From Gemmatimonadota bacterium (GTDB lineage: Bacteria > Gemmatimonadota > Gemmatimonadetes > Longimicrobiales > Gaopeijiaceae): a DNA stretch of 39,750 nt. The stretch covers positions 1 through 39,750 of the forward strand of contig JAAXGI010000006.1 of the NCBI GenBank assembly GCA_012267505.1, given 5' to 3'. Below the pieces are notes generated by a model, which made no database searches, was not told the origin of the DNA, and saw only the letters and a list, made by a program, of their open reading frames with translations. Shown one piece after another: positions 1-39,750 of the stretch (position 1 is its first letter; the number at the start of each line of letters is the position of its first letter). Position numbers and translations under genes: made by a program.

Positions 1-1977
1 GACCTGCTCCTGGAAGAGCGGGACCCCGAGCGTCTTCTCCAGGATCGGCTCGAGCGATGGGTGGGGGTAGGCCACCGCTTCCTCGCCGTTCCGGCGGCGG
101 AGGTAGGGGTGCACCATCCCTCCCGCGATCGGGCCCGGACGGACAATGCTGATCGCGATGACGAGGTCGTAGTACCCGCGGGGCCCCAGCCGGGGCAGCA
201 TGGACATCTGCGCGCGGCTCTCTACCTGGAAGACCCCGACGGTGTCGGCGCGCCTGATCATGGCGAAGGTGTCGGGATCGTCTGCAGGAATCGCGGCCAG
301 GGTGAAGCTCTCGCCCCAGTGGTCGCGGATGAGGCGAAGGGAGCGTTCGATCACAGTCAGCATCCCGAGGCCGAGGAGGTCGACCTTGAAGAGCTTCAGG
401 CTCTCGAGGTCCTCCTTGTCCCACTGGATGACGGTGCGGCCGTGCATTGCGCCGTTCTCGACGGGCACAAGATCCTGCACCGGCTTCTGTCCGAGGAGAA
501 ATCCGCCGGGGTGGATGGAGAGGTGGCGGGGACAGCCCTGGATCTCCGCCACCAGGCGGAGGAAATCCCCGCTCCCTGCGGGATCGAGACCGGCGCTCGC
601 CACGAGCTGCCGGTCCAACCGGTCGGATCGCCCGACGAGCCGGGCGAGGCGGTGAAGGGTCGTCTCGGCGAACCCGAGCACCTTGCCTACATCCCGGACC
701 GCGGACCGCGCACGGTAGCGGACGAAGTTGGCCACCATTGCGGCGTGGGTGCGTCCATGCCTCCGGTAGAGGTACTGGATGACCTCCTCGCGGCGACGGT
801 GCTCGATATCCAGGTCGATGTCGGGCGGCTCATCTCGCTCCCGGGAGATGAAGCGTTCGAAGAGAAGCTCCATCCGGACCGGGTCGACCGCGGTGATGCC
901 CAGGCAGTAGCACACCGCGGAGTTGGCTGCGGAACCCCGCCCCTGGCAGAGGATCCCGTTCTCGCCGCAGAACCGGACGAGATCCCACATGGTGAGGAAG
1001 TAGCCCTCGTAGGCCAGCTTCCCGATGATCTCGAGCTCGCGTTCGAGCTGGATCCGGACCCTCTCCGGAACGGACCCGCCGTAGCGTTGCCTCGCTCCGC
1101 GGAAGGTGAGTTCCCGCAGCCGCTCTCCGGAGGTCTTCCCGTCCGGGAGACGCTCGGAGGGATAGCGGTAACGGATCGTGTCCAGGGAGAAGCGGCAGCG
1201 TGCCGCGACCTCGAGCGTGCGGGCGACCGAGTCCGGGTCGTCGTGGAAGAGCGCCTGGAAGGCGGCCGGGGACTTGAGATCGTGCTCCGCGTTGGGCCTG
1301 ATCCAGCGCCCCGCCTCCGCGATCCGCACCCCGCCGTGGCGGATGCAGGTCAGGACGTCCTGAAGCCGGCGCCTCGAGGCATGGTGATAGAGCACCTCGG
1401 TCGCCGCCACCGTCGGGATCCGGTAACGCTGCGCCCGCTCCCGGAGCCGCCGCTCCCGCCACACCTCCTCGGCGCGGCGATGGCGGGTCACGAGCGCGTA
1501 GAGCCTGTCGCCGAAGGCCTCCTTCAGGTCGCGGGCCACGAAGGCCGGATCAGGCCCCTGCACGAGGAGGCTTTCCTCCCCGCCCCAGAGGGCGATCAGC
1601 CCGGCGGCGTGGGCGAAGACTTCATTCCACTCGACGGCACTCTCTCCCTTCGGGGAGCGGAGCCGCCCGGCGGAGATCAGCCGGCAGAGGTGCGCGTAGC
1701 CCTCTCTTTCCCCGGCGAGGAGGAGGATCGAGGAGCCGTCGACGATGCTCACCTGGGCACCGATGACCAGGTGAAGCCCCGTCTCGCGGGCCTTCACATG
1801 CGCCCGCACGGCGCCGTAGACGCCGTCCCGATCTGCTAGGCAGAGCGAGCCGATCCCGAACGCCGCCGCCCTCTCCAGGAGTTCACCGGGGCGGCTCGCT
1901 CCCTCGAGGAAGGAGTAATGGCTCCTGCAGCAGAGCGGTGCATAGGTGGAGGGAGCACGCCCTCCCCGGGCCGGCAT
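1..1977 (-). CDS. dnaE2: Error-prone DNA polymerase III alpha subunit DnaE2/ImuC (partial, 3' end beyond the left edge)
   Basis: This is the C-family translesion polymerase of the SOS mutasome; with ImuA and ImuB it carries out damage-induced mutagenesis at the replication clamp. Reading the minus strand from the ATG at 1977 gives 659 codons without a stop, about 60% of the usual length of roughly 1,050 residues. The N-terminus is a PHP domain ([21 protein letters not shown]). Further on come [11 protein letters not shown] (about residue 210), the DnaE2 hallmark [19 protein letters not shown] (about 340-360) and the catalytic [14 protein letters not shown] (about 388-400), where the polymerase aspartates are present. 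The last visible residues, [10 protein letters not shown], are typical family sequence. The start lies 7 bp after the imuB stop, with AGGG five bases upstream. The first PHP metal-ligand histidines appear to be replaced (CCRSHYS where LHxHSxYS is usual). Confidence 0.96.
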
Positions 1978-1984
1978 CGTCGCC

Positions 1985-3463
1985 CTACTCCACCTTTCCG
2001 TGAAGGAACCACCCCTCCCGCTTCCGGTCGTAGTAGATCCAGAGCCAAGGGCCCTCATCCGTGCGGACGAAGTGATACTCACGGTGCGCTCCAGAGCCCC
2101 ACCATCCCCCCGAGAGGATGTAGGGTCCGGCGCTCTCGCGGACGGAGCCCCCCCTCTCTGCACGGAGTGCGGCACCGTTCGGGACCGCGCTCGTGCGCGG
2201 AAGCTGGACAGGTCTCGGAAAGAACCGCCGCACGAGCGGACGGAGCTGGATCCGCCTCGGCCTCGGGAGCGGAACCGCTTCCATCGTCTCCCAGGTGAAG
2301 CGTGCCTCCGGAAGGTGCCCGGGGCGGAGGCACGCCCGGAGCACACCTCCCTCGAACCGGGCCCGGAGCTGCGCCAGGGCGCGGTTGGCCGCACCCAGAT
2401 CCCGGGCCGAGGCTTTCCGGAAAAGCTCCTCCTGCCGGTCGCCGGGCCGGATTCCCCCGAGCTCCATCCGGATGTCCGTCACGCCGGCCGGGAGCGCCGT
2501 TGCCTCCATGCGGAGCCGGAGGAGCTCGAGGAGCTGCGTCCCGTCCAGCGTCGGCTCGGCCGGCCGGAGCGTCGAGTTCCTCCGGGAGCGGTCGTCCAGA
2601 TGGAGGGTGAGGTGGAGCGAGGCCATCACCTCGTGGCGCCCCCGCAGCACCTCGAGGAGCGGGGCAAGAAGCTTTTCCATCAGGAGCAGGAGGCGCCCCC
2701 GGTCGGACTCCGCGTGATCGAGGGAGATCCGTGCCGCTGCCGGCTCGGCGGGAGCGTCGGGCCGGAGGGGGGGCGAGAGATCTCCCGACGCCAGCCGGTG
2801 CAGCCGGTATGCCCGCCGCCCGAGACGCGAGCGGATCCCGGAGGGGGGCAGGTCCAGGAAGCCGCCCAGGGTGTGGATGCCGAGGCGGGCCAGGAGCTGC
2901 CGGACCCGGGGTGTCAGGTCGAGGCGATCCAGGGGGACGCCCCGGATCCCGGCCTCCTCCTCTTCAGGTGTCCGGAAGACGACGACCCGCTCGCACCCCT
3001 TCGCCGATGCGTAGCTGCCGAAGCGGGAAAAACCCACCGCCACGCTGCACCGGAGGCCGCCGCCGGCCACTTCGTCACGGATGAGCCGCGCCCACTCCCC
3101 GAGACGGGGATAGAGCCGGGAGAGGCCCGAGGCAACGAGCCAGAAGACCCCGGGCTCATCGCGCGAGGCCTCGACGCCGGGGGCAAGCCGCCGGAGCCGC
3201 GATGCCAGCGAGACCACGGCCTCCTCGATGGACGGGCCGGAGACGACGTCCGCCCGGAGGTCGGAGGAGAGCGCGAGCGCCGCACCGTAGCGCATCCCCG
3301 GAAGAACACCGAGGGCCCGGGCCCGCCTGTTCACCCAGAGGATCCTGCCCTGTATCCTCTCCCGGTCCACCACCGCCGCCGGATGCCCTTCCCACTCCGG
3401 ACGTTCCCGCAGGAGGAGCTGCAGCGGGAGGGCCGGGACGTCAACACAGGCCGTCCGTTCCAC
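1985..3463 (-). CDS. imuB: ImuB, catalytically inactive Y-family polymerase-like mutasome protein
   Basis: ImuB links DnaE2 and ImuA to the beta clamp; it has the Y-family fold but no polymerase activity. I chose a GTG start at 3463, giving 492 aa, because a GGAG lies 7-8 bases upstream and the family start [13 protein letters not shown] follows at once. A longer in-frame reading from 3583 adds a non-homologous, Arg/Ser-rich head. Family segments include [36 protein letters not shown], a helix-hairpin-helix-like [17 protein letters not shown], a little-finger region, and the ImuB C-terminus [10 protein letters not shown]...[17 protein letters not shown]. The second catalytic Asp-Glu pair of active Y-family enzymes is absent (SGLSRLYP at about residue 112). 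QEELF is a possible weak clamp-binding pentapeptide. The start overlaps the imuA end by 23 bp, suggesting translational coupling. Confidence 0.94.
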
Positions 3464-4097
3464 GGCACGTCTCCATATGGCTCCACCCCGGAGCCCCCTG
3501 CCTGTCCTTCGTGATCCGGATCTCCCAGTCGAAACGGCCGAAGGCGGTTTTCGAGATCCGGCCCTCCCCGCGGAGCGATACAAGGGGCCCGAGCGAGGGC
3601 GCGCCCTCCTTCTTCCGGGTAAGGCAGAGGAGCGTCGTACGGTGCCTCCGGGCGAGCGCGGCCAGCCGGCTCTGGACAGCCAGGCGCATCCCGGCCTGCG
3701 TCTTCAGGTCGAGCACCACGAGACCAAAGGCCCCGCAACGGAGAAGCCCTTCGGCCGCGCTGCAGACGGCGGGAAGATCGGGAACGCGAACGACCGGCAG
3801 GGCCTCGAGGTCGATTCCCCACCCGGCGAGGTCCGGCGGGAAGAAAACCGAGTCGCCGAGGCCGATCCACGCCGCAAGCTCTCCCCCCTCCTGGGCCTCG
3901 AGAACCAGGGCCGCAGCAGCCGTGAGGACCGGGGCCGCGCCCGAGTCCGACACCTCGACAATCCGCCCCGCAAGGGACCGAAGGCTCCAAGCCGCCCCGG
4001 CAATGCCCTCCCCCGGCCCCGGCCCGTCCCGCAGTACGGAGGGACCGGCAACCGCCTGCAGCCGCAGGCCGCAGGCCCCCTCGGCAGAAGGACTCAT
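3441..4097 (-). CDS. imuA: ImuA-like RecA-fold mutasome accessory protein
   Basis: The product is 218 aa starting MSPSAEG. The ATG at 4097 has GGGAG six bases upstream, preferred over an upstream in-frame ATG at 4175. ImuA proteins are RecA-fold partners of ImuB that support damage-induced mutagenesis. The middle follows the RecA core loosely: GRIVEVSDSGAAPVLTAAA sits where RecA has its Walker A region, followed by AWIGLGDSVFFPPDLAGWGI and LGLVVLDL-type strands. The P-loop consensus GxxxxGK[ST] is missing, so ATP binding is doubtful. Assignment rests mainly on position between lexA and imuB, size, and this remnant RecA pattern. The 3' end overlaps imuB by 23 bp. Confidence 0.82.
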   Translation of the reverse strand: MSPSAEGACGLRLQAVAGPSVLRDGPGPGEGIAGAAWSLRSLAGRIVEVSDSGAAPVLTAAAALVLEAQEGGELAAWIGLGDSVFFPPDLAGWGIDLEALPVVRVPDLPAVCSAAEGLLRCGAFGLVVLDLKTQAGMRLAVQSRLAALARRHRTTLLCLTRKKEGAPSLGPLVSLRGEGRISKTAFGRFDWEIRITKDRQGAPGWSHMETCRGTDGLC

Positions 4098-4184
4098 GAA
4101 AAACTCCCGGAAACTTCCGTGTGCCCCGGGCCGGAGTGCCGGAAAAACACCTGCGTGCGGTCCGCGCGTCCGCACCCCTCACCC

Positions 4185-4793
4185 TCACCCGTCCAGCTGA
4201 CGCCTCACTTCCACCACCTTGCCCAGGATCCGGCATGCGCCAGGCTCCGGGAGGATCGGTGCAAAGTCCGGATTTTCCGGGTGGAGCTCGATCCGCCCCC
4301 GCTTCAGGCTGAACCTCTTGATCGTGGCCTCGTCCTCCACCAGGGCAACGACGATATCCCCCGAGGAAGCCTCGGCCTGCCGCCTCACGATCACGATGTC
4401 CCCAGGGAGGATGCACGCCCCGGTCATGCTCCTTCCCCGGACCCGGAGGCCGAACAGCTCCGCCGGCCCATGCCGATGCAGCCGGACCGGCAGGTAGCCC
4501 TCGTGCTCCTCAAGAGCCATATCGAGTTCACCCGCAGGCACCCGCCCGAGAAGCGGAACCATCCGCATGCCGAGCTTCTCCGGAAGCCGGTAGCACCTGG
4601 ATTTTCCCGGCACCTTCGTCAGGCGCCGCTCTTCCACCAGGCGCTCGAGATGCTGGCGGGCCGTCTGCACGGAGAGGAAGCCGAACGCGTCCTGGACCTC
4701 CCGGACCGTGGGGGGAATGTCCTCGAGAATCCGCCTGCGCACGTACCAGTAGACCTTCTCGCGGGTCTGGCCGGGGGGGGTAATTGGACTCAT
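4185..4793 (-). CDS. lexA: LexA-type SOS repressor (S24 self-cleaving)
   Basis: The product is 202 aa. The N-terminal winged helix (residues 1-70) includes PPTVREVQDAFGFLSVQTAR. The C-terminal S24 latch domain has the A87-G88 self-cleavage site (GRVPAGEL), the nucleophile Ser122 (RGRSMTG) and the general base Lys159 (EATIKRF). On RecA-promoted self-cleavage it should derepress its targets, most obviously its own operon lexA-imuA-imuB-dnaE2. The gene is followed after 87 bp by imuA. Upstream of the ATG there is no Shine-Dalgarno sequence, and a candidate promoter ends so close to the ATG that a leaderless mRNA is plausible. Codons 5-7 contain a run of eight C (G on the plus strand). This may be a cassette-specific LexA; a second copy elsewhere cannot be excluded. 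Confidence 0.95.
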   Translation of the reverse strand: MSPITPPGQTREKVYWYVRRRILEDIPPTVREVQDAFGFLSVQTARQHLERLVEERRLTKVPGKSRCYRLPEKLGMRMVPLLGRVPAGELDMALEEHEGYLPVRLHRHGPAELFGLRVRGRSMTGACILPGDIVIVRRQAEASSGDIVVALVEDEATIKRFSLKRGRIELHPENPDFAPILPEPGACRILGKVVEVRRQLDG

Positions 4794-4799
4794 GTCGGG

Positions 4800-4828
4800 A
4801 ATATGACGTACTTTTATATGTTATGCAA
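4800..4828 (-). promoter_or_regulatory. Candidate promoter and LexA operator region of the lexA-imu-dnaE2 cassette
   Basis: On the minus strand TTGCAT and CATATT are separated by 17 bp, resembling -35 and -10 boxes. The predicted start of transcription falls at or within a few bases of the lexA ATG at 4793. The segment is an AT-rich island in very GC-rich DNA. It holds the plus-strand direct repeat ATATG at 4801-4805 and 4816-4820 followed by TTATG at 4821-4825, and ATAT arms flanking an 11-bp spacer. These are candidate LexA half-sites, since such cassettes are usually autoregulated. No known LexA box consensus is matched exactly. Confidence 0.45.
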
Positions 4829-5086
4829 CCGGCGGGCGCGGGACCGGGAAGGATGCGCCCACGCCCGCGCCGACCGGAGCCGCAAAAGCCCCGTGGCCCT
4901 CGGGGAAAGCCACGCCGCCGACCGCACGAGACCGCTCCCCGCCCCGGGGAAGAAGGCCCCATGCAGCAGTCTGCGGGCGAGCGGCAGCCTGATCTGAGGG
5001 GTGGGAAATGCACGCCGGCATGACGACGGGCACGGACGGGCCGCCGGGAATCCGTGCGGTCGCGCCGCCGGATCCGGGACTTCCGA

Positions 5087-5159
5087 CTCCCGCGGCAGGA
5101 CTCGAACCTGCGACTCGGTGGTTAACAGCCACCTGCTCTACCAGCTGAGCTACGCGGGA
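5087..5159 (-). tRNA. tRNA-Asn (anticodon GTT)
   Basis: The 73-nt minus-strand sequence folds as a complete cloverleaf: acceptor stem TCCCGCG/CGCGGGA, D stem GCTC/GAGC, anticodon stem GGTGG/CCACC around the loop CTGTTAA (anticodon GTT), and T stem GCAGG/CCTGC with TTCGAGT. The discriminator base is G. CCA is not encoded (TCG follows). Translated open frames across this locus are tRNA artefacts. Confidence 0.98.
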
Positions 5160-5315
5160 CCAGCGCCGGGCGAGGCCCGGCGAGAGGAATGAATACCCCG
5201 CCGGAGAGCAGAGTGTCAACCGCGGTGCCGGCACCGGGAGAGAGGGGCGTGCGCTCTGCCTTTCGGGCCGGTCGCCCGGCAGATACCCCACGATTCCGAC
5301 ACCTCCTCTCCCGGA

Positions 5316-5840
5316 TCAGAGAAGGTCGAAGAGAACCCCGAGCCTCCAGAGAAGCTGATCCTCCGGGACATCAACCCACTCGTAGCGCGCCTCCCCGAAG
5401 AGCCGGAGCCTGGCGAGCGCCACCTCGGCGCCAGCGCCGAGGCCCGGCCCGAGAGCGCCGGCATCATCTCCCGGGTCCACCGGATCCAGGCTCCGGTACG
5501 CGATTCCCCCCGAGAGGTAGGGACGGATGAGCGGCACGGGGATCCGGAAGTTCGCGTCGAGGGTGAGGCCGGTGAGTCCGCAGTCAGGCTCGCCGGAAGG
5601 GCATTCCGGGGAAAAGCGTGCCCATGACGCCATGACGTCGAGGGGAAGGAGAGGGATCGCCACCCCTGCCCGCAATCCCACCCCCGGGGCGCCCCCGAAG
5701 GACTCGGCGGCGTGGACGAAGTGGCCCCCGACCCGGAGCTGGGCGGAGATCCCGGCAGGCAGGGCCCAGAGACCCGGCCACACCGCGCAGGAGAGAAGGA
5801 GGAGACCGGCGCGGTTGCGCCGGGCCGGTCTCCGGGACAC
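5316..5840 (-). CDS. Small outer-membrane beta-barrel-like protein
   Basis: With a GTG start at 5840 the product is 174 aa. It opens with a basic stretch and a hydrophobic signal (AGLLLLSCAVWPGLWALP) ending near GISA-QLRVG. The rest alternates short hydrophobic strands and turns (GVGLRAGVAIPLLPL, IPVPLIRPYLSGGIAYRSL, ARLRLFGEARYEWVDV) and ends LGVLFDLL, as in porin-like or OmpA-type barrels. CPSGEPDC may form a loop disulfide. The start follows the DsbA-like gene by 10 bp, so the two are probably co-transcribed; that gene could supply the disulfide, which is inference. The ribosome site is weak, and a GTG at 5867 is an alternative start. Precise function is unknown. Confidence 0.72.
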   Translation of the reverse strand: MSRRPARRNRAGLLLLSCAVWPGLWALPAGISAQLRVGGHFVHAAESFGGAPGVGLRAGVAIPLLPLDVMASWARFSPECPSGEPDCGLTGLTLDANFRIPVPLIRPYLSGGIAYRSLDPVDPGDDAGALGPGLGAGAEVALARLRLFGEARYEWVDVPEDQLLWRLGVLFDLL

Positions 5841-5850
5841 TGCGCCGCGT

Positions 5851-6642
5851 TCAGGCGTCCGGCGCACCGGGCCCTGCCCCGGCGGGATCACCGGTCGGGA
5901 GAGGATCCCCCCGGGATTCGGCGACCAGGCGACGCAGGACGTTCTGGAAGTCGGCGAGCGGAGGGGCACCCCGCACCGGGGAGCCCTGCACGATGAAGGT
6001 GGGGGTGGCCGTGACCCCGACCTGGTGCGCGACATTGTTGTTCCGCGTGAGGCGCGCCGATGCGGCCTCACCGTCGAGGCACGCCGTGAAGGCGTCCGGG
6101 TCGAAGCCGAGCTCCTCCGCATACGAGACGAACACCTCCCTCGCCCCGTCCGGGGGACTCGCAAGCCACTCCTCGCGTTGCACGAAGAGGTGGTCGCGCA
6201 TCCGGGCAAACCCCTCGGTTCGCCCGATCTCGTCGGCACAGATGCCCGTCAGCCCCGCGAGATCCCCATTCGGGAACCCCCCGATGCTGATCGGAACGTA
6301 CTTCCAGAGGACGTCTCCGGAGGTGACGAACTCGTCGTGGAGCGCGGGATAGTCGGCGTTGTGGAAGTTCGCGCAGTAGATGCACCCGAAGTCGCTGAAG
6401 TCCACGACCCCGATCGCAGCGGTCATGACGCTGCCCTCGTTGACGCCGATCTGTCTGAGATCGAAAACATCCTGGCGACTCTCCGTCCCCGGCGGGGGGA
6501 GGGAAGAGGCCGCACGGGCCGCGGGCGCGCTCTGCGCCTCCCCGCTCTCACCCCCGCAACCCGGTAGGAGAAGGACCGAACAGAGGACAGGCCAGGTTCG
6601 TCCGAGAACGAACCGCATCCGCCGCAACCTTGCATCTGCCAT
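5851..6642 (-). CDS. DsbA-family thioredoxin-fold lipoprotein
   Basis: The product is 263 aa; the ATG at 6642 has GGAG five bases upstream. A lipobox, LLLPGC (Cys29), anchors it in a membrane facing the periplasm. The domain follows DsbA/thioredoxin-like families: VVDFSDFGCIYC with the redox pair Cys87-x-x-Cys90, a helical insertion (ICADEIGRTEGFARMRDHLF), and the cis-proline loop VTATPTFIVQG near the end. The expected role is disulfide exchange in exported proteins, for which this window has many candidates. A Gly/Pro-rich tail follows. The gene is directly upstream of a barrel protein. Whether it acts as oxidase, isomerase or reductase cannot be told from sequence. Confidence 0.88.
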   Translation of the reverse strand: MADARLRRMRFVLGRTWPVLCSVLLLPGCGGESGEAQSAPAARAASSLPPPGTESRQDVFDLRQIGVNEGSVMTAAIGVVDFSDFGCIYCANFHNADYPALHDEFVTSGDVLWKYVPISIGGFPNGDLAGLTGICADEIGRTEGFARMRDHLFVQREEWLASPPDGAREVFVSYAEELGFDPDAFTACLDGEAASARLTRNNNVAHQVGVTATPTFIVQGSPVRGAPPLADFQNVLRRLVAESRGDPLPTGDPAGAGPGAPDA

Positions 6643-7002
6643 ATCGACTCCAGGGGTAAGGACCGCCGCAACCTCAACCCCGGCCGGTGGAGGCGCAACC
6701 GCGCGCGAACGCCAACCGGAGCGGACGCCGCACCCGTGCAGAGGGCGTCACGGCATTTCCAAATAGAAACCCGGAGCGCGCCCCTGTCGAGCCGGGGGAG
6801 GGGTGGCAGCTAGGGAGACGGGGAGAGGTGGGGCACGCAGTGCCCCGGCGGCCAGCCATCTCTCCGCCCGCCGGGACCCGGGCCGAACCGGATGGCAGAG
6901 CGGCTTGCTCTCGGGCCGATAGCCGGGCTACGGTCCTTCCCGGCGGGAGGCGAGTCCGAGAGAGAGGGCACACGAGATCCACCCCCAGGAGAGGACGGAG
7001 TC
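6643..7002. other. Divergent intergenic region with a 7-bp stem-loop
   Basis: The 360 bp between the DsbA-like gene (minus) and the creatininase-like gene (plus) hold no convincing reading frame. A perfect inverted repeat GGGGCAC-GCA-GTGCCCC lies at 6830-6846. The right end has the purine-rich ribosome site AGAGGA of the plus-strand gene. Promoters for both directions are expected here, but I could not place boxes with confidence. Confidence 0.5.
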
Positions 7003-7797
7003 ATGAACAGACTTGCCGCGGCGTGCGCCGCCCTTCTCGTCGCAGCCCACGCCCGGGCACAGGAGGCACCGCGCAGCGTCTTTCTGGAAGAACTGACCAC
7101 AGTCGAGGCCGGGGAAGCGATCGCTGCCGGATACACGGCGATTCTTCTTCCCACCGCGGGCACCGAGCAGAACGGGCCGCATCTCGCGATCGGGAAGCAC
7201 ACCTACATCGTGCGGTACGCCGCGGGCCGGATCGCCGAGACGCTCGGGGGCACGCTCGTCGCTCCGGTCGTGACGTACGTGCCAGAGGGCAGTGTGGATC
7301 CGCCGACTGGCCACATGCGCTACCCGGGCACGATCACGCTCCCCGACGAATACTTCGAGCGCCTCGTCGAGTACGCAGCACGCAGTTTCCGGGCCCACGG
7401 GTTCACCGACATCCTCTTCATCGGCGACAGCGGAGGGAATCTCCCGGCGATGGCACGGGTGGCCGAAGCACTGAATGCGGAGTGGGAAGGCAGCGGAATC
7501 CGCGTGCATCACCTCGACGACTACTACGCCGACAACGGCTATGCCGAGTGGCTGGTTGCGCAGGGCGAGACGGAGGAAACCATCGGATCGCATGCCGGCC
7601 TCGATACCACCTCCGAGCTCCTCTTCGTGGCACCCGAGCATGTCCGCCGGGATCAGCTCGAGGCGGCCACCGGCCCACAGTGGGGAGGAGCGGCGGGCGA
7701 CCCCACCCGCGCTACCACAGAGTATGGAGAGATGGGGCTGCGGCTGAAGGTCGATGCGGCCGTGCGCCAGGCCCGAAGGCTCATGGGCGCACGCTGA
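7003..7797 (+). CDS. Exported creatininase-family protein with altered metal-ligand positions
   Basis: The product is 264 aa from the ATG at 7003 (AGAGGA seven bases upstream), with a signal peptide (MNRLAAACAALLVAAHARAQ). Family landmarks are TAGTEQNGPHLAIGKH (51-66), the GHMRYPGTITLP loop (103-114), IGDSGGN (140-146) and HAGLDTTSELL (197-207). Creatininase-fold amidohydrolases usually have EQHGPH, a downstream Asp, and NGHGGN. Here those places read EQNGPH, KH and GDSGGN, so several zinc/manganese ligands differ. It belongs to the family by fold pattern, but creatinine hydrolysis should not be assumed. It is predicted to be periplasmic or secreted, whereas classical members are cytoplasmic. 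It lies 90 bp upstream of an ABC importer and may share its transcript. Confidence 0.85.
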   Translation: MNRLAAACAALLVAAHARAQEAPRSVFLEELTTVEAGEAIAAGYTAILLPTAGTEQNGPHLAIGKHTYIVRYAAGRIAETLGGTLVAPVVTYVPEGSVDPPTGHMRYPGTITLPDEYFERLVEYAARSFRAHGFTDILFIGDSGGNLPAMARVAEALNAEWEGSGIRVHHLDDYYADNGYAEWLVAQGETEETIGSHAGLDTTSELLFVAPEHVRRDQLEAATGPQWGGAAGDPTRATTEYGEMGLRLKVDAAVRQARRLMGAR

Positions 7798-7887
7798 GCC
7801 GATGGGGATCCGGCCTGATCGCGGAGCACGCCGGAACCGGGCCGGGATGACCGGGGCAGCGCCCCGGAGGATCCCCGCGGCAGGGGG

Positions 7888-8658
7888 ATGGTCGCCGCTG
7901 TGATTGAGTTCAGCGAGGTCACGAAGCGCTTCCGGGACTCCAGAGGCCGCGAGATCCTCGCGCTGGACCGGATGAGCCTCCGCGTCGAGTCAGGGGAGAC
8001 GCTCTGCCTGATCGGAAGCAGCGGCTGCGGGAAGACGACCGCGATCAGGCTCGTCAACCGGCTCATCGAGCCGTCGCGCGGAAGCGTGATGCTCGACTCC
8101 CGGGATGTACGGACCCTCGACCCCATCGGGCTTCGCCGCCGGATCGGGTACGTGATCCAGACCGGCGGGCTCTTCCCGCACATGACGGTGGCCCGCAACA
8201 TCGGACTCCTCTGCGAGGTCGAGAAGTGGGCGCCGGGGGATCTCCGGCGGCGGGTCCACGAGCTTCTCGAGCTTGTGAACCTGCCCCCCGGAGATTTCGC
8301 CCACCGCTACCCGCGCGATCTTTCGGGCGGGCAGCGGCAACGGGTCGGCGTCGCACGCGCGCTTGCTCTGGACCCGCCCTACGTCCTGATGGACGAGCCT
8401 TTCGGCGCCCTCGATCCTATCAGCCGCGACCGGATTCACGAGGAATTCCTGCAGCTCAGGGACCGTGTCCGGAAGACGATCATCCTCGTCACGCACGATA
8501 TGGCCGAGGCGTTCAAGCTCGCCGACCGGATCGCGCTCATGGACCGCGGACAGGTCGTCCAAGTTGGCCGGAAGGAAGACTTCAGACGGAACCCGGCTAC
8601 ACCCTTCGTGTCGGACTTTCTCGGCAGCCATCTCCATGAGGGTGCCTTCCATGGCTAG
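7888..8658 (+). CDS. ABC importer ATPase, osmoprotectant/glycine-betaine type
   Basis: The product is 256 aa with all ABC motifs: Walker A GSSGCGKT (43-50), a Q loop at YVIQTGG, signature LSGGQRQRVGVARAL, Walker B YVLMDEPFGALDP and H loop ILVTHD. The sequence around TGGLFPHMTVARNI is typical of the OpuCA/ProV branch that takes up betaine, carnitine or related quaternary amines. It ends soon after the nucleotide-binding domain, so the C-terminal CBS ionic-strength sensor of OpuA-type ATPases is absent. The stop overlaps the next gene by 8 bp, indicating coupled translation with its membrane partner. The start is either the ATG at 7888 or the GTG at 7900; both follow the AGGGGG run. Confidence 0.93.
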   Translation: MVAAVIEFSEVTKRFRDSRGREILALDRMSLRVESGETLCLIGSSGCGKTTAIRLVNRLIEPSRGSVMLDSRDVRTLDPIGLRRRIGYVIQTGGLFPHMTVARNIGLLCEVEKWAPGDLRRRVHELLELVNLPPGDFAHRYPRDLSGGQRQRVGVARALALDPPYVLMDEPFGALDPISRDRIHEEFLQLRDRVRKTIILVTHDMAEAFKLADRIALMDRGQVVQVGRKEDFRRNPATPFVSDFLGSHLHEGAFHG

Positions 8659-10237
8659 GTTCACGGTCGCAGCCGCGGCGCTCCTTCTCCTCTCCGTCGC
8701 GTTCGCCCGGCCCGCGGGGGCCCAGGAGAGCGAGGCAGGCCTCCCACCCGTTGTCGTGGGAAGCAAGTTCGACGTGGAGAACCGCCTTCTCGGAGAGATC
8801 CTCGCCCAGCTGATCGAGGCCCACACGCCCATCCCCGTCGAGCGGCGCCTCGGCCTCGGTGGAACGGCGGTCGTGTTCTCCGCGATCCAGAGCGGGGAAG
8901 TCGATATCTACCCGGAGTACACGGGGACCGGGTGGGCCGTCCAGCTCGGGCTCAGCGAGCCCGTGAGGGAACCGCTCAGGGCGTATCTCCGCGTCGCCCG
9001 CGAGTTCCGGCAGCGGTGGAATCTCGCCTGGCTGCAGCCGTTCGGTTTCGAAAACAGCTACGAACTCGCGATGCGCGGTCCGGCCGCCGAGCGGATGGGG
9101 ATCCGGAGCATCTCGGACCTCGTCGAACACCAGGACGAGATCCGCGCAGGGCTCAGTCACGAGTTTCTGAACCGGGAAGACGGCTATCCGGGACTCGTTG
9201 CGGCCTACGGACTCGATCTCCCGAACCTGAACGGGTTGGAACATGGCCTCGCGTACGAGGCGATCATTTCGGACCGGGTGGATGTCATCGATACCTGGAC
9301 GACGGACGGGAAGCTGCTCGAGTACGACATCCGCGTCCTGGAGGACAACCTCGGGTTCTTCCCTCCCTACGACGCCGCCCCCGTCATCCGGGCCGAGACA
9401 CTCGAGCGCCATCCCGAACTGGAGGCGCTACTCGGCGTGCTCGCGTTCAGGATCGACGACCGGAGAATGCAGGCGCTCAACTACCGCGTCGAGGAGGAAG
9501 GAGGCGAGTACGGGGAGGTGGCACGGGAGTTCCTGGCCTCGGAAGGACTGCTCGATCCGGCTGTCGGCGGACGGACGGATGGCGGAAACGTCGCGGCAGA
9601 CGGGTTTCTCGGCTTTCTCTGGTCGCGTCAGTCCGATACGCTCGGCTACTTGCTCGAGCACCTCTCACTCACCGCGATCGCCGTCAGCCTCGCCATCCTC
9701 CTCTCGGTTCCCCTCGGGATCCTGCTGACCCGGTCGGAACCGGTCGCCGCTCCCGTGATCGGCGCGATCGGAGTAATCCAGACGATCCCGAGCCTCGCCC
9801 TCCTGGCATTCATGATCCCGCTTCCCTTCCTCGGGCTCGGTGCGCGATCGGCCATCACGGCACTCTTCCTCTACGCACTGCTCCCGATCGTCCGCAACAC
9901 CTACACGGGAATCCGCGAGGTGGATGCCGAACTGCTCGATGCGGGACGCGGGATGGGACTGAGCCCCGGCCAGATCCTTTTCAGGGTCGAACTCCCCCTC
10001 GCCATGCGCACGATCATGGCCGGGGTCCGGACCTCCACGGTGATCAGCATCGGCGTGGCCACCCTCGCGGCCTTCATCGGCGCCGGTGGGCTCGGCGATC
10101 CGATCGTGACCGGGCTGCAGCTCAACGACACCTATCTCATACTCTCCGGCGCCCTGCCGGCCGCCCTGCTCGCGATCGTCGTCGACTTCCTGCTTGGGCG
10201 CGTCGAACACCGCCTGATCCCTCGCGGCCTCGCCTGA
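8651..10237 (+). CDS. Fused substrate-binding protein and permease of an osmoprotectant ABC importer
   Basis: The product is 528 aa, starting at the ATG inside the overlap with the ATPase gene, with GAGGG eight bases upstream. Residues 1-25 are a signal peptide (VAAAALLLLSVAFARPAGAQ). Residues 35-300 form an OpuC/ProX-like binding domain (VVVGSKFDVENRLLGEIL, GEVDIYPEYTGTGW, VDVIDTWTTDGKLL). From about 325 a ProW/OpuCB-like permease domain follows, with several membrane helices (LTAIAVSLAILLSVPLGILL, TIPSLALLAFMIPLPFL) and the EAA loop ELLDAGRGMGLSPGQILFRV that contacts the ATPase. The order is binding domain first, permease second; the best-known fusions of this family (OpuA, BilE, EgtU type) have the permease first. 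The substrate is not determinable; quaternary amines are likeliest. Confidence 0.92.
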   Translation: MARFTVAAAALLLLSVAFARPAGAQESEAGLPPVVVGSKFDVENRLLGEILAQLIEAHTPIPVERRLGLGGTAVVFSAIQSGEVDIYPEYTGTGWAVQLGLSEPVREPLRAYLRVAREFRQRWNLAWLQPFGFENSYELAMRGPAAERMGIRSISDLVEHQDEIRAGLSHEFLNREDGYPGLVAAYGLDLPNLNGLEHGLAYEAIISDRVDVIDTWTTDGKLLEYDIRVLEDNLGFFPPYDAAPVIRAETLERHPELEALLGVLAFRIDDRRMQALNYRVEEEGGEYGEVAREFLASEGLLDPAVGGRTDGGNVAADGFLGFLWSRQSDTLGYLLEHLSLTAIAVSLAILLSVPLGILLTRSEPVAAPVIGAIGVIQTIPSLALLAFMIPLPFLGLGARSAITALFLYALLPIVRNTYTGIREVDAELLDAGRGMGLSPGQILFRVELPLAMRTIMAGVRTSTVISIGVATLAAFIGAGGLGDPIVTGLQLNDTYLILSGALPAALLAIVVDFLLGRVEHRLIPRGLA

Positions 10238-10387
10238 CGGGACCACCGGGGAAACCGCTCCCCACCTCATCCCCTCTTCCCGCGCTCAGAGGACGGATGA
10301 CACTCCAGGCTGCACGGCTGAGTCCACCCTATGGCACGCACGCAGGCGACAGGTGGGGTGAGCGCTTTCCGACTCTGCCCAACATCC

Positions 10388-10518
10388 TGTCAAATGACGT
10401 GCCACATACGCTGTCAAATTATCAACGCCATCCCGATCATGACTTGTTGTAAGTATTTGTTAAAATGTCATATATAATGTATTCGCCACGACCGGATACG
10501 GTGTCATGCAGCATGTCA
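10388..10518 (+). repeat. AT-rich intergenic segment with five same-direction TGTCA repeats
   Basis: TGTCA starts at 10388, 10412, 10466, 10502 and 10514, all in the same orientation; three copies are TGTCAAAT. Spacings are 24, 54, 36 and 12 bp, all multiples of six. The segment, especially 10430-10490 (TTTGTTAAAATGTCATATAT), is far more AT-rich than its surroundings. The whole gap 10238-10776 holds no convincing gene. The array could be clustered binding sites of a regulator, or the remains of an insertion-sequence end, since IS21-like elements carry multiple TGTCA-type terminal repeats. No transposase is nearby. Confidence 0.5.
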
Positions 10519-10776
10519 AATAGGGGCGGGAACAGGGACCGAATTCGTTGGACTTGCAGGTCCGGAATCGTGCGCCCCAGCCAAATCCTTCGAAGATGAC
10601 CCACACCCTCTGCAACCACCTCCCGAAGCTCGAATCAGGCTGCCATCCTACCCGGATCCGACGGAAGCCACGCCCCAATTGCAGGGCCCGGGATCGGAAC
10701 CTGCTGTCGGAAGCCGCGATCCGGGTCCGTTCAGCCCAGCGGGCCGATGGGCGCGTGCCGAAAGGGGGAAGCCACG

Positions 10777-11669
10777 ATGCAGATCCTGCGAGCCGGACGT
10801 TTCGCCCCGGTGCCGAGGATGTCTCTCGCCTGCGTCTTCCTCATCCTCGCTCAGGTCCTCTTCCCATCTCCGGTCCGCGGCCAGACCCCTCCGGATATTC
10901 CAGCTCCGGGCGAAGTCTTCCATGAGATCCGCCTCATCGACCGATCCGTGCTCATCGGGCGCGTGGCAGCGGTCGACCAAGACCAGGTCGTGCTCACGAC
11001 CGTGGCGGGAGTGCTGATCGAGATCGACCGGGCCCAGACCCAGGAGCTCCGGCCGGTGCGCGGACGGATCGTGGGCAGCGAGCTCTGGCCCCAAGATCCG
11101 AGCGGCACGCGGCTTCTCTTCATGGCCACCGGACGCTCACTCGGGCACAGCGACTCCTGCGCGGGCGCATACGTGGTCGTCATGCCCCTCGCATCGGTCG
11201 GGCTCACCGACTCCTTCACGATCGGTGCCGGGGCGTCCCCCGTCGGGGAAATCGAGCCCGTTTATCTCGCGCCGAAGCTCCAGGTCCTCCGGCGCCCCGG
11301 GGTGCAGACCACACTCGGCACGCTCGCCGTCTTCTTTGACGACGATCTGGTCGGGATCGCCTGTGGGGTGGCCACCGCCGGCAACTCCGACCACGCGCTT
11401 ACCACGAGAGTCGGTGTCTTCTCCACCGGAGACGATGTGGAGAACGAGCCGGCCGCCATGTTGGGGGATGAGCTCCGTGTCGGCCGGCGCGTGAGGCTCA
11501 TCACCGAGAACTATTTCCTGTCCTCCGCGATCGGCGTCGCCCTCTAGGGAGAGGCCCGCCTCATCCGCGACCGCTTCATAGCCGAGGTCGGAGTTGCTGC
11601 GTGGCAGGACGCAGGCAGCCCGGAGTGCTGCCTCCGCTCCTCAACGTCTCCTACGCATTCGGGAGATAG
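10777..11669 (+). pseudogene. Secreted barrel-like protein gene broken by an amber codon and a frameshift
   Basis: The open part (from the ATG at 10777) has a signal peptide (ACVFLILAQVLFPSPVRGQ), then a region of the type LIDRSVLIGRVAAVDQDQVVL, VLIEIDRAQTQELRPVRGRI, LWPQDPSGTRLLFMATGRSL, followed by barrel-like strands. I recall this architecture from conserved secreted proteins of Gemmatimonadota-like genomes. It stops at TAG (11545-11547), but the same frame continues with barrel-like sequence, GEARLIRDRFIAEVGVAAW. Near 11634 the reading switches by one base and ends VLPPLLNVSYAFGR before TAG at 11667-11669, a normal C-terminal strand. One substitution (TAG from, for example, TCG) plus one lost C in CTCCG would restore a gene of about 297 codons. 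A sequencing error could mimic the frameshift, less easily both lesions. Confidence 0.72.
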
Positions 11670-11746
11670 GCTCGGCGGATCCCGCCCGGGCCGCTACAAC
11701 GCTTCCCGCTGAGGAGGCCCCCGGACCGGTGCGGCGCCGGCGGGAC

Positions 11747-12898
11747 TCAGGGCCCGTGGCCGAGCCGGAGCTCACCGGATTCGACCCCGTCAACGGAGCC
11801 GTCGCGGAACCACTGGAGCGACGCCTCGAAGAGAACCGAACGGTTCGTCTCCCACATCGCGTTGTGCGACGAGCAGGCGAGGTGGAGGAGGATCTTCCTC
11901 TCCGACCCGAGGTCCTCGTACAGTTCCGCGACGCGCGCCGGGGAAACCTGGCCGTCGGTTTCCGGCGCGATGAGGAGCATCGGAACGCGCATCTCTCCCA
12001 CCTCCGCCGGACCGAAGCCCCAGGTGGTGACCCTCGGGGCCCTCCGGACTCCGGTTCCCCAGGTGGCCCCGACGGGGTCGGACTCGAGCATCGCGCTCCA
12101 GACCGCGTTCCGCACCGCGGGCTCGTACTGGTTCGGGCAACCGAGCTGCCGGTCCCAAAGCGCGTCGAAGTCCGCGCGGGACTGCTTCGTAAAGGCGGCC
12201 CCGGGCACGGGATCATCCGGCGGCGATGCCGCCCGGCTTCGGCTGTAGGCGGGGGAGAGGAGAACGACAGTCTCGACCCGGTCAGGGTGCCTGGCAGCAT
12301 ATCCGCCTGCCCGCGGACCCCCGAGAGACCACCCGGCGAGGTGCACCCGCTCGACGCCCCTGAGTTCGCGAATGTATCCAACAACTGCATCGAGGTCGTG
12401 CCAGTCCGACGCGATCGTGCCGGTCGCGAACCCGTAGGCGGGCGGGCAGGCATCCGGGATCAGGTCCGGAATGAAGTCGTTCTGCTGCACCTCGGCGAGG
12501 TTGCACGGATCGTTCATGACCAGGGGCCGCGTCGACCGCCCGTAGCCGGTCATCTCCATGGAGAAGACGTCGTAGCCGCCCCGGGCCAGATGGGCCATCC
12601 AACTGGCATCCGGATACGGGGGATCGAAGGCAACCTCGGCCGGAGTCCCGGCGCCGTGCACGAAGAGGATCACCCGGCCGGCGAGACTTCCGGACCGGAG
12701 CACGGTTTCTCCGAGGGTCCGCTCCCGGACGTAGAGCTGCGCTGTCTCGCCGGCGATCGAGGGCAACCGAGAAACGACCGGCACGTAATGATCGATCACG
12801 AGAACGTCGCCACCGGGTGAATCGCTGGACTGACCCGCAACATCCAATGCGCCCACGGCAAGGACGCTGGCCGCGAGAGCACGCAGGAGATGGTTCAT
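11747..12898 (-). CDS. Secreted alpha/beta hydrolase
   Basis: The product is 383 aa from the ATG at 12898, with GGAG about eight bases upstream. The signal peptide is MNHLLRALAASVLAVGALDVAGQ. The fold shows an oxyanion loop VILFVHGAGTP, the nucleophile elbow LAGWSLGGPRAGGY (Ser in GWSLG), a likely catalytic Asp in IAPETDGQVS and His in ACSSHNAMWET. The cap region is rich in paired Cys (DPCNLAEV, DACPPAYG, LGCPNQYE), consistent with an exported, disulfide-bonded enzyme. The substrate is unknown; esters or lactones are possible. It is divergent from the SMP-30 gene and convergent with the broken gene to its left. Confidence 0.88.
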   Translation of the reverse strand: MNHLLRALAASVLAVGALDVAGQSSDSPGGDVLVIDHYVPVVSRLPSIAGETAQLYVRERTLGETVLRSGSLAGRVILFVHGAGTPAEVAFDPPYPDASWMAHLARGGYDVFSMEMTGYGRSTRPLVMNDPCNLAEVQQNDFIPDLIPDACPPAYGFATGTIASDWHDLDAVVGYIRELRGVERVHLAGWSLGGPRAGGYAARHPDRVETVVLLSPAYSRSRAASPPDDPVPGAAFTKQSRADFDALWDRQLGCPNQYEPAVRNAVWSAMLESDPVGATWGTGVRRAPRVTTWGFGPAEVGEMRVPMLLIAPETDGQVSPARVAELYEDLGSERKILLHLACSSHNAMWETNRSVLFEASLQWFRDGSVDGVESGELRLGHGP

Positions 12899-13008
12899 TC
12901 GCGGGGCTCCGGTGGAGAAAGAGGACGATGCCGGGCAACGGCCCGCGCCGGACCATCGTCCGGAACGGACCCTCCGGCGCAGGAAGGGGATGTTGCGGGG
13001 AGGGAAAC

Positions 13009-13057
13009 CGTTTTGCAAACGTGTGAACCGCGGGTGGTGCCGACGGCAGCCACCCGC
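13009..13057. promoter_or_regulatory. Operator-like dyad followed by a strong stem-loop in a divergent intergenic region
   Basis: The 340-bp gap 12899-13238 separates two divergent genes. It contains the dyad CGTTT-TGC-AAACG at 13009-13021. Eight bases later an inverted repeat pairs GCGGGTGG (13030-13037) with CCACCCGC (13050-13057), continued inside by TGCC/GGCA around a GAC loop, so twelve base pairs form with one bulged G. The first is the size of a repressor operator, the second could be an RNA structure or terminator. No reading frame in the gap is convincing. Confidence 0.4.
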
Positions 13058-13238
13058 AGGATGAGCACGATGGACACTGGGGCGGGCTTCGCCGCCACGC
13101 ACCGGCGGAAGCGTCCGGGGTAGGAGGGGAAAGGCACGGCCGGGCGTCCGGCCCACGCCGCCTTCGGGGCACGGTGCGGAGTTCTTCCGGGAGGCGGCCG
13201 TTCAATCCGCCGGCAGGGAAACACCTGGGAGGAGCAGC

Positions 13239-14285
13239 ATGCGGGACGCACAATGGCATCGATGGGTCCTGGGCATCGCCGTCCTGACCGCCTTCGGGTG
13301 CGGCGGCCCTCCGGATGCACCCGCCGGCGATCCCGGCGCCGAAGGCCCTCTCCCCACTGCGTCGGGGGACGGGACGGTCCTCCGCCTCGATCCGAGATTC
13401 GCGGGGCTTGTCTCCCCCGGCGCCCTGATCGAGCGAGTGGCTGGCGGCTTCGAGTTCCTGGAAGGCCCCGTCTGGATCCGTGAGGAAGAGCGACTCGTCT
13501 TCTCCGACCTCGGGGGGAACGCGATCTACAGCTGGACGGAGGATGCGGGGGCCGAAGTGTTCATCGCCCCCTACTTCGACGGGGACACCGGGGGACCCGG
13601 CCCCAGGCGAGCCTCGAACGGGATCACGCGCGACTCAGAAGGCAGGCTCGTGATCGGCGATCACGGAAGGAGGCAGGTCACCCGCATCGAGGACGACGGA
13701 ACCCTGACGGCACTGGCCGACAGATACGAGGGCGCGCGCCTGAACAGTCCGAACGACCTCGTTTACCGCTCCGACGGGTGGCTCTACTTCACCGATCCTC
13801 CCTACGGGCTCGATGGCCAGGACGACTCGCCGGAGAAGGAACTCGACTTCAACGGCATCTACCGCCTGAGCCCCACCGGGGAACTCGAGCTTCTCAGCGC
13901 CGGGCAGACCCGGCCGAACGGTATCGCCTTCTCACCGGACGAGAGCACGCTCTACGTGGCGAACTGTGACGCGGATGCACCCCTCTGGATGGCCTACGAC
14001 GTAGGAGCGGACGGGCTCTCCGCGGCCCGCGTCTTCGCGGACCTGACGGGCCAGGAGGGTTCCGGGTGCCCCGACGGGCTCAAGGTCGACCTCGGAGGAA
14101 ACGTCTTCGCCACCGGCCCTGGAGGCGTCTGGGTGTTCGCGCCGGACGGCACACCCCTCGGGAGGATCTCACCCGACGAGGTTCCCGCGAATGTCGGGTG
14201 GGGAGAAGACGGGCGCACCCTCTACATGACGGCGAGAACCGGGCTGTACCGGATCCGCGTCATCACCGAGGGGCGGATTCTCTGA
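13239..14285 (+). CDS. SMP-30/gluconolactonase-family lipoprotein
   Basis: The product is 348 aa. The ATG at 13239 has GGAG seven bases upstream. A lipobox, LTAFGC (Cys21), predicts a lipoprotein. A six-bladed propeller follows, with the usual divalent-metal ligands of the SMP-30/regucalcin/lactonase family: Glu in FLEGPVW, Asn in NSPNDLVY and Asp in CPDGLKVD. Family signatures YFTDPPYGL and GQTRPNGIAFSPDESTLYV are clear. These enzymes hydrolyse sugar lactones or related esters in the presence of Ca or Zn; an exported version suggests action on external or periplasmic lactones. It is transcribed away from the alpha/beta hydrolase and ahead of a YjbQ-family gene. Confidence 0.92.
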   Translation: MRDAQWHRWVLGIAVLTAFGCGGPPDAPAGDPGAEGPLPTASGDGTVLRLDPRFAGLVSPGALIERVAGGFEFLEGPVWIREEERLVFSDLGGNAIYSWTEDAGAEVFIAPYFDGDTGGPGPRRASNGITRDSEGRLVIGDHGRRQVTRIEDDGTLTALADRYEGARLNSPNDLVYRSDGWLYFTDPPYGLDGQDDSPEKELDFNGIYRLSPTGELELLSAGQTRPNGIAFSPDESTLYVANCDADAPLWMAYDVGADGLSAARVFADLTGQEGSGCPDGLKVDLGGNVFATGPGGVWVFAPDGTPLGRISPDEVPANVGWGEDGRTLYMTARTGLYRIRVITEGRIL

Positions 14286-14286
14286 A

Positions 14287-14334
14287 GCCGTCAGGCGCCT
14301 CCTGCGCACGGCACATGCATCCGCGACCGGATGC
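14287..14334 (+). terminator. Two consecutive hairpins after the SMP-30 gene
   Basis: Directly after the stop codon, GCCGTCAGG and CCTG-CGC-ACGGC (14287-14312) form an interrupted hairpin. It is followed by a perfect GCATCCG-CGAC-CGGATGC hairpin at 14317-14334. No T-run follows. The second hairpin ends 15 bp before the YjbQ ATG and could instead affect its translation. Confidence 0.35.
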
Positions 14335-14349
14335 GGGGAGCCCGGAATC

Positions 14350-14778
14350 ATGATCGTCAAGCACCTGGCCATCCGCCGCACCACGGAGGGCAACGACCAG
14401 ATCCTCGACCTGACCGCCGCCGTGCAGGGAGCCGTTGCGGATTCGGGCGTGGCGACGGGGCAGGCATCGCTCCTTGTCCAGGGATCGACGGCCGCGCTCA
14501 CCACGCTCGAATACGAACCGGGCCTGGTCGGCAACGACGTCGCACGGGCGCTCGAACGCCTCGCGCCGCGCGACGGACGCTATCTCCACGAGGAGACCTG
14601 GCACGACGACAACGGCCACAGCCACATCCGGGCCTCCGTGATCGGACCCTCGCTCGCTCTCCCAATCGCGGGAGGGCGGGTGCCGCTCGGCACCTGGCAA
14701 CAGATCGTGCTCGTCGACTCCGACACCCGTCCCCGGGACCGGACGATTCACCTGACCATCGTGGGCGCGGCAGGCTGA
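14350..14778 (+). CDS. yjbQ: YjbQ/UPF0047-family protein (secondary thiamine-phosphate synthase-like)
   Basis: The product is 142 aa, the usual family size. Matching segments are LLVQGSTAALTTLEYEPGL, the histidine motif GHSHIRASVIGPSLALPI (about 94-111), and GRVPLGTWQQIVLVDSD near the end. The family makes small trimeric beta-barrel-like cytoplasmic proteins; some complement thiamine-phosphate synthase mutants weakly, and the physiological role is unsettled. There is no signal peptide. No thiamine gene is next to it, so a thiamine role is not supported by context. The nearest neighbour is the SMP-30 gene 64 bp upstream, separated by hairpins. Confidence 0.93.
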   Translation: MIVKHLAIRRTTEGNDQILDLTAAVQGAVADSGVATGQASLLVQGSTAALTTLEYEPGLVGNDVARALERLAPRDGRYLHEETWHDDNGHSHIRASVIGPSLALPIAGGRVPLGTWQQIVLVDSDTRPRDRTIHLTIVGAAG

Positions 14779-14973
14779 TCCCGCGGCAGGGCGAGAGAAG
14801 GCCGCGAAGGGGCCGCGCAAGCCGCGGTCCCCGGAGCGTGCCCGAACGCGTCCGCTGCCTGGCCGGTCGGGCCGGATTCATCCTGCCCGGGACGCGCCGG
14901 AGGTGCTCGCCCACAGGCTCACCGCCGCCTTCGCACCGGGTCCCGCAGGGCGCCCCGCCGCGGGAATCGTCAA

Positions 14974-15001
14974 GTTGTGCGGGCGTGCTCCGCAGTATAG
15001 T
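14974..15001 (+). promoter_or_regulatory. Candidate promoter of the TonB-type/TPR gene pair
   Basis: Within the 339-bp gap 14779-15117, GTTGTG at 14974 and TATAGT at 14996-15001 are 16 bp apart and resemble -35 and -10 boxes. They lie about 115 bp before the ATG at 15118. The rest of the gap shows no gene or clear repeat. Confidence 0.4.
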
Positions 15002-15117
15002 CTGACCTTTGGGACCGGTCGGCATACCGCTGACGGTTCCCTCGCCCGGCCACTCCCCGGCGCACGGGGATGACCGGCTGGATCCGTCTGGCGATCACCT
15101 GCGGCGGGAACCACCGG

Positions 15118-15996
15118 ATGAAGCCCCCCCAGTCAGGGCCGCCATCGGCGCCAATTAGAACCCCCAGCGCGAACGACCGCTTCAAGGCCAGCTGGACCCC
15201 ATGGCTTTTCCGGTCGACCGCGCTCGCCGCCGTCCTGCACGGAGCCGCGTTTTCCTTCTGGCCCTCGTGGGAACGGTCCCGGACCGAGAGGGATCCGCTG
15301 CAGGAATTCCTCCAGCTCGAGTGGGTATCGGTCCTTGAAGCCAGCTCCGCACCGAGCCCCGAGCCCGTGCCCGCCATACGCGTCGGAAACATCCCCGACT
15401 CGGTCCCCACCTTGGGCGAGGTCGTCTCGGTCGCGAGCGGCGCCGGCACGACGATCGCGACACTCTCCGAGGCATTCCGCGACCGCCTGATCGGGCGGGG
15501 AGCGCTCACCCCAACGATTTCGGAGACCGAGGAGCTCGGGACCGAGGAACCGGCCGACGAGGATGACGCGGGGGGCACGGGAGACGGCACGATCGACGCC
15601 CGGGGGGGGCTCGCAGACGCCCAGTTCTCCGAATTCATGGCCACCGAGCCGATCGACCTCGGCCGCCTTTCGGCCGTCCGACCGGAACTCGTCCTCGCGA
15701 CCCCCTCCGCCTGGGTTCTCCTCAGGAATCCGCGCGAGGTGGAGCAGTTCCTCCTGCGCAGCTACCGTCGCGGCGTGATCGACCGCGCAGACGCGGGTTC
15801 GGTGAGCGTCGCGCTCTGGATCGACAACCGGGGCGCGGTCGAGTGGGCCGAGATCAGCGAGTCGAGCGGACAGGCCGGCATCGATCGCGTTGCGCTCGAG
15901 CTCTTCACCGACGTCGCGGCCTTCCGTCCGGCACGCGAAGAGGGAGTGACGGTTCCGCGATCAGTCATCTTCTCGCTCCGCTTCCCCTGGTACTGA
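15118..15996 (+). CDS. TonB-family energy transducer
   Basis: The product is 292 aa from the ATG at 15118; an in-frame ATG at 15070 is an alternative. After a polar start, one hydrophobic segment (FRSTALAAVLHGAAFSFWP, about 31-49) anchors it in the inner membrane. A long acidic, Gly-rich spacer (ELGTEEPADEDDAGGTGDG) spans the periplasm. A TonB C-terminal-like domain ends the protein (SVALWIDNRGAVEWAEISES, then FRPAREEGVTVPRSVIFSLRF). It would use proton-motive force, delivered by ExbB/ExbD encoded elsewhere, to power TonB-dependent receptors such as the two in this window. The TPR lipoprotein gene begins 33 bp downstream, probably in the same operon. Confidence 0.78.
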   Translation: MKPPQSGPPSAPIRTPSANDRFKASWTPWLFRSTALAAVLHGAAFSFWPSWERSRTERDPLQEFLQLEWVSVLEASSAPSPEPVPAIRVGNIPDSVPTLGEVVSVASGAGTTIATLSEAFRDRLIGRGALTPTISETEELGTEEPADEDDAGGTGDGTIDARGGLADAQFSEFMATEPIDLGRLSAVRPELVLATPSAWVLLRNPREVEQFLLRSYRRGVIDRADAGSVSVALWIDNRGAVEWAEISESSGQAGIDRVALELFTDVAAFRPAREEGVTVPRSVIFSLRFPWY

Positions 15997-16028
15997 CCGC
16001 CCGCGCCCGCAGCCGAGTCCGAGACGAC

Positions 16029-17414
16029 GTGCACGCCTTCCTCCGGTCGCTGCGGGCCGCCCTGACCCTGGCCATCGCGGGTGCGCTGGCCACCGGGTGC
16101 GCCCGGACACTCACTCCTTCCGGCCCGGTCATCTCGCCCACCGGATTCGAGTACGCGCTAGGGACGCCGCCGGTGGACACGCGCTACTCGCAGACCGCCG
16201 TCCTCTACCTGCGGCAGGAGCGCGTCGAGCGGGCGCTCGAACTCGCTCTCGAGGGCATCGAAGCCGATCCCCCGAACCCGATCCACTACTACCTGGCGGG
16301 AACGGCCTACGCGCGGCTGGGGCAGACGGTCGCGGCGGACTCGATGTTCGTCGAGGCCGAGCGGATCTACCCGGCCTACGAGCTGGATATCGAGCCAGAG
16401 CGTGAACAGGCGTGGGCCGAGGCGTTCAACGAGGGGATCGAGTCATTCGGCACCGATGACATCGACGGCGCCCTCGAGGCATGGAGCCGGGCGGCAGCCG
16501 TCTATGACCTGCAGCCCGACGCGCACCGGAACCTTGCCGTGGTCCTCTCGGGGGAGGGGAGATACGACGAGGCGGCCGATGTCTATCAGGAGGCGCTTGC
16601 CGGGCTCGGGCGGCGGCCGGCCACAAGGCTGCTCACCGAGGAGGAAGTCGCGGAGCGTGGCGACCTGGTCCTCGAGATCGAGGAAAACCTGGCCCAGCTT
16701 CTCCTCTTCTCCGGACGCTTTCCCGAGGCGGAGCCGCTCCTCCGCGAGCAGCTGGGGCGCCAGCAGGACGACATGGACCTCAGGCGGGATCTCGCGCGGG
16801 CGCTCACCGGGATGGGACGGGACGCCGAGGCCACCGAGCTCTACATCTCCCTCCTCTCGGCCGGGGTCCTCGATCCGACCGAGATCTTCAATGTGGGTGT
16901 CGCGCTTTTCCGCTCGGGCGACTTCGCCGAGGCGGGGATCGCCTTCCGGCAGCTGACCGAGCTGCAGCCGGACTCGAGGGACGCGTGGTTCAACTATGCA
17001 AATTCGCTCTTTGCCGCGGAGGCGTGGGGCCCGCTTGCCACCGCTGGCGACCGGCTCATCGAGCTCGATCCCCTGAGCGAGAATGCGGGATTGATTCGGG
17101 CCAGGGCGTATTTCGAGATGGGGGACGAGGAGGCGGCGCGGGCCGGACTCGAGCAGACCGAACTCCTGCCGGCCTATGTCGAGGGGCTTCGCCTCAGGCC
17201 CATGGGCCCGGAGACCCGCCTCGAGGGACGCATCGTCGGCCGGGAGGTGGTGCCGGCCACCGAACTCCGGCTACGTTTCACCTTCTACGGAGACGAGGGC
17301 CTTGTCGTGGAGGAATTCCTGGCCATGCCGATGCCCGCCGTGGGCGAGATCGAGGAGTTCGAACTGGCACTCGACGGCCGGGCCACGGCGTACCGCTACG
17401 AAGTCCTCCCATAG
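16029..17414 (+). CDS. TPR-repeat lipoprotein
   Basis: With a GTG start at 16029 the product is 461 aa. A signal with lipobox LATGC (Cys24) predicts a lipoprotein. Residues about 50-400 are tetratricopeptide repeats (QTAVLYLRQERVERALELAL, AYARLGQTVAADSMFVEAE, NLAVVLSGEGRYDEAADVYQ, DLARALTGMGRDAEATELYI, NVGVALFRSGDFAEAGIAFR). The last 80 residues form a separate beta-rich domain (VVPATELRLRFTFYGDEGL). TPR proteins are scaffolds; being next to a TonB-type transducer hints at a role in an envelope transport complex, but this is only positional. The ribosome site is weak. The gene converges on the second SMP-30 gene, 16 bp away. Confidence 0.85.
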   Translation: MHAFLRSLRAALTLAIAGALATGCARTLTPSGPVISPTGFEYALGTPPVDTRYSQTAVLYLRQERVERALELALEGIEADPPNPIHYYLAGTAYARLGQTVAADSMFVEAERIYPAYELDIEPEREQAWAEAFNEGIESFGTDDIDGALEAWSRAAAVYDLQPDAHRNLAVVLSGEGRYDEAADVYQEALAGLGRRPATRLLTEEEVAERGDLVLEIEENLAQLLLFSGRFPEAEPLLREQLGRQQDDMDLRRDLARALTGMGRDAEATELYISLLSAGVLDPTEIFNVGVALFRSGDFAEAGIAFRQLTELQPDSRDAWFNYANSLFAAEAWGPLATAGDRLIELDPLSENAGLIRARAYFEMGDEEAARAGLEQTELLPAYVEGLRLRPMGPETRLEGRIVGREVVPATELRLRFTFYGDEGLVVEEFLAMPMPAVGEIEEFELALDGRATAYRYEVLP

Positions 17415-17430
17415 GCCTGCCCCACACCGG

Positions 17431-18351
17431 TCAGCGGTGCACGCCCTCCCGTCCCGGGAGGTCGAGAACGGTGACCGCGCCCTCTGTGCGTTCCGCGTCC
17501 CGGGAGCCCACGACGTAGAGCCGCCCCGGCTCGGTCGGCGAGAACGCCAGGTTCGCAGGTGCGGCCATCCCCGCCCGGTAGCGCCGGAGCACCTCGCCCC
17601 CCGGACTCACCACGTAGACCCGTCCGCCCCCGTGGATCACCGCGTAGACATTCCCGTCCTGATCCACGGTGATACCGTCGAGGAAGCCGTCGGTCGCCGG
17701 ATCCACCTCGCCGGACAGGTCCACGAGTTCGCTCTGGCGCCCAGGGAGACCCCGCGTCAGGAGCTGGACCGCGATGATCCTGTTCGTCAGCGTCTCGGCG
17801 ACATACAGCGTACCGCCGTTCGGCGCGAGGACGACCCCGTTGGGAAACGAGAGACCGCTCGCCACGGGCCAGGGCTGAAAGTCCGGCCCCGAGTAGTGCA
17901 CCCTCCCCTCTGCATTCGACGGCTCGAAAGCCCCCGGATCGGTGAAGTAGAAGCCGTCGCCGTCGAGGGCGAGGTCGTTCGGCCTGTCGAGCGGCTCACC
18001 CTCGCTCGTCACGATCGGGTCGCCGAGCGCGTTCCCCTCTCCGTCCAGACGGAGGATCGCGGCATCCTCCATCGCGATGACCAGGTGCGATCCGTCCCCG
18101 TAGATCTTGTGTCCGTTCGGCGCCGCCGCGGAAGTCCACGGCTCGGGTGCGCCGTTTGGCGGGATCCTGTAGACGGTCCCGCCCGGGACATCGCTGACGT
18201 AGGCGGTGCCGTCGGTCGCGAAGTGGATCCCCTCGAGAAAGACACCGAATTCGTGGACGGTCTCGGGCTCGACAGCCGCCTCCGGCGGGAGGTCCGGCGT
18301 CTGGACAAGGGCAACCAGGGTCAAGGCTGGCAGTGTACCCGTGGCAAGCAT
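17431..18351 (-). CDS. Exported SMP-30/gluconolactonase-like protein
   Basis: The product is 306 aa; the ATG at 18351 has GGAG seven bases upstream. The N-terminus MLATGTLPALTLVALVQT is a short signal peptide. Propeller repeats carry the family metal-ligand pattern: Glu in GVFLEGIHF, Asn in LDRPNDLALDGDG and Asp in FLDGITVDQDG. GLSFPNGVVLAPNGGTLYV is a family core motif. It resembles the lipoprotein at 13239 in fold but is soluble and clearly diverged, so the pair is not a recent duplication. Likely a periplasmic lactonase or a propeller with another hydrolytic role. Confidence 0.9.
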   Translation of the reverse strand: MLATGTLPALTLVALVQTPDLPPEAAVEPETVHEFGVFLEGIHFATDGTAYVSDVPGGTVYRIPPNGAPEPWTSAAAPNGHKIYGDGSHLVIAMEDAAILRLDGEGNALGDPIVTSEGEPLDRPNDLALDGDGFYFTDPGAFEPSNAEGRVHYSGPDFQPWPVASGLSFPNGVVLAPNGGTLYVAETLTNRIIAVQLLTRGLPGRQSELVDLSGEVDPATDGFLDGITVDQDGNVYAVIHGGGRVYVVSPGGEVLRRYRAGMAAPANLAFSPTEPGRLYVVGSRDAERTEGAVTVLDLPGREGVHR

Positions 18352-18561
18352 GCCGGTACTCCTCTCTCAGGGCATCCGATGTTCGCCGACCGCCGCTCCG
18401 GGCCCGCAGGCACCCGCGGATGGCCGGGCGCGGGGTGAAGTCGAAGGTACAGCGCGGCCACGGCACCGCCAGTCTGCGGGGAGGCGGACCGGTCGGATCC
18501 GGCCAGCCGGGCCCGACACGCTCGCATTCGCCCCGGGGGGGCGCGTAGGTTGTCCTGCGCA

Positions 18562-20403
18562 ATGAGTCACCCGAACTCCACCGGCTGCCGTTTCCGCGTT
18601 CCCCGGGCCACCCCCGGCCTTGCCGCGGGAGCGCTTCTCCTCCTAGCCGGGTGCAGCGGCTCCTTCTCCTGGAATCCGATCAACTGGTTCCGCCGGCCCG
18701 CTCCGCCCGCCGTGGCCTGGGACTCGATCTCTCCGCCGCCGATCCTTCACGGCCTCGATTTCGCGGATCCGGAACCCGTCGCGCGGGGCCGGCCCGCTCC
18801 ACGCGGACGCTACGATCAGGATCTCGATGTCCTCCACTACGATGTCGAGCTGGTCGTGCCGATGGAGAATGACCGGATCTCGAGCCGGACTACGATCCGC
18901 TACCTGAGGGAGGCCCGGGGGCCTCACTCCCTGGCGCTCGACTTCTCCGGGCTCAGGGCCGAACTCGTGACGTCGGAGGGGGCCACCCTCCCTTTCACGC
19001 ACGAGGGCGGGCTTCTCCGCTTCGATTCCCCGGGGCGCCTCGGGATCTTCGACACCCTCCAAGTCGAGGTCATGGCCCGCGGGACGCCGGACGACGGGCT
19101 CATCCTGCGTGACAACGTCCACGGCGTCCCGACCGCCTTCGCTGACAACTGGCCGAACCGGGCGCGGGGTTGGTTCCCGTCGAACGATCATCCCGCCGAC
19201 AAGGCCACCGTCTCCTTCACCGTTCACGCGCCTCCCGGGCGGGAGGTCATCGCCAACGGGGTACAGCTCGGCTCACCGGAACCGGCGGACCGGAACCGGA
19301 CCGGGGGACTCGACGGCCTCGTTACGTGGCGCTGGGAGAACCGTGTCCCGATCTCCACTTACCTGATGGTCGTCGGCGTGGCCGAGATGGAGGTGATCCC
19401 GATCGGCGAGGCGGCGTGCGGCCGCTCTCCCCAGGCGGCAGGCGGAGAAGATTGCGTCGAGGTCACCTCGTGGGTCTTCGCGCCGGATACGGCGCACGCC
19501 CGGAGCGTTTTCGCCCGCGCCCCGGCGATGGTCGACGTGTATGTGGATCTCTTCGGCCCCTACCCCTTCGAGAAACTCGCCCACGTCCAGTCCTCCACCC
19601 TCTTCGGCGGGATGGAGAACGCCTCGGCCATCTTCTACTCGGAGTCTGCGATCGCCGGAGGCCGGGACATCGAGGCGACGGTCGCCCACGAGATCGTGCA
19701 CCAGTGGTTCGGCAACTCGGTGAGCCCCGCAGCCTGGGAGCATCTCTGGCTGTCGGAGGGGTTTGCGAGTTACTTCGGCCCCTTCTTCTGGTCGCAGGTC
19801 CGGAGCGATGCGGAATTCCGCTCGCGAATTGAGGCGATGAAGGAGGAGTACTTCCGTTCGGACGTCACGGGGCGGCCCGTCGTGACTGGCGCTGTCACCA
19901 ACCTCCTGCAGCACCTGAACGAGAACTCGTACGAGAAGGGCGCGCTTGTCCTCCACATGCTCCGTCCCGTTGTCGGAGAGCGCGCTTTCTTCGACGGTAT
20001 CCGGCGGTACTACGAGCGCCACGCGGGCGGGAGTGTCGTCACCGAAGACTTCCAGCTCGCGATGGAGGAGAGCCATGGGGACTCGCTCGCGTGGTTCTTC
20101 CGCCAATGGATCTACGGTATCGGCTACCCGATCCTCGACGTGGCGTGGGAGTGGAACGGGGACGCGCGGCAGGCGCGTGTCACGGTAACGCAGGTCCAGG
20201 ACGGGACCTGGTCCACCTTCCGGATGCCGGTCGAGTTCGAGTTCGTGATGGAGGGCGGGGTCCACCGCGTGTCGGAGTGGGTCGACGGCCGCTCTTGGAC
20301 GGCCGTCATGCCCCTTCCGGGCGCCCCCCGGGAGCTGAGGATCGACCCGGACGGCTGGCTCCTCTTCGAGCAGACCGGGGGGACGGGCGCCGGAGCTCCC
20401 TGA
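18562..20403 (+). CDS. M1-family zinc aminopeptidase lipoprotein
   Basis: From the ATG at 18562 the product is 613 aa; a TTG at 18550 is an alternative start. The lipobox LLLLAGC predicts lipid anchoring. The catalytic domain has the exopeptidase motif GGMEN (about 349-353, GAMEN family), the zinc site HEIVHQW (about 376-382) with the third ligand Glu in LSEGFASYF 18 residues on, and a likely transition-state Tyr in NENSYEKGALVLHML. The N-terminal beta-sandwich (DVLHYDVELVVPMENDRISS) is typical. It should trim N-terminal residues from peptides in the periplasm or at the cell surface and supply amino acids. The protein is shorter than PepN (about 870 aa) because it lacks the C-terminal helical domain, as is common in secreted members. 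Confidence 0.94.
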   Translation: MSHPNSTGCRFRVPRATPGLAAGALLLLAGCSGSFSWNPINWFRRPAPPAVAWDSISPPPILHGLDFADPEPVARGRPAPRGRYDQDLDVLHYDVELVVPMENDRISSRTTIRYLREARGPHSLALDFSGLRAELVTSEGATLPFTHEGGLLRFDSPGRLGIFDTLQVEVMARGTPDDGLILRDNVHGVPTAFADNWPNRARGWFPSNDHPADKATVSFTVHAPPGREVIANGVQLGSPEPADRNRTGGLDGLVTWRWENRVPISTYLMVVGVAEMEVIPIGEAACGRSPQAAGGEDCVEVTSWVFAPDTAHARSVFARAPAMVDVYVDLFGPYPFEKLAHVQSSTLFGGMENASAIFYSESAIAGGRDIEATVAHEIVHQWFGNSVSPAAWEHLWLSEGFASYFGPFFWSQVRSDAEFRSRIEAMKEEYFRSDVTGRPVVTGAVTNLLQHLNENSYEKGALVLHMLRPVVGERAFFDGIRRYYERHAGGSVVTEDFQLAMEESHGDSLAWFFRQWIYGIGYPILDVAWEWNGDARQARVTVTQVQDGTWSTFRMPVEFEFVMEGGVHRVSEWVDGRSWTAVMPLPGAPRELRIDPDGWLLFEQTGGTGAGAP

Positions 20404-20404
20404 T

Positions 20405-20422
20405 CCCCTCGGCGGTCAGGGG
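20405..20422. terminator. Hairpin at the convergent end of the M1 peptidase and aldo/keto reductase genes
   Basis: CCCCT (20405-20409) and AGGGG (20418-20422) pair around an 8-base loop, overlapping the reductase stop codon. No T-run follows on either strand. Confidence 0.3.
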
Positions 20423-21471
20423 CCCAGCGACTCCACTTCCACGCCCCCGTGGAGGAGCAGCTTGATCCGCGGGCTCTGGATCATCTCGTGCGGGAATCCG
20501 AGTTCCACCTCGCTCGCCCGGTCGAGGCGCGCTCTCGCCCCGGCATCGAGTTCGAAGTCGAGGCACCCCAGATTGACTTCGAGCTGTCCGAGAGTCCGGG
20601 CTCCGAGAATCGTACTCTGCACACCCGGGCGGTCCATCACCCACCGGAGGGCGACCTGTGCCGGCGGACGTCCGAGTTCCGACGCCACCTCGCCGAGCGC
20701 CGCGGCAATCGCGACCTTCCTCTCCGTGAGCCGGGTGCGGACGAACTCACGACGGTCCTTCGGCTGCTCTCCCGGCGCCAGTTCCCGGCTCGCCGCCAGG
20801 TCCGCCCGCGTGTACGTGCCGCTCAGAAGTCCGCCTGCGAGCGGCGACCATGGCATCACCCCGATCCCGAGTCCGCGAGCCATCGGGATCAGCTCCCGCT
20901 CGACCGTCCGCTCCACCAGGTTGTACTCGATCTGGAGCCCGACGAAGGGGGACCACCCGCGGAGCGCAGCTAGCGTGTTGGCCTCCGCCACCTTCCACGC
21001 CGGGAAGTCGGAGACACCGACGTAGTGCACCACACCGGAACGCACCAGGTCGTCGAGCGCCCGCATAACCTCTTCGACCGGGGTCATGATGTCCCAGGCA
21101 TGGACCCAGTACAGATCGATGTAGTCCGTGCCGAGCCGGGCGAGGCTCGCCCTGACCGACTGCATCATGTTCTTGCGTGCGTTCCCGCCGGCATTCGGAT
21201 CTCCGGCCCGCATGCTCATTGTGTACTTCGTGGCGAGGACCACGCTCTCGCGCCGGCCCTTGAGGAGGCGTCCGATGATCTCCTCACTCCGACCGTCCGT
21301 GTACCGGTTCGCCGTGTCGATGAAGTTGCCGCCCCGTTCGAGAAATAGGTCGAGCTGCCTCCCGCAGACCTCTTCGGGAGAGCCCCACCCCGGAGCCCCG
21401 CCGAAGGTCATCGCGCCGAGGCAGAGTTCGGATACCCGCAGGCCGCTCCGGCCAAGAAGGGTGTAGCGCAC
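20416..21471 (-). CDS. Aldo/keto reductase
   Basis: The product is 351 aa with no signal peptide, so it is cytoplasmic. The catalytic tetrad is complete: Asp52 and Tyr57 (FIDTANRYTDG), Lys82 (LATKYT) and His124 (YWVHAWD). The NADPH-site segment near the C-terminus (GVQSTILGARTLGQLEVNL) is typical of the YajO/Tas-like AKR branch. It reduces aldehydes or ketones with NAD(P)H; the substrate cannot be inferred. Two palindromes sit 75-93 bp upstream of the ATG and may be its operator. This intact enzyme contrasts with the exported, catalytically altered relative at 33915. Confidence 0.94.
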   Translation of the reverse strand: MRYTLLGRSGLRVSELCLGAMTFGGAPGWGSPEEVCGRQLDLFLERGGNFIDTANRYTDGRSEEIIGRLLKGRRESVVLATKYTMSMRAGDPNAGGNARKNMMQSVRASLARLGTDYIDLYWVHAWDIMTPVEEVMRALDDLVRSGVVHYVGVSDFPAWKVAEANTLAALRGWSPFVGLQIEYNLVERTVERELIPMARGLGIGVMPWSPLAGGLLSGTYTRADLAASRELAPGEQPKDRREFVRTRLTERKVAIAAALGEVASELGRPPAQVALRWVMDRPGVQSTILGARTLGQLEVNLGCLDFELDAGARARLDRASEVELGFPHEMIQSPRIKLLLHGGVEVESLGP

Positions 21472-21545
21472 TGGGATCAGGCTCCGGATCGCCCGCTTCC
21501 TGCGGACAGGGTAGTGGGACGGAGTGGACGGGACGGACGCGGCCG

Positions 21546-21564
21546 ACGGTATACCGACCTTAAG
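21546..21564. promoter_or_regulatory. Adjacent palindromes upstream of the aldo/keto reductase gene
   Basis: CGGTATACCG (21546-21555) and CCTTAAGG (21557-21564) are two perfect palindromes one base apart, in the 927-bp gap 21472-22398. They lie 75-93 bp before the reductase ATG (minus strand). Their arrangement suits an operator for a dimeric regulator. The rest of the gap has no convincing gene. Confidence 0.35.
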
Positions 21565-22087
21565 GCCGGGCTTCTTCCGGTGGCAAGCAGCGACCGTCGT
21601 ACCCCGGACAGCCGGCCGACGCCCACCCCCGGAGGCGATGGGCCGGCTCCCGCACCGGCTCCCCTACCGCGAAGCTTGTGCTGGATTCCCGACGGCACTC
21701 AAGACCGTGCCCTGATGCTCCGTAACATCGCCTCGGTCAGCTCCGAGGGCCCGACGTATCCTCCAGTCCGACTCGGCTGCTCCCGCGGCGGCTGAGGCGG
21801 CACGCCGTGCAGAGAGCCCGGCACGCTACGGAACCGCCTCTCGCCCGGGCACCGTCCCTAGTCAGCCACCGGGAGTCGTTGACCGATCCCGTATCCGTGA
21901 TGAGCTCCGTCCCCGGTACGCGCCCGCGCCCGCCGGCAGGACCCTCTCCCGGAAACCCGTTACGCTACGGCCCGCCCCGCGGGGCGCCCCCTTGGCTAAG
22001 CTTCGCATGGAGCCACCGGAGCCTTCTGGTGTTCCGCCGGCGCGCGGATACTCGCCGTTGGCGGTGACCCCGGCCACCCGTATCCTC

Positions 22088-22128
22088 CTGTATATATACT
22101 TACGATACAGGCACTTGTGATATTTTAT
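22088..22128 (+). promoter_or_regulatory. AT-rich promoter region with CTGTAT/ATACAG dyad before the TonB-dependent receptor
   Basis: CTGTAT (22088-22093) and ATACAG (22105-22110) form a perfect 6-bp inverted repeat with an 11-bp spacer. TTACGA (22100-22105) and TTTTAT (22123-22128), 17 bp apart, could be -35 and -10 boxes, so the dyad overlaps the putative -35. A small palindrome CACTTGTG follows at 22112-22119. Downstream, CGGATGG (22130-22136) and CCATCCG (22167-22173) could pair in the leader RNA. Confidence 0.42.
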
Positions 22129-22398
22129 ACGGATGGACCGGAGGGACTCGCTCCTTTCTGGTGAAACCATCCGGCCGAGAGCCCCGGGATGTTCCCCCAG
22201 CGACCTGCCTATACCCCATTCAAGTTCACCCTCACCCGTCGAAAGTTGACCATACCGCCGGGCTCCCGCTTCATTGGACAAGATGTCCTGTGGCGCCGCT
22301 CCACGACGACACCCTACATTGGCGCCCGCATGCGACTCGCCCCGGGCGGGCGCACCCGCCTCCCGGAATCCGGCAACCAAGAAGATCTGGAGATTCTC

Positions 22399-25215
22399 GT
22401 GGGCAAGTGCACACTCGTCGTCACCGCTTGGACCTTCCTCGTCCTCTCCCTTGCTCTCCCTGCCGCCGCGCAGCAGGCGACGCTCAGCGGAACGGTCACC
22501 GACGCCGAAAGCGGCGCGCCTGTCGCGCAGGCGCAGATCCAGATCCTCGGCGGCGGCGAGTCGCGGGGTGCGATCTCGGGTCCGGACGGCCGGTACGAGG
22601 CTCAACTCCCGGCCGGAACCTACGACCTGGTCGTGCGGCTGCTCGGCTACGTCGGGACACGCTTCGAGAATGTGAGCGTGGCCGCCGGGGAGACCACGAC
22701 GTATCCCATCGTCATCACCTCGACAGTGCTCGCTCTCGACGAGGTTGTGGTATCGGCCTCGCGGGCCGCGCCGGAGAAGGCAACCGAGGCACCGGCCACG
22801 ACGCACCTCATCAGCTCCACCGAGATCGCCGAGCGCCCCACCCCCACCATCTCCGACCATCTCCGCTCCGCCCCGGGCGTGGACGTGATTACGACCGGGC
22901 TGCAGTCAACGAATGTGGTCGTCCGCGGCTTCAACAACCTCTTCTCGGGCGCACTGCACATGCTGACGGACCACCGCCTGGCCGGCGTGCCCGCACTCCG
23001 CGTGAATCTTCCGCACTTCATCCCGGCCAATGAGGAGGACATCGACCGGATCGAGGTTGTCCTCGGGCCCGGATCCGCACTCTATGGACCGAACACTGCC
23101 AACGGGGTCGTCCATGTCCTCACAAAGTCTCCCCTGACGAGCCAAGGCACGAGCGTCACCCTCGGCGGAGGGGAGCAGTCGGTCCTGCAGGGCTCCTATC
23201 GGTCGGCCTTCCTCGTCAGCGAGAACCTGGGGGTCAAGATCTCGGGGCAGTACCTGACGGGCGAGGACTGGGAATATGTGGATCCGGACGAGAACGCAGC
23301 ACGTATGGCCGCGCAGGCGAGGCCGGAGTTCTGCCAGGCTGACCGAACCTCGAGGGGGCTCGATCCCGCGAGCGCGCAGGCCGCGTGCTCCCGGGTCGGA
23401 GTTCGGGACTTTGATATCCAGCGGTGGAGCGTGGAGGCGCGCAGCGACTGGCGCTTCAGCGAGACAGGAACACTCGTCGGCACATATGGCCGCACATCGA
23501 GCTCCGGGATCGAGATGACGGGGCTGGGAGCAGCCCAGTCGAACGGGTGGATCTACGAGTTCTTCCAGGCCCGCCTGAACGTCGACCGCTTCTTCGCCCA
23601 GGCCTACTACAACACCACCGACTCGGGAGGGACGAGCTATCTCCTCCGGGACGGCACCGCGCTCGCAGACGCCTCCACCCTCTTCGTCGCCCAGGCACAG
23701 CAGGGGATCTCGATATTCGACGACGTGCAGGACTTCACCTTCGGGGTCGACTACTTCCGTACGCGGCCCGAGACGTTCGGACAGATCTACGGCATCAACG
23801 AGGACGACGACGATACGGACGAGTGGGGTGTCTACCTCCAGTCGGAGACGGCGCTCTCCCCGCGGCTGCGACTCATCCTGGCCGGACGCGTCGACGCGCA
23901 CTCGCACCTTGCAGACAACGTCTGGTCACCCCGCGCCGCCCTCGTTTTCCAGCCGCGTGAGAACCAGAGTCTGCGTCTCACCTACAACCGCGCGTTCTCG
24001 ACGCCGACGAGCCTCAACCTCTTCGTCGACATCTCGGGTGGGTTCGCTCCCGAACCCCTCGGCTCGCTCGGCTACAGCACCCGCGCCTTCGGGACGGGGA
24101 AGAACGGATGGTCACTCCAGAACGCGGACGGCACGCTCCGGGGGATGCGCTCGCCCTTCACTCCCGCAGTGCTGGGAGGCCCCGGACAGCTCCTCCCAGC
24201 TGACCCCTCCGTCCTCTGGCCTCTCGCGGTCGGGATCCTCCAGGCGCAGGGCGCGATCGACGCGCAGCAGGCGGCCCTGCTCGGAAGTCTCTCTCCGACG
24301 GCCAACGACATCGGGCTCCTACTCCTGGATCCGGTCACGTCGACGCCGACGCCGGCCGCCGCCGCGCGGCTCCCGGACGTGCCCCCGCTTCACGAGTCCT
24401 ATACGGAGTCCTTCGAGCTGGGGTGGACCGCCGTCATCGGAAACCGGGTCTCGGTCTCCGCCGACGTATACAGGATGAAGAAGAATGACTTCGTGAGCCC
24501 GCTCCTCATCCAGACGCCCCTCATCCTCCTGAACGACCAGGATGTCGGCAACTACCTCGCCGTACCGGTCGGAACCGCGGTCACGCAGCAGCTGATCGCG
24601 GCCGGGATGGATCCCGCCACCGCGCAGGCCGCAGCCGCTTCGGTCGTCGGGGAGCTCGCGACCGGGATCGGCTCGATTCCCCTCGGGGTGGTGTCGTCCG
24701 ATGAGACCGGCTCGCACGGCCCGGACCTCGTCGGCAGTTACCGGAACGTGGGCGACGTCGAGGTGATGGGGGCGGATCTCGGCGTGCAGGCCTTCCTCAG
24801 CGACGCATGGAGTGTGAGCGGAACGTATTCGTGGGTCGACAAGGACTACTTCCAGACCGCGGCCGGGCCGACGATCGCCCTCAACGCACCGAAGCAGAAA
24901 GGAACGCTCGGGCTCGCGTACCGGAATCTCTCGTCCGGACTCAGCGCATCGGTTCGCGGCCGCTACACGGGAGCGTTTCCCGCGCAGTCCACCGTCTTCG
25001 TCGGGACGCGCTGCATCACGGGCGACCCGGGCGAGGACGACTGCATCGACGCGGCCACACTCCTGGACCTGACGGCGGGATACCAGGTGCCGAACACGCG
25101 GGCGACCCTCCAGCTCTCGGTGAACAACGTCCTGGACACGCGCTACCGCTCCTTCGTCGGTGTGCCGGAGGTCGGGCGGTTCGCGATGCTCAGGGTCAAG
25201 TACGACCTCTTCTGA
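22399..25215 (+). CDS. TonB-dependent outer-membrane receptor with N-terminal carboxypeptidase-regulatory-like domain
   Basis: I start at the GTG at 22399 (938 aa), because GGAG lies six bases upstream and a clean signal peptide follows (VTAWTFLVLSLALPAAAQQ). An upstream in-frame ATG at 22189 would add a non-homologous head. Residues about 25-110 form a CarboxypepD_reg-like beta domain (LSGTVTDAESGAPVAQAQIQ). The plug follows (STEIAERPTPTISDHLRSAP, VVRGFNNLFSGAL, RIEVVLGPGSALYGPNTANG), then a 22-stranded-type barrel ending MLRVKYDLF. It imports a scarce ligand across the outer membrane using TonB energy. Repeated DDD/DE segments lie in loops. The ligand is unknown, though iron chelates, vitamins, glycans and peptides are all possible. 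Transcription probably starts in the AT-rich region about 270 bp upstream. Confidence 0.95.
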   Translation: MGKCTLVVTAWTFLVLSLALPAAAQQATLSGTVTDAESGAPVAQAQIQILGGGESRGAISGPDGRYEAQLPAGTYDLVVRLLGYVGTRFENVSVAAGETTTYPIVITSTVLALDEVVVSASRAAPEKATEAPATTHLISSTEIAERPTPTISDHLRSAPGVDVITTGLQSTNVVVRGFNNLFSGALHMLTDHRLAGVPALRVNLPHFIPANEEDIDRIEVVLGPGSALYGPNTANGVVHVLTKSPLTSQGTSVTLGGGEQSVLQGSYRSAFLVSENLGVKISGQYLTGEDWEYVDPDENAARMAAQARPEFCQADRTSRGLDPASAQAACSRVGVRDFDIQRWSVEARSDWRFSETGTLVGTYGRTSSSGIEMTGLGAAQSNGWIYEFFQARLNVDRFFAQAYYNTTDSGGTSYLLRDGTALADASTLFVAQAQQGISIFDDVQDFTFGVDYFRTRPETFGQIYGINEDDDDTDEWGVYLQSETALSPRLRLILAGRVDAHSHLADNVWSPRAALVFQPRENQSLRLTYNRAFSTPTSLNLFVDISGGFAPEPLGSLGYSTRAFGTGKNGWSLQNADGTLRGMRSPFTPAVLGGPGQLLPADPSVLWPLAVGILQAQGAIDAQQAALLGSLSPTANDIGLLLLDPVTSTPTPAAAARLPDVPPLHESYTESFELGWTAVIGNRVSVSADVYRMKKNDFVSPLLIQTPLILLNDQDVGNYLAVPVGTAVTQQLIAAGMDPATAQAAAASVVGELATGIGSIPLGVVSSDETGSHGPDLVGSYRNVGDVEVMGADLGVQAFLSDAWSVSGTYSWVDKDYFQTAAGPTIALNAPKQKGTLGLAYRNLSSGLSASVRGRYTGAFPAQSTVFVGTRCITGDPGEDDCIDAATLLDLTAGYQVPNTRATLQLSVNNVLDTRYRSFVGVPEVGRFAMLRVKYDLF

Positions 25216-25800
25216 GCAGGCGGCATCGCCCATCGCGAGAACCGCACCGGGAAGGGCACGCAGGCGGGCCCGGGCAGTCGGGAAGGGGAACGTGCACGGC
25301 ATCGCGGACGGGCGCCGGCACTCTGCCGGGATCCGGGCCACCGCCGGACCGCCGTCGGCCGCCGGGACCCCTGCCCCGAACACCATGCCTATCGGGTGCG
25401 ATGCAGGATGATCCCCTGCGGCCGGCCCCTCTGACGCCCTCCGTCCCCAGCCGCGAAGCGGGCACTCCGATCGGGTCCGCGCGTGCCCAGGCGCAGGTCT
25501 CCGCCACGTCGCCGACAGCCGGTTGCGGTCGCCCTTCTTCCGGGCAAACGGGAATGCCAGGGTGAACCGGGGATCCTCGGTGGCGCCGACAGGAACGAAG
25601 CCGGGCGGCTCCCCGCAGCGTGATGTCCGCATGGCCCTGAAGGCGCAAGCGGCAAGGACGGACCGGGGTCTGCCGATGTCGCCGACCGCGGCCCGGGGAC
25701 CCGTCGCCGACCGGGCTCCCGGCCAACGGCTCGGCAGCGGGCCGGGGGCTGAGGCACCCGGATCCGACTCGGCACCGGTCTCCCGCGGATGGGGACCGGG
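25216..25800. other. 585-bp intergenic region, nothing recognised
   Basis: Between the receptor and the symporter I see no reading frame with family resemblance, no clear promoter and no hairpin with terminator features. Open frames here on both strands are Arg/Pro/Gly-rich, as expected by chance in GC-rich DNA. Confidence 0.6.
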
Positions 25801-27339
25801 ATGGCGCTAGACGGCGTCGATCTCTTCGCCTTCCTCGCCTTCCTCGGGATCGTGGTGAGCGTGTCCCTCTACGCATCCCGGAGGGAGGAGACGGCCGCCG
25901 ACTATTTCCTGGCTGGCCGGAACCTCCCGTGGTGGTTGATCGGCATCTCCCTCATCGCGTCGAACATCTCCTCCGAGCACTTCATCGGGATGTCCGGGGA
26001 AGGGTTCCAGACCGGGCTGGCCATCGCCTGTTTCGAGTGGATTGCGGCGATCGCGCTCGTCTTCGTGGCACTGGTGCTGCTGCCCCGGTTCCTCCGGGCC
26101 GGGATCTACACCCTGCCGGAATATCTGGAATACCGCTACGGACCGGTTCCGCGCGTGATCATGGCCGCCTACCTGATGACCGTCTACGTCGTCGTGGGCC
26201 TGGCCGGCATCCTCTACGCAGGGAGCCTCGCCCTGACGAGTGTGTTCGGGCTGGACCTGGCGGCCGGCGTCTGGACGATCGGCCTGCTTGCAGGGGGCTA
26301 CACGATCTACGGCGGGCTGAAGGCGGTCGTCTGGTCCGACATGCTCCAGGGCGCGGCACTCCTCGGCGGTGGTGCGGTGCTCTTCTTCCTGAGCATGAAC
26401 GCCGTGGGCGGGTTCGGCGCGTTTCTCTCCGCCAACGAGGAGAGGCTTCACCTGATCCTGCCGGCTGACCATCCCACGCTGCCGTGGACGATCTACCTCA
26501 TGGGGATCTGGGTCCCGAACGTCGCCTATTGGGGACTCAACCAGTTCATCTCCCAGCGAGCGCTGGCCGCGAGAGATCTGGCCGAAGGGCAGAAGGGCGT
26601 GCTCTTCGCGGCGTTTCTCAAGCTTCTGATCCCGTTCCTCATCGTGATGCCCGGGATCGCCGCCTACCAGCTCTACGCGAGCGAGATCCCCGTGGGGGAC
26701 CAGGCATATCCGGAACTCATGGCCAGACTCCTGCCGAGCGGTCTCCGCGGCGTCATGTTCGCCGCACTCTTCGGAGCCGTCATGAGTTCCCTCGACTCGA
26801 TGCTGAATTCAGCGTCCACGATCTTCACGCTGGACATCTATTCGCGGCATGTCGTGAGGAAGAAACTCGAACCCCGCACGGCCATCCGCATCGGAAGGAT
26901 CGCGACCGGCGTGTTCGTCGTGATCGGATGCCTGCTGGCCCCCCAGCTGGCCTCGGTCGGCGGGATCCACGAGTACATGCAGCGGGTCTGGAACTTCATC
27001 TGGCCGGGGATACTGGCCGTCTTCCTCGTGGGGATGGTGCTTCCCAAGACCCCGCCGCGGGCAGCGACCGCCGCGCTCCTTGTCTCCCCGGTCGCCTACG
27101 GCCTTTTCACGCTTGTCCTGGATGCCTATTTCGACTCGCAAGCATATCTGAACGCCGCCGCGGGCGCGTTTGTCCTCGCGAGCGTCTTGCTGGTCATCTG
27201 GACGCGCGTCCGCCCGCTGGCGGAGCCCCGCCTGCTGCCGCAATCCGGTGCCGTGCGTCTAGAGCCAGCGCCGTCAGCGAGGTGGGCGGGCGCCGTGGTG
27301 GTGGGGCTGACGGTGGGCCTGTACGTCGTCTTCTGGTAG
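25801..27339 (+). CDS. Sodium/solute symporter (SSS/SGLT-like)
   Basis: The product is 512 aa from the ATG at 25801 (GGGG six bases upstream); an ATG at 25789 is possible. It has about 13-14 hydrophobic helices. Family landmarks are the first helix with SLYASRREETAADYFLAGRN, the ISLIASNISSEHFIGMSGEG sodium-site region, YTLPEYLEYRYGP, GGYTIYGGLKAVVWSDMLQG, the GLNQFISQRALAARDLAEGQ loop, and ALFGAVMSSLDSMLNSAST with the second conserved sodium-site serines. It would couple Na+ entry to uptake of a sugar or other small organic solute. The upstream receptor is a possible outer-membrane partner, by position only. Confidence 0.94.
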   Translation: MALDGVDLFAFLAFLGIVVSVSLYASRREETAADYFLAGRNLPWWLIGISLIASNISSEHFIGMSGEGFQTGLAIACFEWIAAIALVFVALVLLPRFLRAGIYTLPEYLEYRYGPVPRVIMAAYLMTVYVVVGLAGILYAGSLALTSVFGLDLAAGVWTIGLLAGGYTIYGGLKAVVWSDMLQGAALLGGGAVLFFLSMNAVGGFGAFLSANEERLHLILPADHPTLPWTIYLMGIWVPNVAYWGLNQFISQRALAARDLAEGQKGVLFAAFLKLLIPFLIVMPGIAAYQLYASEIPVGDQAYPELMARLLPSGLRGVMFAALFGAVMSSLDSMLNSASTIFTLDIYSRHVVRKKLEPRTAIRIGRIATGVFVVIGCLLAPQLASVGGIHEYMQRVWNFIWPGILAVFLVGMVLPKTPPRAATAALLVSPVAYGLFTLVLDAYFDSQAYLNAAAGAFVLASVLLVIWTRVRPLAEPRLLPQSGAVRLEPAPSARWAGAVVVGLTVGLYVVFW

Positions 27340-27366
27340 CCGGAAGGCCCGCCAGTGCCGGATCAA

Positions 27367-27392
27367 CGGCCGGGGCCGTCCGCCCCCGGCCG
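27367..27392. terminator. GC-rich hairpin between convergent symporter and lipocalin-like genes
   Basis: CGGCCGGGG (27367-27375) and CCCCGGCCG (27384-27392) form a perfect 9-bp stem with an 8-base loop. It is flanked by the outer inverted pair GGCCCGCC (27347-27354) and GGCGGGCC (27424-27431). No T-run follows. It may serve as a terminator for both genes. Confidence 0.5.
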
Positions 27393-27430
27393 CAGTACCG
27401 GGCGGATGCTGGCGTGCCGGGAAGGCGGGC

Positions 27431-27862
27431 CTATTCGCGCTTACGCCACACGATCCGCAGCCGGCGTGCGGGCTCGACGGTCAGGATGAGGAGATCTCCG
27501 TCGAACTCGAATCCACGTACGGCATCCACGGACGCATCGCCGCTCGTCGTGAATTCGCGTATGTGGGTCACCACTCTCCGGGCGGGATCGACCTCGTAGC
27601 GTCCGAAGTAAGCAAGGTCGCCCCGGGAGGCAGCGCTCCCCCGCCGCGTGATGTAGACCGACATCGACCCAACGCCGTCATACATGATGATGCCCTGGGC
27701 CCCCGGTCCGAAGGTGTCCGTGGTGACCTCCCACTCTCCCGAGCCGGAGAGCGACTCGGTTCGGACGAGCTCGTAGGCGCCGAGGAAGTCCCGCGCGGTC
27801 TGGGCGCCGAGCGCACAGGCACCTCCGGGCACGAGAGCCAGGGCCAGAAGAAACGCACGCAT
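27431..27862 (-). CDS. Secreted lipocalin-like domain protein
   Basis: I start at the second of two adjacent ATGs (27862, 143 aa), five bases after GGAGG. The signal peptide is MRAFLLALALVPGGACALGAQ. The remainder matches the lipocalin-like (PF13924-type) pattern: FLGAYELVRTESL, GIIMYDGVGSMSVYI, YFGRYEVDPARRVVTHIRE and VRGFEFDGDLLILTVEP, ending in a basic tail. Proteins of this class are small beta-barrels that may bind hydrophobic ligands. The gene is divergent from the tannase-type esterase, suggesting but not proving a link. Confidence 0.82.
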   Translation of the reverse strand: MRAFLLALALVPGGACALGAQTARDFLGAYELVRTESLSGSGEWEVTTDTFGPGAQGIIMYDGVGSMSVYITRRGSAASRGDLAYFGRYEVDPARRVVTHIREFTTSGDASVDAVRGFEFDGDLLILTVEPARRLRIVWRKRE

Positions 27863-28221
27863 CATCCCTCCTTCGCATCGATTGCCGCGGGACGCGGCCG
27901 CATCCGGGACCAAGGGCCGGGCCCCGCGCCAGGTACCCCGCCTCTCCCGCCAGAGGCGATACTGCGCCTCCCGCCACCCCCGAGCAAGGCGCGCCAGTGC
28001 CGGCAAGAGGTGGGCCCGGGACGGGCGGGACACCCCGGACGGGCGGACGACCACCGTCCGGCCGCCCGTTCGCCCGAGTGGCGCCGGAGCCTTCCTTGCA
28101 GGGGGCAGGACGGCCCGGCATTATCGACCCACCCGGCTCCAGTACAGTACGGTGGACTCCGGGCCAACCGCCTCCGGGGTCCCGATCTTCCCCGAGGCCA
28201 CTCCTGTCATCTGGTCCTGCC
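27863..28221. other. Divergent intergenic region between lipocalin-like and tannase-type genes
   Basis: The 359 bp contain no recognised gene. AGTACAGTAC (28141-28150) is a short imperfect palindrome with a TACAGT that could be a -10 box for the plus-strand esterase, but a matching -35 is unclear. Confidence 0.35.
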
Positions 28222-29868
28222 ATGCCCCGATCCGTCATCGCCTCGATTCTCGCCGTCGTTCTCGGCGCGCTGCTACCGGCCTCCCTGGACGCCCAGCTGC
28301 CCCCGGACGGTCCGGGGGGCGCCTGCGCGTCGCTCACGGGAATGGCCAACCTCACGATCACCGCCGCCGAGATCAGGGATCCGGACAGCGGCGGGCTCCC
28401 GTACTGCTATGCGCGGGGCATCCTTCCTCCGGCCATCGGCTTCCACATGCAGCTGCCCCTCCCGGACCAATGGAACGGCCGCTTCCTCAAATGGGGCGAC
28501 GGGGGCAAGGACGGCGACCTGGACTTCGCTGACCACCGGGTTGCGGAAGGGTACGCGGTCGCCAACAGCAACATGGGACATGACAGCGGAGCGGAGCCCG
28601 GGTCCTCCTTCGCCTTCCACAACCGGCAGGCCGAAATCGACTTCGGGTACCGAGCCGTCCACCTGACAGTCGTCGCGGCCAAGGAGATCATCGAGACGTA
28701 CTACGGAGAGCCCCCGGAGTACTCGTACTTCGAGGGATGCTCGACGGGTGGACGGGAGGGGCTGATGGAGGCGCAACGCTATCCGTACGATTTCGACGGG
28801 ATCATCGCAGGCGCGCCCGCCCACCACTACCAGGAGCTGAACGCCGCGCGGACCTGGCTTCTCCAGAAGATGTACATGGACGGATTTGCCGGGTCCCTCT
28901 CATTCGATACGGATGGGGACGGACTCCCGGACAGCCCGCTTGTGGTCGAGCGGATCGCGGAGGCTGTCCTCGAGAAGTGTGACGCGATCGACGGGATCAC
29001 GGACGGCGTGATCGACAACCCCCCCGCGTGCGACTTCGACCCGGACCGGGATCTCGCTGAGATGATGTGCGCGGGTGACGTGGGCGGGGAGAGCTGCCTG
29101 ACCACCCTGCAGCTCCGGCATGTTAGGGACTTCTACTCCGGCCCCTACGACAGCTACGGGATCTCCGTCTATCCGGGCCACACGCTAGGGTCCGAACCCG
29201 AGTGGGCGAGGCTCTACGTGCCGCACGCCGGAAACCGGTACGCCGCGGGCGCGCTCGGGATCACCGGCGACCACCTGAACTACCTCTTCTACGAGAACGA
29301 CCCCGGAGTGCCGCTGCCCGACCTCGCGGACCTCGGCCTGAAGCCCGATCCGACACGGACGCCTCCGGAGTGGGCGTGGTGGCAGTTCGACATCGACGAC
29401 GTCACACGCGGGGAAGGCGACCTGATGATGGGCATCACGGACGCGACCGACCCCGAACTCGGCCGGTTCCTCCTCGGAAACGACGGCAAGCTGATCCTCT
29501 ACCACGGGTGGTCGGACGGTCTGATCGTGCCCGGCCCGACGATCGGCTACTACGAGGCGATGGTCGAGACGACCTTCGGCGGGGATCTCGACGCGGCCCG
29601 GGAGCGGGCGCGCCTCTTCCTCATGCCGGGGATGGGACACTGCGCCGGCGGTCCCGGGCCGAACACCTGGGACCGGCTGCCACCCCTCGTGGAGTGGGTC
29701 GAGAGGGGCGTCGCACCGGACGCGATCATCGCGACGCACAGCACGGACGGGGTGATCGACAACGAACGGCCGATCTACCCGTACCCCGACCAGGCGGTCT
29801 ATACGGGCCCGGCCGGAGGAGAGAACGACCCGGCGAACTGGGTGGCCGAGAACTTCAGCCGCCGCTGA
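28222..29868 (+). CDS. Secreted tannase/feruloyl esterase-family hydrolase
   Basis: The product is 548 aa from the ATG at 28222, with a signal peptide (ASILAVVLGALLPASLDAQ). The family CS-D-HC arrangement is visible: the nucleophile elbow EGCSTGGREGLMEAQRYP with Cys173-Ser174, a catalytic Asp in LYHGWSDGLIVPG, and His-Cys in MPGMGHCAGGPG; the two Cys normally form a disulfide holding the triad. The lid region contains a calcium-loop-like DTDGDGLPDSP (about 230-239), consistent with the bound Ca of this family. It should hydrolyse aromatic esters (feruloyl, galloyl, or aromatic diester types) outside the cytoplasm. No dedicated aromatic degradation genes are adjacent. Confidence 0.93.
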   Translation: MPRSVIASILAVVLGALLPASLDAQLPPDGPGGACASLTGMANLTITAAEIRDPDSGGLPYCYARGILPPAIGFHMQLPLPDQWNGRFLKWGDGGKDGDLDFADHRVAEGYAVANSNMGHDSGAEPGSSFAFHNRQAEIDFGYRAVHLTVVAAKEIIETYYGEPPEYSYFEGCSTGGREGLMEAQRYPYDFDGIIAGAPAHHYQELNAARTWLLQKMYMDGFAGSLSFDTDGDGLPDSPLVVERIAEAVLEKCDAIDGITDGVIDNPPACDFDPDRDLAEMMCAGDVGGESCLTTLQLRHVRDFYSGPYDSYGISVYPGHTLGSEPEWARLYVPHAGNRYAAGALGITGDHLNYLFYENDPGVPLPDLADLGLKPDPTRTPPEWAWWQFDIDDVTRGEGDLMMGITDATDPELGRFLLGNDGKLILYHGWSDGLIVPGPTIGYYEAMVETTFGGDLDAARERARLFLMPGMGHCAGGPGPNTWDRLPPLVEWVERGVAPDAIIATHSTDGVIDNERPIYPYPDQAVYTGPAGGENDPANWVAENFSRR

Positions 29869-29890
29869 CACCCGGGCGCGGCCGCAACCG

Positions 29891-29904
29891 GCGCCGCGCG
29901 GCGC
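29891..29904. terminator. Palindrome between convergent esterase and transporter genes
   Basis: GCGCCGCGCGGCGC is a perfect 14-bp palindrome in the 63-bp gap between two converging genes. As RNA its loop would be very tight. It may be only GC-rich low-complexity sequence. Confidence 0.25.
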
Positions 29905-29931
29905 GGCGCGGACCACCGCGACTCCCTACCG

Positions 29932-31248
29932 TCAGGCGGTCCCGCCGCGTTCCCGCGCGACCGCGATCCCCTCGGCTTCGTTCACCCTGACGAGGAGAAG
30001 CCCGCCCACGGTAAAGAAGAGGAGGATCGTCGCCATCCCGAGCCGCTGGGACTGGAAGAGCGCGGTGACGACGCCGAGAAGGAGCGGGCCCATGAAGGCC
30101 GTCGCCTTCCCGGAGAAGGCGAAGAAGCCGAAGAACTCGGTCTCCTTCCCCTTCGGGACGAAGCGCCCGAGGAGCGAGCGGCTCGCCGCCTGGTTCGGAC
30201 CGACGAAGAGGCCGGCGGCGAGGCCCGCCACCCAGAGGGCTCCCTTGCTCGTGGCGAGCACCGCGGCCAGGGAGCCGGCGATAAGCCCGGCGATCGAGAT
30301 CAGGATCGTCCGCCTCCCTCCGATCCGGTCGTCCAGGATCCCCATCGCGACCGATCCGAGACCGGCCGTCACATTGAGCGCCAGCCCCCAGACCATCACT
30401 TCCTCGAGGGAGAAGTCGAACGTCCCGGCGGCGTAGATCGGGCCAAACGCGAAGATCGTCACGAGCCCGTCGTTGTAGACGAGCCGGGCCACGAGCAGCC
30501 ACGCGATGTTGCGGTAGCGGCGGATCTCGCGGAAGGTGGCCGCAAGCTGGCGAAGGGTGTCGCGGACCACCGACGCTCCCGGACGCCGCGTCCCTTCCCC
30601 GGGGTCGTGCACCCAGAGGAACATCGGAATGCTGAAGAGGCCGAACCAGAGCGCGACGAGCACGGTCGCGGCCCGCACGTTCTGGAGACGGTCGGTCGGG
30701 ATCCCGAACCACGGACTCTCCGGCTGGATCAGGGCGACGAGGGCGAGAACCATCGCGAGGAGTCCGCCCAGGTAGCCGAGCGCCCACCCGTATCCGGAGA
30801 CGCGGCCGATCCTCCCCGGCGGCGCCACCTCCGGCAGGTAGGAGTTGTAGAAGACACCCGAGAGCTCGAAGGCGACGTTGCTCACCACAAAGAGGGAGAG
30901 GGCGAGGAGCACCTGGCCTGGCTCGGCGAAGTACATGAGCCCGACTCCGGCGACGCAGACAAGCGTGCTCGCCGCGAGAAACGCCTTCCTCCGCCCGCTC
31001 CCGTCGGCGAGCGCGCCGAGGACGGGAGACGAGAGGGCCACGACGATCCCCGTGACCGTCACGGCGTTCGCCCACTGCGCGGTCCCCGTCACCACGTCCT
31101 CGGCGATCTGCTGAGTGAAGAAGACCGCATAGATGAAGGTGACGATCAGCGTCGTGTACGCGGAGTTCGCGAAGTCGTAGAGGCTCCATCCCCACACGGC
31201 CTTCGGATCCCGCGGGGAAACGCCCGGCTGCAGCGGCGCGGTGCTCAC
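29932..31248 (-). CDS. MFS transporter, UMF1 (Atg22-like) family
   Basis: The product is 438 aa from a GTG at 31248; no Shine-Dalgarno is visible. Twelve hydrophobic helices are present. Family features are the opening WGWSLYDFANSAYTTLIVTF, the loop PVLGALADGSGRRK, FYNSYLPEVAPPGRIGRVSG, and the C-terminal half GPNQAASRSLLGRFVPKGKE with EFFGFFAFSGKATAF, all characteristic of UMF1-type permeases. Fungal Atg22 exports amino acids from the vacuole; bacterial substrates are largely unknown. The gene is divergent from the cytochrome/PQQ operon and could share its regulatory region. Confidence 0.93.
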   Translation of the reverse strand: MSTAPLQPGVSPRDPKAVWGWSLYDFANSAYTTLIVTFIYAVFFTQQIAEDVVTGTAQWANAVTVTGIVVALSSPVLGALADGSGRRKAFLAASTLVCVAGVGLMYFAEPGQVLLALSLFVVSNVAFELSGVFYNSYLPEVAPPGRIGRVSGYGWALGYLGGLLAMVLALVALIQPESPWFGIPTDRLQNVRAATVLVALWFGLFSIPMFLWVHDPGEGTRRPGASVVRDTLRQLAATFREIRRYRNIAWLLVARLVYNDGLVTIFAFGPIYAAGTFDFSLEEVMVWGLALNVTAGLGSVAMGILDDRIGGRRTILISIAGLIAGSLAAVLATSKGALWVAGLAAGLFVGPNQAASRSLLGRFVPKGKETEFFGFFAFSGKATAFMGPLLLGVVTALFQSQRLGMATILLFFTVGGLLLVRVNEAEGIAVARERGGTA

Positions 31249-31369
31249 CGGGGGTCGGCCGGCAGCGGCCGTTCTCGGGACGGATGCATGCAGATCTCCG
31301 GCGATAGGTATGGACCCGGCGAGGAGATCATCCGTGAATGGCCGGCGCGCGGCAAGCTCCGGGGGTTTC

Positions 31370-31398
31370 TTGCTCCCGATTTCACTGGTCCCCTATCT
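31370..31398 (+). promoter_or_regulatory. Candidate promoter of the cytochrome c-PQQ dehydrogenase operon
   Basis: TTGCTC (31370-31375) and CTATCT (31393-31398) are separated by 17 bp, about 58 bp before the cytochrome c ATG. The gene has the strong ribosome site AGGAGG just before its start. Confidence 0.45.
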
Positions 31399-31455
31399 TG
31401 ACCCTTCGCTCGGGAAACTCGACCCACGCGCTGACACACTTGGCCAGGAGGGCGA

Positions 31456-32238
31456 ATGAGAAGCATCCGCGCGGCCTTACTCGCGGCGATCTTCGCTCCA
31501 GCGGTTCTCGCAGTTGCCGGACCTGCCGCCGGGGCACAGAACCCCTTCACGAGCCCGGAGGACATCCAGCTGGGAAGACAGCTCTACGAGCTGGACTGCG
31601 CCAACTGTCACGGAGGGGACGCCCGGGGGGGGCGGGGTCCCGATCTTACCCGCGGCACCTTCCGTCACGCGACGAACGACGAACAGCTCTTCCAAGTCGT
31701 GCGGTTCGGGATTCCGGGGACCGAGATGCCGAGACGCGTGCGAACAGATCCCCGCGCCTGGCGGGTCGTCGCATACCTCCGCTCCCTCGGCAGCGATGGC
31801 GAGATTCCGCCGGGAGATCCGCAACGCGGCCGGGAGATCTTCTTCGGATCGGGCACATGCAGCACCTGCCACGTCGTGGACGGGCAAGGAACCATGCAGG
31901 GCCCCGACCTCACGACAATCGGCTACCAGCGGTCCCTGGACCACCTCCGGACCTCGCTCCTGGAGCCGGACTCCGAGCTGGATCCGCGCTGGTGGGGCGC
32001 CCAGGTGGAGACGCTCGACGGAGCGCAGGCGAGCGGTTACCTGCTCGGCAATGACCTCCACACCGTCCGGCTCCTCGACATCGAGGGCAACCTCCTCTCC
32101 TTCCCGAAAGCGAGCCTGGCCCGGTTCGAACCGGAAAAGACCTCCAGGATGCCGAGCTTCGACGGCATGCTGAGCCCCGAGGACATCGACAACATGATCG
32201 CCTACCTGGCGAGCCTGAGAGGAGAAGCGACCCAATGA
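31456..32238 (+). CDS. Diheme cytochrome c, electron acceptor of the adjacent PQQ dehydrogenase
   Basis: The product is 260 aa with a signal peptide ending near GAQNPF. Two c-type heme sites are present: Cys48-Ala-Asn-Cys-His52 and Cys135-Ser-Thr-Cys-His139. Likely distal Met ligands are in GTEMPRR (Met91) and SRMPSFDGML (Met near 230). The first domain resembles cytochromes serving alcohol dehydrogenases; the second ends in LSPEDIDNMIAYLASLRG, the usual C-terminal helix. A beta-rich insertion (WWGAQVETLDGAQASGYLL) sits between the second heme motif and its Met. Periplasmic; expected to receive electrons from PQQH2. The stop overlaps the dehydrogenase ATG (ATGA), showing tight coupling. Confidence 0.94.
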   Translation: MRSIRAALLAAIFAPAVLAVAGPAAGAQNPFTSPEDIQLGRQLYELDCANCHGGDARGGRGPDLTRGTFRHATNDEQLFQVVRFGIPGTEMPRRVRTDPRAWRVVAYLRSLGSDGEIPPGDPQRGREIFFGSGTCSTCHVVDGQGTMQGPDLTTIGYQRSLDHLRTSLLEPDSELDPRWWGAQVETLDGAQASGYLLGNDLHTVRLLDIEGNLLSFPKASLARFEPEKTSRMPSFDGMLSPEDIDNMIAYLASLRGEATQ

Positions 32239-33905
32239 GAAGGCTGACCCTGCTGCCCTGCCTGCTGTTCGCCGCCTGCGAGGTCACCGAGTCGGTCCCC
32301 GGGAGCGCGGACGCACCGGGAGCCGGCCCCGGCGTCACGGCCGGCGTGATCGGACCCGCCGGGGAACCCGTCACGGCCGAACGCCTCGTCAACGCCGCCG
32401 CGGAGCCCGAGAACTGGCTCATGTACTCCGGCGACTACACCTCGCAGCGATACAGCACGCTCGACCAGATCGACCGGACGAATGTGGCGGATCTGCGGGT
32501 AGAGTGGGTCCACCAGTTCACCACCCTCTCCCGCGTCGAGACGACGCCGATCGTCGTCGACGGCCTCATGATCATCACCGAGTCGCCGAGCAACATCATC
32601 GCGCTCGATGCCGTGACCGGGCGGCCCTTCTGGAGATACGACCACCCCGTCAACGAGGACGATCTCCGGCTCTGCTGCGGCCTGAACAACCGCGGCGTGG
32701 CCGTCCTCGGGAACCGGATCTTCCACGGCACGGTCGACGCACACCTCATGGCCCTCGATCTCAACACGGGCACTGTGCTCTGGGACGTCGAGGTGGCACG
32801 GGCAGAGGCCGGCTACAGCATCACTTCGGCGCCGCTTGTCGTCGGAGACAAGGTGATCACCGGGATGGCCGGAGGCGAGTACGGCGTCCGGGGCTTCCTG
32901 GACGCGTACGACGTCGAGACGGGGGAACTCGTCTGGCGCTACTACACGATCCCCGGGCCCGGTGAGCCTGGAAACGAGACGTGGAGCGGGGATTCGTGGA
33001 GAACGGGGGGGGCGCCCACATGGGTGACGGGATCCTACGACCCCGAACTGAACCTGATCTACTGGGGGACCGGCAATCCCGCACCGGACTGGAACGGGGA
33101 CATGCGGCTCGGGGACAACCTCTGGTCGGACGCCGTCGTGGCGGTCGATGCCGACACTGGGGAACTCGTCTGGGGATTCCAGTTCACGCCGCACGATACG
33201 CACGACTGGGACGCGATCCAGATTCCCGTGCTCGCGGACCTCGAGGTGGACGGCGTGCTGAGGAAGCTCCTCTTCTGGGCAAACCGGAACGCCTTCTACT
33301 ACGTACTCGACCGGGAAACGGGCCAGTTCCTCCACGGCGTGCCCTTCGCCGAGCAGACCTGGGCCCAAGGGCTCGACCCGAACGGACGGCCCATCCTGGT
33401 CGAGGATATGGACCCCACCGAAGACGGGGTGGTCGTCTCGCCGACGATCGGCGGAGCCACGAACTGGAACTCCCCGAGCTACAGCCGTCTCTCCGGGCTC
33501 TTCTACACCTACGCGCTCGACGGCGCGACGATCTACTACAAGCGCGACGACGAGTATGTGGAAGGGGACCAGTTCACAGGGGGCTACGGCCAGAACGCCG
33601 ATGACCCGGAGAATTTCTTCGCCGCCATCCGGGCCCTCGATCCGATGACCGGAGCGCTCCAGTGGGAGTATCCGATCGCCACGCAGGGATCGAGGCCGGG
33701 GATCCTCACGACGGCCGGCGGCCTCGTCTTCTCGGGGAGCGGGGACGGCTACATCTTCGCGCTCGACCAGGACACGGGTGAGAGCCTCTGGTACCTGAGC
33801 GTCGGCCGCGCGGTGCATGCGGCACCGATCACCTACAGCGTCGACGGACGGCAGTACATGAGCGTCGCTGCGAGCGGATCGCTCTTCACCTTCGCGCTCC
33901 CGTAG
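32235..33905 (+). CDS. PQQ-dependent alcohol dehydrogenase, lanthanide (XoxF/ExaF-like) ligand pattern
   Basis: The product is 556 aa with lipobox LLFAAC (Cys15). It is an eight-bladed quinoprotein: the opening NWLMYSGDYTSQRYS, the adjacent-cysteine ring LCCGL (Cys147-Cys148), Glu215 (GGEYGVRG), Trp263 stacking on PQQ (APTWVTG), Asn281 (GTGNPAPDW) and Arg351 (WANRNAFYYVLDR). The catalytic stretch TPHDTHDWDA gives Asp324 and, two residues on, Asp326. In calcium enzymes such as MxaF the second position is Ala; in XoxF/ExaF it is Asp, which completes lanthanide binding. So a rare-earth cofactor is predicted. It oxidises a primary alcohol or aldehyde in the periplasm, passing electrons to the cytochrome encoded 4 bp upstream. 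The substrate is unknown. Confidence 0.93.
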   Translation: MRRLTLLPCLLFAACEVTESVPGSADAPGAGPGVTAGVIGPAGEPVTAERLVNAAAEPENWLMYSGDYTSQRYSTLDQIDRTNVADLRVEWVHQFTTLSRVETTPIVVDGLMIITESPSNIIALDAVTGRPFWRYDHPVNEDDLRLCCGLNNRGVAVLGNRIFHGTVDAHLMALDLNTGTVLWDVEVARAEAGYSITSAPLVVGDKVITGMAGGEYGVRGFLDAYDVETGELVWRYYTIPGPGEPGNETWSGDSWRTGGAPTWVTGSYDPELNLIYWGTGNPAPDWNGDMRLGDNLWSDAVVAVDADTGELVWGFQFTPHDTHDWDAIQIPVLADLEVDGVLRKLLFWANRNAFYYVLDRETGQFLHGVPFAEQTWAQGLDPNGRPILVEDMDPTEDGVVVSPTIGGATNWNSPSYSRLSGLFYTYALDGATIYYKRDDEYVEGDQFTGGYGQNADDPENFFAAIRALDPMTGALQWEYPIATQGSRPGILTTAGGLVFSGSGDGYIFALDQDTGESLWYLSVGRAVHAAPITYSVDGRQYMSVAASGSLFTFALP

Positions 33906-33914
33906 GGGGCTCCG

Positions 33915-34871
33915 TTGAACGGCGCCTGGAGCGTGGACCGCCGGAGCTTCCTCCTCCGGCTCGCGGGACTAGGAGTCGTCTTGGCGGCGCCCCCCGGGGG
34001 GCGCCTTGCCGGAGAGGTGCTCTCCGGCCGCGACACAGACCAGGAGCTTCTTCCCACCCGGCCGATTCCGGGGACGGGGGAGCGGCTTCCGATCGTGGGC
34101 TTCGGTTCTAGCGCATCGGTGCTCGCCATCCCGGACGAGGGCACCGGGCCGATCGTCAACGTGCTCCGGATTCTCCTCGAACACGGCGGGCTGGTCGTCG
34201 ACACCTCCGTGCGGACGGAGGCGATCGACCGGGAGTTCGGTCGCGTGCTCTCGGACGCCGAGTTCCGCAACCGGCTCTTCGTGACGGCGAAGGTCAACAC
34301 CGAAGACGCGGCGGAGGGGATCGCCCAGTTCCGCCAGACCCAGCGGCTCTTCGGGCGCCGGACCCTCGACCTCGTGCAGATCGAGAGCCTGCGCGGCCTC
34401 CGGGACCACTGGCCCAGGCTCAGGGAGTGGAAGGATTCGGGCGAGGCGCGGTACATCGGCGTCACCGTCTCGAACGACGCGAACCACGGGCCGCTCGAAG
34501 CATTCATGCGCACGGAGTCTCCCGACTTCGTGCACGTCAACTACTCAGTCGTCGAGAACGCCGCGGAGGAGCGCCTCCTCCCCCTTGCCCGCGACCGCGG
34601 GATGGCGGTGCTCACGAACCGGCCTTTCATGAACGGCGCATGGTTCGGACTGGTCGCCGGCCGCGCGCTTCCCGGGTGGACGGCCGAATTCGACTGCGAA
34701 TCGTGGGCCCAGTTCTCGGTCAAGTACGTCCTCTCGAATCCGGCCGTGACCTGCGCGCTCACCGAGACGACGAACCCCGACCATATGGCCGAGAATGTGC
34801 GGTCCGGATTCGGGCGGCTCCCCGACGACGCCGCGAGGACCCGGATGCGGGAGCTCGTCCGGAGTTTCTGA
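33915..34871 (+). CDS. Tat-exported aldo/keto-reductase-fold protein lacking two tetrad residues
   Basis: The product is 318 aa, starting at TTG (33915) with GGGGG five bases upstream and only 9 bp after the dehydrogenase stop. A twin-arginine signal (DRRSFLLRLAGLGVVLAA) predicts folded export. The AKR barrel is recognisable (GLVVDTS, LFVTAKVN, RTLDLVQIESLR, ARYIGVTVSNDANH, VKYVLSNPAVTCALTETTNP). Of the tetrad, Asp96 and Lys126 remain, but the usual Tyr (YG in DTSxxYG) is replaced (DTSVRTEA) and the usual His is Glu157 (QIESL). Catalysis as a normal NADPH reductase is doubtful, and NADPH is not available in the periplasm. A role linked to PQQ dehydrogenase maturation, cofactor or product handling is possible inference. 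Confidence 0.88.
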   Translation: MNGAWSVDRRSFLLRLAGLGVVLAAPPGGRLAGEVLSGRDTDQELLPTRPIPGTGERLPIVGFGSSASVLAIPDEGTGPIVNVLRILLEHGGLVVDTSVRTEAIDREFGRVLSDAEFRNRLFVTAKVNTEDAAEGIAQFRQTQRLFGRRTLDLVQIESLRGLRDHWPRLREWKDSGEARYIGVTVSNDANHGPLEAFMRTESPDFVHVNYSVVENAAEERLLPLARDRGMAVLTNRPFMNGAWFGLVAGRALPGWTAEFDCESWAQFSVKYVLSNPAVTCALTETTNPDHMAENVRSGFGRLPDDAARTRMRELVRSF

Positions 34872-34879
34872 GCGCGTCT

Positions 34880-34896
34880 CCGGCCGTCCCGGCCGG
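34880..34896. terminator. Hairpin between convergent AKR-like and Sel1-repeat genes
   Basis: CCGGCCG-TCC-CGGCCGG forms a perfect 7-bp stem with a 3-base loop, 9 bp after the operon's last stop codon. No T-run follows. Confidence 0.45.
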
Positions 34897-34918
34897 TAGG
34901 GACCCCCCGGGACTGCAG

Positions 34919-35845
34919 TCAGTCGGGCGCCGCCCCGAGCTTGTCCAGCATCCGGCGGCTCGCCCGCCCGAAGGATGGGTGCACGAAGGTCCGGAACGGC
35001 ATCAGCTCGAGCGCGTCGAGCGCAATCCGGAACGCCACGGCCGCCTCATCCCGGTCCACTTCGCCCTCGCGGCCCGTGAAGTCCACGCCGTAGTAAGACT
35101 GCAGGCCCCCGAGCACCTCCAGGTCCTCATTCGAGAAGAGATCGGGGTTGAGTTCGTATCCGTCCGTCCCGAGGAGGGAAAGCCACTCGAGGGCGGCCGC
35201 ATCGTCCTCCTCGACTCCTTCCCCGGTGGCATACATCATCCCCATCCTGAGCGCGGCCCACGCGCTCCGCCCCTCTTCGGCCGACCGCCGGTAGAGCTCG
35301 GCGCCGGGTCCGTATTCCGACGGATCTCCGGACTCCGTATAGAGGTCCGCGAGCGCCTCCTCGGACGGATGATGGCCCTGCTCAACAGCCCTCGTGAACC
35401 ACTCGATCGCCGCCGCACGGTCCTGGCCGATCCCGGACATCGGGACGAAGATCCGCCCGGCGTAGACCTGGCCGGCTCTCCACTGGGCCTCGGGCGAGCC
35501 CAGCTCAGCAGCCCGGACCACCAGCTGGATCGCCTCATCCGGATCGGAGCCGAGGAGGAGGGTGGAGAGGGAGAGCATTGCCCCGAGGTGCCCCTGCTCC
35601 ACCGCCCGCCGGTACCAGTCGGCGGCGGCGGCGTAGTCGACCGGAACACCTCCCACGCCCCGCTCGAGAACGAGTCCGTAGCGGTACTGCGACTCCGCGT
35701 CGCCCGCCCCGGCCTCCGCCGCGAGCGAGTCGACCTGGGGAGGAAGTGGCGTCCCCTGCGCATGGAGGCATCCCCCTGCCGGGAGATGCAGGAGCGCCGT
35801 CCAGAGCCCAGCGCCCAGAAGCGGACGGCAGAGGCGATGTGTCAT
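34919..35845 (-). CDS. Secreted Sel1-repeat (SLR/TPR-like) protein
   Basis: The product is 308 aa from the ATG at 35845; an in-frame ATG at 35923 is less likely because the signal peptide (PLLGAGLWTALLHLPAGGCLHAQ) follows the later one. Sel1-like repeats fill about 45-230: AESQYRYGLVLERGVGGVPV, AADWYRRAVEQGHLGAMLSL, AIEWFTRAVEQGHHPSEEAL, YRRSAEEGRSAWAALRMGMM. The C-terminal 90 residues are not repeat-like. Sel1 repeats mediate protein-protein contacts, often in envelope or host-interaction proteins. Function here is unknown. It is divergent from the second TonB receptor across 106 bp. Confidence 0.85.
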   Translation of the reverse strand: MTHRLCRPLLGAGLWTALLHLPAGGCLHAQGTPLPPQVDSLAAEAGAGDAESQYRYGLVLERGVGGVPVDYAAAADWYRRAVEQGHLGAMLSLSTLLLGSDPDEAIQLVVRAAELGSPEAQWRAGQVYAGRIFVPMSGIGQDRAAAIEWFTRAVEQGHHPSEEALADLYTESGDPSEYGPGAELYRRSAEEGRSAWAALRMGMMYATGEGVEEDDAAALEWLSLLGTDGYELNPDLFSNEDLEVLGGLQSYYGVDFTGREGEVDRDEAAVAFRIALDALELMPFRTFVHPSFGRASRRMLDKLGAAPD

Positions 35846-35935
35846 GGAAGACCCCGGTTGGAGCCGGAATTCGCAAACCTCCGGTGGCGCGACTATCGTA
35901 GGAGCACCCCGAAACAGGGGCAACTGACACCGATG

Positions 35936-35943
35936 AAGGAGGT
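35936..35943 (+). promoter_or_regulatory. Full-consensus Shine-Dalgarno deciding a TTG start
   Basis: AAGGAGGT lies eight bases before TTG at 35952, the only in-frame start codon upstream of the receptor's signal peptide that has a ribosome site. Later in-frame codons before the signal are not start codons. Confidence 0.6.
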
Positions 35944-35951
35944 GCCGTCCC

Positions 35952-38183
35952 TTGCGTGTTCGACATGGCGCATGCGATACAGTCCCGATCCCGGGAAGGC
36001 CCGGGTCGGCCCGCCGATATCCGCCTTTCGTACGATCTGCCGCCGCGACGGTCCTCGTATCCGTCCTACTCGCCGCATCGCCGCTCGCGGCGCAGGATCC
36101 GGACGCCGCGCCGGACTCGGTCGACTTCGAGCTCTCCCCGATCGAGGTCCTCGTCTCGATCCGCTCCAGGGTGTCGCCCTCCGTGGGCTCAGGAATGCCC
36201 GCCCGGATCTCGACGCTGGAGGGGACGGAGGCCAGGTCGTGGAAGCCGCGCCTCCTCGCGGATGCGATGGCGGGGCTCGCCGGAGTCTCGCTCTATGACG
36301 ACCTCGGGTCCCCCTACAAGCTGAATCTCTCCGCCCGGGGATTCACGACCGGACCCACCGTCGGTCTTCCGCCCGGCATCTCGGTGTTCGTCGACGGGAT
36401 CCGGCAGAACGAGCCATCCGCACAGGAGGTGAACTTCGATGTCCTCCCGATGGCGCACGTCGAGCGAATCGAGTTCCTGAGGGGCAACGCCTCGCTCCTC
36501 GGTCCGAACTCCCAAGGCGGAGCCGTGAACCTGATCACACGACAGGGCCGGGAAGCGAGCCGGGGCGAGGTGGAGGTCTCGGCGGGCTCCTTCGGGGCAT
36601 TCGAGGCGGGAGCGAACGCGAGCGGACAGGCGTTCGGGAACTGGGGCTACTATCTCGGCGGAGGCTACGACGATGAGGCCGGCTGGCGCGAGGCGACAGC
36701 CGGCGAGCGCTATCACGCGCTCGCCAACCTGAGCAGGGTCGCGGGGCAGAGCGGCATCCGGCTCCAAGCGCTCTGGTCAGACTCCCGGGCAGAGACCGCC
36801 GGCTCGCTGCCGGAGAGCATACTGGCCACGGATCCCCGCGTGAACTTCACGGCGGGCGACTTCGAGGCGATCGAGCTCCAGCAAGTGTCCGCCTCCGGGT
36901 ACCGGCCTCTCCTCGGAGGACGCGGATCACTCACCACCTACGTCCGGCGAACCCACGCGGAGAGGTTCAACGTGAACCAGCCGCCGGAAGAGGACGTCCG
37001 GAGCTTCGCCGAGAATCTCACCCTCGGGGGAACCGGTGACTGGGACCGCTCGTTCAGCGTCGGCAACCCGACCGTCTCGCTCCGGGCGGGCTACGACGCC
37101 GCAGCAAGCTGGACCCGGTTCCGGATCTTCGAGGAGGAGCGGGCCGGCCCGGAACGGGAGCTCACCACGGATGTCGAGAGCCCCCGGCTGGACTTCGCCG
37201 GGTACGGCATGGCCGATCTGACGGCCGGCCCGGCCACGCTCTCCGGCGGGGCACGGCTCGACTACATCCGCATCCCCTTCGAGGACATCCTGGATCCGGC
37301 CGCCGACACCGTGAACACCTTCGTGCGGCTGAGCCCCCGGGCAGGCGCGAGCATCGGCCTAGGGAACGGAGCACGGGCCTTTGGGTCCGTCGGGCTCTCC
37401 TTTCGCGCGCCCGCAATCCTCGAGCTGGCGTGTTCGGATCCCGAGGACGCCTGCCCGCTGCCCTTTGCGCTCGGGGACGATCCGCCCCTCGATCCCGTCA
37501 CGGCGACGAGCTACGAGCTCGGGGCAGGATGGGAGGCCCCCGGCGTGGGTCTCTCCGCTTCCGTCTACCGCACTGACGTCGAGGACGAGATCTTCTTCGT
37601 TCCCTCGGAGGAATCGATCGTCGAGGGATACTTCCGAAACCTGGGCTCCACCCGGCGGGCGGGAGTGGAGCTGGAGGCGAGCGCGTCACCCGCTCCCGGG
37701 ACGACGCTCACTGCCAGCTACGCCTTTACGGAAGCAACCTTCCGGGACACCGAAGAGATCTTCAGCGCGCGCGGGGATGACGACGCCGGCGACTCGCCGC
37801 TCGCCGGCGAAAACGAGGCGGTCCCCGGCGACCGGCTCCCACTCGTTCCCGCCCACCAGTTCAGGCTCGGGGCCTCCTACACGCATGCGAGCGGGGTCGG
37901 CGTCGGGTTCGATGGCCTCCATGTCGGCGAGCAGTGGTACCGGGGCGACGAGGCCAACGAAATCGAGCCCCTCGAGGGATACGTTCTCGCCAACGCCCGG
38001 CTCGACATCCCGCTCGGCGCCTGGGGCATCGGGGTGATCGTGAGGAATCTGCTCGACTCGGACAGCTCCGTCTTCGGTACCTTCAACCTGAACCAGGGAA
38101 CGGAAACACTCGAGCGGTTCCTGACGCCGGTCAACGCCCGGTCGGTGCGCTTCCTGCTCCGAAGGAGCTTCGGCACACCCTGA
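35952..38183 (+). CDS. TonB-dependent outer-membrane receptor (siderophore/vitamin type)
   Basis: The product is 743 aa from TTG. About 26 unusual residues (MRVRHGACDTVPIPG...) precede the signal peptide (RSAAATVLVSVLLAASPLAAQ). The plug domain has ADAMAGLAGVSLYDD, LNLSARGFTTGP, GISVFVDGIRQNEPS and HVERIEFLRGNASLLGPNSQ, followed by GGAVNLITRQG. The barrel carries strands such as ASGYRPLLGGRGSLTTYVRR and ends SVRFLLRRSFGTP; most receptors end in an aromatic residue, here Phe is followed by GTP. The plug-type FVDGIRQNEPSAQEVNFD is like FecA/PupA-type receptors. The ligand is unknown. Without the N-terminal regulatory domain of the receptor at 22399, it belongs to a different subfamily. Confidence 0.93.
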   Translation: MRVRHGACDTVPIPGRPGSARRYPPFVRSAAATVLVSVLLAASPLAAQDPDAAPDSVDFELSPIEVLVSIRSRVSPSVGSGMPARISTLEGTEARSWKPRLLADAMAGLAGVSLYDDLGSPYKLNLSARGFTTGPTVGLPPGISVFVDGIRQNEPSAQEVNFDVLPMAHVERIEFLRGNASLLGPNSQGGAVNLITRQGREASRGEVEVSAGSFGAFEAGANASGQAFGNWGYYLGGGYDDEAGWREATAGERYHALANLSRVAGQSGIRLQALWSDSRAETAGSLPESILATDPRVNFTAGDFEAIELQQVSASGYRPLLGGRGSLTTYVRRTHAERFNVNQPPEEDVRSFAENLTLGGTGDWDRSFSVGNPTVSLRAGYDAAASWTRFRIFEEERAGPERELTTDVESPRLDFAGYGMADLTAGPATLSGGARLDYIRIPFEDILDPAADTVNTFVRLSPRAGASIGLGNGARAFGSVGLSFRAPAILELACSDPEDACPLPFALGDDPPLDPVTATSYELGAGWEAPGVGLSASVYRTDVEDEIFFVPSEESIVEGYFRNLGSTRRAGVELEASASPAPGTTLTASYAFTEATFRDTEEIFSARGDDDAGDSPLAGENEAVPGDRLPLVPAHQFRLGASYTHASGVGVGFDGLHVGEQWYRGDEANEIEPLEGYVLANARLDIPLGAWGIGVIVRNLLDSDSSVFGTFNLNQGTETLERFLTPVNARSVRFLLRRSFGTP

Positions 38184-38336
38184 CGGAAGCGGAACCCGTC
38201 CCATTGGCCGGCGCCGTACCCGAACACCGCGGGCCATACGGTGGTACACTTACCTTCACCGGTCACGGCTCCGGGCGCGGACCGACCCGGGCTCGGCCGG
38301 CCCACGACCTCCCCCACACCAGACGAGGACACTCCC

Positions 38337-39383
38337 GTGCCGACTCCGTTCACACCCCCGATCCACCGTCTCGTGATCACCGTACTCGGGATGGCCGCAC
38401 TTGCCGGGACCGCGACCCGCGCGGCCGCGCAGTCCGCCGCGCCGCCGCCGGAACCGCCGGCCGACTGGGGAGCGATATCGATCAATCTTGAAGAGATCGA
38501 GTATCCACATCCCGTCGAGTTCCTGAACCTCAACATCTACGGGCAGGACGTGCGCATCGCCTATATGGACGTTGCCCCCGTCGGCCCACCGAACGGCCAG
38601 ACGGTCGTCTTCCTGCACGGGGGAAGCTATTACGGATGGTACTGGAAGGAGCAGATCGAGGCACTGCGCAACGAGGGATTCCGGGTCGTTGTGAAGGACC
38701 GGCTCGGATGGGGCAAGTCGTCGAAGCCCATCCTTCCCTACAGCATCAGCCTGCATGCCTCGAACACCGCACGCCTCCTCGAGCATCTCGGCGTCTCCGA
38801 GGCGGCCGTGGTCGGCCACTCGATCGGGGGGCAGATGGCCACTCGCTTCGCATTCCTCTATCCCGAGATGACCACCCATATGGTCATGGTGAATCCGGTC
38901 GGCCTCACGGACCGCCGCTCCGGGCGCGGCTTTCGCCCCGCGGACGGCGAGATCGATGTGGAGCCCGACCTGAGGGAGGTCTACGACCGGTCCGTACGCC
39001 TCGATCTCTCCCGCTATGTGGAGTGGAGGCCCGAGTTCCTCGAGCACATCAGGATCCGCTACGGCAACCGGCTCAGCGGCGAGTGGCCCCGGCTCGCCCA
39101 CGTCCAGTCGCTCGGAGGCAACCTCCGCTCGGTCGATTCGGTCGTGAACGACTGGCCGCACATCCAGACGAAGGCCATGCTCCTCGGCGGGGCAGAGGAC
39201 GGACCGGACTTCCCGGCAGACGCGCGGCGGGCGGTCGACATGCTTCCGAACGGCGAGCTCGTGCTCTTCCCGAATGTGGGACACAACCCGCACGAGGAGG
39301 CACCGGAACTCGTGAATGCCGAACTCATCCGGTTCCTGACGTCCGATCCGGGGTCACCCGCGGCCGAGGGCCAGGGTCGATAG
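38337..39383 (+). CDS. Secreted alpha/beta hydrolase
   Basis: I start at GTG 38337 (348 aa), seven bases after GAGGA and directly before a signal peptide (RLVITVLGMAALAGTATRAAAQ). The fold is clear: oxyanion loop VVFLHGGSYYGWYWKEQI, DRLGWGKSSKP, nucleophile elbow VVGHSIGGQMATRF (Ser in GHSIG), probable Asp in LGGAEDGPDFP and His in NVGHNPHEEAP. Resembles epoxide-hydrolase/haloperoxidase-like esterases; the true substrate is unknown. A GTG at 38241 is an alternative start but adds a proline-rich head. The preceding 150 bp has no other gene. Confidence 0.9.
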   Translation: MPTPFTPPIHRLVITVLGMAALAGTATRAAAQSAAPPPEPPADWGAISINLEEIEYPHPVEFLNLNIYGQDVRIAYMDVAPVGPPNGQTVVFLHGGSYYGWYWKEQIEALRNEGFRVVVKDRLGWGKSSKPILPYSISLHASNTARLLEHLGVSEAAVVGHSIGGQMATRFAFLYPEMTTHMVMVNPVGLTDRRSGRGFRPADGEIDVEPDLREVYDRSVRLDLSRYVEWRPEFLEHIRIRYGNRLSGEWPRLAHVQSLGGNLRSVDSVVNDWPHIQTKAMLLGGAEDGPDFPADARRAVDMLPNGELVLFPNVGHNPHEEAPELVNAELIRFLTSDPGSPAAEGQGR

Positions 39384-39642
39384 GACCACATATGCCTTGG
39401 GGGACCGGGAGCGTGCGGGCTGACCCGCCACCGGCCCCTCGCATGTGCGCCTCCAGGATTCGTTTTCCTCCGGCGGAACGTGTACCCACGGCGTCGCCCG
39501 CATTCATGAGCCCACCGAGATGGCCCGCGGATCCGCCGGTTCCGACGAACCGGGGAACCGCCTCCGGTCGGGCTCGTCGGGGCGCGGCACCGGGCCGCAC
39601 ACGCCGCCCGCAGGCCCCGCACCGCGGCTGAGAACACCTCAA

Positions 39643-39750
39643 ATGAGCCAGGGCACGGTCATCGCGACGTTCCGCTACAGGCACGAGGCGGAGACGGCAG
39701 CGGGCTTCCTCAGGTACAGGAGGATCGCTTCGGCGGTCTTCGCCGATGAC
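39643..39750 (+). CDS. DUF2007-like small protein (partial, cut by the right edge)
   Basis: Thirty-six codons are visible from the ATG at 39643 and run off the window. The segment ATFRYRHEAETAAGFLRYRR resembles the start of DUF2007/putative signal-transducing domains, which read like a short beta strand followed by a helix with EAExAxGxL. Only the first half of such a domain is present, so the call is tentative. The 259-bp gap before it shows no other gene. Confidence 0.5.
   Translation, partial: MSQGTVIATFRYRHEAETAAGFLRYRRIASAVFADD

Follow-up and report, generated by a model that had tools for sequence, protein, structure and literature searches.

The window, by which we mean the whole stretch of 39,750 nucleotides analysed, carries on its forward strand a diheme cytochrome c gene followed by a gene for a PQQ-dependent alcohol dehydrogenase (P0001), the cytochrome stop and the dehydrogenase start overlapping by 4 bp (ATGA). 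The features considered below are as follows.

31456..32238, + strand: diheme cytochrome c, 260 aa, with CANCH at 48 and CSTCH at 135 (PF00034, PF13442, TIGR02603)
32235..33905, + strand: PQQ-dependent alcohol dehydrogenase, 556 aa (P0001), predicted lanthanide type (TIGR03075, PF01011, AlphaFold model)
32235..32279, + strand: N-terminal signal with a possible lipobox, LFAAC (Cys15), from sequence
32673..32678, + strand: Cys147-Cys148, vicinal cysteines in CCGLNNRG, expected to form a disulfide over PQQ (alignment)
32877..32879, + strand: Glu215, predicted to bind the metal, with Gly214 before it; shares its alignment column with the Glu ligand of PedH, XoxF and MxaF
33075..33077, + strand: Asn281, predicted to bind the metal; matches the Asn ligand of PedH, XoxF and MxaF in the alignment
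33201..33203, + strand: His323, where all ten reference enzymes have Trp before the catalytic Asp (site table)
33204..33212, + strand: Asp324 (catalytic base and metal ligand)-Trp325-Asp326 (predicted lanthanide-specific ligand), codons GAC TGG GAC

P0001 scored 545.4 bits against the NCBIfam profile TIGR03075 (PQQ-dependent dehydrogenase, methanol/ethanol family), above the cut-off of 480.05 bits, and also matched Pfam PF01011; TIGR03075 was matched by 37/37 aligned clade members. Membership in this family is borne out by the site table, in which the vicinal cysteines and the PQQ-site residues are all present. Cys147-Cys148 aligns with the CC of all methanol/ethanol-type references and is invariant in the clade alignment (A1), and the aligned PQQ-site residues kept in P0001 are Glu102, Cys147-Cys148, Arg153, Thr197, Trp263, Arg351, and Asn410. 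The PQQ-contacting positions were assigned from the established structures of MxaF and XoxF. Residue 411 is Trp, the state of the ethanol-type enzyme, where XoxF and MxaF carry Gln, and this argues for multi-carbon alcohols as the probable substrate class.

The motif of interest, GACTGGGAC at 33204-33212, is in frame with the ORF at 32235-33905 (+) and encodes D324-W325-D326 within TPHDTHDWDA, which begins at residue 318. HMMER alignments place D324 and D326 at the two aspartates of PedH (D323 and D325 of 6zcv, numbered by counting from the printed alignment coordinates) and at the corresponding aspartates of XoxF. The initial annotation had placed the second Asp on the lanthanide aspartate position, where MxaF has Ala, and had called Glu215 and Asn281 conserved ligands; alignment to PedH, XoxF, and MxaF confirmed both points. 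For the site table, reference rows were PDB sequence alignments aligned with P0001, with metal types assigned from PDB titles and established knowledge. The four lanthanide references (PedH and three XoxF) have E-N-D-D at the positions of Glu215, Asn281, Asp324, and Asp326, and P0001 is identical. The five calcium references also have E-N-D, but the second Asp position is Ala in both MxaF rows, Ser in ExaA, and Thr in the two type II quinohemoproteins. Lanthanide dependence is predicted because the E-N-D-x-D set of P0001 equals that of the four lanthanide references, and none of the five calcium references has the second Asp. Where PMC8546591 and PMC11996626 treat this lanthanide-coordinating aspartate in characterised enzymes, they describe it as essential for lanthanide coordination and activity. 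Gly214 was considered as a second lanthanide marker and rejected: it separates the nine metal-typed references, yet 12 of the 19 class relatives, which all have Asp326, carry Ala there, and a characterised Nd-XoxF1 carries Asp (PMC8546591), so that as a marker it is weak.

The second Asp must be read together with the other ligands. E. coli membrane glucose dehydrogenase (mGDH) reads D-M-D where P0001 has D-W-D, with N and V in place of Glu215 and Asn281, and it is reported with Ca, Mg, Zn, or Sr (PMC11996626). The genome that holds the window (G000) encodes a large PQQ-propeller family (40 tblastn matches). Among its 20 best PQQ-type loci the second position is Asp in all but L005, a calcium-type paralog with Thr there, and only P0001 and L002 combine Asp-x-Asp with the Glu and Asn ligands. 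Because mGDH and most own-genome paralogs carry Asp-x-Asp without the other ligands, we regard Asp-x-Asp alone, common in the superfamily, as weak and insufficient evidence, and the full ligand set as the meaningful evidence.

A scan of GTDB genomes returned at least 590 relatives of P0001, of which the best 80 were examined. These share 52-78% identity with P0001 and originate from Acidobacteriota, Pseudomonadota-labelled MAGs, and one Gemmatimonadetes MAG. E-N-D-x-D was kept in all 80 of these best named relatives and in 19/19 further loci of the same class (99 in total), and likewise in 87/87 of the set examined for upstream genes. Since the pattern is invariant in the 99 relatives, the combination of Asp-x-Asp with Glu and Asn in P0001 is no chance occurrence. 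His precedes the catalytic Asp in 85 of the 99, and a close homolog is present in 45 of 198 genomes of the same class, the own genome counted. The nearest relative (L031, JAHEKL010000204.1) is 78-80% identical and has the same tight cytochrome-dehydrogenase junction. Its MAG is titled Gammaproteobacteria, a label that may be wrong because the rpoB matches in this MAG are interrupted at a position shared with the Gemmatimonadetes-like genomes.

The AlphaFold model of P0001 has a pLDDT of 86, and its best PDB match in Foldseek is PedH (6zcw; TM 0.87, 36% identity), which is also the nearest PDB sequence (3e-110). In the maximum-likelihood tree the clade of P0001 is supported at 100/99, with the own-genome paralog L002 as sister (98/95), and PedH and ExaA stand next to this group with moderate to weak support (89/64). 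PedH and ExaA form their own clade (100/100), as do XoxF and MxaF (100/100), and P0001 lies outside both; it is a member of neither the PedH/ExaF nor the XoxF group. The state of the second Asp changed at least three times among the tree rows, so the prediction is carried by the residue itself and not by clade membership.

The description of the locus as a two-gene cytochrome operon holds: the diheme cytochrome ORF runs directly into the dehydrogenase gene, and of the 85 relatives with enough upstream DNA, 76 have a homologous gene with two CxxCH motifs in front of the dehydrogenase. The upstream cytochrome is weakly MoxG-like (33 of 148 bits) and is the likely electron acceptor of P0001. In two acidobacterial loci (L109 and L110) a diheme cytochrome flanks the dehydrogenase on both sides. 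The dehydrogenase had also been called a lipoprotein. For P0001 itself this is plausible from the LFAAC lipobox, but as a family trait it was rejected: N-termini were read for 15 relatives, and a Cys near the position of Cys15 occurs in the nearest one alone (L031), most having ordinary signal peptides.

PqqC was found over cut-off in the genome, and its short contig also carries a PqqD-domain gene, which together would indicate PQQ synthesis in the host; neither PqqB nor PqqE scored over cut-off in the fragmented, 92%-complete assembly. A PqqU-like receptor, below cut-off, is located on contig C238. Near the dehydrogenase, at 35952-38183, lies a TonB-dependent receptor with weak similarity to siderophore receptors and PqqU; it was discarded as a PqqU candidate, reaching only 97 of 1200 bits when a better candidate exists on C238. 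Upstream of the gene pair, at 27997-29868, is a tannase/feruloyl esterase family protein (PF07519, 328 bits), which could be related to plant ester use.

We consider it likely that P0001 is a lanthanide-dependent PQQ alcohol dehydrogenase with a diheme cytochrome c partner, as first predicted, given the full ligand set, its conservation, PedH as nearest solved sequence and structure, and the tree. The ligand set, PQQ-site residues, and gene pairing are visible in the sequence and the fold in the model; the metal, the substrate, and the path of the electrons are deduced by analogy with PedH and XoxF. On this analogy, the two genes would encode a diheme cytochrome c and its partner, a PQQ alcohol dehydrogenase that is secreted and may be anchored in the membrane. 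The periplasmic enzyme would bind PQQ together with a lanthanide ion, for which Glu215, Asn281, Asp324, and Asp326 would serve as ligands. With Asp324 as base, a multi-carbon alcohol or aldehyde would be oxidised, and the diheme cytochrome would take up electrons from PQQH2 and deliver them to the respiratory chain.

Several observations count against the lanthanide reading. The 92%-complete genome yielded no match to the binding protein of a lanthanide ABC transporter (TIGR03863), and the 20 own-genome paralogs whose sites were read included no XoxF-like one, to which the PqqB and PqqE results add; mGDH has Asp-x-Asp, His323 is unlike all references, and Gly214 varies. The literature searched gave no clade member whose metal dependence had been measured. 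An enzyme of relaxed metal preference, using Ca2+ or Mg2+ in the cell and also accepting lanthanides, as proposed for mGDH, would be in keeping with the several metals taken by mGDH around its D-M-D (PMC11996626), with the missing lanthanide-specific uptake protein, and with His323 as uncharacterised variation. We nevertheless judge it unlikely, since P0001 has the Glu and Asn ligands absent from mGDH, and in the literature, as among the four references, characterised E-N-D-x-D enzymes of the methanol/ethanol family are lanthanide enzymes.

Far less probable is a propeller without PQQ, an "empty quinoprotein" as the name of TIGR04528 suggests. That profile is the second-best family for P0001 (533.3 bits) and matches 37/37 aligned members. 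However, its cut-off of 650 bits is not reached and that of TIGR03075 is passed, the best matches in A1 are 8.2e-169 for TIGR04528 versus 9e-179 for TIGR03075, the Cys-Cys pair and the PQQ-site residues from Glu102 to Asn410 are in place, and the genome has PqqC; we therefore rejected it on residues and score. TIGR04528 is named as non-PQQ-binding, scores near TIGR03075 on P0001, and its 37/37 matched members retain the residues for PQQ and metal; it could be worth reconsidering that name.

The host was said to be a probable Gemmatimonadota, and the rpoB tree agrees: the own genome clusters with members of its class and with the one named reference, the Gemmatimonadetes MAG that carries L035 (a fragment, L149, and row L148 gave unusable long branches). 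The accompanying statement that rare-earth use is not known from this group is refuted by earlier work. Gemmatimonadetes XoxF with the lanthanide aspartates was detected in soil proteomes in 2016 (PMC5103831), lanthanide-type XoxF in Gemmatimonadetes was reported again in 2019 (PMC6784897), and a 2024 survey of soil and granite recorded 13 XoxF3 in five Gemmatimonadetes genomes (PMC10875860). In a marine survey the lanthanide motif occurred in 61% of 6,328 PQQ dehydrogenases, and single genomes of some Acidobacteria and Pseudomonadales had as many as 70 (PMC11996626). P0001 is one ordinary member of a large, already sampled enzyme group. If the prediction is true, Gemmatimonadota gain a lanthanide enzyme that is not a XoxF methanol dehydrogenase, and the case for a wide distribution of DxD-type PQQ enzymes is strengthened. 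DxD is not to be read as a lanthanide signature where the Glu and Asn ligands are missing, as they are from most own-genome paralogs.

The members of the clade come from MAGs of Acidobacteriota, Pseudomonadota, and Gemmatimonadota; the clade is distinct from XoxF and PedH, mostly with His before the catalytic Asp. We suggest only tentatively, and with some doubt, that it is a multi-phylum lanthanide alcohol dehydrogenase clade whose uncharacterised His-Asp-Trp/Tyr-Asp site and dedicated diheme cytochrome go with a substrate and metal preference unlike those of characterised enzymes. Closest among known systems is PedH, the lanthanide-dependent ethanol dehydrogenase of Pseudomonas putida (6zcv, 6zcw), which has in common with P0001 the E-N-D-x-D ligands, Cys-Cys, the AGGE loop, the Asn-Trp pair, and the fold. 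The two are 36-37% identical and fall in separate clades, and P0001 differs in the His that precedes its catalytic Asp, a Trp in PedH, and in the dedicated gene for a diheme cytochrome that lies immediately upstream. XoxF methanol dehydrogenase (4mae, 6dam, 6oc5) shares the same four metal ligands and Cys-Cys at 30-34% identity, but P0001 lies outside the XoxF/MxaF clade, with Trp411 where XoxF has Gln. The acido-empty-quinoprotein group A (TIGR04528) is of similar length and scores strongly, yet P0001 falls below its cut-off with PQQ and metal residues intact. The DxD enzymes of Acidobacteria, Pseudomonadales, and other phyla in the ocean survey (PMC11996626) are of the same kind as P0001, and, like the XoxF3 of Gemmatimonadetes from soil and granite (PMC10875860), P0001 is a lanthanide-motif PQQ dehydrogenase, although not a XoxF.
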